From positions 1 through 64,000 of the forward strand of contig VGTH01000023.1 in assembly GCA_016874755.1 (NCBI GenBank): 64,000 nt of DNA. The letters run 5' to 3'. Below are positions 1 to 64,000 of the stretch, piece after piece; within the stretch, counting starts at the first letter, position 1, and each line of letters begins with the position of its first letter. Position numbers and translations under genes: made by a program. Below the pieces are notes generated by a model. The model had not been told where the DNA came from and ran no database searches. It worked only from the letters and a program-made list of their open reading frames with translations. Source of the DNA: Deltaproteobacteria bacterium (GTDB lineage Bacteria; Desulfobacterota; Binatia; UBA9968).

Positions 1-229
1 CCTCAGTGTGCTTTTCTCTCATCGGCGTATCCTTTCCTGCCTGCGCCAACAGGCAGCCTTTCGTTTTTAGATTCGCGAAAGGGTACGCCTACCTATTTCC
101 TATTTCCACACGCTTTGATCATAGCTCGGGGATCAACGTAAGAAAAGCTTGAGTCGGCGATTTTGTTGAGAGTACGTAAAAAACAGTGTAGCTTAAAGCA
201 TAAATCAAGTTTGTTGATCGGCTTATTGT
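1..229. other. Upstream intergenic region with a hairpin
   Basis: No gene can be supported here. A 7-bp perfect stem (CTGCCTG 37-43, CAGGCAG 50-56) is followed by a short T run near 65-69, which could be a weak plus-strand terminator for a gene ending before the window. On the minus strand an ATG at 18-20 follows an AAAGGA-like site and opens a frame running off the left edge, too short to judge. The rest is AT-richer than its surroundings and presumably carries the nuoB promoter. Confidence 0.35.
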
Positions 230-736
230 ATGGTGAACCCGGCGTCTAACGGCGATTCTCGATTCGGTCAAGAACAACTCCTGGCCGACACGGTTGTGCT
301 GACGCAGCTCGATAAAGCGGTCGGTTGGGCGCGTAAGTACTCGCTGTTTCCTTATCCGTTTGCGACGGCGTGCTGCGCCATGGAATACATGGCGCTGTCG
401 ATGTCACCCTACGACATCGATCGCTTCGGCGCCTTGCTGCCGCGCTTTAGTCCGCGCCAAGCCGACTTGCTCATGGTGATCGGCACGGTCAACCACAAAT
501 TATCGCCGGTGTTGAAGCGTGTCTACGAACAAATGTCCGAGCCCAAATGGGTGATGGCATTTGGTGCTTGCGCCGCCAGCGGTGGCTTTTACGACAACTA
601 CGCGACGGTGCAAGGAATCGATCGGATCATTCCCGTCGATGTCTATGTCCCGGGGTGTCCGCCGCGCCCGGAGGCGGTGCTCGACGGACTAATGGAACTC
701 CAAAGTCGCATCGCCGCGCGGAAACAACCGATCTAA
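230..736 (+). CDS. nuoB: NADH-quinone oxidoreductase subunit B (orphan NuoB)
   Basis: Complex I peripheral-arm subunit that carries the terminal [4Fe-4S] cluster N2 and passes electrons to quinone. The four ligand cysteines are visible: the pair in ATACCAMEY (about residues 47-48), one in GACAASGG (about 114) and one in VPGCPPRPE (about 143). The length of 168 residues is normal for NuoB. Unusually, no nuoA, nuoC or nuoD is adjacent; the next gene is a small unrelated protein. Either this is a second, dispersed copy or it serves a related NuoB-type complex such as a hydrogenase-like module. The ATG start has no strong ribosome site. Family assignment is secure; its partner complex is not known. 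Confidence 0.93.
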   Translation: MVNPASNGDSRFGQEQLLADTVVLTQLDKAVGWARKYSLFPYPFATACCAMEYMALSMSPYDIDRFGALLPRFSPRQADLLMVIGTVNHKLSPVLKRVYEQMSEPKWVMAFGACAASGGFYDNYATVQGIDRIIPVDVYVPGCPPRPEAVLDGLMELQSRIAARKQPI

Positions 737-756
737 TAACCCGCTTGTCTGCACCG

Positions 757-1020
757 ATGGCTGATACCGAAGGCCCGCTTCCGGAAAATTCCTATCACCA
801 CGGAACCATCACCAAGCTCTTTCCATCGAACAACATGGGGATTGTGCGCATTGAGAGCGGCCGCGAAGTGCCGTTTTCCTATGAGTTTGTCATCCTACTC
901 GGGCGAGCCAAGTCGCCGCTGGACCTCACCGAGGGTGAAGCGGTTGGCTACGATTTGGGTTGGACACCGAAGGGGATGATGGTTACCAAAATCAAGACCT
1001 ATCCCAAGCAGCCGAGCTGA
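757..1020 (+). CDS. Small conserved protein resembling a cold-shock-like beta-barrel
   Basis: An 87-residue protein starting 20 bases after nuoB on the same strand. The segment HHGTITKLFPSNNMGIVRIE recalls the first strands of cold-shock/OB-fold proteins (G-x-I-x-x-L-F-x-x-x-x-x-G), followed by a V-x-F/Y-F-like pattern. The RNP motifs of true CspA proteins are not intact, so nucleic-acid binding is only a suggestion. The frame is open upstream into nuoB, but the ATG at 757 is the natural start because residues before it look like shadow translation. The two genes may be co-transcribed. Confidence 0.6.
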   Translation: MADTEGPLPENSYHHGTITKLFPSNNMGIVRIESGREVPFSYEFVILLGRAKSPLDLTEGEAVGYDLGWTPKGMMVTKIKTYPKQPS

Positions 1021-1031
1021 GCCGCCCCGGC

Positions 1032-1862
1032 TTAAAACGGCAGGGTGCTCAGAGCAAGAATCTGCCGTCCTAAGATCTCGCCGACAAAGACTCCAAGGAG
1101 CGCGATATAGAACAGCCCCGTCGCCGCCATGGTGTGCGGAATCAAAAGCGTCCGCCAAATCATCCATGACAGCACCAACGGCGCGCCTTGCCCGACGATC
1201 ACGCGCAGCGTCAGCAACGTCGAGTGTTTGCGCCAAAGCGTATTTAGGGCGTTGGTGCTGGCAGTGGTACCGAGGAACGAAATGGCCAGTGGCGCCAGCA
1301 CCATGAAGACACTCTGCGCGATCAGCGCGTAAACAAAAAAGCGAAACACTTTGACGAATGGATCGAGACTCTGGCCGGTGTCGATCAAGTACCAATGGCC
1401 GATCAACATGCCTACGGTCACGCTGCCAAGCAGCAGCGCGGAGAGAAAGAAACTCGTCGGATAGATAAGCGCTTCGACCGAAAAAAACGCAGCGGAGTAG
1501 AAGCTGTGGGCACTGCAGACAAGGCCCGCGATGCCGGAGAGAATGGCGCCGGCGAAACTACGGGCGCGAAATTTTTGCCGTTCTCCCCATAGCGAAATCA
1601 CGTAACCGACATAGCAGAGCACGTAGACCGCGTGGAAGATAACTTCCAGGAGCACGATGGCGGAAAAATCCGTCGCCAGGCTATGCTGATAGAAGCTGCT
1701 CTTGCCCCACAGCCCGAGAATAGCGATGAAGCACAACACTCCGGCGGTGGATTTGTAAAAGGCGCGATCCAGTTCGTGAAACGGTGTCGCCGCGAGGGCG
1801 AGCAGTCCGCCGAGCGCCACCTGGTAAAAGAAAATCAGAAAGCTGCTGGAAAATCCCTGCAT
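1032..1862 (-). CDS. Multi-pass membrane protein of unknown function
   Basis: A 276-residue protein with about eight hydrophobic segments and short loops, one of which carries the motif GHWYLID near residue 155. Such a layout is seen in quinone- or haem-interacting membrane subunits, but I do not recognise a family. It starts 6 bases after the stop of the ubiE homologue on the same strand, so the two are probably one transcript and the context points to respiratory or quinone membrane biology. It converges with the small gene at 757-1020, leaving only 11 bases between the stops. Confidence 0.6.
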   Translation of the reverse strand: MQGFSSSFLIFFYQVALGGLLALAATPFHELDRAFYKSTAGVLCFIAILGLWGKSSFYQHSLATDFSAIVLLEVIFHAVYVLCYVGYVISLWGERQKFRARSFAGAILSGIAGLVCSAHSFYSAAFFSVEALIYPTSFFLSALLLGSVTVGMLIGHWYLIDTGQSLDPFVKVFRFFVYALIAQSVFMVLAPLAISFLGTTASTNALNTLWRKHSTLLTLRVIVGQGAPLVLSWMIWRTLLIPHTMAATGLFYIALLGVFVGEILGRQILALSTLPF

Positions 1863-1868
1863 GGAAGG

Positions 1869-2591
1869 TCAAGCCGGCGGTTTTTGCGCGCTATGCAAGC
1901 AGACCGCGCCATTGAGAAACTTACGAATGGCGACGTTGCGAAAACCGGCAGCCGCGATCATGCCGGCCACTGTCTCCGGCGAGTGAAATTGGCGCACCGA
2001 TCGAGAGAGGTAGCTATAAGCGTTGCGGTCGCCGGCCAAGGCGCCGCCGATCCATGGCACCAAGCGATAAAAGTAAAGATTGTAAAACGGTGCAAACCAA
2101 CGCGCCGTCGGCGGAAACATGTCTAGAGAAACAAAGCGCGCGCCCGGCTTCATGATGCGAAACGCTTCGGCGAAAAACCGCGGCAGATCGGAAACGTTGC
2201 GCAACACGAAGGCCGTCATCGCGCCATCACAGGCAGCACTTTTGATCGGCGCAGCCATGGCGCTACCCAGGACGAAAGTGGTTTGAGCGCCGTGCGAAAT
2301 TCGCCGCTTCTTGTGCTGGGCGAGCTGCAGCATGGGCAAAGAAAAATCCAGCCCGACGATGCGCACGCGGCCGGCGGTGCGCTTGGCGGCGGCAAACGTA
2401 AGATCGCCCGTGCCGGCGCCCAAGTCGAGAACGATGTCGCCGGGCTGGGTGGCCAATGTGCGAATCGCTTCGGCCCGCCAACGATTGTCTAAGCGAAAAC
2501 TGATGACCCGATTGAGCAGGTCATAGCGACCGGCGATGCGGTCGAAAATGGATTGAACTGCGCGATCTCTCGAATTATCCAGGGCAAGCAT
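1869..2591 (-). CDS. ubiE: UbiE/MenG demethyl(mena)quinone C-methyltransferase
   Basis: SAM-dependent methyltransferase that methylates the quinone ring late in menaquinone or ubiquinone synthesis. The N-terminal pattern FDRIAGRYDLLNRVISF (about 17-33) and SAM motif I VLDLGAGTGDLT (about 54-65) are diagnostic. A later LRNVSDLPRFFAEAFRIMKPG segment matches the UbiE signature region. The length of 240 residues fits. It lies between a polyprenyl diphosphate synthase upstream (side-chain supply) and a membrane protein downstream, so this minus-strand trio probably serves quinone synthesis. Which quinone is made cannot be told from the sequence. Confidence 0.92.
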   Translation of the reverse strand: MLALDNSRDRAVQSIFDRIAGRYDLLNRVISFRLDNRWRAEAIRTLATQPGDIVLDLGAGTGDLTFAAAKRTAGRVRIVGLDFSLPMLQLAQHKKRRISHGAQTTFVLGSAMAAPIKSAACDGAMTAFVLRNVSDLPRFFAEAFRIMKPGARFVSLDMFPPTARWFAPFYNLYFYRLVPWIGGALAGDRNAYSYLSRSVRQFHSPETVAGMIAAAGFRNVAIRKFLNGAVCLHSAQKPPA

Positions 2592-2645
2592 CCGATGGTG
2601 GCAGGGCAGACTCAGCGCGCGTGCGCAGCTGCGGGCTGGCGCCGG

Positions 2646-3563
2646 CTAAAAATCTCGATCGATGATCAACTGGACCAAAGTCTTCAAGCCGTTACGGTAG
2701 CGTGAAGGCGGGAGTTTCTTAAGCGACTTGAGAGCATCGGCGGCGTATTGTTTGGCCAACAGTGTGGCCTCCGAGATGGCGTCGCTGGAGCGAATCAGGG
2801 CCAGTGCGGCGCTAATTTGCTCTTCGGTCGGCTGATTTTGCTCAAAGGCTTCGCAAACCTCCGGAGCGCCGGCATTGACGGCGAGGATAATCGGCAGCGA
2901 CGGGTTGCCGTCGCGCAGGTCGATGCCCGTGGGCTTGCCCAAGAGCTCCGCATGTCCGGTGACGTCGAGAATATCGTCGACCATTTGAAAGGCGATGCCC
3001 ATTTTCAGGCCGTAGCCTTCCGTATCCGCCACGGCTGCCGAATTGGCGCCGGCTAGGTGGGCACCGATCTTGGCGCCGGTCTGAAACAACGAGGCGGTTT
3101 TGCGCGTGACGATTTCAATATAGTCGTCAATGGTGACCGCGCGATTACGATTGAAGTGGCCTTGCAGCATTTCGCCTTCGGTCAACATGGCGCAGGCATC
3201 GGCGGTCCACTCGACAACGGTGTCGTCAAACTTGCCGGCGAACTCGAAGGCTTTGATGAAAAGAAAATCGCCGGCGACCAAAGTGGATTTTAGACCGAAC
3301 TTCTTAAACGCGGAAATCTTGCCGCGGCGGGTTTCTGCGCCGTCGATGATGTCGTCATGCAGCAGGGTGGCTGTGTGAATCAGTTCGATGGCGGTGGCGA
3401 TATCGACAATGTCCTGGGTACGTTTGCCGCCAAAGGCGAGAAACGCCAGCAAGGTGATCAGAGGGCGCACCCGCTTGCCGCCGCCATCAATCAAATGCGC
3501 GGCGATGTCGGTAAGACCTTGCTCGCGCGAACGAATGGCACGCGTGAGGCTTTGCTCGACCAA
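2646..3563 (-). CDS. Polyprenyl diphosphate synthase (trans-type, IspB-like)
   Basis: Elongates allylic diphosphates with isopentenyl diphosphate, here probably to the quinone side chain. GGGKRVRP (about 27-34), the first aspartate-rich motif in LLHDDIIDGAE and the second in FQMVDDILDVTG are all present. The start used is TTG at 3563. The same frame stays open upstream to a stop near 3696 and encodes a plausible family N-terminus (DPFSYVAEELQLVEQ) but contains no ATG or GTG, so the true start may be a rare codon further up. Chain length cannot be read with confidence. Its neighbour downstream is ubiE. Confidence 0.9.
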   Translation of the reverse strand: MVEQSLTRAIRSREQGLTDIAAHLIDGGGKRVRPLITLLAFLAFGGKRTQDIVDIATAIELIHTATLLHDDIIDGAETRRGKISAFKKFGLKSTLVAGDFLFIKAFEFAGKFDDTVVEWTADACAMLTEGEMLQGHFNRNRAVTIDDYIEIVTRKTASLFQTGAKIGAHLAGANSAAVADTEGYGLKMGIAFQMVDDILDVTGHAELLGKPTGIDLRDGNPSLPIILAVNAGAPEVCEAFEQNQPTEEQISAALALIRSSDAISEATLLAKQYAADALKSLKKLPPSRYRNGLKTLVQLIIDRDF

Positions 3564-3699
3564 TTGCAGTTCTTCAGCGACGTAACTAAAAGGATCGGTG
3601 GCGCCTTGTAGTGAAGGAATTCGCCGTTCCGTTACCCGCGATGCCGTGTGGTTGGCGGTGACGGACTTAGATTTTGTCTCTTGAATCAGAATGGCTCCG

Positions 3700-4040
3700 T
3701 TTATTTTTCAGGAAGGGAAGTTAGCCAGAAAAATGGCATAGATCACCGGTTAGGTCAAGCTAATTGCGCGCAACAAAAGGCATCGTGACCCACGCCTCGC
3801 AAGTGATATGGCATGAAAATCGTCTCGCCTTAAGTTGCGCACTCTGCAGCTGTCGTCGCTGGTGAGAAGTGTGTCGCGAAGGAACCTGGAGAGGGTCTCG
3901 GCGAACCGAATATTTCCCCACGATGGCAACTGCCGATCTCCCCCGCCCGTTGGTGACACAGGGCAGCCGATACCGGTCAGAATATCCGGAAAAAATGGCT
4001 CTGTGGCTGAGGTTAGGCTCAACCGCACTGATGTTGCAGT
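3700..4040. other. Intergenic region without a recognisable gene
   Basis: Between the divergent polyprenyl synthase and Lrp-family gene there are several overlapping open frames on both strands, but none has protein-like composition or a ribosome site. The region probably holds both promoters. I see no RNA gene or strong hairpin. Confidence 0.5.
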
Positions 4041-4069
4041 TGACAATTTTATTGACCGATGACATAAGA
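4041..4069 (+). promoter_or_regulatory. Candidate sigma70 promoter of the Lrp-family gene
   Basis: A perfect TTGACA at 4041-4046, a 17-base AT-rich spacer and CATAAG at 4064-4069 lie about 40 bases before the TTG start. The -35 is ideal and the -10 matches four of six positions. AT-rich sequence continues to the gene, as is common for autoregulated Lrp-type promoters. It is a prediction by eye. Confidence 0.4.
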
Positions 4070-4108
4070 AGTTTAAGTATTTTAGTCTTGCCGCCTTAGT
4101 TTTTTAAC

Positions 4109-4600
4109 TTGTTAGACCGTATAGATTTAAAAATACTTTCTATTCTTCAGAACCGTGGGCGTTCTCGTCTGGCGGACATCGCTGAAGAAGTAGATTTGTC
4201 GGCGCCAGCGGTGATGGAGCGAGTGAAGAAGCTCGAGGCCAACGGCGTCATTCGCGGTTATCAAGCGTTGCTCGATGCCAAGCAAGTTGGCAAAGACATA
4301 GCGGCTTTTATCGGCGTTTCGATCGGCCATCAGCGCGACATCGATCGGTTCGCCGCGCACATGATGCAACATCCCGACGTTCTGGAATGTCATCACGTGA
4401 CCGGCGACGAGAGTTTCATTCTCAAAGTTAAAGCGGCGAACACCAGCGCATTGGAAAAGCTCTTGGCGCAGATTCGCTCGGTCGAAGGTGTCACCCGGAC
4501 GGTGACCAAAGTGGTTTTGTCGACCGCGAAAGAAAGCCAAGTCTTGGAGTTGGATGCTTGTTTGGCGGAAAATTCGAGCGGCAAAAGAAGCAAGCAGTAG
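4109..4600 (+). CDS. Lrp/AsnC-family transcriptional regulator
   Basis: A 163-residue feast/famine regulator: an N-terminal winged helix-turn-helix (LDRIDLKILSILQ then RSRLADIAEEVDLSAPAVMERVKKLE, residues 1-50) and a C-terminal RAM effector domain with HHVTGDESFILKV. The start is TTG at 4109; the encoded MLDRID beginning is typical of the family and supports it. It lies 31 bases before gltB on the same strand. Lrp is a known activator of gltBD in enteric bacteria, so a role in glutamate-synthase control is a reasonable inference from position. The ligand is unknown. Confidence 0.9.
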   Translation: MLDRIDLKILSILQNRGRSRLADIAEEVDLSAPAVMERVKKLEANGVIRGYQALLDAKQVGKDIAAFIGVSIGHQRDIDRFAAHMMQHPDVLECHHVTGDESFILKVKAANTSALEKLLAQIRSVEGVTRTVTKVVLSTAKESQVLELDACLAENSSGKRSKQ

Positions 4601-4631
4601 AGTAAGAATTCATCGGTAGAAGGGCAAGTGT

Positions 4632-7600
4632 ATGAAGCAATCAGGACCGCCGGAAAAGCAGGGACTGTATGATCCGCGCTTTGAGCATGACGCCTGCGGC
4701 GTTGGCTTTGTCGTCAACATCAAAGGAGTCAAATCCCACGAAATCGTCGAGCAGGCGCTCACGGTATTGCAAAATCTCGATCACCGCGGCGCCTGCGGCT
4801 GCGAGGAAAACACCGGCGACGGCGCCGGCATCTTGCTGCAAGTGCCGCACAAGTTTCTCGCGCAAGCTTGCGAGGGGCTGGGTTTCAAGCTCCCCGATCC
4901 GGGCGAATATGGCGTCGGTATGCTGTTCCTGCCTGACGATCGCAAACAGCGCCCCAAGTTCGAAAAGATGATCGAGAAGATCATCGTCGAAGAGGGCCAG
5001 AAGGTTCTCGGCTGGCGCAAGGTTCCCACCGACAACCTTTATCTCGGTGAGACGGCAAAGGCCTGCGAGCCGTTTGTGCGCCAGGTTTTCATTGGCCGCG
5101 GCGAGGGCGTTGCCGACGAGCTAGCCTTCGAGCGCAAGCTTTACGTGATTCGGCGCCGCGCCGAGAATGCGATTCGCTACGACAAGCTGCCGGGCGGCGA
5201 CTTTTTCTACGTGCCGAGTATGTCGTGCCGAACAATTATTTACAAAGGCATGCTGACGCCGCGCCAGGTGGTGACTTTTTATCCTGATCTTTCCGACCCA
5301 GAAATCGAAAGTGCCATTGCCGTGGTGCATTCGCGCTTTAGCACCAATACGTTTCCCAGCTGGGGCCGGGCGCATCCCTACCGCTATTTGATTCACAACG
5401 GCGAGATCAACACGCTGCGCGGCAACGAAAATTGGATGCACGCGCGCCAGGGCATGCTGGCCAGCGGTATCTTCGGCACCGATTTGCGGAATATCTTCCC
5501 GATCATCCAGGAGGACGGCAGCGACTCGACCAAGTTCGACAATTGTCTGGAGTTCTTGGCGTTGAGCGGCCGGTCGCTGCCCCATGCGGTGATGATGATG
5601 ATTCCCGAGCCATGGGAAAATCACGAGAGCATGGACCCCGCCAAGCGGGCTTTTTACGAGTATCACTCAAGCTTAATGGAGCCGTGGGACGGACCGGCAT
5701 CGATCGCGTTTACCGACGGCACGGTGGTCGGCGCGGTGCTCGATCGTAACGGCTTGCGGCCGTCGCGCTACTACGTCACCAAGGACGATCTCGTCATCAT
5801 GGCTTCGGAAGTCGGAGTGCTCGACGTGCCGCCGGAGCGAGTGTTGGAGAAGCGTCGCCTGCAGCCCGGCCGGATGTTTTTGGTTGACACCAGCGAAGGG
5901 CGCATCATCAGCGACGATGAAATTAAGCAAGAAATGGCTAAGGCCCAGCCCTACGCAAAATGGCTCAAGGAAAATCTAGTCCACTTCGAGGATTTACCCG
6001 CAGCCGAAGAAAAACAGCCGGTGGCCAATCACCAGGCGACGCTGCAGCGTATGCAAGCGTTCGGCTACAACTTTGAAGACCTGCGCATCAACCTGGGGCC
6101 TATGGCACAAAACGGTATTCAGCCGGTCGGTTCCATGGGCACGGACACGCCGTTGGCCGTGTTGTCGGACAAGCCGCAGCTGCTTTACAACTATTTCAAA
6201 GAATTGTTCGCCCAGGTGACCAACCCGCCCATCGATCCGATTCGCGAGGAGTTGATTACTTCGACAACGCTGACGCTGGGGAGCGAAGGGAACTTGATCG
6301 AACCCAAGCCGGAGAGCTGCCGGCAGTTGCGCTTACACGATCCGATTCTGCGCGATGGCGAATTGGCCAAGCTCCGGCAGATCAATTTGCCGGGTGTCAG
6401 TTCGGCGACTCTGCCGATTCTGTTCAATCCTCAGGAAGGCAGAGCGGGCCTCGAAAAAGCTTTGGAGGCATTGTTCAAGGCCGCGGACGCGGCGATCCAA
6501 AAGGGCACGACTATTTTGATTTTGTCGGACCGCGGTGTCGACCGCAGCCATGCGCCGATTCCGGCATTGCTCGCCTGCGCCGGCTTGCATCATCATTTGA
6601 TTCGCGCCGGCACGCGCGCGCGGGTTGGTCTCGTGTTGGAGTCGGGTGAACCGCGTGAAGTGCATCACTTCTGTTTGCTCTTGGGCTACGGTGCCCAAGC
6701 GATCAATCCCTATCTCGCCTACGAGAGTCTGAACGACATGATCGACCAAGGCCTGTTGAAAGACATCAGCTACGCCGACGCGGTGAAGGGCTATAACAAA
6801 GCCGTTTACAAAGGTGTGGTCAAAGTCATGGCTAAGATGGGCATCTCGACGGTGAAATCCTACTGCGGCGCGCAGATCTTCGAAGCTGTCGGCTTGGGCC
6901 AAGAGTTGGTCGACAAATATTTCACCTGGACACCGTCCCGCGTCGGCGGTATCGGCCTCGAAGAAATTGCCGGCGAAGCTCAGCGGCAGCACGGGCGGGC
7001 CTATCCGACCTATCCGTTGAACGGCCACACGTTAGAAGTTTACGGCCAGTATCAATATCGCAAAGACGGCGAACTGCATCTGTTCAATCCGCGCACGATC
7101 CATCTTTTGCAGAAAGCCTGCCGCATCAACGACTATCGGACATTCAAAGAGTACACCGGCTTGATCGATGACCAGTCCGAAAGAATGGCGACACTGCGCG
7201 GCTTGATGGAATTGAAATATGCCAAACAGCCGATTCCCATCGACGAAGTGGAACCGGTGGAATCGATCGTCAAGCGTTTCAAGACCGGCGCCATGTCCTA
7301 CGGCTCCATCAGCAAAGAAGCTCACGAGGCACTGGCGATCGCGATGAATCGCCTGGGCGGCAAGAGCAACACCGGCGAGGGCGGTGAAGATCCGGCGCGC
7401 TATACCCTCGAGGCCAACGGCGATTCGAAAAACAGCGCGATCAAGCAGGTCGCGTCCGGCCGCTTTGGTGTGACGAGTTACTATCTAACTCAAGCGCGAG
7501 AATTGCAGATCAAGATGGCGCAGGGCGCCAAGCCGGGTGAGGGCGGCGAGCTGCCGGGCCGCAAAGTTTACCCTTGGATCGCAAAGGTGCGACACTCGAC

Positions 7601-9230
7601 GCCCGGCGTTGGCTTGATCTCGCCGCCGCCGCATCATGATATTTACTCGATCGAGGACTTGGCGCAGCTGATTCACGACTTGAAGAACGCCAACCATCAT
7701 GCGCGCATCAGCGTGAAGCTGGTCTCCGAGATCGGCGTCGGCACGATTGCGGCCGGCGTCGCCAAAGGCCACGCCGACGTCGTGCTGATTAGCGGCCACG
7801 ATGGCGGCACCGGTGCTTCGCCGCAGACGAGCATCAAGCATGCGGGCTTGCCGTGGGAGCTCGGCTTGGCGGAAACGCATCAGACGTTGGTCATGAACAA
7901 TTTGCGCAGCCGCATCGTCGTCGAGACCGACGGTCAGTTGAAAACCGGCAGGGACGTCGTCATCGCGGCTCTGCTTGGCGCCGAAGAGTTCGGGTTCGCG
8001 ACCACGGCGCTGGTGACACTGGGTTGTATTATGATGCGGGTTTGTCACCTGGATACCTGCCCTGTCGGTGTGGCGACGCAAAACCCTGAGTTGCGCGCGA
8101 AGTTTGCCGGTGACCCAGCCTATGTCGTCAACTTTATGCGCTTTATCGCGCAGGAGATGCGCGAGCATATGGCGAAGTTGGGCTTTCGCACGATCAACGA
8201 AATGGTCGGTCGCACCGATATGCTTGAAGTGCGTCGCGCGGTAAGTCACTGGAAGGCCAAAGGTCTGGACTATGCCGCGATTCTCTACCAGCCCAAGGTG
8301 GGACCGGCGGTTGGGCGTTATTGTCAGATCTCGCAGAACCACGGTTTAGAGAACGCGCTCGACAATCAAGTGCTGCTCGATCTTGCGGCCCCTGCGTTGG
8401 AGCGCGGCGAGAAGGTCAAAGCCAAGCTCGACATTCGCAATACCAATCGTGTGGTCGGTACCATTCTTGGCAGCGAGGTGACGCGCAAGCACGGCCCGCA
8501 CGGTTTGCCGGAAGACACCATCCATTTTCACTTCCAAGGTTCGGCGGGGCAGAGCTTCGGCGCCTTCATCCCGCCGGGTATGACGCTGGAACTAGAAGGC
8601 GACGCTAACGACTATTTTGGCAAGGGACTTTCGGGTGGCAAGTTGGTGCTCTATCCGCCGGAGGGGTCTACTTTTGCACCGGAAGAGAACATCATCGTCG
8701 GCAATGTGGCGTTTTATGGAGCGACCAACGGTGAAGCCTACATTCGCGGCATGGCCGGTGAACGCTTTGGCGTGCGCAACAGCGGTGTGCGCGCCGTAGT
8801 CGAAGGAGTGGGCGATCATGGCTGCGAATACATGACCGGCGGGCGTGTCGTCGTCATCGGCAAGACCGGCCGCAACTTTGCAGCCGGTATGTCGGGCGGC
8901 ATCACCTATGTGCTCGATGAAGACGGCAGCTTCAAGAATCGCTGCAACTTCGAAACGGTGGATCTCGAGCCGCTCGATGCGCGCGACGCTCAGGAAGTCG
9001 AAGAGCTGCTTAAGCGCCACGCCATGTACACGCGCAGCGCGCGCGCCTGGAAGATTCTTGCGCTGTGGGAAGAGAACGCGCCCAAGTTCGTCAAGGTCAT
9101 GCCGCGCGACTATCGGCGTGTCTTCGAGGCGCTGCAAGAGGCCGAGGCCAAGGGTCTCACCGGCGATGACGCGCTGATGGCGGCGTTCGAAGCGAACAAA
9201 AACGATGCGTCGCGGGTGAGCGGCAACTAG
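4632..9230 (+). CDS. gltB: Glutamate synthase (NADPH) large subunit
   Basis: Transfers the glutamine amide to 2-oxoglutarate, the second half of GS-GOGAT ammonia assimilation. At 1532 residues it is full length. The short propeptide ends before Cys22 in HDACGVGF, the class II amidotransferase nucleophile. The FMN-binding synthase domain (from about residue 870) includes GEGGEDP and HDGGTGASP, and cysteines in [16 protein letters not shown] ligate the [3Fe-4S] cluster. The C-terminal GXGXG beta-helix (about 1270-1480) carries repeated glycine patterns. It acts with the GltD subunit encoded downstream. Confidence 0.98.
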
Positions 9231-9278
9231 CGTAGTGTCTCACTAATAAACGTGCTTATTGTTGTGACACGCTCGCAT

Positions 9279-9360
9279 GTTTTTCACCACGAAGATCACG
9301 AAGGGACACGAAGTTCGGAAAAGTTTTTTCCCCTTACTTTCGTGTGTTCGTGGTGAGTTT
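9279..9360. repeat. Palindromic repeat of the CACCACGAAG family
   Basis: Left arm CACCACGAAGATCACGAAGG and right arm TTTCGTGTGTTCGTGGTG form a long imperfect hairpin between gltB and gltD. A related copy lies at 28812-28893. The element happens to be open in the gltD frame (it reads [11 protein letters not shown]), which makes that frame look 40 codons longer than the real gene. A smaller hairpin (GTGTC with GACAC) at about 9236-9271 lies just before it. Confidence 0.8.
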
Positions 9361-9396
9361 TACCGGCGAGTATTTTGCGAAGAGAAAGCTGAAGAG

Positions 9397-10881
9397 ATGG
9401 GTAAACCGACTGGATTCATGGAGTTTGACCGGGAGCTGCCGCAGGACCGCTCGCCGTTGGAACGCGTTAACGATTGGCAGGAGTTTCACGAGCACTTTTC
9501 GGTGGCGAAGTTGCAGCAACAAGGCGCGCGCTGCATGGATTGCGGCATTCCGTTTTGCCACACGGGCCAATTGATTAGCGGCATGGCGTCGGGCTGTCCA
9601 ATTAACAATTTGATCCCAGAGTGGAACGATTTAGTTTATCGCGGTCTGTGGAAAGAGGCCCTGGAGCGTTTGCATAAGACCAATAACTTCCCCGAATTTA
9701 CCGGCCGGGTTTGTCCAGCGCCCTGCGAAGGCTCCTGTGTCCTTGGCATTAACGAGTTGCCAATCACCATCAAAAACCTCGAGTGTTCAATCATCGACAA
9801 TGGTTTCGAGAAAGGTTGGGTGACGGCTGAGCCGCCGGTAAAGCGCACGGGGAAAAACGTGGCAGTGATCGGTTCGGGCCCGTCGGGTCTCGCCTGCGCC
9901 GCCCAGCTCAATCGCGCTGGTCATCAGGTGACGGTCTACGAGCGCGCCGACCGCATCGGTGGTTTGTTGATGTACGGCATACCCAACATGAAATTAGATA
10001 AAAACGTTGTCCAACGGCGCCTCGATTTGATGACCGCGGAAGGTGTGAAGTTCGTGACCAACGCTCATGTTGGCGTGGATGTTTCGGCGGCTGAGCTGAA
10101 GGCTCAAAATGATGCCATAGTCATTTGCACGGGTGCCACCAAGGCCCGTGACTTGCCGATCCCCGGCCGCGAGCTCAAAGGCATCTACATGGCGATGGAT
10201 TTTCTCCGCGCCAACACCAAGAGCCTGCTCGATTCAAATCACAAAGACGGCAGCTATATTCCAGCCAAAGACAAGCATGTCATCGTGGTCGGCGGTGGCG
10301 ACACCGGCACAGACTGTGTTGGCACGTCGATGCGCCATGGCTGCAAGAGTTTGACGCAACTGGAAATCTTGCCGCGCCCGGCCGATAGCCGCCAAGCCGA
10401 CAACCCATGGCCGGAGTGGCCCAAGGTGTACAAGCTCGATTACGGCCAGGAAGAAGCGGCCGCGCGCTTTGGCGCCGACCCGCGGGTTTATCTCACCACC
10501 GGTGAGAAGTTCGTCGGCGATGAGAACGGCAACGTTAAAGAGCTGCACATCTACGACGTTGAGTGGGCGAAAAACGAGCAAGGCGCATTTATTCCCAAAA
10601 GGGTGCCGGGTACCGATAAGATTCTGAAAGCTGACCTGGTTCTACTCGCGATGGGTTTTTTGGGTCCGGAAGATCCGGTGCTCACGCAGTTGGGCGTTGA
10701 GCGCGATCCGCGCAGCAACGCCAAGGCCGAGTACGGCCAATTCAACACCACTGTCCCGGGGATTTTCGCGGCGGGCGATTGCCGGCGTGGCCAAAGCCTG
10801 GTCGTGTGGGCGATCAACGAGGGGCGGGGCGCGGCACGTGAATGCGATCGCTATTTGATGGGACAGACCAACCTGCCGTAA
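9397..10881 (+). CDS. gltD: Glutamate synthase small subunit (FAD/NADPH)
   Basis: Oxidises NADPH and feeds electrons through FAD and [4Fe-4S] clusters to GltB. The N-terminal cysteine clusters [12 protein letters not shown] and [12 protein letters not shown] are visible, followed by an FAD Rossmann motif ([19 protein letters not shown]) and an NADPH motif ([13 protein letters not shown]). The 494-residue form starting MGKPTGFME matches the usual GltD N-terminus. The frame is open 40 codons further upstream, but that part is a palindromic repeat and is excluded. Spacing to gltB is 166 bases, longer than usual because of the repeat. Confidence 0.96.
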
Positions 10882-10895
10882 GTGACACGCGACGA

Positions 10896-10921
10896 CAACT
10901 CCCCGGAAGTTGCCGTTTTTT
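10896..10921 (+). terminator. Candidate intrinsic terminator after gltD
   Basis: A short stem CAACT (10896-10900) with AGTTG (10908-10912) is followed by CCG and a run of six T. The stem is only five pairs, so strength is uncertain, but it lies 15 bases after the gltD stop where the operon should end. Confidence 0.45.
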
Positions 10922-11084
10922 GGCGGCGATTTTCATGGACCGATTCGCTCGCTGCTATTCCCTGCTGTCGGCTCGACTACGGTAAAGATCCTTCCTCGTG
11001 GGCTTCGGCGAGCTTTGGGCCTTTTTGGCACCGTCATTGCTCAGGGTCACCATGCCGCAATCATAGCTCTAACGGTAGGTGACG

Positions 11085-11687
11085 ATGAAGCGAAGCTCCT
11101 ACGGAAATTTGGCTCTTTTGGAAACCGAAAGCGCAGCAGATCAGCAGTCTCCAGCACCTGCGCAAAACTACTCATTTCCGAAGTTTCTGCGGGCTTTGGG
11201 GCAGGCTTTGGATGCACAAAACTTAGCGACGTTCGAAATGACCTATCACAGCGGGGTCTACGTCGTGCGCAACGCGGCGTTGCAGCGGTCTTCGTTAAGA
11301 AGTCTGGTGCAAAGTGTGGTTGCGAGTTTTGGCTATCTGTTGGAGACACCGAAGTCGAAACGGCCTAAGGCGCAGTCGTTCGAGATCCAATACTCCCACG
11401 AAGATTTGTTGCAATTGGACGACGAAGCGCGCAGCCAACGCGGCCATCGCCATGAAACTCCGGACCCGTTTACGCTGGCGGAAAAGCTCCGCAGTGTCGG
11501 CTCGCTGATCGATGCCGATCCGAAGCGTTCTTTGGTGAGCGTCACCAATGACGGCAAGCAATTGAAAATACGCTATGAGCAGGAGCCGGGTGAGATACGT
11601 GAGGAGACGCGGCGCATGGAGCATCACTTCCGGGCGTGGAAAGGCATGTTCCAGCAACGTAAGAAGCGTCTGAAGCGAGCCAATTGA
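11085..11687 (+). CDS. Conserved-looking protein of unknown function
   Basis: A 200-residue protein starting MKRSSYGNL, or two codons earlier at a GTG (11079). It has a mixed charged composition with no membrane segment or signal peptide. The N-terminal half contains NYSFPKFLRALGQALDAQN and the C-terminus is very basic (RAWKGMFQQRKKRLKR), which could bind nucleic acid. I do not recognise a family. Support for coding comes from steady codon use and a strong terminator directly after the stop. It stands alone between gltD and a decayed gene. Confidence 0.65.
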   Translation: MKRSSYGNLALLETESAADQQSPAPAQNYSFPKFLRALGQALDAQNLATFEMTYHSGVYVVRNAALQRSSLRSLVQSVVASFGYLLETPKSKRPKAQSFEIQYSHEDLLQLDDEARSQRGHRHETPDPFTLAEKLRSVGSLIDADPKRSLVSVTNDGKQLKIRYEQEPGEIREETRRMEHHFRAWKGMFQQRKKRLKRAN

Positions 11688-11711
11688 TCGTCAAAAGATT
11701 CTACAAGCAAG

Positions 11712-11744
11712 AACGGCGGGCCAGCGAGCCCGCCGTTGCTTTTT
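11712..11744 (+). terminator. Intrinsic terminator
   Basis: A perfect 10-bp GC-rich stem (11712-11721 AACGGCGGGC, 11728-11737 GCCCGCCGTT) with a six-base loop and GCTTTTTC afterwards. It lies 25 bases after the stop of the unknown gene at 11085-11687 and is the clearest terminator in the window. Confidence 0.9.
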
Positions 11745-11759
11745 CAACGCCAGAGTCGA

Positions 11760-12178
11760 TTACTTCACCCAGAGCACGTTCAAGTCGCCGATATTCGGCA
11801 GCAGTCCCAAGCCAATCCCCGACTGCAGAATCCTATTCTGCGACTGGAAGAAGCTGTCGCCCCATTTGTCGGAAAAATTCTCTTTGTTGACCTTGATGCC
11901 GGCCGCCACTTCTTCGGGCATGCTCAGGTTGAAAAATTCTTTCGCCTTGGACTTAAAGAAGTCTTCGTCGTGCTGATCGGGCTCGGTAAAAGACGTGGAT
12001 AGATGAGATAGAGCAGCGACCAGATAACGATGACGCTGGCGATCGCCAAGAGCGGCGGCAGGATTCTACCGAGTCAGTCGCGCCCAGTGGATCGGCTGAA
12101 AACCGGCAGGGTTTCAGCACCCGCCACGTTCGCCGAGGGTGCCGGCATCGTTGCTTGAGTATTTTGTTCGAAGGCCAC
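11760..12178 (-). pseudogene. Decayed small membrane protein gene
   Basis: The minus strand carries protein-like sequence broken into pieces. A GTG at 12178 opens a frame (MAFEQNTQATMPAPSANVAG) stopped by TGA at 12074-12076. The same frame then continues into a clear membrane helix (LLAIASVIVIWSLLYLIYP), after which the reading shifts near 11995 into DEDFFKSKAKEFFNLSMPEE and ends with a soluble tail (LGLLPNIGDLNVLWVK) at 11760. At least two lesions are therefore needed to explain it. The parent would be a protein of about 140 residues with one membrane helix and a periplasmic or cytoplasmic domain. An assembly error is the alternative. Confidence 0.6.
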
Positions 12179-12312
12179 TGATTAGATTAGTGCAATAGAA
12201 AGAGCCTCGAAGTCAGTCGAATGGCGTCGTCTGATTTCCTCGCGTAAAGCGCGCAAAGGCCGCGAAGTCTCGCAATGGGTGTGGTGGAGCGCAATTCATC
12301 GCGCCCGCTCGC

Positions 12313-12804
12313 TCAACGCTGATTCTGCTGCTGTTGGCGCAGCCGGTCGAGCTCCTGCTGCATGTAGGTCTTGCGGTTCTGCTCTTGTAAAAGATCCATT
12401 TGCTGCTGGCGCTGCAGCTCGCGAACCTGTTCTTGCTGGCGCGCCGGATTGGTTTCGCGCCGCGCTCGCTCGATTTGCAGCTGGTTCTGCAGGCGTTCGA
12501 GCTGCTGGTCGGTCCTCATTTGGTCGAACTGCCGCTGCAGTTGGCTGGCTTGCGGCTGTGTAGTGACAGCGCGGGGTGCTTGCTGTTTCAGGCTATTCAG
12601 TTGTTGCTGCGTATCGTTTAGTTGCTGGTCGCTCTTGAGGTTCTCAAGCTGCTGTGCGCGCTCCAACTCTTTAAGCTGTTGCTGCTGCTTGGCTTTGTCG
12701 TTTTCCTGTTTGAGCTCCTCGGTTGCCTCGGCGGCGCTAGCGGGCGCTGCGGGAATCAGCGATATGGCCAACCAGAAAAGCACGGAGAGCGCTATTTGTC
12801 TCAT
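12313..12804 (-). CDS. Secreted glutamine-rich coiled-coil protein
   Basis: A 163-residue protein with a signal peptide (MRQIALSVLFWLAISLIPAA, cut likely after PASA) followed by a nearly continuous Gln/Glu/Arg/Leu-rich coiled coil to the C-terminus. The low-complexity coil has no identifiable domain. An in-frame start 17 codons further upstream exists, but the chosen ATG gives a normal signal peptide. It would be periplasmic, perhaps structural or a binding scaffold. It follows the binding-protein gene upstream on the same strand by about 50 bases. Confidence 0.7.
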   Translation of the reverse strand: MRQIALSVLFWLAISLIPAAPASAAEATEELKQENDKAKQQQQLKELERAQQLENLKSDQQLNDTQQQLNSLKQQAPRAVTTQPQASQLQRQFDQMRTDQQLERLQNQLQIERARRETNPARQQEQVRELQRQQQMDLLQEQNRKTYMQQELDRLRQQQQNQR

Positions 12805-12851
12805 AAGAGAAGCGTGACAATTGGCTACGGTCATTGCAACAGGGCTCGTTG

Positions 12852-13874
12852 TCACCGGGGTGTCGGCAGCATCGAGAAATCGACCAGCTTGTCAGGGTCG
12901 ATGTCCTCCGCGACGGGCCTTCCCTCGCGCAGCAGGTTCAAATAGCTGCGCACTTTCTTGGTCGGGACGCTGCCGTCAGAGAACATCGCGACCATGGTTT
13001 CGTAGGAACGCTCCGCCTCACCGGCGCTGAGCTTGAACTTTTGCACGATCATTTTTACCGCCTCGGCACGGTTGTTTTTCTGCCAGGCCACCGCGTCAAG
13101 TACCGCGGCATTAGTGCGGCGAATGCGCTCGCGCTGGGCGCGGACCTCAGCCTGCGAAGTAAACAATCCAACGTAGGGAATGTCGACGAGGTCGCCCAGG
13201 AAGAGAAATTTCTTATAGCCAGCGGTCACCGCCTTTTCATCGAAGGGCGGGCTCAATACGGCGCCGACAACCTGGTTGGTTAGAAGGGTGGTGAAGCTAT
13301 TGGAAGTGCCACCGGTGGTAACCAGGCCCACTTGCTTTTCGTCGAGGCCGAGCTTTCGCAACCCCGCGCGGCCGTAATAGTAAGGCGACGAGCGAATATC
13401 GGAGATGGCGATGCGCTTACCGATGAGGTCTTGGCCTTTGGCGATGTCTTTGTTGGTGACCAAAACCCACGGGGCGTCGCGGTACAGTGACAAGACGACA
13501 ACTAATGGCAATCCGGCGACGGCTGCGTTGATGGCAGATTGCGGCGAGGTGAAAAAATTGATGTTGCCATTCAAAATCGCCTGCGGCCCCAAGGCGCTGC
13601 GCATTTGAATGTATTCAACCTCGAGGCCGTGTTTGGCGTAGAAGCTTTTTTCCTTGGCGATGTCGAAGGGCAGCGTGGATACCGCGGAGGAGGGATAGCC
13701 GATGCGAATCTTGTTTGACGCATCGGCGGCATGCGCGATGGTTGCTAACATGGTTAGTCCGAGCGCGAGGACGAACTTGAGGATCGCCAACCCGATGTAG
13801 GGGCAACCCCCTGCGGTTGCCCGCCTGGAGGGCAGGCACAGGGGCCTGCCCCTACGAAAAATGGTCGTCGACAT
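12852..13874 (-). CDS. NMT1/THI5-type ABC substrate-binding protein
   Basis: Periplasmic binding protein of the NMT1/SsuA fold: KIRIGYPSSAVSTLPFDIAKE, then TSPQSAINAAVAGLPLVVVL, and GKRIAISDIRSSPYYYGRAGL are typical strand-loop patterns. A hydrophobic signal segment (LKFVLALGLTMLATIAHAA) begins about 28 residues after the ATG. The residues before it (RGRPLCLPSRRATAGGCPY) are encoded by a palindromic repeat that lies in frame within the leader. No permease or ATPase is nearby. It starts 5 bases after the amidohydrolase stop, so it probably shares a transcript with it. The ligand is unknown. Confidence 0.88.
   Translation of the reverse strand: MSTTIFRRGRPLCLPSRRATAGGCPYIGLAILKFVLALGLTMLATIAHAADASNKIRIGYPSSAVSTLPFDIAKEKSFYAKHGLEVEYIQMRSALGPQAILNGNINFFTSPQSAINAAVAGLPLVVVLSLYRDAPWVLVTNKDIAKGQDLIGKRIAISDIRSSPYYYGRAGLRKLGLDEKQVGLVTTGGTSNSFTTLLTNQVVGAVLSPPFDEKAVTAGYKKFLFLGDLVDIPYVGLFTSQAEVRAQRERIRRTNAAVLDAVAWQKNNRAEAVKMIVQKFKLSAGEAERSYETMVAMFSDGSVPTKKVRSYLNLLREGRPVAEDIDPDKLVDFSMLPTPR
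13797..13855. repeat. GTAGGGGCAACC palindromic repeat inside a coding leader
   Basis: A 59-base element beginning GTAGGGGCAACCCCCTGC and ending GGGGCCTGCCCCTAC, with internal GGGCAACC/GGTTGCCC and GGCAGGC/GCCTGCC pairing. It lies in frame between the start codon and the signal-peptide core of the binding protein at 12852-13874. A truncated relative lies at 26182-26206. Confidence 0.85.
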
Positions 13875-13879
13875 TTTTG

Positions 13880-15010
13880 TTACATTCTTTGCAGTCCGTA
13901 ATAGGTCGCGCAGTTGTCCCATAAGATTTTTCGTTTGTCTTCGCCGGTAAACGGCAGTTCAAGAAAACGCTCCACCGCTTTCGGATACTTGGTATCGACG
14001 TGGGGAAAGTCGGTGGAAAAAATCAGCCGTTCGTTACCGAGAAAATCGATGGCGTATTTTCCCGGCTCTTCGTCGCACTCGACCGACGCGTAGCATTGTC
14101 GTTTAAAATAGAAACTGGGCGGATGCTTCAAGCCGGGCGCCCACTGATCGCCATATTGTTCCCAATGCTCATCGAGGCGCCAGAGCAAGAACGGCAGCCA
14201 ACCGCAATTGCCTTCGAGAAAGGCGATGCGCAGCTTGGGATGGCGGTCGAGAATGCCACCGCCGCAAAAACTGCCGACGGCGAGCATCTGCTCGACCGGA
14301 TGGGCGTAAGTGTGGCGCAGCATGAAATCGTAGCCGAAGTTATCGCCCGATTGGCGCGCCAGTGAGTTGTTCGCCTCATGAAATCCTAGCGCGACGTTTA
14401 GTTCTTCGAGCGCGCTCCAGAGCGGTTCATAGTACGCGTCATGCCAATTGTGACCGTTGACGATGTTGGCGCGCAGGAAAATCGCCCGAAAGCCCAACTG
14501 CTTGACGCAGCGCTCGGCTTCTTTGATGGCGCTGTCGACGTCGAACGGCGAGACCATGCCCGCGCCGATCATCTTGCTGCGGTCCGCGTCGCAGAAGTCA
14601 TAGAGCCAATCGTTGTAGGCCCGTGCCAACGCAGCGGCGAAATCGGCATCGAGCTCCGGGATGCTAAGCACGTTCAGTCCGCGACTGGGATAGAGAATCG
14701 CCAAATCGAGTCCTTCCTCGGCCATAGCGTCGAGCTGAACCTGCGGCGTCCAGCCGCGCGCTTTGTGCGGCGCAAAGAGTTTCTGGTTCTTGTGAAAAAT
14801 ATATCCCGGCGGCGGCAGCGTGCCCAGTGGTGGATCGACCGGGCGTCCCCAGGCTTTGCCGTCCGGCCCGACCATGCGCAAGTCGCGCACATGTTCGGTC
14901 ATACCGATCGGCGCGCGGTCTCTAAATCTTTTATCGATATAGCGCTGCCAGAGATCGGCCGGCTCCAAAATGTGCATGTCGCTGTCTAAAGCTTTGTAAC
15001 CGTGCTTCAT
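13880..15010 (-). CDS. Amidohydrolase family protein (Amidohydro_2)
   Basis: A 376-residue metal-dependent hydrolase or decarboxylase of the ACMSD/amidohydrolase_2 type. The N-terminal D-x-H metal motif is at residues 11-13 (DSDMH), further histidines lie in LGFHEANNS, and the late acid is in FSTDFPHVD. The C-terminus has the usual WDNCATYYGL helix. It overlaps the upstream dehydrogenase by 4 bases (ATGA) and is followed by a binding-protein gene. The trio may take up and degrade an aromatic or cyclic acid, but the substrate is not visible. Confidence 0.9.
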   Translation of the reverse strand: MKHGYKALDSDMHILEPADLWQRYIDKRFRDRAPIGMTEHVRDLRMVGPDGKAWGRPVDPPLGTLPPPGYIFHKNQKLFAPHKARGWTPQVQLDAMAEEGLDLAILYPSRGLNVLSIPELDADFAAALARAYNDWLYDFCDADRSKMIGAGMVSPFDVDSAIKEAERCVKQLGFRAIFLRANIVNGHNWHDAYYEPLWSALEELNVALGFHEANNSLARQSGDNFGYDFMLRHTYAHPVEQMLAVGSFCGGGILDRHPKLRIAFLEGNCGWLPFLLWRLDEHWEQYGDQWAPGLKHPPSFYFKRQCYASVECDEEPGKYAIDFLGNERLIFSTDFPHVDTKYPKAVERFLELPFTGEDKRKILWDNCATYYGLQRM

Positions 15011-15966
15011 AGGACCTCAAGATTGGGATTCGTCGCAATATATTTTGCCGCGTACTCGGCATCGACCTCGGCGCGCAGTTTTACCTGTGCAGCCTCTTCC
15101 TGAAGTTGAAATCCCACCGTGTAGGCCGACAGATTCTCCCAACCGTGGTTGATCGCTTCAACAAGGTTTTGTTCGTTTATTGAGGCCAATGGCAATGGCA
15201 CGTTTAAAGCACGCCCGAGCGCTGTCGCTAGACCAACATCTTTGCGCAACAGTTTGAGCGGAAATGTATCGGTTTCGTAGTTTCCGGTGAAAACATTCTG
15301 CGGCACCTGCACGTGCAGCACGTGCATGCGCCCGACCATGCCGCGACGCACGCACTCCCAAAGCGCTTTCGTGTCGACGCCGGCTTTGACTCCCAGGGTG
15401 AGACCTTCGGAGATGGACTGTGCGATCGTGCTGTTGATCATCTGGTGGACGAGCTTGCAGATACTACCCGATCCCAGTGGGCCGGCGTGAATTACCTGAT
15501 CGCCAAAGGCCGAAAGCACTGGCTTGGCGCGCTCGAAGACCTCCGGCGCGGCGCCGACCATTACTTCGTGAATTCCCCGTGCTGCACCGGGTTGACCGGA
15601 GGCGACGGGAGCGTCGAGCACGAACGCGCCTTTGGCGCGAAAAAGCGGTTCGAGCTTGCGGATCAACGCCGGCGGACTGGTGGAGATGTCGATGTAGATG
15701 GACTTGGCGCGGATGCCCTGGAGAACGCCGCCGTCGCCGCAGGCGACTTTCTCGACATCCGCCGGCATTGGCAGCGCGCTGATGATAACGTCGCTTTGGC
15801 GCGCCAGCTCGGCTGCCGAATGTGCCGCCGTGGCGCCGCGCTCTAAGAACGGCTTCATCGCGTCGGCGCGCAGATCATAAACGACCATCGGAAAGCCGGT
15901 CTGTTGAATGTGGCCGGCGACGGGGCCGCCCATATTGCCGAGTCCGATAAAACCAATTGTTTCCAT
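15007..15966 (-). CDS. NAD(P)-dependent beta-hydroxyacid dehydrogenase (HIBADH family)
   Basis: A 319-residue 3-hydroxyisobutyrate-dehydrogenase-like enzyme. It shows the Rossmann motif GFIGLGNMGGPVAGH at the N-terminus, the substrate-binding signature in FVLDAPVASGQPGA (about 115-128) and the catalytic-lysine region GSGSICKLVHQM. It is first in a minus-strand operon with the amidohydrolase and binding protein. A paralogue lies at 29831-30661 in a similar setting. The substrate may be any short beta-hydroxyacid. Confidence 0.9.
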   Translation of the reverse strand: METIGFIGLGNMGGPVAGHIQQTGFPMVVYDLRADAMKPFLERGATAAHSAAELARQSDVIISALPMPADVEKVACGDGGVLQGIRAKSIYIDISTSPPALIRKLEPLFRAKGAFVLDAPVASGQPGAARGIHEVMVGAAPEVFERAKPVLSAFGDQVIHAGPLGSGSICKLVHQMINSTIAQSISEGLTLGVKAGVDTKALWECVRRGMVGRMHVLHVQVPQNVFTGNYETDTFPLKLLRKDVGLATALGRALNVPLPLASINEQNLVEAINHGWENLSAYTVGFQLQEEAAQVKLRAEVDAEYAAKYIATNPNLEVL

Positions 15967-15993
15967 GCGTGCTCCTTGATTATGCTAAAATCA

Positions 15994-16083
15994 TTCGGAG
16001 TCCCTCGACAAGCTCAAGACGAACGGAATCAGAGTTGAAATCGTTCATAGGACGTCCGTTCATAGCAGCCTGTCGAAGCATTC
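15994..16083. repeat. Intergenic inverted repeat (TCGACAAGCTC...CCTGTCGAAGCA)
   Basis: Left arm CGGAGTCCCTCGACAAGCTC and right arm GCAGCCTGTCGAAGCATTCT, with GACGAACGG and CCGTTCAT inside, form an imperfect palindrome in the divergent promoter region of the dehydrogenase and alpha/beta hydrolase genes. A second copy of the family lies at 29380-29465. Confidence 0.75.
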
Positions 16084-16186
16084 TCAGTTTTTCACCTTGC
16101 GAATCATTAACTGGCAAATTTATAGGAGATGTGAGATTGAAGTGTCAACGCAAACTTTTGCCGGCGAGACACGGACGGAGAAATTT

Positions 16187-17296
16187 ATGGCCAGCCCATT
16201 CGAGCCGCGCCCGATGGACGAAGTTAAAAAGGAACTGCTCGGTCGCGCCAAAGAAAATCGCAATCCGTTTTTGTTTACGATTTACGAAGAGATCGCGCCG
16301 GCGGTCAGCGGGCTTAAGTCGGTCGATCGTGAAGGGTGGGCCAGTGCGTTCACGGCACTGGCGCCGGCTCATGCCGAGCGTGCCGCTAAAGCCGAAGCAG
16401 CAGGTGACAAGGAAACCGCGCGCAAGGAATATTTGATCGCCTATGACTATTGTCACGTGGCGCGCTATCCGGCGCCCAATTCGCCGGGAAAGCTGGCGGC
16501 CTATCGCAAGTCGCAGGAGTATTACCACAAAGCTGCGCCGTATTTCGATCCGCCGCTCGAACGCGTCGAGATGCCGTTCAAAGGGCGCGCCGGCGAGGGT
16601 AAAGCGTCGATCGGTCTTTTGCGCAAACCCAAGGGCGTCACCAAGCCTGCGGTGGTCGTGATCTGGGGCGGCATCGATGCTTTCAAAGAGGAACGGCCCA
16701 GCGACCCCTACCTAAAAGCCGGCCTGGGCACGTTGTGCATCGATATGCCGGGCGTCGCCGATGCGCCGCTCGCCGGTTCGGAAGATGGTGAGCGATTGTG
16801 GGACGCCGTGTTCGACTTCATCGCCAGCCGCGCCGACCTCGACGCCCATCGCGTCGGCATCGTGGGCGGCAGCACCGGCGGCTATTGGGCGACCAAAGTT
16901 GCCCACACCCATGCGAGCCGTTTGAAGGCGGCGGTCAACCAAGGGGGCCCGGCGCACTTTGCATTTAAAAAAGACTGGATCGTCAAAGCCCAGTGCGGCG
17001 AGTATCCCTTCGAGCTAGCCGAGACCGCCGCTTGCGCGTTCGGCCGTTCCACCGGCGAAGAGTGGATCGAGTATTCGCCCAAGTTGTCGCTGCTCGATCA
17101 GGGTGTGCTCGAGCGGCCGTGTGCGCCGCTCTTGTGCGTCAACGGCGTGAACGACACGGTGTTTCCGATCGCCGACATGTATTTGTTACTCGAACATGGC
17201 AAGCCGAAATCGTCGCGCTTCTATCCCGGCGGCCACATGGGCGGCGGCAATTCGCAAGCGGTGATCATCCAATGGTTGAAGGAACGGTTGGCGTAG
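16187..17296 (+). CDS. Alpha/beta hydrolase (FrsA/esterase-like)
   Basis: A 369-residue serine hydrolase. The nucleophile elbow is GGSTGG (about 228-233), with a later acid in NGVNDTVFP and a histidine in YPGGHMGGG. An N-terminal helical region (1-120) precedes the hydrolase core, as in FrsA-like proteins and 2,6-dihydropseudooxynicotine-hydrolase relatives. The start at MASPFEPRP has a GGAG site (ACGGAGAAATTT). The frame is open 30 codons upstream, but that part overlaps intergenic sequence. It is the first gene of the plus-strand run that leads into the putative biosynthetic cluster. Confidence 0.88.
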   Translation: MASPFEPRPMDEVKKELLGRAKENRNPFLFTIYEEIAPAVSGLKSVDREGWASAFTALAPAHAERAAKAEAAGDKETARKEYLIAYDYCHVARYPAPNSPGKLAAYRKSQEYYHKAAPYFDPPLERVEMPFKGRAGEGKASIGLLRKPKGVTKPAVVVIWGGIDAFKEERPSDPYLKAGLGTLCIDMPGVADAPLAGSEDGERLWDAVFDFIASRADLDAHRVGIVGGSTGGYWATKVAHTHASRLKAAVNQGGPAHFAFKKDWIVKAQCGEYPFELAETAACAFGRSTGEEWIEYSPKLSLLDQGVLERPCAPLLCVNGVNDTVFPIADMYLLLEHGKPKSSRFYPGGHMGGGNSQAVIIQWLKERLA

Positions 17297-17309
17297 AGAA
17301 GGAGAGTCG

Positions 17310-17951
17310 ATGAAACGGTTTGCCAAGGTTCAATTTGCCCTGGCGATTGTGCTGGGTGTTGCCGCGCTGCGCTACGCCTCGGCCGCTTTTGGGGCCGAAG
17401 GCGCGGAGGCAACCCACAACGAGCTGCGCGCGTTGAAGGACGGCGTCACCGCGGCTTTCAACAAGCTCGGCGCCTCGGGCAAAGAAGAAGATCTCGACGC
17501 GGTCCTTCGATATGCGCACAAGAATGTGGTTTTGAATGCCATGAACGGCGCGCGCGCCGTCGGACATGACGGCATCCGCAGGTACTTCCGCCAAACGATG
17601 GTGGGCGAGAATCGCACCGTGCAGAGTGTCCAGCATGAATTCAACGTCGACGCTTTGTCGGTTCTTTACGGCGACGATACGGCGATTGCTTACGGTGACA
17701 CGCGCGGCAAATATGTCCTCACCGGCGGGGTCAATCTGGACGTTAAGGCAACCTGGCTCGGCACGATGGTCAAGGAAAACGACAAGTGGCTGATCGCCGG
17801 ATTCCAGTTCGCGCCGAGTATTTTCGAAAACCCCATCGCGCAGCAGTTGGAGCGCACACTTTACTGGCTGGCGGCGGCTGCCGGATTGGTCGGGCTGCTC
17901 ATAGGCTATTTGCTCGGCAGACGGCGCAAAGCGCGATCATTGCTTAGATGA
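17310..17951 (+). CDS. NTF2/SnoaL-like protein with signal peptide and C-terminal membrane anchor
   Basis: A 213-residue protein: signal peptide (1-29), an NTF2-like alpha+beta cone from about 38 to 170 (NELRALKDGVTAAFNKLG, AVLRYAHKNVVLNAMNG, KENDKWLIAGFQFAP), then one membrane helix (WLAAAAGLVGLLIGYLLG) and a basic tail. It is therefore likely a periplasmic domain tethered to the inner membrane. NTF2-like folds serve as isomerases, cyclases or binding domains. A GGAGAG ribosome site precedes it by 7 bases. Its stop overlaps the desaturase-fusion start (ATGA), so translation of the two is coupled. Confidence 0.8.
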   Translation: MKRFAKVQFALAIVLGVAALRYASAAFGAEGAEATHNELRALKDGVTAAFNKLGASGKEEDLDAVLRYAHKNVVLNAMNGARAVGHDGIRRYFRQTMVGENRTVQSVQHEFNVDALSVLYGDDTAIAYGDTRGKYVLTGGVNLDVKATWLGTMVKENDKWLIAGFQFAPSIFENPIAQQLERTLYWLAAAAGLVGLLIGYLLGRRRKARSLLR

Positions 17952-19852
17952 GGAGCGGGACTCCGCTGAGATTCGCTAAAGCGGTTATCAAACCGCACCG
18001 TGAGAATTCGGCGCTGATTCCCGCTGCGCTCAACATCGCCCTCTTGCTGACCGCGGCGACTAGCGCGCTATTCCTATTGTGGGCGGCGTCGCATGCGGTT
18101 TCTTGGGTCGGACTCGTCAGCGCTGCGATCGCTTTTTCCTTCGTCAACAACAGCATGTTCTCCTTGCTGCACGAGGCGGTGCACGGCCAGTTTCATCGCA
18201 ATCCAAAATTAAACGATGCCTTTGGCCGCATGGCCGCGGTGTTTTTCCCGACCTCCTACTCCATGCAGCGGGTGTTTCACCTCGGCCATCACCAGCGCAA
18301 TCGCAGCGCGGTGGAGCAGTTCGATTATCTTCATCCGGGCGACAACAAGTTTTTCAAATATGCCCAGTGGTACTCGATCCTGACGGGTTTATATTGGGCG
18401 TTCGTGCCGTTGGGCTGCGTGGTTTATCTGCTCGCGCCGTGGGTGTTGCGCTCGCGGGCGCTGCGCTCGAAGGAGTCCAAGCTGGCGCAGCAATCGAGCG
18501 CCGATGCCATGTTCAGCGATTTGGAAAAAGCATCGCCCTGGTGGATGCGCGCGGAGGTTGTCTTGGGCGCCGCGGCTCAGTTTGGATTGATTTATGCGCT
18601 CGACCTAAGCTTGATTGGATGGGGCTCTTGTTACGCTGCCTTCGCCTTCAATTGGAGCTCGCTCCAATACGCCGATCATGCCTGGTCGGTGCTCGACGTG
18701 CGCCAAGGCGCCTGGAACCTGCGCGTAAACAAAATCGTCCAATACCTGTTTCTCAACTACCACCATCATCTAGCGCACCATCAGCGTCCCGAAGTACCGT
18801 GGCTTTATCTGCCGCGCTACGTCGATTTCGCCGCGCCACGGCCGCGCTTTTTGTCCGTGTACCTCAGCATGTGGCGCGGCTTGCGGCCGTTTCCCGACGG
18901 GAATTCAATGGGCGCCGCTCCCTCGCTCGCGAGTCCGAGGCGCGCCGAGTTGACTTGCTTGCGCTTTAACGCGCGCTTTATTCGGCGTCACCTGCGGTAT
19001 CTCATTGTGTTTCTCATCATCTGCCGTTATTCCCTGTTTCGCTGGCGCGCCACGCGCTCGGTTCGGTTTACTTACGCTTTGGCGCAGCATCTTGACGATG
19101 TTCTCGATGGGGACTTCAAAATTCCCGGTGAGCCGGGTGATTATGTCGATGCCGTCATCGGGCAGTTAGATACGGGAAATTTCGCATCGACCGACCTGGG
19201 TAACCTGACCCATTGTGTGGCGGTGGAGTTGAAGAACTTACGTTCCGAACGCGACGAGCCGCTTGGCGAATTGATCGAACTTTTGCGTGTCATGCGCTTT
19301 GACCGGGAGCGGGTGCGCCGGCGGCTGTTGCTCACGCGCGAGGAATTAGCCGAGCATCACCGTCAGACGTTTCATCATTCGGTCAATTTAATGTTGATCG
19401 CGGCCCGCGCCGAATTGCGCGCCGTGGATGCACAAGATCTGGTGCGCGCTTTCGGCTGGTGCTCGACCCTGCGCGATCTGCCCGAGGATATCGAGAAAGG
19501 GCTGTTCAATATTCCCAAGGACGTCGTTGAGCGGGCGATGGCGGAGGGTGCCAAACTCAATTATGCCTCGCTAACGAGTACGGCCGCGGTGCGGCAATGG
19601 ATTCGTGAGCTCCATGGCGAAGGGAAGCAGCATCTCGTTTGGTTTGTTGAACACAGCATTGCACTGAAACATCAATCAGGGGCACGCATCCTGGCGCTTT
19701 TTGCCAAGTCCATGGCTGGTTTTCATGGCCGTTACATCAAGGCCCATGCGGAATTTTTTGCGGATTCTGAAGTTTTCGCTGGCGTCGCGAAGGATACGAC
19801 TGTCCCAAAGGTCGACACGGTAAGTCCAGCGGAAGATTGGAAGGCGACATGA
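17948..19852 (+). CDS. Membrane fatty-acid-desaturase domain fused to a squalene/phytoene-synthase-like domain
   Basis: A 634-residue two-domain protein. Residues 1-320 form a membrane di-iron desaturase/hydroxylase with histidine boxes HEAVHG (75-80), HLGHHQ (111-116) and HHHLAHH (272-278) and several membrane helices. Residues 340-634 resemble trans-isoprenyl head-to-head synthases: a first acidic motif LAQHLDDVLDGD (DDxxD at 383-387) and a second STLRDLPEDIEKGLFNIP (RDxxxD at 509-514), 127 residues apart as in squalene and phytoene synthases. Known enzymes of these classes are separate proteins. I infer a coupled isoprenoid-forming and oxidising enzyme. It overlaps both neighbours by ATGA. 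Confidence 0.8.
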   Translation: MRSGTPLRFAKAVIKPHRENSALIPAALNIALLLTAATSALFLLWAASHAVSWVGLVSAAIAFSFVNNSMFSLLHEAVHGQFHRNPKLNDAFGRMAAVFFPTSYSMQRVFHLGHHQRNRSAVEQFDYLHPGDNKFFKYAQWYSILTGLYWAFVPLGCVVYLLAPWVLRSRALRSKESKLAQQSSADAMFSDLEKASPWWMRAEVVLGAAAQFGLIYALDLSLIGWGSCYAAFAFNWSSLQYADHAWSVLDVRQGAWNLRVNKIVQYLFLNYHHHLAHHQRPEVPWLYLPRYVDFAAPRPRFLSVYLSMWRGLRPFPDGNSMGAAPSLASPRRAELTCLRFNARFIRRHLRYLIVFLIICRYSLFRWRATRSVRFTYALAQHLDDVLDGDFKIPGEPGDYVDAVIGQLDTGNFASTDLGNLTHCVAVELKNLRSERDEPLGELIELLRVMRFDRERVRRRLLLTREELAEHHRQTFHHSVNLMLIAARAELRAVDAQDLVRAFGWCSTLRDLPEDIEKGLFNIPKDVVERAMAEGAKLNYASLTSTAAVRQWIRELHGEGKQHLVWFVEHSIALKHQSGARILALFAKSMAGFHGRYIKAHAEFFADSEVFAGVAKDTTVPKVDTVSPAEDWKAT

Positions 19853-20907
19853 GTGGCACAACGCCCGCTGAAGTTATTGCCATTCGCCCAGAAGCGCTTC
19901 GCGCGCCGCCGGCTACGGCTTTCGTTAAGTTTCCGGCCTCGTGGTATCTGTTCTCGACCGCGGTTGACTTGACGGAAAAGGCGGTGGGCAAGTCGATGTT
20001 CGGGCGCAAGCTCGTGGCATTTCGCACCGCGAGCGGCGTGCCCGTAATCATGGATAGCCGTTGCTCGCATCTCGGTGCCGATTTGAGCAAGGGTCACGTC
20101 GAGGGGGAAAACATTCGCTGTCCGTTTCACGGCTGGGCCTACGGAACGGACGGCCAATGTCTGGCGATTCCCAATGCCAATCACATCCCGGCGTTTGCCC
20201 GGCAAATGGCCTATCCTGTCGAGGAGCGTCATGGATTGATATTTGTTTTCAACGGGCCAGAGGCTTTGTTCCCGCTGCCACGATTTGCGGACGAGGCGAG
20301 CGATGGCTGGATCGCCGAGAAACCGGCGCGGTTTCTGGCCGAATGCTCTTGGTACATGGTGGCGGCCCATGGCTACGACCGGCAACATTTTGCCACCGTC
20401 CATGGCCGCCAGCTCATCGGGCCGTTGGCGGTCGATTGCCCGGCGGTGTTTGCGCGCCGCAGCTGCTACACGGCGGAGATCGTCGGCGAGAAATATTACG
20501 ATAGGACATTGCGCCGATTGTTGTCGCGCCAAGTGACGATCTCGATTACGACTTGGGGTGGGAGCTTGGTCATGATCACCGGTGACTTTGGCCGGGTGCA
20601 GAGCCGATTTATGATCGTGTTAAATCCACTGGACGATCACCGCACGGAGTGCTCGGTGATCGTCGTTAAAAAACAAAGCGAAAGGGCGCTCGGCAAATTG
20701 CTTTGGGATCCGTTCAGCCTCGCCGTGCGAAAGCTACTGACCCGCGGCTATCTGGTAGACGAGGTGTCCAGCCTCGGCCGTCCGCGCTACGCGCCGCAGC
20801 GTTTAATCGAAGCGGACCGTGAGATGATCGAATATTTTCGCTGGGTGGCTGCACTGCCGCAGTCGAAGTCAGATGTTTTACCTCATCTCGTGGGTTCCGC
20901 TTTGTAG
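19849..20907 (+). CDS. Rieske non-haem iron oxygenase
   Basis: A 352-residue oxygenase alpha subunit. The Rieske [2Fe-2S] ligands are Cys72, His74, Cys91 and His94 (RCSHLG, CPFHGW), and the mononuclear iron site is the D-x2-H-x4-H in GYDRQHFATVH (Asp177, His180, His185). The ATG overlaps the stop of the desaturase fusion (ATGA). Rieske oxygenases of this size act on sterols, aromatics or alkyl chains. No ferredoxin or reductase partner is encoded nearby. The stop codon TAG lies inside a palindromic repeat, so the C-terminus may have been altered by its insertion. Confidence 0.9.
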   Translation: MSGTTPAEVIAIRPEALRAPPATAFVKFPASWYLFSTAVDLTEKAVGKSMFGRKLVAFRTASGVPVIMDSRCSHLGADLSKGHVEGENIRCPFHGWAYGTDGQCLAIPNANHIPAFARQMAYPVEERHGLIFVFNGPEALFPLPRFADEASDGWIAEKPARFLAECSWYMVAAHGYDRQHFATVHGRQLIGPLAVDCPAVFARRSCYTAEIVGEKYYDRTLRRLLSRQVTISITTWGGSLVMITGDFGRVQSRFMIVLNPLDDHRTECSVIVVKKQSERALGKLLWDPFSLAVRKLLTRGYLVDEVSSLGRPRYAPQRLIEADREMIEYFRWVAALPQSKSDVLPHLVGSAL

Positions 20908-20927
20908 GGGCGACCGGTTGGCCGCCC
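20904..20927. repeat. GTAGGGGCGACC palindromic repeat overlapping a stop codon
   Basis: GTAGGGGCGACCGGTTGGCC with the following GCCC forms a short palindrome. Bases 20905-20907 are the TAG stop of the Rieske gene. The same family occurs at 62182-62206. Confidence 0.75.
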
Positions 20928-21022
20928 TCCCGACAAAATGACACAGCGCCAACCCTCTCAGAGCCCAGGTGCATTTATCCCAACTTAATACTATCATTGA
21001 CTCTGTTTCTGGTCAGGCTTGC

Positions 21023-22408
21023 ATGCCGCGCTCAAACTTTCACATTACGCTGATCTCCCCCAAGGGGCCGCTCTATCGTCACCGCGGCGGTATTTTTAAA
21101 CAATCGCTGCGCTACATGCCGCTAACGCTGCCGACACTGACGGCCTTGGTGCCGAAGGAGCTGCAGGCGACAGTGACCTGCATCGACGAAGGCATCGGCG
21201 ATGTCGATCTGAATCTGCACAGCGATCTCATCGGCATCACCGTGATTACCGGCACTGCGCCGCGGGCGTACGAATTGGCCGATCATTTTCGCTCGCGCAA
21301 TATTCCGGTAGTACTCGGCGGGCCGCATGTGACTTTGATTCCCGACGATGCGCAGCCGCACGCCGATAGCGCCGTCGTCGGTTATGCCGAGGAAGAGTGG
21401 CCGCGCTTGCTGCGCGATTTCGCCGCGGGTCAGATGAAGCCGCGCTACACGCAATCGCCGGATTTGGAATTGACCGGCTATCCGCTGCCCGACCGTAGCG
21501 TTTTGCCGCGCTGGAAATATTCGACGTCCAACGTTTTCGAAGCCTCGCGCGCCTGTATTCACAACTGTTCGTTCTGCGTCGTGCCGGCCGCCTGGGGACG
21601 CAAGCCTTTCAAGAAACCTGTGGCTGCCATCGTTGAGGACATCAAGCGGCAGCGGGCGCGCCGGGCGATTTTCATCGATCTGAATCTGATCTCGGATAAA
21701 GAGTACGCCGCCGAGCTGTTCACGGCGCTGATTCCCTTGAAGATCGAATGGTACGGTCTAGCAACCACGATGCTGTGCGACGATATTCCGTTGTTAGATT
21801 TGGTCGAGCGCAGCGGCTGCCGCGGCCTGCTCATGGGCTTGGAGTCGATCTCCAAGCGCAATCTGCGCACGAGCAGCAAGGGCTTCAACGATCCGGAAAA
21901 ATATCCGCAAGTCGTCGAGCGATTGCACCAGCGCAGGATTGCGCTGCAGGGCTGCTTTGTCTTCGGACTGGACGAAGACACGCCGGACGTTTTTCTCAAG
22001 ACCGCGGAATTTGCCGTGAAGGCGCGCATCGATCTGCCGCGCTTCGCGGTGGTTACGCCCTTTCCCGGCACCGATCTGCATCAGCGCCTGGATCGCGAAG
22101 GGCGCATTCTGACGCGCGACTGGGAGCGCTACGACGGCCAGCATGTCGTCTTTCAGCCGCTGCAGATGAGCGTCGATCAATTGCAGCGCGGCACCGAGAC
22201 GGCGTGGAAGTATGGCTATAGTTGGAGCCATATGGCCGAACGGCTGCGCTACACGGCGGCGCCCTGGCACGTGGCGCTGTTTACCAATCTCAGTTACCGC
22301 TACTACGCGCATCGGCTGCACAAATTTTACAACTGCGATTGGATGTCGTCGCCGTTGTGGCAAGAGTCCGGCGCTAGGGCGCGCGCGCTTGCACCGGCTT
22401 CTAAGTAG
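21023..22408 (+). CDS. B12-binding-type radical SAM protein (first copy)
   Basis: A 461-residue radical SAM enzyme with an N-terminal cobalamin-binding-like domain (1-140, with VVLGGPHVTLIPDDA) and the cluster motif ACIHNCSFC (Cys178, 182, 185). A C-terminal region (MAERLRYTAAPWHVALFTNL) resembles the tail found in BchE/HpnJ-type enzymes. This class does methylation, ring contraction or oxidation at unactivated carbons. The start at MPRSNFHI is preferred; a GTG 18 codons earlier is possible. It shares the plus-strand run with the second radical SAM gene. Confidence 0.88.
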   Translation: MPRSNFHITLISPKGPLYRHRGGIFKQSLRYMPLTLPTLTALVPKELQATVTCIDEGIGDVDLNLHSDLIGITVITGTAPRAYELADHFRSRNIPVVLGGPHVTLIPDDAQPHADSAVVGYAEEEWPRLLRDFAAGQMKPRYTQSPDLELTGYPLPDRSVLPRWKYSTSNVFEASRACIHNCSFCVVPAAWGRKPFKKPVAAIVEDIKRQRARRAIFIDLNLISDKEYAAELFTALIPLKIEWYGLATTMLCDDIPLLDLVERSGCRGLLMGLESISKRNLRTSSKGFNDPEKYPQVVERLHQRRIALQGCFVFGLDEDTPDVFLKTAEFAVKARIDLPRFAVVTPFPGTDLHQRLDREGRILTRDWERYDGQHVVFQPLQMSVDQLQRGTETAWKYGYSWSHMAERLRYTAAPWHVALFTNLSYRYYAHRLHKFYNCDWMSSPLWQESGARARALAPASK

Positions 22409-22454
22409 TTTCGTCATGCTTGTAGACAAAACGTGCTTCAGGGAATGCCGGATT

Positions 22455-22552
22455 GTTTCCCCCTTTGACAAAGGGGGACTAAGGGGGATTTGTCCCTGTG
22501 GGCGGAAGAAAATGCCCGCTTGCCCCGCCTTTTCAAAGCGGGGAATCAACGA
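22455..22552. repeat. CCCCCTTTG...CAAAGGGGG palindromic repeat
   Basis: CCCCCTTTGACAAAGGGGG at 22459-22477 and a second hairpin-forming arm (GCCCCGCCTTTTCAAAGCGG) at about 22528-22547 lie between the two radical SAM genes. This is the same family as the element inside the GNAT gene at 24465-24574 and the one at 36434-36589. Confidence 0.8.
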
Positions 22553-22580
22553 GTGCTGACGCAACCGCGGCTTGTTGTTT

Positions 22581-23999
22581 ATGCAACCTTCGGGTAAATC
22601 CCAACCGTTTCGCCTCACCATCATCCACCCCTGCGTTGGCCGCTTCGTCGGCATGAAGCGCTACATCCGGACTTGGCAGATGGAGCCGATCCCCGCCGCG
22701 ATGATCGCAGCGTTGAGTCCAGCGGCTGTGGAAAAACGATTCTACGACGATCGCTTCGAGCCGATTCCCGTCGATGAGCCCACCGACCTGGTGGCGATGA
22801 GCGTGGAGACCTATACGGCCAAGCGCTGCTACCAGATCGCCAGCGAATATCGCAAGCGCGGGGTGCCGGTGGTGATGGGCGGGTTTCATGCATCGCTCTG
22901 TCCCGATGAAGTCGCAGAGTATTGCGAGACGCTGGTCGTCGGCGAGGCCGAAGAGCTGTTTCCCGAGGTGATCGATGACTATCGCCACGGGCGGCCGCGG
23001 AAGATTTACCAAAGCCAGCAGCGGCCGCGCTTGGTCGTAACGCCAGACCGCTCGATCTTTTGCGACAAGAAATATTTGCGCATCAAGCTCGTCGAATTTG
23101 CCCGCGGCTGCCGCTTTCGCTGCGATTTCTGCGCGATCCAATCCTTCTTCGACGGCACACACAATCACCGGCCGGTGGACCGGGTGATCGATGAGATTCA
23201 ACAGGTGCGCCGGCCCGGACAGATGTTTTTCTTCATCGATGACAACATCACGTCGAGCCTCGACGATGCCAAAGAATTAATGCGTGCTTTGATCCCGCTC
23301 AAGATTCGTTGGGTCAGCCAGTCGGCGATCAACGTAGCCTGGGATGAAGAGGCGCTCGATCTCATGCAGCGCAGCGGCTGCCAGGGGATTCTCATCGGTT
23401 TCGAATCGCTGCACATGGACACGCTGCGGCAGATGAAGAAGGGCTTCAACATGCTGCATGGCGGGCCGGCGGCGGCGCTGGCCAATTTGCGCCGGCACAA
23501 TCTACGTGTCTACGGGACGTTCATATTCGGCTACGATCACGACACCGCGGAGACCTTCACTCAAGCAGTTGAGTTCGCCAAAGAGCAGGGCCTGTTTATC
23601 GCTGCGTTCAATCACATCACGCCGTTTCCCGGCACGCCGCTGTATCAGAGAATGCAGAAAGAAGGCCGACTCTTGTTCGATCCCTGGTGGTTGGACGAGC
23701 GCTACGCCTACAACATGATCCCGTTTCAACCAAAAAATATGTCGCCCGAAGAGCTGGCGGATCATTGCGTCGAAGCGCGCCGCAGCTTTTACTCCTGGCC
23801 GAGTATCTTTAAGAGATCGAGCCAGCCGCTGCATCTGCACAGCCCCTATATGCTGGCTAATTTCTTCATCATCAACGCCATGCACCAGTGGGACGTAGAA
23901 AGCCGCAACGGGCTGCCGCTGGGCGATCGCAATTGGCATGGGCAACTCATCAAAGCAGACACGAATCGCTACTCCGCTAAACTCGGGGCGTACGCATGA
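22581..23999 (+). CDS. B12-binding-type radical SAM protein (second copy)
   Basis: A 472-residue paralogue-class enzyme of the preceding one, but not a close duplicate. The N-terminal domain (10-140) carries VVMGGFHASLCPDE, and the [4Fe-4S] motif is GCRFRCDFC (Cys177, 181, 184). HITPFPGTPLYQRM parallels VVTPFPGTDLHQRL in the first copy. The ATG at 22581 was chosen over two TTG codons just upstream; no ribosome site is obvious. The stop overlaps the start of the GNAT-like gene (ATGA). It probably performs a successive or alternative carbon modification in the same pathway. Confidence 0.88.
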   Translation: MQPSGKSQPFRLTIIHPCVGRFVGMKRYIRTWQMEPIPAAMIAALSPAAVEKRFYDDRFEPIPVDEPTDLVAMSVETYTAKRCYQIASEYRKRGVPVVMGGFHASLCPDEVAEYCETLVVGEAEELFPEVIDDYRHGRPRKIYQSQQRPRLVVTPDRSIFCDKKYLRIKLVEFARGCRFRCDFCAIQSFFDGTHNHRPVDRVIDEIQQVRRPGQMFFFIDDNITSSLDDAKELMRALIPLKIRWVSQSAINVAWDEEALDLMQRSGCQGILIGFESLHMDTLRQMKKGFNMLHGGPAAALANLRRHNLRVYGTFIFGYDHDTAETFTQAVEFAKEQGLFIAAFNHITPFPGTPLYQRMQKEGRLLFDPWWLDERYAYNMIPFQPKNMSPEELADHCVEARRSFYSWPSIFKRSSQPLHLHSPYMLANFFIINAMHQWDVESRNGLPLGDRNWHGQLIKADTNRYSAKLGAYA

Positions 24000-25186
24000 A
24001 CCGGTTTGAATTTGGCCTCGCCGAGCCTAGCGATGATGCCGTGCTGCGCAACTTGATGGCGGCAACGCCCTCGGGTGGCAAGGTGGTTGTCTCTTTTCGG
24101 CGCGAGCCGAGTTATTTCGATGCGGCTGTGGTGGAAGGCCCGTTCCGTCAAACCATCGTGGCGCGTGACCGGGAAAGCGGCTGTGTTGCCGCAGTGGGGG
24201 ACCGCTCCGTGCGCCAGCGTTTTGTCAATGGCGTGCCGACGCCGATCGGTTTTTTGAGCAACTTGAGAATTCTACCGCAGTATCGCAATCAGTCGATTCT
24301 AGCGCGCGGCTTTCGTCATCTGCGTTGTTTGCACCGCGATGGGCGTGCGAGGCTCTATCTCTCGACTATAGCTAAAGGCAACCAGGTCGCGGCATCCGCG
24401 CTGACGACCGGCCGCGCTTGTTTGCCGAGGTATCACTATGCTGGTGACTACCACACTGCGGTGATCCCGCTTCGAAAGAACCCCCCTTTGAAAAAGGGGG
24501 GTAGGGGGGATTCTAACCCTTCGCGCGAAGATCAAATCCCCTGCTATCCCCCTTTTTCAAAGGGGGAAGCGGGACGAAACGGCGTATTCGTGCGGGAGGC
24601 AAAGCCTGAAGACGTGTCTCGGTTGATCGAATTCTTGAATCAGTCTGGTCAGGTACGCCAATTCTTTCCGGTGTACGGTGTTGCTGATTTTTTCAGTGCA
24701 TCAGGTAGTTTTCGCGATTTGCGTGAGAGCGACATACTATTAACCTTTCGTGGCTCCGAGATTGTCGGCACCTTGGCTTGTTGGAACCAAATCGCCTTCC
24801 GCCAAACCGTAGTCGAGAGTTACAGTACCGCCGTGAGTTGGGTGCGGCCATTGGTAAATAGCTGGGCGCAACTGCGCGGCGCAGTGACTTTGCCAAAGGC
24901 AGGAGAGCCGTTTCGTTTCGTGAGCGGCGCGCTGCCGCTGGTGAAAAACGACGATCCGCAAATTTTCGAGCCGCTGCTACAGGCGGCGCGTTCCAATGTA
25001 AGCGATCCGCGCGCCGAGTATTTGTTAATCGGCCTGCACGAGCGCGATCCGTTGCGTCCGGTGGTGGAAAAATATCAAACCACCATCTACTCGGTTGGAG
25101 TCTACTATGTTTGCTGGGAAGAGGGTGAGTCTTTGCGCGCGCAGTTGGACGACCGGCCGCCATACCTGGAGCTTGGGTGCCTCTAA
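23996..25186 (+). CDS. GNAT-like acyltransferase with an in-frame palindromic insert
   Basis: A 396-residue protein with two GNAT-like halves. The first shows PIGFLSNLRILPQYRNQSIL and the second starts VFVREAKPEDVSRLIEFLNQSG. Between them, residues about 158-193 (NPPLKKGGRGDSNPS to PPFSKGEAG) are encoded by a palindromic repeat at 24465-24574 that keeps the frame. The insert sits at the domain junction, which could explain its tolerance. The gene is coupled to the radical SAM gene by ATGA. The acyl donor and acceptor are unknown; N-acylation of an amine is the family's usual chemistry. Confidence 0.75.
   Translation: MNRFEFGLAEPSDDAVLRNLMAATPSGGKVVVSFRREPSYFDAAVVEGPFRQTIVARDRESGCVAAVGDRSVRQRFVNGVPTPIGFLSNLRILPQYRNQSILARGFRHLRCLHRDGRARLYLSTIAKGNQVAASALTTGRACLPRYHYAGDYHTAVIPLRKNPPLKKGGRGDSNPSREDQIPCYPPFSKGEAGRNGVFVREAKPEDVSRLIEFLNQSGQVRQFFPVYGVADFFSASGSFRDLRESDILLTFRGSEIVGTLACWNQIAFRQTVVESYSTAVSWVRPLVNSWAQLRGAVTLPKAGEPFRFVSGALPLVKNDDPQIFEPLLQAARSNVSDPRAEYLLIGLHERDPLRPVVEKYQTTIYSVGVYYVCWEEGESLRAQLDDRPPYLELGCL
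24465..24574. repeat. Palindromic repeat inside the GNAT-like gene
   Basis: Outer arms TCCCGCTT (24465-24472) and AAGCGGGA (24567-24574) enclose CCCCCCTTTGAAAAAGGGGG and CCCCCTTTTTCAAAGGGGG arms with a GATC-containing centre. It is a full copy of the family seen at 22455-22552 and 36434-36589, here wholly inside a coding frame with no stop. Confidence 0.88.
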
Positions 25187-25188
25187 CC

Positions 25189-25926
25189 ATGAGACTCCGC
25201 GCGCAGGTAATTCCCATCGCTGAAGTCGCGAGCCGCCGGCGCGACGAGATGTTCGCGTTGATGGAGCAATACTATGCGGGCATGAAGCGCGAGACTTTCG
25301 AGAACGATCTCAGTGAGAAGCAATGGGTCATCGAGCTCATTGACCAAGGGACACAAGAGTTGCGCGGCTTTTCGACGCAGATGGTGATCGCTGTGGAAGT
25401 GCGCGGGCAGCCGATTCGCGCGCTGTTTTCTGGCGATACGATCGTCGACCGTGGTTGCTGGGGACAGAGTGTGCTGGCGCAGGCCTGGGGACAGTTGGCT
25501 TTGAGCTTGATCGACGACAACTCGCCGCGGGATTTGTTTTGGTTTCTGATCAGCAAGGGTTACAAGACTTACCGTTATTTGCCGGTATTCTTTCGCGAGT
25601 TTTATCCGCGCTTTGACGCCGTCACGCCGGAGTGGGCGCGGAAAACCATCGACGTGTTGGGAGTGAAAAAATACCCGGCGCTCTACGAGCCGTGGCGCGG
25701 CATCGTGCGCGCCGAGCCATCGGGTTGTCGGCTTCGTCGTGGCGTTGCCGAGCTTGCGGATGCGCGACTGCGCGATCCTCATATTCGATTTTTCAAGGAG
25801 CGAAACCCTGGTCACGGTCAGGGCGATGAGCTTTGTTGCCTCGCGCCGATCACGCGAGAGAACTTTTCGCTCGCGGCGGCGCGACCGCTGCGCGGTGAAG
25901 CGGCGGCATGGAGCGCGCTCGGATGA
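25189..25926 (+). CDS. GNAT-fold-like protein of unknown substrate
   Basis: A 245-residue protein beginning MRLRAQVIPIAEVASRRRDE, placed 2 bases after the previous stop. The segments MFALMEQYYAGMKRETFENDL and FSGDTIVDRGCWGQSVLAQAW resemble acyl-CoA N-acyltransferase folds, with the second in place of the usual acyl-CoA loop, but the classical R/Q-x-x-G-x-G/A motif is not clear. KGYKTYRYLPVFFREFYPRF is the longest conserved-looking stretch. Its last four bases overlap the GH3 start. I infer a second acyl-transfer step in the cluster; identity is uncertain. Confidence 0.65.
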   Translation: MRLRAQVIPIAEVASRRRDEMFALMEQYYAGMKRETFENDLSEKQWVIELIDQGTQELRGFSTQMVIAVEVRGQPIRALFSGDTIVDRGCWGQSVLAQAWGQLALSLIDDNSPRDLFWFLISKGYKTYRYLPVFFREFYPRFDAVTPEWARKTIDVLGVKKYPALYEPWRGIVRAEPSGCRLRRGVAELADARLRDPHIRFFKERNPGHGQGDELCCLAPITRENFSLAAARPLRGEAAAWSALG

Positions 25927-27590
25927 ACTCGGCGTACTGGCTCAACACCGCTTGGATGTGGAAATGCCATGCTGAGCTCAGGCGCTTCCAACGGGCGACC
26001 CATGCTGTCGCCCAGGCGCAGGCTCAAGTGTTGCGCCAGATTGTCCTTCAAAACCGCAATAGCGAATTCGGCCGAACCCATGATTTTGCCGAGATCCGTG
26101 CACCCGGCGACTTTCAGCAGCGCGTATCGCTGGCAACCTATGACGATTTTCGCCCAGCCATCGGTCGCCTCGCGAATGATTGTAGGGGCAACCCTTGTGG
26201 TTGCCCAAACCAGGCGGACAGAGGCTTTCTTACAGAACAAGAAGTTTTGCTCCTTGAGCCCACCAGCGGCAGCAGCGGCGGCGAAAAATTGATTCCCTAC
26301 ACTGCGCCTCTTCGCGCCGAGTTTCAGTGCGGCATCGATGCGTGGATTGCTGATCTCATGGCGTCCTATCCAGACGTGCGCCAGGGCCGCGCCTATTGGT
26401 CCATCTCTCCGGCGCTGGGACCGTCGCGCAAGACGCCGAGCGGGATTCCGATCGGCTTTGACGACGACACCGCCTATTTGGGAGTGGCCGAGTGCTGGGC
26501 CATGAAGCGGCTGCTCGCCGTGCCACCGGAGCTGGCAAAGGTGAGCGACCTGGAGGAATTTCGCTATCAAACGCTGCTACACTTGTTGGCCGCGGATGAT
26601 CTGGTTTTGATTTCCATATGGAGTCCGACTTTCTTGACGGCTCTGTTATCCCAGCTCGACAGCGGCGCCGAGCGCTTGTGTGCGGATTTGCACGCCGCCT
26701 TGGCAACAAACAAAACGGGCCGACAAGAACGGGCCGACGAGGTTGCTGTCATCCTGAGCGCGAATCAATCGCCGACTTGGAAGCTCCGGCGTATTTGGCC
26801 GCGGCTCGCGTTGATTAGCTGCTGGGCCGACGGAGCGTCGGCACGCTACGCAAAAGAGTTGCAGCAACTGTTTCGGCACGTCGCGATCCAACCCAAGGGA
26901 CTGTTGGCTACCGAAGCGTTCGTGTCGTTCCCATTGGCCGGTCGAAAGGGTGCCGTGTTGGCGCTGCGCTCGCACTTTTTCGAATTTCTCGACGCGCATG
27001 GAGAAATGAAGCTGGCACATCAACTGGAAGAGGGTGGTTACTACCAAGTCGTGGTCACAACCGGCGGCGGACTCTATCGCTATCGATTGGGTGACATGGT
27101 CGAGGTTGTCGGTTTTGAAAATCAATGTCCGCTGCTTCGCTTTGTCGGCCGCGCCGATCGGGTCAGCGATCTAGTCGGCGAAAAACTCGACGAGATGCAT
27201 GTGCGTGCGGTGCTCGACCAGGTGTTTGCTCGCCATGGGGTAGCTCCGAGTTTCTCGATGCTCGTGCCCGTAGACAACGGCGTGCGCCGTTATCGGCTCT
27301 ATTTGCAGGGAATTGTGTTAACTGCTGGCCAGATCAGACACCTGACAGAGGAGATCGAGACCGGATTCGACGGCAATCCCTACTATCGCTACGCGGTTCG
27401 AATCGGGCAGCTCTCGAGACTTCAAGTGCGGGTCTTACCGCCAAGCGCGGCCTCGGCCTGGTCGTTGTACGAGCGCGAATGTTTGACGCGGGGCCAAAAG
27501 CTCGGCGACATCAAGCCGACGGTGATGCATAATTGGCCGGGGTGGGCGGAAAGATTTGAGGCGTTGACGCCATCGGTCGCTCCGAAGTAA
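25923..27590 (+). CDS. GH3-family acyl-adenylating enzyme
   Basis: A 555-residue member of the GH3 auxin-conjugating-enzyme family, which adenylates a carboxylate and joins it to an amine. The ATP loop is EPTSGSSGGEKLIPYT (about 112-127). YRYRLGDMVEVVGF and FVGRADRVSDLVGEKL are the late GH3 signatures. The ATG at 25923 overlaps the preceding stop and has GGAG ten bases before; an ATG at 25908 is also possible. Residues about 86-97 (DCRGNPCGCPNQ) come from a palindromic repeat inserted in frame. It is the last gene of the cluster and suggests the product contains an amide or activated acid. Confidence 0.85.
   Translation: MNSAYWLNTAWMWKCHAELRRFQRATHAVAQAQAQVLRQIVLQNRNSEFGRTHDFAEIRAPGDFQQRVSLATYDDFRPAIGRLANDCRGNPCGCPNQADRGFLTEQEVLLLEPTSGSSGGEKLIPYTAPLRAEFQCGIDAWIADLMASYPDVRQGRAYWSISPALGPSRKTPSGIPIGFDDDTAYLGVAECWAMKRLLAVPPELAKVSDLEEFRYQTLLHLLAADDLVLISIWSPTFLTALLSQLDSGAERLCADLHAALATNKTGRQERADEVAVILSANQSPTWKLRRIWPRLALISCWADGASARYAKELQQLFRHVAIQPKGLLATEAFVSFPLAGRKGAVLALRSHFFEFLDAHGEMKLAHQLEEGGYYQVVVTTGGGLYRYRLGDMVEVVGFENQCPLLRFVGRADRVSDLVGEKLDEMHVRAVLDQVFARHGVAPSFSMLVPVDNGVRRYRLYLQGIVLTAGQIRHLTEEIETGFDGNPYYRYAVRIGQLSRLQVRVLPPSAASAWSLYERECLTRGQKLGDIKPTVMHNWPGWAERFEALTPSVAPK
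26182..26206. repeat. GTAGGGGCAACC palindromic repeat inside the GH3 gene
   Basis: GTAGGGGCAACCCTTGTGGT plus TGCCC makes a perfect GGGCAACC/GGTTGCCC stem. It matches the first half of the element at 13797-13855 and is read in frame as RGNPCGCP within the GH3 protein. Confidence 0.85.
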
Positions 27591-27642
27591 TGATTTGGTT
27601 AGAAGGCGTTGCGGCACGGCGCACCCTACGAAGAGTTGCGCA

Positions 27643-27666
27643 GGGCGGGTCTCAGACCCGCCCCTA
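27643..27666. repeat. GGGCGGGT palindromic repeat
   Basis: GGGCGGGTCTCAGACCCGCC and CCTAC after it form a perfect hairpin in the gap between the GH3 gene and the glutathione transferase gene. A copy in the other orientation is at 33471-33495. The gap (27591-27729) also carries a GGCACGGCGCACCCTACG segment typical of dispersed repeats. Confidence 0.8.
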
Positions 27667-27729
27667 CAAATTGATTAACTCTGCGAGCTCAGGGTCTCTG
27701 CGCAAGACATTCCGAAAGGAGCGACTATC

Positions 27730-28716
27730 ATGGGACACATGATGAATGGCAAATGGGTCGACGACGACACGATTCCGGCCGATGCGAAGGGCGCGTTCGT
27801 GCGCGCCGATTCGCAGTTTCGTAGCTGGGTCACCGCCGACGGCAGTGCTGGCCCATCGGGTAGCGCGGGGTTCAAAGCCGAGCCAGGGCGCTATCATCTT
27901 TTCGTCTCGTACAATTGTCCCTGGGCGCACCGCACGATTATTTTTCGCAAGCTGAAAAAATTGGAAAACGTGATCAGTCTGTCGCTGGCCGACAAGCCCA
28001 AGGCCCACGGCTGGGCTTATTCCGAAACGATTGACGACTTTACGACGGCGGCTGACGGTGTCTTTCGGTTGTCACAGGTCTATGCCGCCGCAGATCGCAA
28101 CTATACCGGCAAGGTTACGGTGCCGACGTTGTGGGACCGCGAGAAGCGGACTATCGTCAATAACGAGTCGTCGGAAGTCGTCCGCATGCTCAACTCCGGC
28201 TTCGCCGCGCATACCGACGTGAGCTACGATTTCTATCCCGCTGACCTACGTCCAGAGATCGACCGCATCAACGATTTCGTCTACGGCCATTTCAACAACG
28301 GCGTCTATCGCACAGGCTTCGCGCGCAGCCAAGAGGCGTACAATGAAGCGGTAAAGAAAGTTTTCGTCTGCTTGGACCAGATGGAACAGTGGTTAGGCGA
28401 GCGGCGCTATCTCGCCGGCGATCGCATCACCGAAGCCGACTGGCGTGCCTTTCCGACGCTGCTGCGCTTCGACCTGGTTTACTACAGCCACTTCAAGTGC
28501 AATTTGAAGCGCGTGCAGGACTATCCGAATCTCGCCAACTACCTGCGCGAGCTGTACCAGTGGCCGGGCATCAAAGACACGTTGGATTTGGAAGAAACCA
28601 AGAAAGGCTATTACGGCCAGCGCAATGTGAATCCGACTGGAATTGTGCCGTTAGGACCGGACGTGAGCCATCTAGAAGCGCCGCATGATCGCGGGCTTTT
28701 GGGGGGTAAGAGTTAG
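27730..28716 (+). CDS. Glutathionyl-hydroquinone reductase (omega/xi-type glutathione transferase)
   Basis: A 328-residue enzyme of the YqjG/ECM4 family that reduces glutathionyl-hydroquinones. The catalytic cysteine is in YNCPWAHRTI (about residue 61), and DYPNLANYLRELYQWPGI with the late TEADWRAFPTLLRFDLVY region is typical. The start has a strong AAGGAG site. It probably has its own promoter after the repeat-filled gap. Function fits recycling of quinones after glutathione attack, with the cysteine in the canonical position. Confidence 0.92.
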   Translation: MGHMMNGKWVDDDTIPADAKGAFVRADSQFRSWVTADGSAGPSGSAGFKAEPGRYHLFVSYNCPWAHRTIIFRKLKKLENVISLSLADKPKAHGWAYSETIDDFTTAADGVFRLSQVYAAADRNYTGKVTVPTLWDREKRTIVNNESSEVVRMLNSGFAAHTDVSYDFYPADLRPEIDRINDFVYGHFNNGVYRTGFARSQEAYNEAVKKVFVCLDQMEQWLGERRYLAGDRITEADWRAFPTLLRFDLVYYSHFKCNLKRVQDYPNLANYLRELYQWPGIKDTLDLEETKKGYYGQRNVNPTGIVPLGPDVSHLEAPHDRGLLGGKS

Positions 28717-28811
28717 AAGAGCGATTAACCACAAAGAGCCCGGCGCAGCGCAGCCGCAATCAAAGATTGGCTGCAAAAAACGCATAACACGCAAAACTGG
28801 GAGAGGGGATA

Positions 28812-28893
28812 CTCGCCACGAAGGACACGAAGATAAGAGAAGAAATTTAAAAAGTCTTCTCCGAACTTCGTGTCCTTCGTGCCCTTCGTGGTG
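28812..28893. repeat. Palindromic repeat of the CCACGAAGGACACGAAG family
   Basis: Left arm GCCACGAAGGACACGAAGAT and right arm CTTCGTGTCCTTCGTGCCCT with TTCGTGGTG form an 80-base hairpin between the transferase and the convergent split-barrel gene. It is related to the copy between gltB and gltD. The whole gap 28717-28929 has no gene; open frames across it are repeat translations. Confidence 0.85.
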
Positions 28894-28929
28894 AACAAGT
28901 CCCAGCGGACGTTTTTGCAAATCTTCGGG

Positions 28930-29349
28930 TTAGATTCGATTGACCGTCTGCGGGCCGACTTTTTCGATGTTGACCCGGATGATCACGCGCTTTTCGTCCT
29001 GCATCTGGTTCTTGCAAGCTTCCCAATCTTTGTGCTCGCCGCGCACTTGCCTGTACCAATAGATTAACGTGTCCATGGCCGCCGGCAAATCGATGATCTC
29101 GGCGGTGCCATGGATCTGGACGAATTTCGAGCCGCTGTATTGTTCGCCGAAGATGAGCATCGAGACGCGCGGGTCGCGGCGGATGTGTTTGATTTTGTAG
29201 GTTGTGCCGCGAGAGGTGATGATGACGCGGCCTTGCTCGTCAATGCCCGGCGTGACGAAGGTCATCTGCGGCCAGCCGTCCTTCTGGCGCACGGCGATGC
29301 AGGCGCGGTGGTTGGTTTTTAGGAAATTCTGCGCGTCGGCGATTTGCAT
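28930..29349 (-). CDS. Pyridoxamine-phosphate-oxidase-like FMN/F420 split-barrel protein
   Basis: A 139-residue split-barrel protein. VTPGIDEQGRVIITSRGTTY then KIKHIRRDPRVSMLIF is the flavin- or F420-binding pattern of the PPOX class. It is close in layout to the protein at 47533-47961 (TFKVKNIRRNPNVSLLVYGD), so the two are paralogues in separate accessory blocks. Such proteins reduce or bind small molecules; the true substrate is unknown. It has its own gap upstream containing a palindromic repeat. Confidence 0.88.
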   Translation of the reverse strand: MQIADAQNFLKTNHRACIAVRQKDGWPQMTFVTPGIDEQGRVIITSRGTTYKIKHIRRDPRVSMLIFGEQYSGSKFVQIHGTAEIIDLPAAMDTLIYWYRQVRGEHKDWEACKNQMQDEKRVIIRVNIEKVGPQTVNRI

Positions 29350-29379
29350 TTTTCCCCCGTAAATTCTTGGCTCACAGTG

Positions 29380-29465
29380 GTTCGGAGCCCTTCAAAAAGT
29401 CAGGGCGAACGGACCAAGCAAAACCCGGTTAAGAAATCCGTTCATGCTGAGCCTGTCGAAGCATG
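29380..29465. repeat. Intergenic inverted repeat (second copy)
   Basis: GGTTCGGAGCCCTTCAAAAA and GTTCATGCTGAGCCTGTCGA arms with GGCGAACGG and CCGTTCAT inside match the 15994-16083 family. It occupies most of the gap between the split-barrel gene and the small gene next to it. Confidence 0.75.
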
Positions 29466-29470
29466 TTGCT

Positions 29471-29710
29471 TTAGCCGTGGCCATTGGTGCCCCAAGTCCG
29501 CCCGTTGATCCACATCTTTGCTAACTCCAAAGCGTACGCATCCGCCTTTTCTTGGTTGTCAAAGGTCCCGCGCCGCCGGCCGAAGATGGGAATGCGCTTT
29601 TCCTTTTTCTTCTCGAAGAAAACAATGGTCGCGCGCGGGATCCAATCGCCGTGACGATCTTGTTCGGCGTCGAATTCGACCCGGTAGCCGCGGTAGTTGC
29701 GAGAACGCAT
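29471..29710 (-). CDS. Small basic protein of unknown function
   Basis: A 79-residue protein beginning MRSRNYRGYRVEFDAEQDRH. It is rich in Arg, Lys and aromatic residues with a WIPRATIVFFEKKKEKRIPI beta-hairpin-like stretch and a C-terminal helix (KADAYALELAKMWING). The composition and pattern look genuinely coding, but I recognise no family. It lies between two accessory genes on the same strand. Confidence 0.6.
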   Translation of the reverse strand: MRSRNYRGYRVEFDAEQDRHGDWIPRATIVFFEKKKEKRIPIFGRRRGTFDNQEKADAYALELAKMWINGRTWGTNGHG

Positions 29711-29830
29711 TTTCGGTCAAACGATGAAACACGGAAAACGGAAAGCGGAAACTGTAACCTTTCGCAGCAACCGAACAACGCTGCCATGCCGAAAATTCTG
29801 TTTTCCGCTTTCCGCGTTTCCGCGTTTTCT

Positions 29831-30661
29831 TCAGATGCTTACCTTGCCGCCGTTCAACTTGATTCCTAGCTGCGCCAGCGCTTCGACGACCGGAATCTCC
29901 GCGCCGAGTGCTTTACCGACGTCGGCTGCTAGTGGCAGGTCTTTGTCATACAGATTGGTGCCGGGGTTGAACTTGATCTCGTTGCCGTCGAGCTCGTAGC
30001 GGCCTTCCCAGCGGTCGAGCACGTGGGCGGAGCGGGTTTTTTGCATGAGATCGAGCGCGGCCTTGGCGCTGATGCCGCCGGCTTTGGCGATCTGCAAGGC
30101 TTCCCAGACAATGAGTGCTTCGGAGGCCGTCACCATGTTCTTGTAAAGCTTGGTGACGTTGCCGCAGCCGAGCGGGCCCATGTGGACGACGTCTTTGGAC
30201 ATGTTTTTCAGGTGCGGCTTGGCGCGTTCGAAAAACGGCTTTTGTCCGCCGACGAGAAAGGTCAAGCCGCCCTCGCGCACCACGCGCGGCACTGCGGTCA
30301 TGCAGGCGTCGATGACGTTGACGCGCTTGTCGGCGGCGGCTTCGGCGACTTTCTTAGTCGTCGTCGGCCGGATGGTGCTGTGCAGCAAGACCAAGGAGCC
30401 GGGCGCGGCGCCTTCAAGAACGCCGTTGGCGCCCAGACAGCAATCGATGACATCTTGGTCGGTGCGCACGACCACATCGATGATGGTGCTCGCCACCGCT
30501 ACTTCTTTGGCGGAGTTTAGCGGTGTGGCGCCTTCCGCTTTCGCGCCTTCTTGCGCTTTGGCCGCGATATCAAAAGAGACAGCGGGGACGTTGGCGAGTT
30601 TTAAACGCGACAGTAATGCGGTGCCCATGGCTCCGGTGCCGACGAATCCGATTTTTTCCAT
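29831..30661 (-). CDS. NAD(P)-dependent beta-hydroxyacid dehydrogenase (second HIBADH-type)
   Basis: A 276-residue enzyme with the Rossmann motif GFVGTGAMGTALLSRL at the N-terminus, IDACMTAVPRVVREGG at the substrate loop and the lysine region GCGNVTKLYKNMV. The usual D-A-P-V-S-G substrate signature is replaced by DACMTAVPR, so the substrate probably differs from that of the paralogue at 15007-15966. It is downstream of the luciferase-like gene on the same strand with a gap of about 67 bases. Confidence 0.86.
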   Translation of the reverse strand: MEKIGFVGTGAMGTALLSRLKLANVPAVSFDIAAKAQEGAKAEGATPLNSAKEVAVASTIIDVVVRTDQDVIDCCLGANGVLEGAAPGSLVLLHSTIRPTTTKKVAEAAADKRVNVIDACMTAVPRVVREGGLTFLVGGQKPFFERAKPHLKNMSKDVVHMGPLGCGNVTKLYKNMVTASEALIVWEALQIAKAGGISAKAALDLMQKTRSAHVLDRWEGRYELDGNEIKFNPGTNLYDKDLPLAADVGKALGAEIPVVEALAQLGIKLNGGKVSI

Positions 30662-30728
30662 AGAATCCTCCTACGTCGATGAGTGTTTCGTATTCATGAG
30701 AATCTGTGCAAGTGACAATCGTGGTGAA

Positions 30729-31742
30729 TCATGTTTTCGCGAGTACAGGCATCACTTCCTTGATAAATAATTCCATCGAGTTGGTGTATTCCGCGGGCGA
30801 CAAATCGCCGAAGGCGAACTGTCCGACCAGATAGTTGGTTCCCGCTTGGCTCATTTCGTCTTGAATGAATTCGAGAATCGTCGCCGGGCTGCCGGCGCAG
30901 CCTTGGCCGACTTCGCGCAACTTGTCATACTCTGCCGGCCGTTGATGCACCGGGCCGCGCCCGCCGCGAAGATGGGATAAAAAGTTAAAGCTCTGGTGCC
31001 AACGTGGATAGGCGCGGCGCGCGATGGCGGCAGCTTTCTCGTCGGTTTCGGCGACAAAGATGAAACGGCCCAGGCCGACCAGCGGCGCTTTCTTGTCAGC
31101 CGGCTGCGCTTGGCGCCAGACCTCGCGAAAGCGATCGGTAAACTCGCGCGTCTTATCCGCCGGATCGAGGCTGACGATATTCAATCCCTGGCGGGCGGCG
31201 CGTTCGGCGCTGACCGGCGAGTGCACGCCATACCAAACGGGCGGATGCGGTTTCTGATACGGCGGGATCTCCATCGGCACATCGTCGATTTTGAAAAAAT
31301 CTCCCTTGAAGTCGAGGCGTTTATTGGTCAGACCGCGCATGATCAATTCCAGGCCCTCAACGTACATTAATTCTGCTTTGGAAGGATCGTTGCCGTACAG
31401 GGCTGCTTCGATCTGCGAAGCGCCGCGGCCAAAGCCGATATCCAAGCGACCGCAGCTGATCTGATCGAGCATGCAAATTTCTTCGATCAAACGAATCGGA
31501 TGATAGAGCGGCAGCGCGTAAACCAACGGCCCGAAGCGTAGCCGCTTGGTGCGCTGTGCCACTGCCGCAAGAAACACGCTCGGCGACGGCGCCATGCCCA
31601 GCGGCGTCGAGTGGTGCTCGGCGACGTGGTACGCGTAGAAGCCTGCGCGCTCGTAGAGCTCAATGAGCTTGAGGCGCTCCTCATAGTACTCGTGCAGAGG
31701 AAGATTGTTGCGATCGAGATGGTCGAAAATTCCAAATTTCAT
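30729..31742 (-). CDS. Luciferase-like flavin-dependent oxidoreductase
   Basis: A 337-residue TIM-barrel monooxygenase of the LLM class, using FMN or F420. The N-terminus KFGIFDHLDRNNLPLHEYYE, then YHVAEHHSTPLGMAPSPSVF and RLDIGFGRGASQIEAALYG are typical bacterial luciferase-family segments. It is next to an amidohydrolase gene upstream and a dehydrogenase downstream. Such enzymes open C-N, C-S or C-C bonds or desulfonate, which would suit a catabolic block. The cofactor cannot be decided. Confidence 0.9.
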   Translation of the reverse strand: MKFGIFDHLDRNNLPLHEYYEERLKLIELYERAGFYAYHVAEHHSTPLGMAPSPSVFLAAVAQRTKRLRFGPLVYALPLYHPIRLIEEICMLDQISCGRLDIGFGRGASQIEAALYGNDPSKAELMYVEGLELIMRGLTNKRLDFKGDFFKIDDVPMEIPPYQKPHPPVWYGVHSPVSAERAARQGLNIVSLDPADKTREFTDRFREVWRQAQPADKKAPLVGLGRFIFVAETDEKAAAIARRAYPRWHQSFNFLSHLRGGRGPVHQRPAEYDKLREVGQGCAGSPATILEFIQDEMSQAGTNYLVGQFAFGDLSPAEYTNSMELFIKEVMPVLAKT

Positions 31743-31800
31743 ACCAGGCCGGATATATCGTGAATCGAGCGAAAATCAAAGCCGCGCGAGCCCGTTCGCC

Positions 31801-32862
31801 TTAGTTTAGGCCGTAGAAAACCCGCGGATTGTTTTCAAGAATTTTGTTTTTCGCGGTATCGGAAATGCGTTGGTCCCGGCGCAATAGATGAACCGCGTCG
31901 AGCTCGGTGGAGGGATCGTGATGACCATAGTCGGTGCCGATCATGAGGCAATCTTCGCCGGTGTGGCGCAACACGTAGGGCAGGTCGTCGGTGTTCTCGC
32001 ACGCGACCCACATGCGGTTGTCGGCGAGCGCGCTAGCGGAAAAAGCGCGCCCCTGGCGGCGCAAACGATCGGCCAGATCGTTGAGCACATAGGGCACCCA
32101 CTGGGCGCTGACTTCGACGAAACCCCAGCGCACCTTGGGGAATTTGTTCGGCAGCTCTTTTTCTAGGACGGTATGAAAAGCGCCGACCACCGCGAGTTTG
32201 AACTTAGTGAAAGACGTGTCGTCGGTGAAAAAGTCATGATGCACAAAGCTGCCGTTGGCCGAATGGACGCCAATCGGCAGACCGAGATCGCCGGCGATTT
32301 CCCAGAGCGGATAAAAATAGGGCGAGCCGAGCGCGCGCTCGCATTCGAGACCGCGCATGAAGATGCCGCAGGCGCCATTGGTTTTTGCCCATGCCAGTTC
32401 GTCTCTCACGGCATTCGGATTTTTCTCCAGAAGCTTAAGAGCCGGTTTAGCGACCCAGCGCAGTCGGCCTTTCGCTTGACGCCACAGATCGGCAAGCCAG
32501 CGGTTGTAGGAACTGCACAGCGCGCGCTCGCGCTCGGCGTCTTGCACGATGGGCCGGAGAAACAATGTCGGGTAGAGCACCTGGATTTCGATGCCAAGCT
32601 TGTCCATGTGGGCAAGGCGCGCCTCGACGCTGAGCATCTCGCGCGACTCCTTCGAGGTATTGGTGCCAACGTTGCGGTCCTTGCCGTGCGCCCGCCCTTC
32701 GATCACCCAAAAGTCCGGGACAACCCGCCCTTCGTTGCTCAAAAGGCTGGCGCCGGAGGTTTGAGTCATGAGTTGGGGGGTGAAGCGTCGATCGGCTTGG
32801 TCGAGATAGCTCCAGGTTTGCACCGTCTCAATGACATGAGCGTCGGCATCGATGGCTCCCAT
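31801..32862 (-). CDS. Amidohydrolase family protein (second)
   Basis: A 353-residue amidohydrolase_2 protein with the metal motif DADAHVIE (D-x-H at 6-8), HSANGSFVHHDFF in the middle and the late GTDYGHHDPSTELDA acid. The middle region (GLECERALGSPYFYPLWEIA) parallels that of the protein at 13880-15010, so they are paralogues. It lies between a flavodoxin-like gene and the luciferase-like gene. A decarboxylase or hydrolase role on a cyclic acid is the family expectation. Confidence 0.9.
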   Translation of the reverse strand: MGAIDADAHVIETVQTWSYLDQADRRFTPQLMTQTSGASLLSNEGRVVPDFWVIEGRAHGKDRNVGTNTSKESREMLSVEARLAHMDKLGIEIQVLYPTLFLRPIVQDAERERALCSSYNRWLADLWRQAKGRLRWVAKPALKLLEKNPNAVRDELAWAKTNGACGIFMRGLECERALGSPYFYPLWEIAGDLGLPIGVHSANGSFVHHDFFTDDTSFTKFKLAVVGAFHTVLEKELPNKFPKVRWGFVEVSAQWVPYVLNDLADRLRRQGRAFSASALADNRMWVACENTDDLPYVLRHTGEDCLMIGTDYGHHDPSTELDAVHLLRRDQRISDTAKNKILENNPRVFYGLN

Positions 32863-32901
32863 GGCGATTCCTTCCTGAATTTGCTTGGTGGCGGTTCGTG
32901 T

Positions 32902-33393
32902 TTAGTAAATCCCAAGCGCTAGGCCGACTGCAAGGGTTGCGCCGATTTCTTCGCAACGCTCCAGATCATCGGGGCCAACCGTTTTTGGGGAAAGGATCGT
33001 ATCCGGCGTCTGTGAGTGGGTGATGACGATGGTGGGTTCGGCAACAGCCTTCAATTTCCAACCGACGCAGATACGCGCGATCTGGCGGGCGGCGTTTTCG
33101 CCGTCGCTGCCGGCACAGATCAGGGTTGCATAGGGGCGGCCAACGATGCGATCCAGCACGTCATAGTAGGTCCGATCGAAAAAGTCTTTCATCATGCCCG
33201 ACATCATCGCGAGGTTTTCCGGCGTGGCAAAAATATAGGCGTCCGATGAAAGCACATGACTGGAATCGGTGTCGCGGGCGTGGCGCAGGTCAACAGCCAC
33301 TTCCGATTCGGCTGCGGCGCCACGCACGGCAGCTTCGGCCATCTGCAGTGTGCCGCCGGTCATAGAATGAAAAACGATGAGCAGTTTTTTCAT
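32902..33393 (-). CDS. Flavodoxin-like FMN-binding protein
   Basis: A 163-residue flavodoxin-fold protein. The phosphate loop HSMTGGTLQMAEAA (about 9-22) and FATPENLAMMSGMMKDFFDR (the FMN-ring loop of NADPH-dependent FMN reductases) are present. It lacks an NAD domain, so it is either a quinone or FMN reductase of the WrbA type or an electron carrier. It could supply reduced FMN to the luciferase-like enzyme two genes downstream; that is inference from position. Confidence 0.85.
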   Translation of the reverse strand: MKKLLIVFHSMTGGTLQMAEAAVRGAAAESEVAVDLRHARDTDSSHVLSSDAYIFATPENLAMMSGMMKDFFDRTYYDVLDRIVGRPYATLICAGSDGENAARQIARICVGWKLKAVAEPTIVITHSQTPDTILSPKTVGPDDLERCEEIGATLAVGLALGIY

Positions 33394-33470
33394 TGTGCTG
33401 ATCTAAACACAAAGATTCGGAACCGGAAATTTAACCGCAGAGAACGCAGAGTACGCAAAGTTCGGAATCC

Positions 33471-33495
33471 GTAGGGGCGGGTTTGAAACCCGCCC
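33471..33495. repeat. GTAGGGGCGGG palindromic repeat
   Basis: GTAGGGGCGGGTTTGAAACC plus CGCCC is a perfect GGGCGGGTTT/AAACCCGCCC stem. A stretch of AACCGCAGAGAACGCAGAGT at 33434-33453 just before it belongs to a different repeat family (compare 36914-36988). Confidence 0.8.
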
Positions 33496-33505
33496 TCCGA
33501 GCTTG

Positions 33506-34231
33506 TCAGAACGGCCCCGGTACCGCTGGCCACGAGGAGAGCAGCCTACCATAACCCGCGATCGAGTAACGCTTTCCCAGCTTGGATAGCACCAGCCAGA
33601 GCATCGCCGCATTACTGCCGATGATGGGCAGCTTTAGCTCATTTTCCATTTTCTCCAAGATCGGGATGGGGTCGAGCAAGGCGCCCTGGAAATAAATCGC
33701 ATCGACATTGGAATACTCGCCGAGCGCCTTGCGTGTCATCTCTTCGACGTCGCGCGATGTGAGCTTTTGCGCGTCGGTGTGGGCGCGCAAGATCTGCGGC
33801 GGGAAGAAAGTTTCCATGCCGAACCGCGCGATGTAGTCGCGGTACATTTGCTTCAACTGATCATCCACCGGCGTCATCAAGAGGATGCGTTTAGCGCCAA
33901 AAGCAGTCAGAGCTGCGACCGAGGAGCGCAGCGCCAATGACACCGGCACCGGCAGCGCGGCGCTCACTTCTTCCCACATGGACGGGTTCAGCGCTTCCTT
34001 GGGTCCACCGCTGATGATCAGGCCATTCCAGTTGCGCTCAGCGATGAGTTCTTTTGCTTGGGCGATCAAGCTGCCGACTTTGCCCTTGGCGTCGTAGAGG
34101 GACGCGTTCTCGCCGCGCTCCTGCATGAAGGTAAAATCGATGTCGCTGGGAATGAATTTCTTGAAGCTCGCGTGGTGCGAGCTTGAAGGGGAGCTCGAGC
34201 CGAGAAAGCCGATTTTGATTGGGTTTGCCAT
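33506..34231 (-). CDS. Asp/Glu-racemase-fold protein lacking catalytic cysteines (arylmalonate-decarboxylase/maleate-isomerase relatives)
   Basis: A 241-residue protein with the two-domain racemase pattern: IKIGFLGSSSP at the start, GLIISGGPKEALNPS where the first active-site loop falls, ALRSSVAALTAFGAKRILLM, and NVDAIYFQGALLDPI at the second loop. Known members use one or two cysteines in these loops; this protein contains no cysteine at all. It is therefore not a standard racemase or decarboxylase and may be a lyase with another base, or a binding protein. A paralogue is at 45750-46460. Confidence 0.8.
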   Translation of the reverse strand: MANPIKIGFLGSSSPSSSHHASFKKFIPSDIDFTFMQERGENASLYDAKGKVGSLIAQAKELIAERNWNGLIISGGPKEALNPSMWEEVSAALPVPVSLALRSSVAALTAFGAKRILLMTPVDDQLKQMYRDYIARFGMETFFPPQILRAHTDAQKLTSRDVEEMTRKALGEYSNVDAIYFQGALLDPIPILEKMENELKLPIIGSNAAMLWLVLSKLGKRYSIAGYGRLLSSWPAVPGPF

Positions 34232-34301
34232 TGAGTGATCCTTCCTAAAACGGCAAAGCCCAGCGCTTCAGCACCGGGCCCTGCTTAGTTGGAATCGGAA
34301 T

Positions 34302-34334
34302 TGTTGGGTTACGCTGCGCTAACCCAACCTACGC
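34302..34334. repeat. GTTGGGTTA palindromic repeat
   Basis: GTTGGGTTACGCTGCGCTAA and CCCAAC after it form a perfect 9-bp stem, with TGT before and CTACG after. It lies between the racemase-like gene and the deacetylase gene. It might stop transcription but lacks a T run. Confidence 0.75.
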
Positions 34335-34342
34335 AATTTGCT

Positions 34343-35191
34343 TTACGAGCCGACAGCTTCCCTCAGTACCGGTTTCTTGTTTCCTAGCTTGAGTGCTAGC
34401 TCTGCCACTTCGCTGCCTTTGGCGAACCAGACACCCTCGTGCTTTTTCATGTACGAGATGATTTCACGCAATGCACTCCAGCGGCCTGGGCGGCTCGAAA
34501 TGTAGGGATGGAATTGGAATGGGCAAAAGGTCGGGCCGAACTTCGATTCTTCGTAAAAGTCATCGAACATGCCTTTCCAGATGACCAGAGTGTCGTTCTT
34601 GTTGCCCGAGTCGCGGTGGCTGTAGGTGCGGCCGTCGCCGAAGGGCTGGCGCGGCAGCTCGACGAGCGAATGCTTTTCTTTCTCCCAGAGGAAGGGCAGA
34701 TCGTAGGAAAACGAGTTGCTGTTCCAGAGGTAGCCATGCTCCATCAGCAGCTCGATGCTGTTGGGGCTCTGCGTGCAGGAGCGCCAGCCTACCGGCCGCT
34801 TGCCGGTGCGTTTTTCGATCATCGCCGTCGTGCGTTGGATGACGTCGCGCTCTTCGTCTTTGGTCAGGTCTCGTGCGGTCTCGTGATGGTAGCCGTGGCC
34901 GGCGACCTCGTGGCCGCGCTGGACGATGGCTTTGACTTGATCGGGATAGCGCTCGGCGATACCGCCGCAGGTGAGAAACGTCGCTTTGACTTCCAATCCG
35001 TCGAGCAGCCGGAGAATGCGCCAGATGCCGGTGCGCGGGCCGTACTCGGCCTGGGTCCACTCTTCGTGATTCATGATGCCGGCCTTGTTCGGCCGCAGGT
35101 CTTCGCCACCTTGAAAGTCGAAGCTCAAGAATACCGCCATCCGTTTGCCTTCGGGCCAGTCGATTTGGTTGTCAAAATGACGTTCTTCCAT
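34343..35191 (-). CDS. Polysaccharide-deacetylase-family (NodB-fold) hydrolase
   Basis: A 282-residue enzyme. The metal-binding D-D/H-x3-H type pattern is recognisable as VFLSFDFQGGED (about 19-30), KATFLTCGGIAERYPDQ and EVAGHGYHHETARDL (about 91-105). The late FHPYISSRPGRW segment is typical of the cyclic-imide-hydrolase and allantoinase-like branch rather than of wall chitin deacetylases, which have a longer catalytic domain and a signal peptide. Absence of a signal peptide supports a cytoplasmic small-molecule hydrolase. It lies in the second accessory block. Confidence 0.85.
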   Translation of the reverse strand: MEERHFDNQIDWPEGKRMAVFLSFDFQGGEDLRPNKAGIMNHEEWTQAEYGPRTGIWRILRLLDGLEVKATFLTCGGIAERYPDQVKAIVQRGHEVAGHGYHHETARDLTKDEERDVIQRTTAMIEKRTGKRPVGWRSCTQSPNSIELLMEHGYLWNSNSFSYDLPFLWEKEKHSLVELPRQPFGDGRTYSHRDSGNKNDTLVIWKGMFDDFYEESKFGPTFCPFQFHPYISSRPGRWSALREIISYMKKHEGVWFAKGSEVAELALKLGNKKPVLREAVGS

Positions 35192-35341
35192 TTTTTGTTC
35201 TCCCTATGTTGGAGTGATAGTTGGCCTCACGGTAGCCGAAGCGGCTGGCATCGGCAAGGGGAAAAGGGCTGCCTCTTTGCAGCTGAGCGAGAGAGGTGTT
35301 AACCAAAAGAGATTAACTTTTGGTTTAGGAAGGACCGTCAT

Positions 35342-36385
35342 ATGGCGCGTTTGGGCCCTCACCCGAACCCTCTCCCGGAAGCGGGTGAGGGGATCGAATT
35401 TACTAGCGTTACTTGCTTGCTATTGCTGGTATTGCTCACTATTCCTTCGCAGCTGCTGGGAGCCGAGAGGGTACGCGTGGGCTTTTCCGCGATTAGCCTT
35501 GCCAACAGCCCGGTGTGGATCGCCGACGAGCGCGGCTTTTTCAAGAAGCATGACGTCGATGTCGAAGCGATTGTGGTGGGCGGCGGCGCGACGCGCTCGG
35601 TGAGTGCGGTGATCTCGGGCGATTTGCAATTCGGCACCACCGGCGGCAATGCGATCATCAGCGCCAACTTCAGCGGCGCGGACGTGGCCATGTATGCGGC
35701 GGGCAATAATAAAGGGATCCAGCGCTTGATTGTAAAGCCCGACATCAAAACCCCGGAGCAAATCAAAGGCAAAAGAGTTGGTGTGACGGCGCTGGGCTCG
35801 TCGGGGCATCTCGCGATGCTGCTCATGTTTCGCAAGTGGGGGCTCAATCCTGATGACGTGGCGGTAGCGCAGCTCGGTTCCTCGCCGGTCATGCTGGTGA
35901 ATTTGCAGAAGGGCGGCATCGATGCCGCGGTTTTGCAGGATCCATCGTTTTTCATGGCCGAGGACAGCGGTTTTAAGACGCTCGGCGATCCGGTGGCGTT
36001 GGATATCCAATACCTGCAAAACGTCGTCGCGGCGTCACGCGCCTGGGTGCGCAGTCACCGCGATGCCGCTAGCCGATTCATCAGAGGTTTTGTCGAAGGG
36101 GCAGCGTTTTTCAAGCGCAACAAAGACGAGTCGATGAAAATCTTGATGAAGAAGATGCGCATCGAGAAGGGGAAAGAGAATTATCTGGAGCGTTCCTACC
36201 AGCTCTATGCACAGCACTACATCGAAGCCGCGCCGTACCCATCGGTCTCCGGTACGCGCACGGTGCTGGAGTTTCTTGCGAAGGATTTTCCCAAAGCAAA
36301 GAGCGCAGACCCCAACTCGTTCATCGACAACAGCTTGATCAGGCCATTGGAGGACAGCGGGTTTATTAAGTCGTTGTATCAGTGA
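35342..36385 (+). CDS. NMT1/THI5-type substrate-binding protein with a repeat in its leader
   Basis: A 347-residue binding protein: VRVGFSAISLANSPVWIADE, then RSVSAVISGDLQFGTTGGNA and GKRVGVTALGSSGHLAMLL are family signatures, and IEKGKENYLERSYQLYAQHY is near the C-terminus. The start ATG (35342) has an AGGAAGGA site. Its first residues (MARLGPHPNPLPEAGEG) come from a palindromic repeat, after which the signal-peptide core (SVTCLLLLVLLTIPSQLLGA) starts. It is closely related to the protein at 43916-44911 and has no permease nearby. Confidence 0.88.
   Translation: MARLGPHPNPLPEAGEGIEFTSVTCLLLLVLLTIPSQLLGAERVRVGFSAISLANSPVWIADERGFFKKHDVDVEAIVVGGGATRSVSAVISGDLQFGTTGGNAIISANFSGADVAMYAAGNNKGIQRLIVKPDIKTPEQIKGKRVGVTALGSSGHLAMLLMFRKWGLNPDDVAVAQLGSSPVMLVNLQKGGIDAAVLQDPSFFMAEDSGFKTLGDPVALDIQYLQNVVAASRAWVRSHRDAASRFIRGFVEGAAFFKRNKDESMKILMKKMRIEKGKENYLERSYQLYAQHYIEAAPYPSVSGTRTVLEFLAKDFPKAKSADPNSFIDNSLIRPLEDSGFIKSLYQ
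35356..35391. repeat. CCCTCACCCG palindromic repeat inside a coding leader
   Basis: A perfect 10-bp inverted repeat CCCTCACCCG (35356-35365) and CGGGTGAGGG (35382-35391) with a 16-base spacer. It is in frame between the start codon and signal-peptide core of the binding protein. The encoded HPNPLPE peptide is a well-known repeat translation in many genomes. Confidence 0.88.
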
Positions 36386-36433
36386 GATGTCCTCAGTGCG
36401 ATGGGACAGAAATGCGGTGATAACGACTCCCGT

Positions 36434-36589
36434 CTTCCGCCTTTGAAAAAGGGGGACCGAGGGGGATTTGCATTCAACGCGCTTGAGAAATTCCCACCGA
36501 TCGCCCCTTGAGGATGTGGAAAATCATGAGCCTCTCTACCCACGCCCCGGAAATCTCCCCTAACCCCTCTTTCCAAAGAGGGAAATCGG
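36434..36589. repeat. CCGCCTTTGAAAAAGGGGG repeat, long copy
   Basis: CTTCCGCCTTTGAAAAAGGG with GGACCGAGGGGGATTTGC at the left and AAATCTCCCCTAACCCCTCT at the right are imperfect arms of the family seen at 22455 and 24465. It accounts for most of the gap 36386-36665, in which I see no gene. Confidence 0.75.
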
Positions 36590-36665
36590 AGCCAACCCGC
36601 ATCATTTCCAAAGAGGGATGTTTCAACGTCAGGGCTAAAACCCACAACTAAAATTCGATACGACA

Positions 36666-36899
36666 CTAGGCGCTCTCGATGAGGGCGCCACAGTCTTCGC
36701 AGCGGTAACGAACTTTGCCGCTGTCGTGGGTGATCTTTTCGAAATCGGCACGCCGTGCCTTTGTGGCATCGAAGCATTCGGGGCAGTAACCATCCTCGCC
36801 GATTTCATCGGCGGCAATCGTGAGATGACAATGGCGGCAGCGCAGGGTTTCTTTGCGCTCGGGGAGGAGTTCGAGATTAGCGTGTGAACAGTGCGTCAT
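36666..36899 (-). CDS. Small zinc-ribbon protein
   Basis: A 77-residue protein with paired cysteine motifs: CRHCHLTI (about 21-28), YCPECFDA (about 37-44) and RYRCEDCGALIE (about 64-75). Two CxxC pairs could bind one zinc, the third pair being extra. It starts at MTHCSHANLE; the frame upstream is made of a palindromic repeat (36914-36988) and is excluded. It could be a nucleic-acid- or protein-binding accessory factor. It is a standalone gene ahead of the repeats. Confidence 0.7.
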   Translation of the reverse strand: MTHCSHANLELLPERKETLRCRHCHLTIAADEIGEDGYCPECFDATKARRADFEKITHDSGKVRYRCEDCGALIESA

Positions 36900-36913
36900 C
36901 GGCAAGAAGATGA

Positions 36914-36988
36914 CCTCGCGCAGAGGCGCAGAGATCGCAGAGAAAACAGGTTTCAAGCCCTGCGCACTCTGCGTCTCTGCGCGAGATA
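36914..36988. repeat. CCTCGCGCAGAGGCGCAGAG palindromic repeat
   Basis: CCTCGCGCAGAGGCGCAGAG at the left and CTCTGCGTCTCTGCGCGAGA at the right form a long imperfect hairpin between the zinc-ribbon gene and the binding protein next to it. Half copies occur at 33432-33462, 45715-45740 and 47488-47525, all between genes. Confidence 0.82.
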
Positions 36989-36999
36989 TTTCTTAGAGC

Positions 37000-37923
37000 T
37001 TACTTCCACAGCTCGCGGTATCTTACCGCCGCCACCTGTTCGTAGGGCACCGGGCCCGAGAGATGGCCCACTGACATGGCAAAGCGGTTCATCGCCGCAA
37101 TTGATTCCTCGGAGATAAACGGATCGTAGAACGGCGCATCGCGTTCGACGACGTTGGCAATTAGCGCAGCGGCGTCCGGCGGAAACTTTTTCTTGCCGAC
37201 TGCGGCAGCGAGTTTGGGGTCGGCGCGCAGCGCCTTTTGCGCTTTGACGATGGCGCGCACGGCGGCGGCAACAGTTTCGGGCTCGCTCTGCATGAATGCG
37301 TCTGTGGTAGCCATGCCAGCGAATGTGAAGCGGCGCACTTCGCCGGGATCGTCGCCGCGGCGCACATCGATGTGCACCTTGCCGACGCCACGCGAGACGG
37401 CAGTTTCAGCTCCCATTGCGTTGGCCCAGAAGCCGTCCATCTGGCCAGCTTCAAGCGCACGGGCAGCGAAGACGCCGAAGGAGACATCGCGCTTCTTGGC
37501 GCCGGGCAGCTCGATAATTTGTAAATCTTTTTGCGGGTCTATCTTGGCAATACGAAGCATTTGCTTGAGTGCGAGGTCTGGCCCTTCGGCGGCGGTCAAG
37601 CGCAGGCCCCTCAAGCCGCTCCAGTCGCCGCGCGCCGCTGGCAAATCTTTCCGCACGGTCAGTAGCCACGGCGTTCCTTGAGACAGCGCAACAGCGATCT
37701 TGACACCGTTCCAGTTGGGAAACTCGGTTAGCACATCGTGGACCGAGCCCGCGATCATCGCGTCAGCACTGCCATCGCGCAGTGCCTTGGTGGCGCCCAA
37801 CATGGCAACCAGCTCGATGCGGGCATCGAGCCCCTCGGCTTTGAAGTAACCCAGCTCGTCCGCAGCCAGACACGGAAAGCAAGTGTTACTAACGAGATCA
37901 ACCGCAGCAATTCGAAACTGCAA
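37000..37923 (-). CDS. NMT1/SsuA-like binding protein without a signal peptide
   Basis: A 307-residue protein with the fold of periplasmic substrate-binding proteins (FRIAAVDLVSNTCFPCLAAD, DELGYFKAEGLDARIELVAM, then LRDGSADAMIAGSVHDVLTE) but no N-terminal hydrophobic segment. It is thus probably cytoplasmic, and could be a THI5/NMT1-type enzyme or ligand sensor instead of an ABC receptor. It stands alone beside polA. Family membership is clear, role is not. Confidence 0.82.
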   Translation of the reverse strand: MQFRIAAVDLVSNTCFPCLAADELGYFKAEGLDARIELVAMLGATKALRDGSADAMIAGSVHDVLTEFPNWNGVKIAVALSQGTPWLLTVRKDLPAARGDWSGLRGLRLTAAEGPDLALKQMLRIAKIDPQKDLQIIELPGAKKRDVSFGVFAARALEAGQMDGFWANAMGAETAVSRGVGKVHIDVRRGDDPGEVRRFTFAGMATTDAFMQSEPETVAAAVRAIVKAQKALRADPKLAAAVGKKKFPPDAAALIANVVERDAPFYDPFISEESIAAMNRFAMSVGHLSGPVPYEQVAAVRYRELWK

Positions 37924-37982
37924 GACAATTCCTCCGATTCCGATTCAGACTATTGCCTGTTGCCTCATGCCTATTGCCTTCT

Positions 37983-40652
37983 TCACGCATGCGCTTCCGC
38001 CCAGTTGTTCCCAACATGAATGTCGACCACTAATCCGCAGCTCAATTGTGCTGCCGTCGACATCTCTTCTTCGATGAGCGAGTGGGCCTGTTTAAGATTT
38101 TCCTTCGGAACTTCAAATACCAACTCATCGTGCACCGTTAGCAGCATCTTGGCGATGGGCTCCCGGTGCAGCGCGCGGTCGACATTGATCATCGCTCGTT
38201 TGAGAATATCCGCTGCGCTGCCTTGGATGGGCGTGTTGAGCGCCATGCGTTCGCCGATGGCGCGCATGCGAAAATTATCCGAGCGCAGCTCCGGCAGGTA
38301 GCGGCGCCGGCCGAACATGGTCGTGGTATAGCCGTCTATTTTGGCTTGGTCTACTTGCGTGTTGAGAAACGCTTTCACTTTGGGAAACTGAGCGTAATAC
38401 ATTTCGATGAATTGCGCCGCCGCGCCGACCTCAATGCCGAGGCGCTGTGAAACGCCAAACGCGGACATGCCGTAGGCGATGCCGTAGGAGAACTGCTTAA
38501 CCTGGCTGCGCTGATCGGGCGTCACTTCGGCGATCGGCACGTTGTAGACCTTCGAGGCGATGGCGGCGTGGAAGTCGTGGCCCTGGTGGAATGCCTGGAG
38601 AAAAGTCTCGTCCTGAGAAAGATGCGCCAGCACGCGCAGCTCGATTTGTGAATAATCTGCCGACAGCAGGACATGCCCCGGTGGCGCGACGAACGCGCGG
38701 CGGATTTGCCGGCCCAGCTCATCGCGGATCGGGATATTTTGCAGGTTCGGATTCGTCGAAGAAAGGCGGCCGGTGGCGGCGATGGCCTGGTCGTATGTGG
38801 TGTGAATCCGACCGGTCTCTTTGTCGATTAACTCAAGCAGCATGTCGGTGAAGCCGGTCTTAAGTTTTGCAACTTCTCGATATTCGAGCAAAGCGTCGAT
38901 GATGGGATGATTGCCTTTGAGTTTTTCCAGCTCACCGGCGTCGGTCGAGTATCCGGTTTTTATCTTGCGCGTCTTCGGCAGTTTTAGCTTGTCAAAGAGA
39001 ATTTTTTGCAGCTGCGGCTGTGAATTGACGTTGATCTGCTCGCCGGCATGCGCTTGAATTGCACGCTCTAGCTCAACGGATTTTTTGCCGAGTTTTTCGT
39101 CGAGCTCTTTGAGATAAGCCTTGTCGATAAGGATTCCAGCGTGCTCCATGCGCGCGAGCACTCCGACGAGGGGAAATTCCAATTCCACGGCTAGCTGCCA
39201 GGTGCCGTTGGCACGCAGCTGCTCCTCAAGTTTTGGCGCGAGCGCGTGCAGTGCCACGGCTTGACGCGCCGCTTGCTGTTTATCGTCGCTGTCGAAGACG
39301 AGACTCGTTTGTTCACCGGGTGACGCAGTATTGGCCGGATGCAGGTTCATGCCGAGGTAGCGGCTCGCTGCCTCTTCCAGGGAATAGCCGGAAGGGGAGC
39401 CGGGTTCCAGAAGGTAGGCCGCGACCTTGGTGTCGCAGTAAAGACCCGCGACCTCTTGGCTTGACTTCAAAGCGTTGCGGAAAAGTGGCTTGGCGTCGTG
39501 CGCAACCTTTGGGCGTTTGGCATCGCGCAAGAAGTCTGCAAGCTCCGCCGCGGCCTTAGAAGACGGCAGGGTGAGAGCTTTTCCTTCGGTGTTGCAAAGC
39601 GCAACCCATTGATCGCTCCAGGCGATCGCGGTGGCGCCCTCACCAGTCAGCTCCTTCTTGTCGGTGAGATCGGCGATTGTGAGTTCAACCGCCGAAGCGG
39701 GAGCGGCCGTGACGCGATGAAGGTTGAGCGCTTTGAGTCGATCGTGCAGCGTACGAAATTCTAGTGACGTAAAAACCCTGCGGACCTCTTCGTCATCCCA
39801 CGGCTGTAATTCTAGGCCCGTCGGATCGAGCGGCAGCTCCACGTCGTCGAGCAGGCGGCCCAAATCTTTATTAATGCGCACCTGATCGGCGTGGGCTTTC
39901 AGCGATTCTTTCAATTTCGGGGTGAGCTCGCCGGCATGGGCGATGACTTGTTCAATGTCGCCGTATTTCACAACAAGTTGCGCGGCGGTCTTGTCGCCGA
40001 CTCCGGGAACACCGGGCAAGTTGTCCGCCGCTTCGCCCTTGAGCGCGACGAAGTCGAGCCATTGCGCCGGCGTGACGCCGTAACGTTCGGCGACTGTTGG
40101 CTCGTCATAACGGATCACGTCCGAAATGCCACGTCGGGTCATGATGACCTCGACGCCTTCTCGGACGAGTTGGATAATGTCCCGGTCGCCGGTTACGACG
40201 ATGACTTCATCGCCGTGGTCACGGCAGCGTTTGGTAATCGTCGCTAGCAAGTCATCCGCTTCAAAGCCTTGCAGCTCCACCAGCGGGATTTTCAGTGCTC
40301 CTAAGACCTCGCGGATCAGTGGCATCTGTTGGCGAAAGTGTTCCGGGGTTTCAGCGCGGCCAGCTTTGTACTCTTTGTACTTGTCGAGACGGAACTGCGG
40401 CGCACCCTTGTCGAAGCAAACCAACACAGCGGTTGGTTTTTCATCGGCCATCAGCTTAATTAACATCGAGGTGAAGCCGAAGACCGCGTTGGTCACTTGC
40501 CCAGAAGCCGTTACGAGTGTCTCAGGCAAAGCAAAGAAAGCCCGGAAGGCGAGGGAATGACCATCGAGCAGGATAACTTTGCGCGCGCCGCTGGAGGTCT
40601 TGGCTGACGCAGTGCTGTTGCTTAATTTCTTAGCTTTGGTTTTGGGCGGCAC
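37983..40652 (-). CDS. polA: DNA polymerase I
   Basis: Replication and repair polymerase of 889 residues: 5'-nuclease domain (about 25-320, with FDKGAPQFRLDKYKEYKAGR), 3'-5' exonuclease-like domain (about 330-510) and polymerase domain (about 520-889). Motif A is SADYSQIELRVLAHL, motif B RSQVKQFSYGIAYGMS and motif C LLTVHDELVFEVP. The proofreading acidic residues are not recognisable: the DTETTS-like motif is absent and the region reads ATAIAWSDQWVALC. Proofreading is probably lost, as in several pol I of other phyla. Gene order has no special partner. Confidence 0.96.
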   Translation of the reverse strand: MPPKTKAKKLSNSTASAKTSSGARKVILLDGHSLAFRAFFALPETLVTASGQVTNAVFGFTSMLIKLMADEKPTAVLVCFDKGAPQFRLDKYKEYKAGRAETPEHFRQQMPLIREVLGALKIPLVELQGFEADDLLATITKRCRDHGDEVIVVTGDRDIIQLVREGVEVIMTRRGISDVIRYDEPTVAERYGVTPAQWLDFVALKGEAADNLPGVPGVGDKTAAQLVVKYGDIEQVIAHAGELTPKLKESLKAHADQVRINKDLGRLLDDVELPLDPTGLELQPWDDEEVRRVFTSLEFRTLHDRLKALNLHRVTAAPASAVELTIADLTDKKELTGEGATAIAWSDQWVALCNTEGKALTLPSSKAAAELADFLRDAKRPKVAHDAKPLFRNALKSSQEVAGLYCDTKVAAYLLEPGSPSGYSLEEAASRYLGMNLHPANTASPGEQTSLVFDSDDKQQAARQAVALHALAPKLEEQLRANGTWQLAVELEFPLVGVLARMEHAGILIDKAYLKELDEKLGKKSVELERAIQAHAGEQINVNSQPQLQKILFDKLKLPKTRKIKTGYSTDAGELEKLKGNHPIIDALLEYREVAKLKTGFTDMLLELIDKETGRIHTTYDQAIAATGRLSSTNPNLQNIPIRDELGRQIRRAFVAPPGHVLLSADYSQIELRVLAHLSQDETFLQAFHQGHDFHAAIASKVYNVPIAEVTPDQRSQVKQFSYGIAYGMSAFGVSQRLGIEVGAAAQFIEMYYAQFPKVKAFLNTQVDQAKIDGYTTTMFGRRRYLPELRSDNFRMRAIGERMALNTPIQGSAADILKRAMINVDRALHREPIAKMLLTVHDELVFEVPKENLKQAHSLIEEEMSTAAQLSCGLVVDIHVGNNWAEAHA

Positions 40653-40695
40653 TGTATTGGCTTATGTGGTGGTTGAACTTTGTTAAAGTTGATCT

Positions 40696-42600
40696 TTAAG
40701 AGGCGACGACCTCCAATGCTTGCCATCTTTCATAGCATGCTTCGAGCTCGCTTTTCACGGCCTCCAGACGTTCCATCGCGGCGGTTATCTTGTCGCTCGG
40801 CTGCTTGTAAAAATCTGCGGCGCCCATACGCGCGTGAATCTCGGTTTGCTCAGCTTCGAGTGTTTCGATTTTCTCAGGCAATGCTTCAAGTTCGCGCTGC
40901 TCTTTGTAAGTGAGCTTGCGTGGCTTGTCGCTCGCTTTGTCGGCGCTGCGCTTGTCGTTGGCCGGCGCAGGCCGAGCGGCCTTCGCCGTCTCTGCCTGCT
41001 GGCTCGTAACATACTGACGGTAGCGCTCCCAATCTTCGTAGCCGCCGGCGTATTCGCCGATCTTGCCGTTTTCCTCGAAAACGAGCGTGTTTGTGACCAC
41101 GTTGTCGAGGAAGCTGCGGTCATGACTCACGAGCAGCAAAGTCCCTTCGTAGTCCGCCAACAATTCTTCAAGCAATTCTAGAGTATCGACATCCAAATCA
41201 TTGGTCGGTTCATCGAGCACCAGCATATTCGCCGGCTGAGTGAATATTTTAGCCAACAGGAGGCGATTGCGCTCGCCGCCGGAGAGTGCCGCGACCGGCG
41301 AGTCGATGCGCTGGGCCGGAAAGAGAAAGTCCTTCAGATAGCCGATCACATGGCGATTCCGACCGCGGACGGAAACATAGTTTGAGTCGCTCAAATTATC
41401 GCGCACGGTCTTCTCCGGGTCGAGCAAGCGGCGATGCTGGTCAAAATAGGCAAGCTGCAAGCGCGTGCCCATGATCACTTGGCCGCTGGTGGGCTTAAGC
41501 TCGCCGAGAATTAATTTGAGCAGCGTGCTTTTGCCCGAGCCATTGGGACCGATGATACCGACCCGGTCGCCGCGCATGATGCGGGTTGAGAAATCGCGGA
41601 CGACAATGTTGTCGTCGTAAGCGAAGCTGACACGTCGCAGATCGACGACCAGTTTGCCGGAGATATCGCCGGCATCGATGCCGAAGCTGGCGCTGCCCTG
41701 AACTTTCAAGCGTGCCGCGTGGGCCTGGCGCATCGTCATCAATGCTCGCACGCGCCCTTCGTTGCGGGTCCGTCGTGCCCTGACGCCGCGCCGAATCCAG
41801 GCCTCTTCTTCGGCGAGTTTCTTGTCGAACTTATCCGCGGCGCGCTCTTCGATTTCGAGCAGCGCGTCCCTTTTTTGCAGATAGCCATCGAAATCGCCGG
41901 GAAACGAAGCTAAGTTACCACGGTCCAGCTCGACGATGCGGGTGGCGAGATGACGGGTTAAAGTTCGGTCGTGGGTGATGAAAATCAGCGCGCCGCGATA
42001 GTTGAGCAGAAACTTTTCCAGCCAGGTAATCGCGTTGATGTCGAGGTGGTTGGTTGGCTCGTCGAGCAGTAGGAGATCGGGCTCACTGACGAGCGAGCGA
42101 GCGAGCATTACCTGACGCCGCGTTCCGCCGGAGCAATCGGCGAGCTTTTTCTCCTCGGGCAGACCCAATCGAGTCAGCACGGTCTCGACTTTCTGGTTGA
42201 CGTTCCAGCCGCCGGACGACTCGATGCGGGTTTGCAAAGCAGCGATACCGTGCATCGCCGCTGCGCTGGTCGTGTCGGCTGCGTGGGTTGCATGATGAAA
42301 TTCATTCAAAAGGGACCCTAGCTCACCCAGGCCGCTGGCGACGACTTCAAAGATGGTTTGGTCGGTATCCGGCGGCACTTCTTGTTCGAGATGCGCGACC
42401 CGCAAAGTGTCTTGGCGCCACACCTCTCCCTCGTCGGGCGCGGCGGCGGCGGTAATCACGCGCATTAACGTCGTCTTGCCGGTGCCGTTGCGGCCGATCA
42501 AACACACCCGTTCGCCCAGGTCGATCTGAAAGTCGACGTGTTTCAGGAGCGGCAGATGGCCGTAGGCCAACGACACGTTATCGAGGTGGAGTAGGGGCAT
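40696..42600 (-). CDS. uup: ABC-F ATPase of the Uup type
   Basis: A 634-residue soluble ATPase with two ABC cassettes. Walker A sites are IGRNGTGKTT (about 36-45) and IGPNGSGKST (about 350-359), with signature motifs CSGGTRRQ and LSGGERNR and Walker B LLLLDEPTNHLD and MLVLDEPTNDLD. A C-terminal coiled coil (about 560-634) is the Uup DNA- or ribosome-binding domain. ABC-F proteins act on ribosomes; Uup also affects transposon excision. It lies beside polA on the same strand. Confidence 0.94.
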   Translation of the reverse strand: MPLLHLDNVSLAYGHLPLLKHVDFQIDLGERVCLIGRNGTGKTTLMRVITAAAAPDEGEVWRQDTLRVAHLEQEVPPDTDQTIFEVVASGLGELGSLLNEFHHATHAADTTSAAAMHGIAALQTRIESSGGWNVNQKVETVLTRLGLPEEKKLADCSGGTRRQVMLARSLVSEPDLLLLDEPTNHLDINAITWLEKFLLNYRGALIFITHDRTLTRHLATRIVELDRGNLASFPGDFDGYLQKRDALLEIEERAADKFDKKLAEEEAWIRRGVRARRTRNEGRVRALMTMRQAHAARLKVQGSASFGIDAGDISGKLVVDLRRVSFAYDDNIVVRDFSTRIMRGDRVGIIGPNGSGKSTLLKLILGELKPTSGQVIMGTRLQLAYFDQHRRLLDPEKTVRDNLSDSNYVSVRGRNRHVIGYLKDFLFPAQRIDSPVAALSGGERNRLLLAKIFTQPANMLVLDEPTNDLDVDTLELLEELLADYEGTLLLVSHDRSFLDNVVTNTLVFEENGKIGEYAGGYEDWERYRQYVTSQQAETAKAARPAPANDKRSADKASDKPRKLTYKEQRELEALPEKIETLEAEQTEIHARMGAADFYKQPSDKITAAMERLEAVKSELEACYERWQALEVVAS

Positions 42601-42777
42601 GAAGGATCATTGTGCGTAAGTGTCAATCACCCAAGATAGCGCTTCTAGCGTAGGATTTCATCTATGAGGCGGTTATCGAAGAACTCTCTGGAGTTGGTGC
42701 TGCTGGCTTTGGGGGATCGAGGTGACGCTGGCGCCGTTGGGGAAGTGACTGTGCCCGGTTTTTGCGCCCACAGCGGT

Positions 42778-43311
42778 TTATGGGTCATTGTAATTCATTT
42801 CATTGTGCTGAATCGTGTTCATGAAATAGAGAGCGAGGGAACGATTCGCGCGCTCCGCTAAAGCGAGTAAGCGCGCGGTGGTTTCGCTACGGCGAAAAAA
42901 ATTGCGGTAGCCGAGCAATTCGTAAACACTCTGCTCTGGTAGGCTGCTGGCGTAAATGATTCCAGCGCGCGCTGCGCGTAAAGCCTGGGGCACGGCTTGT
43001 GCCAGCGGCACGCCCTGACCGGCGTTGTTGCCGATGACGAAATAATCGATGGCGTCGGCGAGACCGGGGATTGTGCTGTTGATGCCCGGGAGCGAGACCT
43101 GATCCCAATTGCGCATCTCTGCTTTACCCAGCGCGGTGGTGAGTTCCTTCGGGTAACCGGCGGCAATGCCGAACACGCCACCCACCTGGACGATGCGCGC
43201 CCAGGGCAGCGGCGGCTCGGTGACAAATTCGCTGACAGTGACTTCGTTGTCGAGAATTAAAGCGGTGAAATGTTGTTTGCGCGATTGGGTCAAGTCGTTA
43301 ACGAGGGACAT
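42778..43311 (-). CDS. Unknown protein with strong ribosome-binding site
   Basis: A 177-residue protein starting MSLVNDLTQSRKQHFTALIL. A near-perfect AGGAGG site lies seven bases before the ATG, so it is certainly translated. It has AIDYFVIGNNAGQGVPLAQA near the middle and a C-terminal MNTIQHNEMNYNDP, with no membrane segment. I do not recognise the family. It is separated from uup by about 180 bases and lies beside the peptidoglycan-binding-like remnant. Confidence 0.72.
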   Translation of the reverse strand: MSLVNDLTQSRKQHFTALILDNEVTVSEFVTEPPLPWARIVQVGGVFGIAAGYPKELTTALGKAEMRNWDQVSLPGINSTIPGLADAIDYFVIGNNAGQGVPLAQAVPQALRAARAGIIYASSLPEQSVYELLGYRNFFRRSETTARLLALAERANRSLALYFMNTIQHNEMNYNDP

Positions 43312-43395
43312 GAATTACCTCCTGAAGAGAGCACTACGTTCTTGTGTATCACGAACTCTCCACTAAATACCTTTCAGCATGTGTTGCGCGTCCGT

Positions 43396-43575
43396 CAACG
43401 CCCGTCGACCGACCAGTGCGGCGGATCGGAGAGCAGCTTGAACACACCGTAGTATGCGCCGACGGTGTGCAGCACAGGGTTGCTGCCGGCGATGTTTGTT
43501 AAGCAGAGTTTGCACGGTGCGGACATCGGTTCGATTCGCGCCGTTTTTTCCCACCGATGCTGTGATAACACTCAA
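43396..43575 (-). pseudogene. Frameshifted fragment of a peptidoglycan-binding-like protein
   Basis: From a TTG at 43575 with a strong AGGAGG site the minus strand reads MSVITASVGKNGANRTDVRT then VQTLLN, the start of a peptidoglycan-binding-domain-1-like protein. Around 43491-43504 the plausible sequence moves one base to another frame (NIAGSNPVLHTVGAYYGVFK) and ends at TGA 43396 after SVDGR, where the family usually continues (VDG-x-x-GP-x-T). The uninterrupted frame instead gives an implausible Arg-rich tail to 43363. I interpret it as a truncated, shifted gene remnant or sequencing error. Confidence 0.5.
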
Positions 43576-43602
43576 TGCGGTGCCCTCCTGGCCAGTTGTT
43601 CG

Positions 43603-43923
43603 CTATTCAATTTTATCTTCGTACTTCTTAAGCTGCTCTAGAACAGCTTGGTTGCTCTGATATTTGCGGCGCAATGCTCGCAGTTTCTCATCGGTCCCCG
43701 TGCAGTGGGTCTTCATCTGTTTCAGCAAGAACTCGCGCCGCTCGGCATCGTAGCCTTCTTCGCCTCTAAAGTGATCGCAGAGATCGCGCGACTCTTGAAA
43801 TTGCTTGACCTCAGCCGGGAGCTCTGACCCCAAGGTGGTGCCGCGGTCACACGAACTCACGACGAGCAGCACGAGTGCGGTCCGCAGCCACGCCGTTATG
43901 GGCCGAGCGGCGAAATTAATCAT
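43603..43923 (-). CDS. Small putative lipoprotein
   Basis: A 106-residue protein with a hydrophobic leader (TALVLLVVSSC), the lipobox VSSC at about residues 22-25, and a helical acidic/basic C-terminal region. Diacylation of the cysteine would place it in the inner or outer membrane. It overlaps the upstream binding-protein gene by 8 bases, so they are likely co-transcribed. Function unknown. Confidence 0.65.
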   Translation of the reverse strand: MINFAARPITAWLRTALVLLVVSSCDRGTTLGSELPAEVKQFQESRDLCDHFRGEEGYDAERREFLLKQMKTHCTGTDEKLRALRRKYQSNQAVLEQLKKYEDKIE

Positions 43924-44911
43924 AGAGCGCTTTGATAAAACCGCCGTCCTCCAACGCTTTCAAAATCGTATTGTCGACGAATAGCTGCGGCTCGGCGCCG
44001 CGCGCTTTGGGGTTTTCCTTGGCCAGGGAATCGAGCACGGTGCGGATGCCGCTGACGGAGGGGTAGGGGGCGCGCTCGAAATAAACGTTGGCGTATTGTT
44101 CCCAGGTGCGCTCGGCGTATTTTTCTTTGTCCGCCTCCATGCGCATTTTCTTGAGAATGATGCGCACGCTGTCTTTCTTGTTGCGTTTGAAATAGGCGAT
44201 GCCCTCGACGTAGGCGCGCATGACGCGGGTCGCCTGATCGCGGTTGGCGCGTAGATAGGCGCGGTTGGCCACCAGCATGCTTTGCAGATAATGGATGTTC
44301 ATCTTTGCCAGGTCGGCGAGCACGCGAAAGCCATTGTCCTCGGCGATAAAATACGACGGATCGGTGAGGACGGCGCCGTCGACGACTTTTTTCTGCAAGC
44401 TGATCAGCATCGTTGGCGACGAGCCGATCTGCAGCACGCTCATATCTTCCTGGCGCAGATTCCAGTGGTTGAGCAGCAACGAGAGCACTGTATGCGACGC
44501 GGTGCCGAAGGCGGTGATGGCGATGCGCTTGCCCTTGAGCGCTTCGGGGGTGTCGATATCGGAGCGGACCAGGAGCCGGTGCACGCCCTTGTTGTTCAAC
44601 GCCGCGACCATGGCGATGTCAACGCCTTTAAGGATCGAGTTGATCACCGGACCGCCGCTGGCGCTGCCGAACTGAATATCGCCGGCAACCAAGGCGTTGA
44701 CGGCGCGGGCGGCGCCGCCGCCGATGAAAATCGCTTCGACGTCGAGGTTGTGTTTTTTGAAAAAGCCGCGCTCTTCGGCGACCCAGATGGGCGCATTGGT
44801 GGGGCTCAACGCGCCCATGCCGATGCGGATTTTGTCGAGCGCGAAGAGTTTCGTTGCGCCGCCGAGGAATATCAGAGAGCTGCAAACAATAATTCGGAGA
44901 AGCTTGATCAT
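43916..44911 (-). CDS. NMT1/THI5-type ABC substrate-binding protein
   Basis: A 331-residue secreted binding protein: signal peptide (IKLLRIIVCSSLIFLGGATK), then IRIGMGALSPTNAPIWVAEE, RAVNALVAGDIQFGSASGGP, GKRIAITAFGTASHTVLSLL and AERTWEQYANVYFERAPYPS. The last two match the equivalent places in the protein at 35342-36385, so these two are clear paralogues. The gene begins 3 bases after the PanB-like stop and is followed by a lipoprotein. No permease or ATPase is in the window. Confidence 0.9.
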   Translation of the reverse strand: MIKLLRIIVCSSLIFLGGATKLFALDKIRIGMGALSPTNAPIWVAEERGFFKKHNLDVEAIFIGGGAARAVNALVAGDIQFGSASGGPVINSILKGVDIAMVAALNNKGVHRLLVRSDIDTPEALKGKRIAITAFGTASHTVLSLLLNHWNLRQEDMSVLQIGSSPTMLISLQKKVVDGAVLTDPSYFIAEDNGFRVLADLAKMNIHYLQSMLVANRAYLRANRDQATRVMRAYVEGIAYFKRNKKDSVRIILKKMRMEADKEKYAERTWEQYANVYFERAPYPSVSGIRTVLDSLAKENPKARGAEPQLFVDNTILKALEDGGFIKALYD

Positions 44912-44914
44912 TTC

Positions 44915-45688
44915 TCAGTGCCCAGCCTTCCAGTGGCCCGAGTGGACTGCGTCGATGGCGGCTTTCATCTGATCGAAGATGAATTTGGCCGTGCTCGGCG
45001 CGCCGGCGCGATCGATGGTGGCGGCCTGATAGCCGACCAGGCCATAACTGACGTAGATTCTGCCATCGGCCTCTGGGCCTGTCTGCCCGCCTAGGACGGG
45101 GATTTTTACGCTCTTGCAAACGTCGGCGTAAATTTCCGGTGTGACACTGGTAAGATCGAGCGCCACCGCGCCGGCGTCTTCGAGCCGGTGCGCCCATTTG
45201 AGCATATGCTCGTGGTCGGCTTTGCTGCCGTGAATGGTGCTGCCGGCGCCGGCTGGAAAACCGATCTGAGGATAGACCGGCAGGCCGGTTTCAACCACCG
45301 CGCGCACGTCATCGAACAACGCTTCTTCCTGTTGGCGGATATCGACTTTGGTCATGTCAGCGCCGACTTCGTTTTTGATGCGCAGCGCCGCGGCGGCGAC
45401 GGCTTTCGGGCCAGCGTTGCAGGTGGCGGTCGGCATGTCGACGTTGACGACCGCGCGTTCGGCGGCGCAGGCGACGGCTTTGGCAAAGGGCAGCATATCG
45501 TCGATGGTGAAATCGTCGGTGTGCGGCAAGCCGAGAAAGACTCGGCCCAGGCTATCGCCGACCGAGAGCAGATCGGCGCCGGCGCGCTCGCAGATCTTGG
45601 CCATTTGATATTCGTACACCACCGCGACGGCGATCTTCTTGCCGTCGTGCTTCATCTGCTGCAGGTCTTTGATTGTGAGTTTTGCCAT
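44915..45688 (-). CDS. PanB-like ketopantoate hydroxymethyltransferase family protein
   Basis: A 257-residue TIM-barrel protein of the 3-methyl-2-oxobutanoate hydroxymethyltransferase/phosphoenolpyruvate-mutase superfamily. AGADLLSVGDSLGRVFLGL carries the D-S-L metal motif, and VNVDMPTATCNAGPKAVAAA and YPQIGFPAGAGSTIHG follow. The start MAKLTIKDLQ has an AAGGAG site; an extended frame upstream is not used. Its setting among a binding protein, racemase-like and luciferase-like genes is not pantothenate synthesis, so it may be a catabolic aldolase or lyase. Confidence 0.85.
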   Translation of the reverse strand: MAKLTIKDLQQMKHDGKKIAVAVVYEYQMAKICERAGADLLSVGDSLGRVFLGLPHTDDFTIDDMLPFAKAVACAAERAVVNVDMPTATCNAGPKAVAAAALRIKNEVGADMTKVDIRQQEEALFDDVRAVVETGLPVYPQIGFPAGAGSTIHGSKADHEHMLKWAHRLEDAGAVALDLTSVTPEIYADVCKSVKIPVLGGQTGPEADGRIYVSYGLVGYQAATIDRAGAPSTAKFIFDQMKAAIDAVHSGHWKAGH

Positions 45689-45749
45689 TGTTAGCTCCTT
45701 GATTCGGGCATCGACTCGCGCAGAGGCGGCGAGGCCGCAAAGATTAGAA

Positions 45750-46460
45750 TCAAATGTTCGTTGGCCAGTCGGCCAGCAATTTGCCATAGCCGGGAATAAC
45801 ATGGCGGTGGCCGAGCTGCGATAGGATATCCCATAGCATGGCTGGGTTGCTGGCGATGGCCGTGGTTTTTAGCTCGTGTTCGATGCGCTCTAGAACTTTC
45901 AAAGGGTCGAGCACGGCGCCTTGGAAATAGATTGCATCTACCGTTCCGGATTCTTTTAAGGCTTGCGCGGTCAGATCGTAAACTGCTTGTGGTGTTTGAC
46001 TGCTCGCTTCGCCGAGATTTTTAAACGGCCGTGGCGCGGTTACCTCGAATCCGGCGGCGCGCAAGTAATTCAAAATCATTTCGTTGAGGCGCTCGTCGAA
46101 AGGGGTGAGGAGCAGCAATCGTTTTGCTTGGTAGCAGCGCAGCGCCGCAACCGATGCGCCGAGCGCGGTGGTGACGGGGATCGGCAGCGCACTCTTTAAA
46201 TCATCGAACAACCCCGGGTTCATGACTTCCGTCGGTGCGCCGATGACGATGACTGCGTGCCAGCTTTTTTCTTTCGCGAGCGCCGCGATGCGGCTAACGA
46301 TCTGACTCTTCTTGCCGGTGATTTCGTAGAGGGATTGGCCATAGAGGCCCAGTCCTTGGAAATCGAATTTCACCCACTCGGGCACGAGCCGCAAGAAGCT
46401 TTGATAGTGCGGCCAAGTAGCCGGGCCGGGGCTGATGAAGCCGATGCTGAGTGGTTCCAT
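45750..46460 (-). CDS. Asp/Glu-racemase-fold protein lacking catalytic cysteines (second copy)
   Basis: A 236-residue paralogue of 33506-34231: IGFISPGPATWPHYQSFLRL, AVIVIGAPTEVMNPGLFDDL, LGASVAALRCYQAKRLLLLT and TVDAIYFQGAVLDPLKVLER match place for place. The only cysteine (RCYQAKR) is not in either active-site loop. It lies between the PanB-like and luciferase-like genes. Two Cys-free paralogues in similar contexts point to a maintained function rather than decay. Confidence 0.8.
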   Translation of the reverse strand: MEPLSIGFISPGPATWPHYQSFLRLVPEWVKFDFQGLGLYGQSLYEITGKKSQIVSRIAALAKEKSWHAVIVIGAPTEVMNPGLFDDLKSALPIPVTTALGASVAALRCYQAKRLLLLTPFDERLNEMILNYLRAAGFEVTAPRPFKNLGEASSQTPQAVYDLTAQALKESGTVDAIYFQGAVLDPLKVLERIEHELKTTAIASNPAMLWDILSQLGHRHVIPGYGKLLADWPTNI

Positions 46461-46478
46461 AAAAACTCGCTCAAGTTC

Positions 46479-47468
46479 TTAGCCACGCAGAGCGGGCAGC
46501 ACGTGCTTGCCTAATAGATCGATCTGCTCGTGCCAATCTTTGTAGCGCAGCCGCAAATCGTAGACGATGTGATTGGCACCGGCTTGCTCATAGGCGCGGG
46601 TTTCCCTGACGATATCTTGCGTCGCACCGGCGAGAATCACGCCGCGCAGATCTGCCAGCGTCGAAAATTTTCCCGACGGCGGTTTCACCCAGCTCGATGA
46701 ATTATGCGCTTCATCGATCAGGTTATCGACTCGCATGCCTTTGAGCGCGTCCTCCTGGTTCTTGCCGATGGTGGTAAACGGCATCACCGCGGTTTCGAGC
46801 ATCGCGCGATTTTGCTTGGCGCATAGTTCGCGCAGGTAGCCGATGCGCTGTTCAAATGTCAGCAGCGTAATGCGCGCCGGCATCCAACCATCGCCGTACT
46901 CCGCGGCGCGCCGGCAGGAGGCCGGCGTGCCGCCGCCGACCCAGATGGGAATCGGTTTCTGCGGCGTCGGTTTCAGCGCGACGTCGTGAAACTCCATGAA
47001 CTCGCTTTTGTGCGAGAGGGTTTCACCGGCCCAGAGCCGGCGGCAGATATCGACGTTGGCGCGCGCAAGTTTCACGCGGTCCGCCAACGCCGATGGCCAG
47101 CCGGCGGCTGCAAACTCTTGGGGAAAGCCGCCCAAGCCCATGCCCATGACGACACGGCCCTTCGAGATGGCGCTCAAACCGGCAAAGGCTTGCGCGAGAT
47201 GGATCGGCTGGCGATGGCAAATTGCCATCGCCGTGCCGAGTGTGAGTTTCTGCGTCGCCGCGGCGACGGCGGACAGCACCAGCAAGCCTTCGATGTGAGT
47301 GTTATCGATGCCGTCGCTGCGGTGCGGCGTGAAGACCAAATGATCCCGCACCCACACCGAATCAAAGCCATAAGCTTCGGCGCGGCGCGCGCCGGCGATG
47401 CAGGCGTCCATCGATGCGTGCTCGCAAAAATGGGGGAGAAGCAGACCGAAGCGGAGGTTGGTTGCCAT
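46479..47468 (-). CDS. Luciferase-like flavin-dependent oxidoreductase (second)
   Basis: A 329-residue LLM-class protein: RFGLLLPHFCEHASMDACIA, YGFDSVWVRDHLVFTPHRSD, KGRVVMGMGLGGFPQEFAAA and PIPIWVGGGTPASCRRAAEY are characteristic of F420- or FMN-dependent members. It is the first gene of the third accessory block reading minus, followed by the racemase-like protein 18 bases later. It differs enough from the 30729-31742 protein that they belong to different subgroups. Confidence 0.9.
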   Translation of the reverse strand: MATNLRFGLLLPHFCEHASMDACIAGARRAEAYGFDSVWVRDHLVFTPHRSDGIDNTHIEGLLVLSAVAAATQKLTLGTAMAICHRQPIHLAQAFAGLSAISKGRVVMGMGLGGFPQEFAAAGWPSALADRVKLARANVDICRRLWAGETLSHKSEFMEFHDVALKPTPQKPIPIWVGGGTPASCRRAAEYGDGWMPARITLLTFEQRIGYLRELCAKQNRAMLETAVMPFTTIGKNQEDALKGMRVDNLIDEAHNSSSWVKPPSGKFSTLADLRGVILAGATQDIVRETRAYEQAGANHIVYDLRLRYKDWHEQIDLLGKHVLPALRG

Positions 47469-47532
47469 TTGGAAATATCAATCTCGGCGGAATATCTCGC
47501 GCAGAGGCGCGGAGAACGCAAAGCAAAAACCT

Positions 47533-47961
47533 CTACCGGCTGCCGTGTGAGGTGGCCTGCGGGCCGCAGCGCTCGATGGTTAGGCGAATGGCGATCCGTC
47601 CTTCGGCCAAGGTTTTCTGTTTGATCTCATCCCAGCTCTTGGGCTCACCGCGGATCTGTTTATGCCAATCGAGCACGATCGGCATGGCGTCGGGGTGGTC
47701 GATGACCTGCGCTTTGCCGTCTACTTGAATGTAGTCCGAGCCGTTGAATTTATCGCCATAAACTAAAAGCGATACATTTGGGTTGCGCCGGATATTCTTG
47801 ACTTTGAAAGTATTACCGCGCGCAGTGATGGTGACGTTGCCGTCCGCGCCCAGGACCGGCGACACCAGCGTCATCTGCAGCGATACGCCGTCTTTTTTGC
47901 GCGCCACCAAGACGCCGTGGTGATTGTGTTTGAGAAATTCCTTGGCATCGGAGATGTCCAT
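47533..47961 (-). CDS. Pyridoxamine-phosphate-oxidase-like split-barrel protein (second)
   Basis: A 142-residue protein with SDAKEFLKHNHHGVLVARKK, LGADGNVTITARGNTFKVKN and IRRNPNVSLLVYGDKFNGSD. It is a paralogue of 28930-29349. A GGAGG site lies just before two adjacent ATG codons (47962-47964 and 47959-47961); the second has better spacing. The frame is open further up without coding character. A repeat half copy (47488-47525) lies between it and the luciferase-like gene. Confidence 0.85.
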   Translation of the reverse strand: MDISDAKEFLKHNHHGVLVARKKDGVSLQMTLVSPVLGADGNVTITARGNTFKVKNIRRNPNVSLLVYGDKFNGSDYIQVDGKAQVIDHPDAMPIVLDWHKQIRGEPKSWDEIKQKTLAEGRIAIRLTIERCGPQATSHGSR

Positions 47962-48025
47962 CATGCCTCCAAGATATTCGCTAGAGCATCTATACAGGCG
48001 AAGCGGGGGAAAAGTACAGCGGCGA

Positions 48026-48655
48026 TTATTCGAAAGTCGCCCAGTTGAGGAAGCTGCGGTCGCGATAAAGGCTGGCGATGTCACGGCTAATCACCACGCC
48101 GCGCTGGCTTAAATAATCGGCGATGGGGCGCAGTGGCAAGCCGACGGCAGCCAGGTAGTCGCCTTCGATACGCTCGATCAAGGCTCGGCCATGGCCCTGG
48201 ATCGAGTAGGCGCCGGCTTTGTCGAAGGACTCGTTGCAAGCGAGATAGGCGTCGACTTCAGCGGCAGGGTACGGGTGCATTTTGACGCGCACTTCTTCGA
48301 CCAGCGTCAGGCCTGGGCCGCCCTGGCCATCGACGATCGCCACGCTGGTGAGAATCCGATGCTCTTTGCCGGAAAGCTCGCGGAGAATTCTGCGCGCGTC
48401 GACGAAGCCGGCCGGCTTGCCAATCTTCTGGCCGTCGATGGCGATCATCGTATCGCTGCCTACGACAATGCTCTCTGGCTGGCGGGACGCTACCGATTGC
48501 GCCTTGCCGACGGCGAAGTCGAGCACTTCCTGTTCAATGGCGCGGCCGTGGGTCAGGGTCTCGGTGAAATCGGGGGCAATGACTTCGAAGGGCGTGCCAA
48601 GAAGGCCGAGAATCTCCTTGCGCCTCGGCGATGTGGAAGCGAGGATCAGGCGCAT
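48026..48655 (-). CDS. maf: Maf-like nucleoside-triphosphate pyrophosphatase
   Basis: A 209-residue housecleaning pyrophosphatase: LILASTSPRRKEIL (about 3-16), VVGSDTMIAIDG and SFDKAGAYSIQGHGRALIER (about 143-162) are the Maf signatures. The motifs fit the dTTP/UTP branch. It begins 5 bases after the dus stop on the same strand, so it is co-transcribed with dus. Confidence 0.94.
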   Translation of the reverse strand: MRLILASTSPRRKEILGLLGTPFEVIAPDFTETLTHGRAIEQEVLDFAVGKAQSVASRQPESIVVGSDTMIAIDGQKIGKPAGFVDARRILRELSGKEHRILTSVAIVDGQGGPGLTLVEEVRVKMHPYPAAEVDAYLACNESFDKAGAYSIQGHGRALIERIEGDYLAAVGLPLRPIADYLSQRGVVISRDIASLYRDRSFLNWATFE

Positions 48656-48660
48656 GGCGA

Positions 48661-49824
48661 TTAGATAGAAGCAAATGCCGCAGCTGAAGTGGCTTCGCCG
48701 CAGTGCATCGAGTTGTTCATGCCCTCGGTGAGAAAATCCTGCAAACAGCGATCGACCTCTGCCGCGCTGCTCAGGCGCACCATGCGCGAGCGCATTTCGG
48801 CGGCACCGCGAAAGTCGAGGCAGTACCAGATCAAGTGCTTGCGCATGCCGACGAAGCTGCGCAGTTGAACGACGCTTTGATAATGTTCGCTATGCTCGCG
48901 AATGACCTCAAAGCGGTCTGCCAAGCCGATGGCTGGCTGTGGACCGACAATGCCGTTGCCGCAGAGCGCCTGTTTCACCTCTCCTTTGCCGGCGAATAGC
49001 CAGGGGTTTCCTTCGGCGGCCCGGCCCATCAGCACACCATCAACCCCAGTCTCACTAATGCGGCGATAAATGTCCGGCATATCGCGCAAATCGCCATTGC
49101 CCAACACTAGAGTACTGGAGCCTTTGGCATGCTGCGCCGCGCGGGCAATGGCGTGCCAATCGGCGTCTCCCTTGTAGCCTTGCTGCAGCGTGCGGCCGTG
49201 CAGGGTGATCGCCGCCGGGCGCTCTTCAAGCAAATTCGGGATCCACTCGTCGATGGCGTTGCGCTCATAGCCGATGCGGGTTTTCACCGACAGGGGGATG
49301 ATCCGCCGCTTGGGTGCGTCGTCGCTGCCGGTGCGCAAGCGATTGGCGGCTTTGAACGCCGCGATGGCGCTGGGGCGAATGCCGATCTGCTCCAACGTCT
49401 GGCCGTTGGCCCAGTCTTCGATGCCGTGACGCGCCGCCCGGATAATTTCGCGAGCTAGCTCCGGCGTGCGAATAAGCGCCGCGCCGCAGCCGGCGGCGGC
49501 GACTTTCTTGGCCGGGCAGCCCATGTTGATGTCGAGGCCATCGAATCCTAATTCTCCAACGATATGAGCGACTTTGTAAAACAGCTCTGGAGTCTTACCG
49601 TATATCTGCGCCGCGATCGGCCGCTCGATTTCCGCATAAGTGAAATCCTTGATCATGATGTCCGGCGCGTACATGGCCGACTGAATATTGACAAACTCGG
49701 TCAACATCACATCCGGCTTGCCATGTTTCGCGGTGATGTAGCGAAACGACGCATCGGTCACGCCGTCCATCGGCGAGAGGCCGATGATCGGGCGCGGGAT
49801 CTGCTGCCAGAAATTGTCCATCAA
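48661..49824 (-). CDS. tRNA-dihydrouridine synthase
   Basis: A flavoenzyme that reduces uridines in tRNA D-loops. The FMN motif SPMDGVTDASFRYI (about 17-30), INMGCPAKKVAAAGCGAAL with its catalytic cysteine, and VLGNGDLRDMPDIYRR are typical of the DusB-like branch. At 387 residues it is longer than usual; an insert at about 135-170 (IEDWANGQTLEQIGIRPSAI) accounts for it. It is co-transcribed with the Maf gene. Which uridine is modified is not decidable. Confidence 0.92.
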   Translation of the reverse strand: MMDNFWQQIPRPIIGLSPMDGVTDASFRYITAKHGKPDVMLTEFVNIQSAMYAPDIMIKDFTYAEIERPIAAQIYGKTPELFYKVAHIVGELGFDGLDINMGCPAKKVAAAGCGAALIRTPELAREIIRAARHGIEDWANGQTLEQIGIRPSAIAAFKAANRLRTGSDDAPKRRIIPLSVKTRIGYERNAIDEWIPNLLEERPAAITLHGRTLQQGYKGDADWHAIARAAQHAKGSSTLVLGNGDLRDMPDIYRRISETGVDGVLMGRAAEGNPWLFAGKGEVKQALCGNGIVGPQPAIGLADRFEVIREHSEHYQSVVQLRSFVGMRKHLIWYCLDFRGAAEMRSRMVRLSSAAEVDRCLQDFLTEGMNNSMHCGEATSAAAFASI

Positions 49825-49854
49825 CCGCTAGAATATCATGCGCGTTACCGACTG

Positions 49855-50040
49855 TCACTTCTCGCTGGCGAGCGATCCGGCAATTCCCCAAGCTTCCTTT
49901 TCCATGTCGTGAAACAGAATGTTCAAAGATTCCGGCTTGACGTTGGCGACCTCGAGGAAATCCTTCGAGATCCGTTTCACCAATTCATTTTTCTGCTCTT
50001 TGTCGCGGCCCTTGTACATGTAGATATGAACCACCGGCAT
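49855..50040 (-). CDS. 4-Oxalocrotonate-tautomerase-family protein
   Basis: A 61-residue tautomerase with the catalytic proline as residue 2 (MPVVHIYMYKG), the family's amino-terminal base, and NELVKRISKDFLEVANVKPE after it. A GGGAGG site lies five bases before the ATG. Such proteins act as hexamers on enol-keto isomers of aromatic breakdown products. It is close to dus but separated by its own small gap. Confidence 0.9.
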   Translation of the reverse strand: MPVVHIYMYKGRDKEQKNELVKRISKDFLEVANVKPESLNILFHDMEKEAWGIAGSLASEK

Positions 50041-50181
50041 GAGAACCTCCCAAAAGTAATTATGAGTTATGAATTATGAAAGCGGAAAGGGAAAAACAAG
50101 ACGGCGAGTTTGTAGAAAACTATCATGCGGTGTGCTAGCTTTTTTGCAATCAGCAATCGCGGCGCAGTCTGTCGAAGTCGT

Positions 50182-50272
<91 letters not shown>

Positions 50273-50304
50273 CACCGAGAAATAGGCGGTCACCCTCGGA
50301 ACTC

Positions 50305-50434
<130 letters not shown>

Positions 50435-50436
50435 GG

Positions 50437-50456
50437 GCGCCCGCGGGTGCGGGCGC
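50437..50456 (+). terminator. Hairpin after SRP RNA
   Basis: A perfect 8-bp stem GCGCCCGC/GCGGGCGC with a GGGT loop directly after the SRP RNA. No T run follows, so it may be a processing or partial terminator structure only. Confidence 0.4.
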
Positions 50457-50530
50457 ATCTCAAATTGCAGATTTCAAATTTCAAACTGCTCGTTGCGGTT
50501 TGAGCTTACTTCGGAACTAGCCAGCAGCCT

Positions 50531-52243
50531 ATGTCCTACCTCGTTCTTGCACGCAAATGGCGGCCGCAGACTTTTGAAGATATTGCGGGGCAGGCGCATA
50601 TCGCGCGCACTTTGCAGAACGCCATTCGCGCCAGCCGGATTGCCCACGCCTATCTTTTTACCGGTGTGCGCGGGGTCGGCAAGACCACCGCGGCGCGGAT
50701 TCTTGCGAAGGCGCTCAATTGCGAAAAGGGGCCGACGCCGACGCCTTGCAACGAGTGCAGCCAGTGCGTCGAGATTACTTCGGGCAGCGCCATCGATGTT
50801 TTGGAAATCGACGGCGCGTCGAACCGCGGCATCGATGAGATTCGCCAGATCATCGAAAACGTCCGCTACCAGCCGGCCAAATGCCGCTTTAAGATCTACA
50901 TCATCGACGAAGTGCACCAGGTGACCAAAGACGCGTTCAACGCGTTGTTAAAAACTCTGGAAGAACCGCCGCCTTCGGTTAAGTTTATCCTCGCCACCAC
51001 CGAACCGCATCGCTTGCCGGAAACGATTCTATCGCGCTGCCAGCGCTACGATTTCCGGCGCATCGCGCTCCGTGAGATCGTCCAGCGGCTTGGTGCCATC
51101 GCCAAAGCCGAAGGACTCCAGATTAGCGAAGGGGCGTTGATTGCGCTGGCGCGCGAAGCCGACGGCAGCATGCGCGATGCGCAGTCACTGCTGGAGCAGG
51201 TGTTGGCCAGCGCGGGCACCGGGGATCAGGCGGGTGCGCCGGCCGCGGTCGATGAGCAACTGCTGGTCGACATGTTAGGTTTGGGCGAGCGGCAGACGCT
51301 CCATGCGATCTCGCAAGCGGTCATTTCTGGCGACGCCAAGAGCTGTGTCGAACGGATCGCCGAAGCGTCGAACCAAGGACGCGATTTGGGCCGCATATCG
51401 CGCGATCTGGTGGAGCATTTTCGCAATCTGCTAGTGGTTCGGTTGGCCACCGAGCGACGCGGCAACGAGCCGATTCAAGCCCTCGACCTGCCCGATCAGG
51501 AGGTTGCCGAATTGGGCGCGCAGGTCAAAGACATTTCCGTTGACACATTGCTCGACTATTTCGATTTTATGGTGGCGGGCGATGAGGGTGTGAGCCGCTC
51601 GGCCAACCCGCGTTTTGCCCTCGAAGCAACCTTGATCCGGTTGGCGACCTTACCCCAGACTCTGCCGGTGGCGCAGCTGCTCGAACGGCTGGAAAAATTA
51701 GAGGGCAAAGGCGGCGCAGTGGCGCGTCCGCCGGCAGCGCCGCGGCCGCCCCAGCCGCAGGCCGCGCCTGCCCCAGCGCCGGTTGCAGCCGTGCCGAGCG
51801 CGCCCGTGCAGGTGGTCCAGCCGGTGCCCGCCCCAGTGGCGCAGACGGCCGCGGCGCGGCGCAGTCCCATGGTTGTCGGCGACAACCTGTGGCAGGAATT
51901 TGTCACCTTCGTCGGCCGTGAGAAGAAATTCCTCGGCTCCCATCTTGAGTCGGGCACGCCGCTCGATTTCAACGAAGAAGAACTCCATATCGGTGTCGCC
52001 GAGAAACATCATCTCAGCTATCTCCAAGATCCCGAGAACTTGGCAGCCTTGAAAAACCTCGCCAAGCAGTTTTTCGCCCGTGATCTGATGATCAAGGTCG
52101 CTGCGTCGGAAAGCACTGCGGCCGCCGAACCCAACTGCCTACCAGCGCCGGCGCAGGGCAGCGAGGAGCGCAGCGAGATGGTGAAAGAGGCGCTGCGGAT
52201 TTTTGGCGGCTCGGTGCGCTCGGTGCGGCGCGACAATCGTTAA
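50531..52243 (+). CDS. dnaX: DNA polymerase III subunit gamma/tau
   Basis: Clamp-loader ATPase of 570 residues. Walker A GVRGVGKTTAARIL (about 45-58), the zinc cysteines in CNECSQCVEI, DEVHQVTKDAFNALLKTLEE (Walker B region) and the SRC-like LSRCQRYDFRR are all present. A Pro/Ala-rich linker (about 395-440) leads to a C-terminal domain for the polymerase. I see no clear slippery A6G-type frameshift site, so only the long form is supported. It starts the conserved dnaX-ybaB-recR order. Confidence 0.96.
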   Translation: MSYLVLARKWRPQTFEDIAGQAHIARTLQNAIRASRIAHAYLFTGVRGVGKTTAARILAKALNCEKGPTPTPCNECSQCVEITSGSAIDVLEIDGASNRGIDEIRQIIENVRYQPAKCRFKIYIIDEVHQVTKDAFNALLKTLEEPPPSVKFILATTEPHRLPETILSRCQRYDFRRIALREIVQRLGAIAKAEGLQISEGALIALAREADGSMRDAQSLLEQVLASAGTGDQAGAPAAVDEQLLVDMLGLGERQTLHAISQAVISGDAKSCVERIAEASNQGRDLGRISRDLVEHFRNLLVVRLATERRGNEPIQALDLPDQEVAELGAQVKDISVDTLLDYFDFMVAGDEGVSRSANPRFALEATLIRLATLPQTLPVAQLLERLEKLEGKGGAVARPPAAPRPPQPQAAPAPAPVAAVPSAPVQVVQPVPAPVAQTAAARRSPMVVGDNLWQEFVTFVGREKKFLGSHLESGTPLDFNEEELHIGVAEKHHLSYLQDPENLAALKNLAKQFFARDLMIKVAASESTAAAEPNCLPAPAQGSEERSEMVKEALRIFGGSVRSVRRDNR

Positions 52244-52261
52244 GTTTTTCCGGAGGAATCG

Positions 52262-52585
52262 ATGGCACAAAGCATGGCGGGCATGGGCGGTTTGCTCAAG
52301 CAGGCGCAGGAGATGCAGGGGCGCATCGCCAAGATCCAAGAAGAACTGGCGCAAAAAACCGTCGATGGCTCGGCCGGCGGCGGCATGGTGCAGGTGAAGG
52401 TCAATGGCCAATTTAACCTGGTTTCGGTTGCCATCGAACCGGCGGTCATCAATGGCGATGACAAGGAGATGCTGCAAGATTTAATCCTGGCCGCTGTCAA
52501 TGACGGCATGCGCAAAGCGCGCGAAATGGTGGCGGCGGAAATGAGTAAAGTTACCGGCGGATTCAAAATCCCAGGTATATCGTGA
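52262..52585 (+). CDS. YbaB/EbfC nucleoid-associated protein
   Basis: A 107-residue small DNA-binding protein with the N-terminal helix MGGLLKQAQEMQGRIAKIQE and a VKVNGQFNLVSVAIEP beta region. EbfC-type proteins act as dimers in a tweezer shape. A GGAGG site precedes the ATG. It is between dnaX and recR, the usual place for this gene. Confidence 0.95.
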   Translation: MAQSMAGMGGLLKQAQEMQGRIAKIQEELAQKTVDGSAGGGMVQVKVNGQFNLVSVAIEPAVINGDDKEMLQDLILAAVNDGMRKAREMVAAEMSKVTGGFKIPGIS

Positions 52586-52712
52586 CGCTACTGTCTGTGG
52601 CGTCACGAATTCCAAGTTTCAGATTTCAGATTCCAGATAGTCCCAGAGTTTAGATAGGGGGCATGGGAGCGTTGGCTGCACGAAGCGAATTTTGGCGCCA
52701 CGGGGAGGCGCG

Positions 52713-53333
52713 ATGAGCAGTTACCCTGGGCCGATGGCCCGTTTAATCCAAGAATTATCCAAGCTGCCGGGCATCGGTGAAAAGAGCGCGGCACGGCTGG
52801 CCTTTCATATGCTCAAGGGCAAGCGCGAGGATGTTTTCGCCCTCGCCGAGAGCATCGGCAAGCTGCGCCAGGAGATCGGTTTGTGCCGGCAATGCTTTGG
52901 TTTCAGCGAGGTGAGCGCCAGTAACGGTGAAACTTCGCTCTGTGCGATCTGCAAAAATTTTGAGCGCGAGCAGGACAAGATATGCGTCGTCGAAGAGCCG
53001 GCCGATCTCATGGCCGTGGAAAAATCGCAGGAGTACCGCGGTCTCTACCACGTGCTGCACGGCACGATCTCGCCGTTGGATGGCATCGGCCCGGAGGCGC
53101 TGCGTATCGGCGAATTGATCGAGCGCCTGAAGGACGGTTCGGTGCGCGAAGTGATCGTCGCCACCAACCCCACGGTCGACGGCGAAGCGACCGCGCTGTA
53201 CCTGTCCAAGGCGATCAAGCCCCTCGGCGTTTCGGTCACGCGCATCGCGCGCGGTCTGCCCATGGGCGGCGATCTCGAATACACGGATGCGGTGACGCTG
53301 GGCAAGGCGTTGGAAGGGCGGCGTGAAATCTAG
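52713..53333 (+). CDS. recR: Recombination protein RecR
   Basis: A 206-residue DNA-gap repair protein. It has a helix-hairpin-helix (LSKLPGIGEKSAARLAFHML), a four-cysteine zinc finger (LCRQCFGF with LCAICKNF), a Toprim domain (CVVEEPADLMAVEK) and the Walker-like TRIARGLPMGGDLEYTD end. The start MSSYPGPMAR has a GGGGAGG site; seven codons upstream are excluded. It acts with RecF and RecO. Confidence 0.96.
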   Translation: MSSYPGPMARLIQELSKLPGIGEKSAARLAFHMLKGKREDVFALAESIGKLRQEIGLCRQCFGFSEVSASNGETSLCAICKNFEREQDKICVVEEPADLMAVEKSQEYRGLYHVLHGTISPLDGIGPEALRIGELIERLKDGSVREVIVATNPTVDGEATALYLSKAIKPLGVSVTRIARGLPMGGDLEYTDAVTLGKALEGRREI

Positions 53334-53336
53334 GCC

Positions 53337-53642
53337 ATGAGGAATCTTGTTGTCTCCTGTCTACTGCTGTCAACCATTGTCCAGTTTGCGTCGGGTTGTC
53401 TGTACTACGGTCGCAATTTTCCCGTCACACCGGTGCGCGAAATCAAGAACAATGTCACCACCCAGCGCGAGATTTTTGCCAATTTTGGTGAGCCCGACCG
53501 GCGCGGCCTCGAAAACGGCCATGAGATTTGGATCTATTCGTATCAATTCTACGAGCTAGCGCAGCTGCGCGAGTCCAAAGAGTTGGTGGTGCTATTCAAC
53601 GCCGATCAAACCGTGCGCAGTTATTCCTACACCGGCAAGTGA
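53337..53642 (+). CDS. SmpA/BamE-like small lipoprotein
   Basis: A 101-residue lipoprotein starting 3 bases after recR. Lipobox FASGC (Cys21) is preceded by a hydrophobic leader. NVTTQREIFANFGEPDRRG resembles the SmpA/OmlA pattern seen in outer-membrane assembly factors, followed by HEIWIYSYQFYE. It could serve envelope maintenance but is shorter than canonical BamE. Placement after recR indicates co-transcription. Confidence 0.78.
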   Translation: MRNLVVSCLLLSTIVQFASGCLYYGRNFPVTPVREIKNNVTTQREIFANFGEPDRRGLENGHEIWIYSYQFYELAQLRESKELVVLFNADQTVRSYSYTGK

Positions 53643-53767
53643 TTCTGCATAAGCACCTATGCGCCGCAGTCAAAAAGGCAAGAAATTTTCTCGATCGTGA
53701 AATATCTCTTTTGCGGAACATCATTTCGTGATAAACGCTCGACACTACACATGTCAAAGGAGATCTG

Positions 53768-54130
53768 ATGGAAAAGCTGTCACGGCTTGCGACTGATAAG
53801 ATGAAAACTCCGGCGCGCACCAGGAAGAAGCAAAAACGCAAGCCGCGAGTCGGCAAGCTTGCCCACGAGCTTTTGAATCAGATGAGCGTGATGCAACTTT
53901 CCTGTTTTAGTCTGCGCCAGCAATTGCAGAAAAACCCGGCGATCAATTTGCGTCATCTCGACGCCATCGAAAAAACTTTGTCGGAAGCTGCCGAGTTGGC
54001 CAATACCATTCAATCGAGATTGGCAAATTCGACGGGCGATGACAATGAACGCACAGCGGAGGTTGAGCCAATGCAAATAGGCAGCAAGGCCAATGTTTAC
54101 CCGTTCCCAAAACCTTCATCTACCGGGTAA
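53768..54130 (+). CDS. Small protein with a histidine-kinase-dimerisation-like segment
   Basis: A 120-residue protein. A very basic N-terminal part (MKTPARTRKKQKRKPR) is followed by KLAHELLNQMSVMQLSCFSL, similar to the H-box helix of sensor kinases (H-E-x-x-N), and a second helix (LRHLDAIEKTLSEAAELANT) as in HisKA dimers. No ATPase domain follows. It has an AAAGGAG site. A standalone phosphotransfer-like helix hairpin is an interpretation; coiled coil is the safer description. Confidence 0.65.
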   Translation: MEKLSRLATDKMKTPARTRKKQKRKPRVGKLAHELLNQMSVMQLSCFSLRQQLQKNPAINLRHLDAIEKTLSEAAELANTIQSRLANSTGDDNERTAEVEPMQIGSKANVYPFPKPSSTG

Positions 54131-54278
54131 GAAGTGAGCAAATTCATGGCGCCGCCACAGCGGCGCGCAGTTTCTTGCACCTAGTTTCCTGACCCGGAAG
54201 TCCGTTGGAAAAATAGCCGATAGCCTCCCCCTTTTCAGCGGAGTTCCCTCTGTCTTCGATTTACCCAACGAACTTCTG

Positions 54279-55271
54279 CTAGCTGAACAACAGAAACAGC
54301 TTGGTAGCGAGCCAACCGATGGCGCCGCAAATCGGGAAGGTGAGCACCCAGGCGGTGACTATTTCGATGGTGACGCCCCAGCGCACAGCGGAGAACCGCC
54401 GCGTTGCGCCGACGCCGATGATGGTCGTGTTGATGGTGTGAGTGGTGCTGAGCGGAATACCGAGGCGGGTGGCCAGCTCGATGGTCATCGCGGCGCCGGT
54501 TTCGGCGGCAAAGCCATGCACCGGTTCGAGTTTGGTCAGGCGCAGTCCCATGGTTTTGACGATGCGCCAACCGCCCACCGCCGTGCCGATGCCCATGGTG
54601 ACGGCACACAGCAAGATCACCCAGATCGGCACCTGAAAAGTCGGCATGACACCGCCAAGGAGCAGAGCCAGAGCGAACATGCCGATAAATTTTTGTCCGT
54701 CGTTGGAGCCGTGGCTAAACGCCATGAACGCGGCGGAGAGAATTTGCAGCCGGCCGAATATGCGCCGCACCGTGCCAGGGCGGCTGTTGGCGAGCGATCG
54801 ATAGAGTGCTCCCATGATCAACAGGCCGCCAAAGAAACCGAGAAACGTAGAAAACGCCAGGCCGATCAAAACTTTGGTCCAGCCGGCGGCGACCAGACTC
54901 GCCGGCCCGGCGGTCGCCAAGCCAGCGCCGGTAAGGCCAGCGATCAGCGCGTGACTCTCGGAGGTTGGCAGGCCAAAGTACCAAGCCACGGTGCTCCAAA
55001 CGATGATGCCGATCATGGCAGCGCCGACGGTAGTAAGATTGATCACTTCGGGGCGAACGATGTCTTTGCCGATGGTCGAGGCCACGGCTGTGCCGGACAT
55101 TGCGCCCAAGGCGTTGAGCACGGTGGCGACGGCCAGCGCTTGATAGGGTGAAAGGACACGCGTTGACACCACCGTAGCGATGGCATTCGGAGAATCGGTC
55201 CAGCCGTTGACGAACTCCGCCGCCAGGATGAGGAACAGCACCACGTAAAGAATGATCGGTCCGTCGAACAT
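54279..55271 (-). CDS. Low-affinity inorganic phosphate transporter (Pit family)
   Basis: A 330-residue permease with repeated signatures FVNGWTDSPNAIATVVSTRV and FSHGSNDGQKFIGMFALALL (the two PD001131-type repeats), and about ten membrane helices. STTHTINTTIIGVGATRRFS near the end is typical. It uses metal-phosphate symport with protons. It follows the DUF47 gene by 20 bases, the standard partner pair, and is read from the same Pho-box-like promoter. Confidence 0.95.
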   Translation of the reverse strand: MFDGPIILYVVLFLILAAEFVNGWTDSPNAIATVVSTRVLSPYQALAVATVLNALGAMSGTAVASTIGKDIVRPEVINLTTVGAAMIGIIVWSTVAWYFGLPTSESHALIAGLTGAGLATAGPASLVAAGWTKVLIGLAFSTFLGFFGGLLIMGALYRSLANSRPGTVRRIFGRLQILSAAFMAFSHGSNDGQKFIGMFALALLLGGVMPTFQVPIWVILLCAVTMGIGTAVGGWRIVKTMGLRLTKLEPVHGFAAETGAAMTIELATRLGIPLSTTHTINTTIIGVGATRRFSAVRWGVTIEIVTAWVLTFPICGAIGWLATKLFLLFS

Positions 55272-55291
55272 AGGGCAATGCTACGCAGCGC

Positions 55292-55906
55292 TCAGGAGTT
55301 CTTAAGACCGATCGTTTCCAAGGTATTGGCAACGTCTTCGCAGCGGTCAGTGGCCGATTCGAGGATTTCATAGATATCGAGCCATTTGATGACATCCATG
55401 GGTGTGCTGCCATTCTCAAAGAGGTGGCCAATGGCTTTGCGATAGATATCGTCGGCGGCATTTTCGAGCCGGTTGATCTCGATGCAGTACTCGTCGATAT
55501 CGTCCAGCCGCGGCATATGGGACACCGCTTTCACCAGCTGCTCGGTGGCATTGACGATGGTGTCGGCTAACTCCTTGGCCTCTACGGTTGGTTTGTCGAT
55601 GCGAAAGAGCACCATGCGGGACGCCGCCGCCTCGATGGCGTCCATGACGTTGTCCAAAGCCGTGGTCAACGCGTGGATATCCTCGGCATCAATGGGCGTC
55701 AGAAAGGTCTGATTTAAACTGCGAATGGTGCGATGGGTGATGCGATCTCCCTCATGTTCGAGATCTTTGAGTTTTTTCCAAGAGTCCTGTGGGTTGTCGT
55801 ACTTGTCGAGCATCTCCTTGAGGGCGCGCGCCCCTTCCAAGGCGTTTTGCGCTGACTGCTTGAACAGATCGAAGAATTTTCCCTTGTGCGGGACAAAATT
55901 GAACAT
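55292..55906 (-). CDS. DUF47/PhoU-like phosphate transport regulator
   Basis: A 204-residue all-helical protein: NFVPHKGKFFDLFKQSAQNA at the N-terminus, DLEHEGDRITHRTIRSLNQT and PIDAEDIHALTTALDNVMDA, the last two being the metal-binding helix repeats shared with PhoU. Such proteins bind the Pit permease and modulate uptake. A Pho-box-like set lies 68 bases before its start. It and the Pit gene form a two-gene operon. Confidence 0.93.
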   Translation of the reverse strand: MFNFVPHKGKFFDLFKQSAQNALEGARALKEMLDKYDNPQDSWKKLKDLEHEGDRITHRTIRSLNQTFLTPIDAEDIHALTTALDNVMDAIEAAASRMVLFRIDKPTVEAKELADTIVNATEQLVKAVSHMPRLDDIDEYCIEINRLENAADDIYRKAIGHLFENGSTPMDVIKWLDIYEILESATDRCEDVANTLETIGLKNS

Positions 55907-55973
55907 GATTCGGCCTTACGCGAGAACTCGGAGGCCTGTAGATACCAACTCCCCAACGGGAATTCAAGGAAAT

Positions 55974-56002
55974 GTTACAAGAATATTGCGAACTGGTTAC
56001 AA
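55974..56002 (-). promoter_or_regulatory. Candidate Pho box upstream of the DUF47-pit operon
   Basis: GTTACAA at 55974-55980 and 55996-56002 (minus strand TTGTAAC) lie exactly 22 bases apart, with a weaker match ATTGCGA at 55985-55991 between them. An 11-base repeat period is the spacing of PhoB boxes. The distance to the gene start suits a promoter site. Confidence 0.55.
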
Positions 56003-56060
56003 CGATGGAGGCAGACCGACTCATACCGGCTTAAAGATGTAGTGAGGCAGAACAGATTTG

Positions 56061-57929
56061 CTAGGCGCGGAGTCCTTTGCCCTTGGGCGAGGCTTGGCGG
56101 TTGGTTGACGCGAGCTCATTGGCCGCGCCATTGACCGCTGGGGTGCTCGGCAGCCTGACGGAGACCGTCGTTCCCTGGTTGACGACGCTGGCGATCTGCA
56201 ACTCGCCTTTATGCGCCTGCACGATGTGCTTGACGATTGCCAAGCCCAGACCTGTGCCGCCGATTTCGCGCGATCGCGCCTTATCGACGCGGTAAAACCG
56301 TTCGGTGAGCCGGGGCAAATGGTTCTCAGGGATGCCGACGCCGGTATCGGCCACCGCGATTTCGATGCCGCTGCCCTGGTTTTTCAGTTCGGCGGACCGG
56401 GCCGAAACGGTCACGCTGCCGCCCTGGGGTGTGTATTTGATCGCGTTGTCGATCAAATTGATCAGCAGCTGCTGCAGCCGATCGGAGTCGCCGAAGATCG
56501 CCGGCAGCTCTGGCGCAATGTTCGTTTTGAGTTGCACCTCGGCCTTTTTCGCCTTGTCCAAAACAACTTCAAGCACTCGGTGCACCAAAAGGCGCGCATC
56601 GAGCGCCGTTTGATGGAGCTGGACATTGCCCGACTCGAGATCGGAAAGCGTTAAGAGATCGTCCGTGAGTCGGCTCAAGCGGTCCGAGTGCCGTTCGACG
56701 ATCGCCAAAAATTGCCGCGTATCCGCTGGATCGGCGGGCGGCGACTCGATCAACGTTTCGACGTAGCCGCGAATCGCCGTGAGCGGCGTTCGTAGCTCAT
56801 GGGACACGTTGGCAACGAAATCGGCGCGCACGCGCTCGAGCCGTTTGAGCTCGGTGATATCGTGAAACACCAGGATGAAGCCGATGGTGTCGAGCTGCGC
56901 GTCGCGCAAATTGGTGCCGCTTACCCTGAACCAGCGCCCCTCATGAAATTCGAGATTGGTTTCGTAGCGGCTGTGGGTGAAATCGAACCGCAGCACGGCG
57001 CCGATGACTTCATGCATGGCGGGGTGGCGTGACATCTCCATGAGCGAAAGTCCTTCACATACGGTGCCGCTGGGAATCTGAAATATCAGCCGCGCCTGTT
57101 CATTAAGCAGCAAAACCTTGCCGCGCAAATCGACCACCAAGAGGCCTTCGTTCATGCAATGCAGGATGGCGTCGAGTTTTTCCTTCTCGCCGACCAGCTC
57201 GCCATGCGCGCTCTTCAAGCGGCGGCTCATGGAGCTCAATTGATCTTCGAGGGCGTTCAGCTCATCGTTGGCGCTTGTGGAAAATTCCCTTTGCGGAAAA
57301 GTTCCTTCGGAGATTTCTCCGGCAAAGGCGACCAGTGCTCGCAGGCGGCGGGCGGCCCGCGACGCAAACAGGTAAGCGAGCAGGAGACCGGCGGTTGAGA
57401 CCAGCAGCAGGCCCAGCAGTAGCTGCGAGCGCAGCGTGCGAATGGCCTGGTCGATATCGGTCAGCGGGATGGCGACGCGGATGATCTGTTGGCGATGCTC
57501 CGCGCGCTGGCGAAAGGCACGATAGAACATGTCATAGCCCACCGTTGAGCTATAGCGAATACTCGAGCCGGTGCCGCCGGCCAGCGCTTCGCGAATCTCC
57601 GGACGGCTTGCGTGATTTTCCATGGCGGCGGCCGGTTCGTCGGAATCGGCGAGCACGGTGCCGTCCGTGCCGACCACGGTAAGGCGGATCGCCAATTCTT
57701 TGCCGAGTTCCTTGGCCAGCCGGTCTAGTGCCGCGGGGTCGGCTCCAATAGGCAGAATGCGCGCGATCAGGCGCGCCCGTTGTTCGAGCGATTTGCCAAC
57801 GGTGTCGGTGTAGAGGTGGCGCAGGTCGGATTGGGCGAGAAAGAAAAATCCAATAAACAGCAGTGCGACGACCGCCAGATAGCTCAGAAAAAACTTAGCG
57901 ATCAGCGTGTTATTCCAGGGCTTTCTCAT
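56061..57929 (-). CDS. phoR: Phosphate-regulon sensor histidine kinase
   Basis: A 622-residue membrane kinase. Two membrane helices (about 10-30 and 165-187) enclose a periplasmic sensor, then HAMP (about 188-240), PAS (about 245-360), an H-box NVSHELRTPLTAIRG and an ATPase domain with LINLIDNAIKYTPQ, ADTGVGIPENH and GTGLGLAIVKHI. The C-terminal tail is basic and disordered. It overlaps phoB by 20 bases. PhoR phosphorylates PhoB under phosphate limitation; here the periplasmic domain is larger than in E. coli. Confidence 0.93.
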   Translation of the reverse strand: MRKPWNNTLIAKFFLSYLAVVALLFIGFFFLAQSDLRHLYTDTVGKSLEQRARLIARILPIGADPAALDRLAKELGKELAIRLTVVGTDGTVLADSDEPAAAMENHASRPEIREALAGGTGSSIRYSSTVGYDMFYRAFRQRAEHRQQIIRVAIPLTDIDQAIRTLRSQLLLGLLLVSTAGLLLAYLFASRAARRLRALVAFAGEISEGTFPQREFSTSANDELNALEDQLSSMSRRLKSAHGELVGEKEKLDAILHCMNEGLLVVDLRGKVLLLNEQARLIFQIPSGTVCEGLSLMEMSRHPAMHEVIGAVLRFDFTHSRYETNLEFHEGRWFRVSGTNLRDAQLDTIGFILVFHDITELKRLERVRADFVANVSHELRTPLTAIRGYVETLIESPPADPADTRQFLAIVERHSDRLSRLTDDLLTLSDLESGNVQLHQTALDARLLVHRVLEVVLDKAKKAEVQLKTNIAPELPAIFGDSDRLQQLLINLIDNAIKYTPQGGSVTVSARSAELKNQGSGIEIAVADTGVGIPENHLPRLTERFYRVDKARSREIGGTGLGLAIVKHIVQAHKGELQIASVVNQGTTVSVRLPSTPAVNGAANELASTNRQASPKGKGLRA

Positions 57930-58620
57930 CGAACTTGTAGCCGACGCCGCGCAGCGTCAGAATCCACCTCGGATGGCTGTCGTCCTTTTCGATTGCTTTG
58001 CGCAGGCGACGAATATGCACGTCCACGGTGCGCGGTGTCACGAAGGTATCGCCGCCCCAGACCCGGTCGAGCAATTGGTCGCGGTTTAACACGCGATTGG
58101 GGTTTTGCACAAGAAAACGCAGCAACTCAAATTCTTTCAGGGTCAGCTTGACCGCTCTTCCCGCCACCGACACATCGTAGGTGCTAAAATCGATCTTCAA
58201 GGCTCCCTTTTGGTAGGTCGGAGCCGCCGTCTCGGCCGTGGGCGCAGTCGAGCGCCGCAAGAGCGCGCGCACGCGCGCCACCATCTCACGCGGGCTGAAG
58301 GGCTTGGCGAGATAATCGTCGGCGCCGATTTCCAAGCCGATGACACGATCGGCTTCAGCGGCTTTGGCGGTGAGCATCAAGATCGGCACTCGTGCGGTGG
58401 CCGCTCGCTCACGCAGCTGTTTGCAGACTTCCAGTCCGGACAAACCCGGCAACATGAGGTCGAGGATGATCAAATCGGGGCGCTGGGTTTGCGCGGCCTT
58501 GAGCGCCTTCTCACCATCTTCGCTTTCCAGAACTTTGAAGCGCTCCTGTGCCAGGTGGTAATGCACCAGCTTGCGGATATCGGGCTCGTCTTCGACCACC
58601 AGGATGACCGGGCTGGGCAT
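57910..58620 (-). CDS. phoB: Phosphate-regulon response regulator
   Basis: A 236-residue OmpR-class regulator. The receiver domain has acidic EDEPD near residues 10-14, the phosphorylated Asp in LIILDLMLPGLSG and the lysine in LAKPFSPREM. The C-terminal winged helix has FELLRFLVQNPNRVLNRDQL and RTVDVHIRRLRKAIE. The start MPSPVILVVE is preferred over an upstream TTG. It directly binds Pho boxes; sites upstream of pstS and the DUF47 gene fit. Confidence 0.95.
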   Translation of the reverse strand: MPSPVILVVEDEPDIRKLVHYHLAQERFKVLESEDGEKALKAAQTQRPDLIILDLMLPGLSGLEVCKQLRERAATARVPILMLTAKAAEADRVIGLEIGADDYLAKPFSPREMVARVRALLRRSTAPTAETAAPTYQKGALKIDFSTYDVSVAGRAVKLTLKEFELLRFLVQNPNRVLNRDQLLDRVWGGDTFVTPRTVDVHIRRLRKAIEKDDSHPRWILTLRGVGYKFDEKALE

Positions 58621-58631
58621 GATCGAACGAC

Positions 58632-59318
58632 TCAAACCGTCGGCGGCAGGTCCTTGACGTGGCGGATGCTTTTGCCTTTGACCATGAAGACCACCAGCTC
58701 GGCGATGTTCGTGGCGTGATCGGCGATGCGCTCCAAATATTTGGAGACCGAGGTGATCTTGACCGCGCGGTTGATGGTTTGCGGATCGGACATCATGAAG
58801 CTGATCACCTCACGGAAGATTTGCGCATTTAGTTGATCGACCTGGTCGTCGTCTTTGCAAACCTTGAGCGCCAGCTCGGTGTCCTCGCGCACGAAGGCAT
58901 CGAGGCTCTCGCGAATCATCCGCTCCGAGATCTGCGCCATGCGCGGGATGTCGATATAGGGCTTTAACTGCGGCTCTTGATTGAGCTCTAGAGTGCGCTC
59001 GCAAATATTGACCGCCATGTCGCCGATGCGCTCCAGGTCGGTGGTGATCTTCAGCCCGGTCGTAATGAAGCGCAGGTCGCGGCCCGCCGGCTGATGCAGC
59101 GCCAGCATGCGAATGCACAACTCATCGATGTTAACGTCGAGCCGGTTGACTTCGTGATCGCGCTCGATGATGATTTTCGCGAGGTCGGAGTCGCGCTCGA
59201 CCAGCGACCTGATCGCCTTCTGAATCTGGTCTTCGACCAGGCCGCCCATGTAGAGAATATCTTCGCGCAGCTTTTTTAGATCTTCTTCGTACTTTTTATC
59301 AGTGTGCTCGGCACGCAT
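58632..59318 (-). CDS. phoU: Phosphate signalling protein PhoU
   Basis: A 228-residue two-repeat helical protein: KLREDILYMGGLVEDQIQKA and LVERDSDLAKIIIERDHEVN are the first repeat, and LERIGDMAVNICERTLEL and YLERIADHATNIAELVVFMV carry the E/DxxxD metal sites. It links the Pst transporter to PhoR. A GGAGG site precedes the ATG. It lies between pstB and phoB, the usual order. Confidence 0.96.
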   Translation of the reverse strand: MRAEHTDKKYEEDLKKLREDILYMGGLVEDQIQKAIRSLVERDSDLAKIIIERDHEVNRLDVNIDELCIRMLALHQPAGRDLRFITTGLKITTDLERIGDMAVNICERTLELNQEPQLKPYIDIPRMAQISERMIRESLDAFVREDTELALKVCKDDDQVDQLNAQIFREVISFMMSDPQTINRAVKITSVSKYLERIADHATNIAELVVFMVKGKSIRHVKDLPPTV

Positions 59319-59331
59319 TGGACATCCTCCA

Positions 59332-60177
59332 TTATCCGAAACGCCCGGTGATATAGTCTTCGGTCTGGCGCTTGTCGGGGTTGGTGAAAAGTTTGCCGGT
59401 CTCGCCGAACTCGATCAACTCGCCGAGATAGAAAAACGCCGTATAGTCAGCGCAGCGCGCCGCTTGCTGCATATTGTGCGTGACGATGACGATCGTAAAG
59501 GTCTCTTTGAGCTCATGAATGAGCTCTTCGATGCGCGCCGTTGAAATCGGATCGAGGGCCGAGCAGGGTTCGTCCATCAATAGCACGTCGGGCTCCACGG
59601 CCAGGGCCCTGGCGATGCATAAGCGCTGCTGCTGGCCGCCTGACAGTTCGGCGGCGCTCTTGTGCAAGCTGTCCTTTACTTCGTCCCACAGCGCGGCGCG
59701 CCGCAGGTTGCGCTCGACGACTTCGTCGAGCAGGCGGCGGTCTTTGATGCCGACGATGCGCAGGCCGTAGACGACGTTTTCGTAGATACTTTTGGGAAAC
59801 GGGTTCCACTTCTGAAATATCATACCGACCCGACGGCGGAGTTGAATCACATCGGTGGCGGGGGCGTATATGTCTTGGCCTTCGAGCCTGATCTGGCCGC
59901 TGATGCGCGTGCCCAACACCAGATCGTTCATGCGGTTCAAACAGCGCAGCAGCGTGGTCTTACCGCATCCTGAAGGTCCGATGAACGCGGTGGCTTTTTT
60001 GGGCTGAATCTCGACATTGATCGATTTCAGAGCGTGCTTCCCGCCATAAAAAAAGTCGACGTTCTCGACGTTAATAATCGGTGTGGCGGCCGCCGCGAGG
60101 GTTTGCGTGCCCATTGTGCTGAGTTCTGTTGCCGGCATTTCGCGTCTTTCTGAATCGCTTTGCATCTCTAGGGCCAT
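59332..60177 (-). CDS. pstB: Phosphate ABC transporter ATP-binding protein
   Basis: A 281-residue ATPase. Walker [21 protein letters not shown], the [20 protein letters not shown]-loop, signature [14 protein letters not shown], Walker [14 protein letters not shown] and the switch [11 protein letters not shown] are complete. The start [10 protein letters not shown] has a GGAG site six bases upstream; an upstream extension in the same frame would overlap pstA and is rejected. Spacing to phoU is 13 bases. Confidence 0.96.
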
Positions 60178-60215
60178 CTTATCTCCGGCGCTCCTGATTT
60201 TCATCCGGGTTCTTT

Positions 60216-61133
60216 CTACCACTTGATGCGCTTGCGGAAACGATAGCGCAGCCAAATCGCGACGGCGTTAATCGCCAGGGTCATCGCCATCAGCACAAGT
60301 CCGGTGGCGGCGGCATTCCAATGAAACTCTTCCTGGGGCCGCGACACCCAGTTGAACATTTGAATTGGCATCACGGTGAAGGGCGAGAAGAGCCACCCGA
60401 AGGAGATGAACGGAAACTCCGACGTGAACGGCGGGTCGGGGAGAAAGGCGATGAACGTCAACGCGCCGATGGTGATGAGCGGCGCAGTCTCGCCGATGGC
60501 GCGCGACAGCGCGATGATCACACCGGTCAAAATACCGCCGGTGGAGTAGGGCAGCACGTGATCTTTGACCATCTGCCATTTGGTCGCGCCCAGGGCTAAG
60601 GCCGCTTCGCGCATGCTTTGCGGCACCGCGCGAATCGCTTCGCGGGTGGCGACGATGACGATCGGTAGGATCAAGAGCGCCAAAGTCAGCCCGGCGGTGA
60701 GCACGCTTTGGCCGAGCTGGAGCTGGTAGACGAATAGCCCAAGCGCCATCAGGCCGTAGACAATCGACGGCACGCCGGCCAAGTTGGCAATGTTGATCTC
60801 GATCAACGCGGTGAGCCAGTTTTTCGGTGCGTACTCTTCCAGATAGACACCGGCGGCGATGCCCAGCGGCACGGCGGTCAGGGCCGTGACCAACATGACC
60901 AACAGCGTTCCGACCCAGGCTGAGAGGATGCCGGCGCGCGCCGCAAAACGCGAGGGAAACGATGCGAAGAATTGCCAACTGAGCCGGCCCAGGCCGTCGT
61001 AGGCGAGGTCGAAAATCAGCGCACCCAGCGTCATGATGCCGATAAATGTGGCGACTAGGCCGCCGAGGACAAACAGCTTGTCGATGCGCTGGTTGCGCGC
61101 AATTGCCGCTTGGAGATCGTTGGGTGCTGCCAT
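60216..61133 (-). CDS. pstA: Phosphate ABC transporter permease
   Basis: A 305-residue permease with six membrane helices. [20 protein letters not shown] and [20 protein letters not shown] form the EAA loop that contacts Pst[12 protein letters not shown]-type segment precedes it. It overlaps pstC by one base (TGATG), which couples the two permeases. About 240 residues of core agree with family length. Confidence 0.95.
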
Positions 61134-62083
61134 CAGTAGATTTCCCTGAATCTTTTGCGCAACAAGTGGCCGCCGATGTTAAACACCAACGTCATCACCA
61201 TTAACGTCAAGCCCGCGGCAAAGATGCTTTGATACGCGATGCTGCCGTGCGGTAGGTCGCCCAGACTGACTTGAACGATGTAGGCGGTGATGGTGGCGGC
61301 GCCATCAGCCGGGTTTAACGTCAGATTCGGTTGCGTGCCGGCGGCAAGGGCCACGATCATGGTTTCACCGACGGCGCGGGAAAACCCCAAGACGTAGGCG
61401 GATGCGATGCCGGAAAACGCCGCCGGGATCAACACCCGCAGCCCGGTTTGCAGCCGGGTTGCGCCCATGGCGTAGGAGCCCTCGCGGATATGCACCGGCA
61501 CGGCGCGCATGGCGTCTTCGCTGAGCGAGCTGACGTAAGGGATAATCATGATGCCGATCACCATGCCCGCGCTGAGCATGTTAAAGCCGGGCAAGTCGGG
61601 CAGCAGCTTTTGCAGCAGCGGGGTGACAAACAGCAGGGCGAAGTAGCCGAACACCACCGTCGGCACCGCGCTCAGCAATTCCAGGGTCGGTTTGAGAATT
61701 TCGCGCACCCGATTGCTGGCGTACTCGCTTAAATAGATGGCGATGGTCGTGCCGAGCGGCAGCGAGACCAACAGCGCCACTAAAGAAGTTACCAGAGTGC
61801 CGGTCACCAGCGGCATGATGCCGTAGTGGGGATCGGCGAAAAGCACCGTCCACTGGGTGTCGGTGAGAAAATCGATGAGCGACACTTGCTTGAAAAATGC
61901 CACCGACTCGTGGAGCAAGATGCCGACGATGCCTGCGGTAATGGCAATCGATGACAGCGCGGCCACGAACAGAAAAAATTCGATAAAGCGTTCTTTGAAT
62001 TTCTGCCCGCTACGCGCGGCGGCGACGCCTTTGAGTCTTGCGGTCACGGCGGTGCTGGCAGTGGGGCGATCGGGCGCGTTCAT
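61133..62083 (-). CDS. pstC: Phosphate ABC transporter permease
   Basis: A 316-residue partner of PstA: six helices, an N-terminal cytoplasmic stretch, and the EAA-loop region SEDAMRAVPVHIREGSYAMG then ATRLQTGLRVLIPAAFSGIA. Family length. It is separated from pstS by 279 bases that hold a MITE-like element, which is unusual because these genes normally sit close together. Confidence 0.95.
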   Translation of the reverse strand: MNAPDRPTASTAVTARLKGVAAARSGQKFKERFIEFFLFVAALSSIAITAGIVGILLHESVAFFKQVSLIDFLTDTQWTVLFADPHYGIMPLVTGTLVTSLVALLVSLPLGTTIAIYLSEYASNRVREILKPTLELLSAVPTVVFGYFALLFVTPLLQKLLPDLPGFNMLSAGMVIGIMIIPYVSSLSEDAMRAVPVHIREGSYAMGATRLQTGLRVLIPAAFSGIASAYVLGFSRAVGETMIVALAAGTQPNLTLNPADGAATITAYIVQVSLGDLPHGSIAYQSIFAAGLTLMVMTLVFNIGGHLLRKRFREIY

Positions 62084-62095
62084 GGGGTGCGTAGC

Positions 62096-62358
62096 TAGCC
62101 CGGATTATTCATCGCTGCGGCGCGATCGAAGTGAAACTCTTCCGCAGCGAAGGCAACAGATATCCGCTTCGACGCCGCCTTGTAGGGGGGCGACCGGCGG
62201 TCGCCCTGCTCTGCGAATCGCAGTGGAAAGGTCGAAGCGATGCCCAGCATCGGCGAATCAAACCGAACGATTTGCGCTGATGCCTTCGCTCCTCCAGAGT
62301 TCCACTTGGATCGACACAGTGTCATGGGTTTTCCCGGTCGCATGAATAATTCGGGCTA
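62096..62358. mobile_element. MITE-like element between pstS and pstC
   Basis: Terminal inverted repeats TAGCCCGGATTATTCAT (62096-62112) and its complement form (62342-62358, reading TAGCCCGAATTATTCAT on the minus strand) match at 16 of 17 positions and enclose 263 bases with no gene. Both ends are flanked by CTAG. A GTAGGGGGGCGACC palindrome (62182-62206) is nested in it. There is no transposase, so it would be non-autonomous. Confidence 0.65.
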
Positions 62359-62362
62359 GGAT

Positions 62363-63346
62363 CTAGAACTTGGCTTCTCGCTTCATCAGATCTTCGATCT
62401 TGACGCCGACCTCGGCGCTGCCGCCGAAGACGGTGCCGGTCTTGCCCTTCTGCAGATGTTCCAGACCCAGAGTATAGGCATTGGCCGGCAGCGCGACATA
62501 TTTCACTTCTTTGACTAGTTTGCTGGCGTTTTTCAGGAAGAACTCGACGAAATCTTTCACGTAGGTTCTGGCCAACGACTTTTTGCTGACATAGATGAAA
62601 ACCGGCCGGGAGAGCGGCTGATAAGTGCCGTCTTCGACGGTCTTGGCTGAAGGCATCACTGCGCCTTTGCCACCATCCACGGCAACCGCTTTCAGCTTCT
62701 TTTGATTCTCGATGTAGTAGGCATAGCCGAAATAACCGAGGGCGTTGCGGTCGTTGGCGATGCCCTGGACCAACACGTTGTCGTCTTCGCTGGCGGTGAA
62801 ATCGCCGCGGCTCGATTTGGCCTTGCCGATCACGGCTTCGGTGAAGTAGTCAAAAGTTCCCGAGTCAGCGCCGGGGCCGAACAGCTTCAATGGATTGTTC
62901 GGCCAATCCGGTCGTATCTGGTTCCAGGTCGTTACCTTGCCCTGAGCGCCGGGCTGCCACATGTTTTTTAGGTCCGCTATGGAAACCGATTTCACCCAGT
63001 CGTTTTTGAGATTCACCATCACCGTGAGAGCATCGTAAGCGATCGGTAGCTCGAAAAATTCCACGCCGGTCTTTTTGCACGCCTCGACTTCCTGTTTGAG
63101 GATGGGCCGCGAAGCATTGCTCACGGCGATTTCGCCGCGGCAAAATTTCTTGAAGCCGCCGCCGGTGCCGGCGATGCCAACGGTGACTCGCACCTTGCCC
63201 TTCTTGGATATCTGAAACTCCTCTGCGACCGCCTCTATAATCGGAAAAACCGTGCTCGACCCATCGATTTGCACTACCTGGGCTTGCCCCTGTGCGCCCC
63301 AGCTGAGTCCGGCGAGCAGCCCCAACGCCAGCACCGCTTGCTTCAT
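62363..63346 (-). CDS. pstS: Phosphate-binding periplasmic protein
   Basis: A 327-residue binding protein. The signal peptide MKQAVLALGLLAGLSWGAQG is followed by VQIDGSSTVFPIIEAVAEEF, the phosphate-site TGGGFKKFCRGEIAVSNASR and GADSGTFDYFTEAVIGKAKS. The start has an AAGGAG site. A seven-codon extension with no ribosome site is excluded. It heads the operon through phoR, preceded by a Pho box. Confidence 0.95.
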   Translation of the reverse strand: MKQAVLALGLLAGLSWGAQGQAQVVQIDGSSTVFPIIEAVAEEFQISKKGKVRVTVGIAGTGGGFKKFCRGEIAVSNASRPILKQEVEACKKTGVEFFELPIAYDALTVMVNLKNDWVKSVSIADLKNMWQPGAQGKVTTWNQIRPDWPNNPLKLFGPGADSGTFDYFTEAVIGKAKSSRGDFTASEDDNVLVQGIANDRNALGYFGYAYYIENQKKLKAVAVDGGKGAVMPSAKTVEDGTYQPLSRPVFIYVSKKSLARTYVKDFVEFFLKNASKLVKEVKYVALPANAYTLGLEHLQKGKTGTVFGGSAEVGVKIEDLMKREAKF

Positions 63347-63381
63347 GTGATTCTCCTTAACAGACAAACTAAGCGCCCTTT

Positions 63382-63410
63382 GTTACGGCAATGTTACAGA
63401 ATGATTAAAC
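63382..63410 (-). promoter_or_regulatory. Candidate Pho box upstream of pstS
   Basis: GTTACGG (63382-63388), GTTACAG (63393-63399) and the weaker ATTAAAC (63404-63410) repeat every 11 bases, 36 bases before the start. On the minus strand the first two read CCGTAAC and CTGTAAC, the same half-site as upstream of the DUF47 gene. Confidence 0.6.
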
Positions 63411-63473
63411 CTGGGTGAACGGTTGACGCGGCGTTCACAGCGCGGGGAAATCTTGCCGCGGCTTGACAGCGGC

Positions 63474-64000
63474 TTAGAATCGTTCGGCGGGTCTGCGCCG
63501 TGCGGCGGCAGGTTGGCGCAGCCCGGCATAAAAAATCGCCGCGAGGACGAAACAGGCGATCAAACCGGTCATCATCGGAGCGTAACTTTGATGGCGATCG
63601 TAAACCGCGCCGGCGATGACCGGTCCGACCGCCGCACCCCAGAGATAAAACGCGCTCATGGTGCCGCGAATGGTGCCGAAGTGTTTGCGGCCGAAGAAAT
63701 CGCCAACCGTGGCCCAGCCCACCGGAAAGATCGATTCGACGACCGTAAACAATATGACGAAGAGCCACAGCGTCCATTCCGCCTGGCCGTAGGCCAATAG
63801 TAGAAGCGAGCCGACGCCGACCACCATGCTGCAGGCCATCAAGCGCGGTTTGTTCATGCGATCGGCGAGCCAGCCGAGCAGTAGGTGGGTTGGCAGGCTG
63901 ACCAAAGCCATGGTCGCCAGCAGTGTGGCAGCGCGCGGCTGGCTTAAACCTTTCCAAACCATGATCGGGATGAAGTGCACCGTGATCGTATTGAACGCCG
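63474..64000 (-). CDS. MFS transporter, C-terminal part (cut by window end)
   Basis: The last 175 or so residues of a major-facilitator protein: about six membrane helices with LLGWLADRMNKPRLMACSMV (the G-x-L-a-D-r-x-g/n loop between helices) and ATVGDFFGRKHFGTIRGTMS. The frame continues through the right edge. Substrate cannot be judged. It faces the same way as the pst operon but a Pho-box gap separates them. Confidence 0.88.
   Translation of the reverse strand, partial: AFNTITVHFIPIMVWKGLSQPRAATLLATMALVSLPTHLLLGWLADRMNKPRLMACSMVVGVGSLLLLAYGQAEWTLWLFVILFTVVESIFPVGWATVGDFFGRKHFGTIRGTMSAFYLWGAAVGPVIAGAVYDRHQSYAPMMTGLIACFVLAAIFYAGLRQPAAARRRPAERF

Follow-up and report, generated by a model that had tools for sequence, protein, structure and literature searches.

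Organization of the locus

The window analyzed here is the whole 64,000-nucleotide stretch at positions 1 to 64,000 of contig VGTH01000023.1 (assembly GCA_016874755.1, a Deltaproteobacteria bacterium), and its ORF list contains all nine plus-strand ORFs (P1 to P9) of a run at positions 16187–27590. The operon is real, and the layout proposed in an earlier sequence-only reading (nine plus-strand genes, four ATGA joints, and one 2-base joint) was confirmed throughout; namely, stop and start codons overlap as ATGA at P2/P3, P3/P4, P6/P7, and P8/P9, where the P4 and P9 joints assume the later of two candidate starts, and P7 and P8 are 2 bases apart. P1 and P2 are separated by 13 bases, and gaps of about 115 and 170 bases precede the likely starts of P5, which was picked by comparing it with a relative in the genome G307, and of P6. 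By eye, GGAG precedes the ATG of P1 at 16187, and a promoter/terminator scan gave numbers close to chance (8 against 4.3 expected and 19 against 15.6 expected).

Proteins encoded in the operon

P1 (16187–17296), which opens the run, is an alpha/beta hydrolase by Pfam, FrsA-like and with a GxSxG motif. P2 (17310–17951) has an NTF2-like domain (DUF4440 by Pfam, with SnoaL_2 slightly under its cut-off), an N-terminal hydrophobic leader, and a C-terminal membrane anchor followed by GRRRK, the leader and the anchor being identified by eye. P3 (17948–19852) combines a membrane diiron desaturase with a squalene/phytoene-synthase-like domain in a single fused protein (FA_desaturase and SQS_PSY by Pfam), the latter domain scoring 40.2 bits against PF00494 with the cut-off of 26; three His boxes and both DxxxD motifs of squalene/phytoene synthases are kept. 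No solved structure matched P3 at E 1, and its score against the NCBIfam equivalog of the beta-carotene ketolase CrtW, 32.7 bits, is below the cut-off of 350. P4 (19849–20907, with an alternative ORF opening at 19837) is a Rieske oxygenase by Pfam, in which the CxH..CxxH [2Fe-2S] site and the HxxxxH mononuclear-iron ligands are present.

P5 (rSAM1; 21023–22408, ORF opening at 20969) and P6 (rSAM2; 22581–23999, ORF opening at 22572) are B12-binding radical SAM enzymes. Both contain B12-binding and Radical_SAM domains in Pfam together with CxxxCxxC, and both fall within the radical SAM superfamily; every listed match of P5 or P6 to the HpnJ, BchE, and ladderane models of NCBIfam lies under the respective cut-off.

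While Pfam backs the families read from the sequence for P1 to P6 and P9, the assignment of P7 (GNAT1; 23996–25186) and P8 (GNAT2; 25189–25926, ORF opening at 25177) as GNAT-like comes through weak matches of their relatives, and neither protein matched any Pfam family at E 1. Acetyltransf_1 was weakly matched in two of the eight relatives in each family (best E values of 4e-4 for GNAT1 and 0.041 for GNAT2), and Acetyltransf_9 in one of GNAT2 (0.0037); an hhalign comparison also indicates a distant relationship between the two families (E 4e-5, probability 71%). These similarities weakly suggest a GNAT nature of P7 and P8. When the two profiles were compared with solved structures, nothing convincing was hit (best E values of 0.025 for GNAT1 and 0.56 for GNAT2), and an AlphaFold model of P8 from the single sequence had a pLDDT of 39. 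P7 contains an in-frame insert holding a dispersed hairpin repeat, and 24 columns, including SGDT and NP..G.EL.C, are invariant across nine aligned members of the small GNAT2 family.

P9 (25923–27590, ORF also opening at 25908) is predicted to be a GH3 acyl acid amido synthetase-like adenylating enzyme. It belongs to the GH3 domain family with 143.4 bits against PF03321 (cut-off of 23.6) and 69.8 bits against PF23571, and it has the nucleotide-binding motifs TSGSSGG, ATE, and GLYRYRLGD, the last of which is quoted for plant JAR1 in PMC12493201.

Recurrence of the gene set in other genomes

The genes for GNAT1, GNAT2, and the GH3 enzyme, hereafter called the core, were found together in all of the 16 genomes or records collected, a count that is biased because the loci were gathered mostly through GNAT2, GH3, or P3. 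Together with the core, the radical SAM pair was present at 11 of the 16 loci, a distinct desaturase at 10, an anchored NTF2-like protein at eight (relatives of P2 at seven of the 15 other loci), and either a Rieske oxygenase or a P450 at nine; the Rieske oxygenase accounts for four of these, and the P450 was found in five other genomes with no Rieske gene in view. PAP2 was found at nine loci, where those of G314 and G421 were seen only with a profile made in this analysis and that of Burkholderia is under the Pfam cut-off (19.9 against 27.2). Acyltransferase (LPLAT) genes occur at seven loci, and in G314 and BWSM_10 they form a fusion with an acyl-activating domain, but such a neighbor is not specific, because a control GH3 locus (C6) in the window's own genome also has one within 5 kb. 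P1, which had been counted in the operon, was dropped as a member of the conserved set, since a search of the stretches fetched for the 15 other loci with a single-sequence profile gave no relative at E 1e-4; eight of the nine operon genes belong to the recurring set.

The order rSAM1-rSAM2-GNAT1-GNAT2-GH3 is identical in G307 and G421, with identities to the window of 66, 72, 30, 41, and 40% in the former and 54, 55, 35, 45, and 44% in the latter. For rSAM2, the matches listed from a sample of 395 genomes, in each of which up to four candidates were scored, include just two with an identity above 42%, those of G000 and G421; both lie beside the core, and the score falls from 571 to 321 bits after them. 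The radical SAM genes resemble those of the window less closely in G672 and G673 (37–46% identity). BWSM_10, a MAG of another phylum in which most of the gene set recurs, was first retrieved by P3 alone, and a follow-up search of this genome then found GH3 beside GNAT2, rSAM2, rSAM1, and GNAT1 (the last by profile, E 2e-28) on a separate contig. Because the five-gene order is kept in two other genomes and a second phylum contains the greater part of the set, the run is more than a chance assembly of genes. The sequence-only reading had suggested conservation of the order as a check of its single-pathway claim, and the claim stood: the homologues were not scattered.

It could still be supposed that two unrelated modules happen to adjoin in this genome, and the blocks of radical SAM, GNAT, and GH3 genes in G307 and G421 have neither a desaturase nor a Rieske gene in the fetched stretch. 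The core and the cluster desaturase are, however, physically linked in G662–G666, G314, Citrobacter, and Burkholderia, and the radical SAM pair adjoins both in G662, G663, G665, G666, and Citrobacter, while in BWSM_10 the two parts are present but lie on different contigs. We therefore regard such chance adjacency as very improbable. The ten cluster desaturases formed a single branch (100/100) against 12 others of the class (L002, L005–L014, and L016; L015 and the lower-scoring L017–L032 were left out), in a tree that carries a warning of long rows for Burkholderia, Citrobacter, and G314, where long branches meet. In the corresponding tree of nine of the 16 cluster GH3s (G662–G666, G672, and G673 being left out) and 10 other GH3s of the class, the cluster members were again a single branch (100/100), with long-row warnings for Citrobacter, BWSM10, and Burkholderia.

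No desaturase or NTF2 gene was found in the fetched stretches of G307, G421, G030, G672, G673, and Acinetobacter baumannii, and the absences in G664, G673, G663, and the L003 locus of BWSM_10 are not firm because those stretches end at contig edges. In A. baumannii (one of two matched records) and G030, the core stands with no oxidizing or lipid-tailoring enzymes in the fetched stretch. A Citrobacter plasmid carries a version with the core, the radical SAM pair, the desaturase, and the NTF2-like gene; when 3,991 bases of the Citrobacter cluster were searched against E. coli genomes, there was no match. For Streptomyces, one of two records matched by GH3 was examined.

In terms of GNAT2, relatives were found in four of the 148 genomes searched within the class (threshold of E 1e-3; the own genome counted and one being a weak partial match), in four of the 395 genomes sampled from the phylum (E 1e-10; the own genome counted, one match weak and located at the end of a contig, with up to seven candidates scored per genome), and in eight of 149 genomes from the phylum of BWSM_10 (E 1e-8). 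The operon is patchily distributed, as the class search gave no GNAT2 match in its four genomes of the same genus (G316–G319, one of which is 67% complete). A scan of viral contigs gave 17 pattern matches to GNAT2 and no relatives. More distant GNAT2 relatives with no GH3 in the fetched stretch occur in G088, at a contig end, and in Azospirillum, for which one of eight records was examined; these were excluded from the 16 loci.

A proposed pathway and its alternatives

From the gene content, motifs, conservation, and linkage observed above, we infer the reactions, their order, and the product. We lean slightly toward the operon being one version of an orphan biosynthetic cluster family for an oxidized, radical-SAM-modified lipid acid that is amidated by the GH3 enzyme. 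The GH3 enzyme would convert a carboxylic acid into an acyl-AMP and then couple it with an amine acceptor to form an amide, and the two GNAT-like enzymes might acylate this product or the amine that is joined to it. The two B12-type radical SAM enzymes could modify unactivated carbons, and the membrane diiron desaturase/hydroxylase and the Rieske oxygenase (P450 elsewhere) would belong to a lipid-tailoring module around the core, where PAP2 or the squalene/phytoene-synthase-like domain may handle a lipid or prenyl diphosphate. The membrane-anchored NTF2-like protein is probably located outside the cytoplasm, and the product, an amphipathic oxidized acyl amide in this reading, would either stay in the membrane as a lipid or leave the cell as a metabolite. 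The joining to an amine, already proposed in the sequence-only reading, agrees with the conserved core and is predicted from the GH3 motifs and family chemistry. The three kinds of oxidation claimed in that reading have their counterparts in the window (diiron desaturase, Rieske oxygenase, and radical SAM), but the claim is not general, given the P450 in five genomes and the bare cores of A. baumannii and G030; because of the latter two, the core may also make a non-lipid product.

Three alternatives are narrower versions of this preferred reading. In a terpenoid pathway, the squalene/phytoene-synthase-like domain would join two prenyl diphosphates, and after oxidation of the product to an acid, GH3 would form the amide. 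The P3 domain with its above-threshold Pfam score and both DxxxD motifs, the closeness of P4 to steroid hydroxylases in the PDB, and the prenyl-diphosphate-synthase-like genes and a carotenoid cluster (on C33) in the genome speak for it, as does a BWSM_10 protein with a PAP2 domain, which could remove diphosphate, followed by a squalene/phytoene-synthase-like domain. The latter domain is, however, uncalled by Pfam and was recognized via its similarity to P3 (30% over 283 residues). Because such a domain is found at just two of the 16 loci, the isoprenoid scaffold offered as one option in the sequence-only reading is unproven as a general feature and was abandoned as the general reading, and we consider the terpenoid version quite unlikely.

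A membrane aminolipid of the ornithine-lipid type is possible but on the unlikely side. GH3 would amidate a fatty acid, and an acyltransferase or P1 would add the second acyl group, as with the bacterial GH3 enzyme OlsH, which makes N-acyl ornithine, and its alpha/beta hydrolase partner OlsI, which performs the O-acyltransferase step (PMC12493201). The LPLAT genes, a fusion of ACP, acyl-AMP ligase, and LPLAT directly upstream of rSAM2 in BWSM_10, and a CDP-alcohol transferase downstream of the G421 block are consistent with this version. Against it, P9 scores 50.8 bits with the OlsH cut-off of 620, the nine genes include no methyltransferase, no relative of P1 was found at the other loci, and the control GH3 mentioned above is also near an LPLAT.

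Alternatively, the core might make a soluble acyl amide for export as a small metabolite or signal, with the tailoring genes merely decorating it. In A. baumannii, genes recognized by eye for a pump of the EmrA/EmrB type and a channel of the TolC type accompany the core, and a regulator of the LuxR type, likewise recognized by eye, is located some 7 kb upstream. The acyl-activating protein of G314 carries an MFS domain; the nine operon genes, however, include no transporter, and the anchored NTF2-like protein and the membrane desaturase suggest a membrane-bound substrate. This version appears doubtful to us.

Returning to the amidated lipid acid, we tentatively suggest, with less confidence, a new bacterial class of lipids or lipid-like compounds, in which a scaffold remodeled by radical SAM, diiron, and swappable Rieske/P450 enzymes receives a GH3 amide cap with two apparently undescribed GNAT-like families. 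The set would span two or more phyla, with a copy on an IncF plasmid and a reduced core in A. baumannii. The composition, largely kept across distant lineages, probably reflects selection for one kind of product. GNAT1 and GNAT2 thereby gain a pathway context, and GH3 amide chemistry could extend past ornithine lipids. Furthermore, simpler or different versions in cultured organisms, namely the three-gene core of A. baumannii and the Citrobacter plasmid, make the product directly testable. In conclusion, the sequence-only reading is partly supported: the operon represents one form of a conserved, apparently undescribed gene set found in distantly related bacteria, which probably makes an oxidized lipid-like acid and links it to an amine, and, in line with that reading, no pathway with this gene set or order was found in the literature searched.

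Comparison with known systems

The top PDB sequence matches of P4 are KshA, 3-ketosteroid 9-alpha-hydroxylase (E 3e-26), with which it has the Rieske and HxxxxH ligands in common, but Pfam recognized no further steroid-type gene among the nine. P3 shares its C-terminal Pfam family and two DxxxD motifs with squalene/phytoene synthases, whereas its domain is fused to a desaturase and scores 42.6 bits, compared with 240.4 for the CrtB-like enzyme of the same genome. HpnJ of the hopanoid pathway is the best NCBIfam match for P5 and P6 and has the same B12-binding and radical SAM architecture, but the scores of 65.8 and 98.3 bits are far under the cut-off of 577.6, as are those against the ladderane B12-radical SAM model TIGR04072 (61.9 and 83.4 bits; cut-off of 360). 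All ten PDB sequence matches of P9 are plant GH3 enzymes (GH3.5, GH3.12, and JAR1; best E 3e-16), and P9 shares GLYRYRLGD with JAR1, while P9 belongs to a bacterial operon and the similarity is confined to stretches. Closest in arrangement is the OlsH/OlsI/OlsG ornithine-lipid pathway of Singulisphaera, which, according to PMC12493201, has a GH3-type amide-forming enzyme and an alpha/beta hydrolase gene in one operon, as in the window, with GH3 nucleotide-binding motifs of OlsH shared by P9. Identity with the OlsH operon was rejected, as P9 is far under the OlsH equivalog cut-off; the N-methyltransferase OlsG has no counterpart among the Pfam domains of P1 to P9, and the window adds radical SAM, desaturase, Rieske, and GNAT-like genes to the arrangement.

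Results

Layout of the operon

Nine plus-strand open reading frames (P1 to P9, 16187-27590) were located in the window sequence where the sequence-only reading had placed them, and its four ATGA joints and single 2-base joint were also borne out. The ATGA overlaps join P2/P3, P3/P4, P6/P7, and P8/P9, the two-base spacing separates P7 from P8, and P1 and P2 lie 13 bases apart. The run is thus tight except at two loose joints, where P5 and P6 follow wider gaps. Pfam supported the proposed families for seven proteins: namely, P1 (alpha/beta hydrolase), P2 (DUF4440, NTF2-like), P3 (FA_desaturase and SQS_PSY), P4 (Rieske), P5 and P6 (each with B12-binding and Radical_SAM domains; rSAM1 and rSAM2), and P9 (GH3). 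Catalytic motifs could be read in P3, P4, P5, P6, and P9. In the Pfam search of the window proteins, P7 (GNAT1) and P8 (GNAT2) had no match, but their relatives matched GNAT domains weakly and the two families show distant kinship to each other; "GNAT-like" is hence a fair, if unproven, label.

The window contains a dispersed hairpin repeat composed of two 18-bp palindromes 66 bp apart; 11 overlapping matches were counted, at five places, where 0.04 would be expected. One copy (24482-24566) lies in-frame within P7, in a stretch of about 35 residues mostly missing from P7 relatives, another (22459-22542) occupies the P5-P6 gap, and a lone palindrome is found at 36437-36455. Also, a glutathione S-transferase gene (27730-28716) begins 139 bases past the operon end; in tblastn screens, it had no match near the cluster in other loci.

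Related loci

When 148 genomes of the class were searched with GH3 and GNAT2, two further loci were obtained. G307 carries rSAM1-rSAM2-GNAT1-GNAT2-GH3 in the window order (66, 72, 30, 41, and 40% identity, respectively), and G314 has GNAT2, GH3, GNAT1, Rieske, and desaturase genes, with PAP2 and NTF2 detected by profile. In a 395-genome sample of the phylum, G421 has the same five genes in the window order (54, 55, 35, 45, and 44%), and G030 has the three-gene core of GNAT1, GNAT2, and GH3. Conservation of gene order, which the sequence-only reading had proposed to check, is thus seen for five genes in G307 and G421. Among the matches listed for the phylum sample, rSAM2 identity exceeds 42% only in the window genome and G421. 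At E 1e-3, four of the 148 class genomes gave a GNAT2 hit, one being a weak partial match, and the four same-genus genomes gave none. Such patchiness of the operon would be expected of an accessory pathway.

With P3 as query, one related locus was found in the genome collection, in the MAG BWSM_10 (JASBRJ010000049.1). Here, an NTF2-like gene (layout as in P2) and a Rieske gene adjoin genes for a desaturase sharing 50% identity with P3 and for a PAP2-then-SQS-like protein. As an independent test, this genome, known through P3 alone, was searched with P9. GH3 was found on another contig, preceded by rSAM2 (51%), GNAT1, and GNAT2, with rSAM1 (55%) on the opposite strand and a fusion of ACP, acyl-AMP ligase, and acyltransferase upstream of rSAM2. 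Together, the two contigs hold eight of the nine window gene families; no P1 relative was found in these two stretches. A relative of the fusion (38% identical) occurs in G030 (contig C14, L098 8668-11523), away from its core.

From the numbers of genomes (149 in all, against a 395-genome sample out of more), we infer that the phylum of BWSM_10 differs from that of the window. GNAT2 is present in eight of these 149 genomes, BWSM_10 included, and five of the eight (G662-G666) have desaturase, P450, and GNAT1-GNAT2-GH3 in one run. PAP2 was seen in four of the five runs, NTF2 and acyltransferase in four, and rSAM1 and rSAM2 adjoin the run in four; the contig of G664 starts inside the cluster. In G672 and G673, the order is GNAT2, GH3, rSAM1, rSAM2, and GNAT1.

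A search of a plasmid collection added Citrobacter portucalensis, Burkholderia arboris, and Acinetobacter baumannii. The C. portucalensis IncFIB/IncFII plasmid (L056 20010-32105), typed as mobilizable, carries GNAT2, GH3, rSAM1, rSAM2, GNAT1, two further radical SAM genes, PAP2, an NTF2-like gene, a fifth radical SAM gene, and a desaturase. On the B. arboris replicon, a desaturase is fused to a weak PAP2 match (L057 13482-15377, minus strand); its top NCBIfam match, below cut-off, is the guanitoxin arginine hydroxylase GntB. A GNAT2 relative was also matched in eight records of Azospirillum plasmids, and the one opened (L059 12001-12678) has neither GH3 nor GNAT1 in the fetched stretch. A Streptomyces plasmid GH3 (L099 7875-13335) neighbors a type I PKS, a P450, and a threonyl-tRNA ligase, which we take to resemble borrelidin clusters.

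Co-occurrence of the families

One profile per family was run across the fetched stretches, and the core was found together at 16 loci: the window, G314, G307, G421, G030, BWSM_10, G662-G666, G672, G673, Citrobacter, Burkholderia, and A. baumannii. With five profiles built partly from rows of the same loci, these 16 contain rSAM1 and rSAM2 (11), desaturase (10), PAP2 (9), NTF2 (8), acyltransferase (7), P450 (5), Rieske (4), SQS-like (2), and P1 (1). The loci were mostly gathered via GNAT2, GH3, or P3, and the presence of these baits is by construction, but that of the other families is not. Rieske or P450 accompanies the desaturase in nine of ten loci, the exception being Citrobacter with its three further radical SAM genes, and the two never occur together in any of these loci. 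In three controls with other GH3s (G314 C11, window genome C6, and Streptomyces), the other families were absent save an acyltransferase in the window-genome control. Furthermore, one branch with 100/100 support separates nine cluster GH3s from ten other class GH3s, and another, equally supported, ten cluster desaturases from twelve others of the class. Some rows in the trees are long, and for the desaturases the program warned of long branches meeting, which leaves positions within the groups unsure. The cluster looks like a conserved pathway.

Discussion

The sequence-only reading knew of no described pathway with this gene set, and our searches of open PMC full texts by family-name combinations likewise found no paper describing it; other print may hold one.

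GH3 enzymes form an acyl-AMP and hand the acyl group to an amine. Acyltransferases, an acyl-AMP ligase with ACP, and a CDP-alcohol transferase are recurrent lipid-enzyme neighbors. For the cluster product, an acyl amide has the best support, and we consider this reading a little likelier to be right than wrong. As for the scaffold, left as isoprenoid or long-chain by the sequence-only reading, a fatty acid is somewhat likelier across the family, whereas the window and BWSM_10 versions keep an isoprenoid possible. Judging from fusions and neighbors, SQS-like and PAP2 domains apparently fill one shared place in the set: in the window, the SQS-like domain forms part of the desaturase protein; in BWSM_10, it shares a single protein with PAP2; in G664, PAP2 alone follows the desaturase; and in Burkholderia, the weak PAP2 match is joined to another desaturase. 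Either domain could have a lipid or prenyl diphosphate as its substrate. Prenyl precursors probably exist in the window genome, since its carotenoid cluster (C33, L069 4411-13771) encodes CrtI-family desaturase, CrtB-like, CruF-like, and Dxs proteins and two prenyl-diphosphate-synthase-like proteins, one exceeding the FPP synthase cut-off. In the alignment, a leader and a C-terminal anchor can be made out by eye in the NTF2-like protein, whose domain would thus probably lie outside the cytoplasm.

Regarding known systems, the A. baumannii locus (L058 12462-19826) is one run of an EmrA/EmrB-type pump, GNAT2, GH3, a TolC-type channel, and GNAT1. The adjoining MFS pump may be the published AmfAB (A1S_1772/1773; PMC10812440, PMC8543017). 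In PMC10812440, the AmfAB operon is described as lacking an outer-membrane gene, whereas the TolC-type gene here stands two genes further on. According to PMC12493201, the bacterial GH3 enzyme OlsH makes N-acyl ornithine; P9 retains the GH3 motifs but scores far from the OlsH model, and it is hence likely to use a different acid/amine pair.
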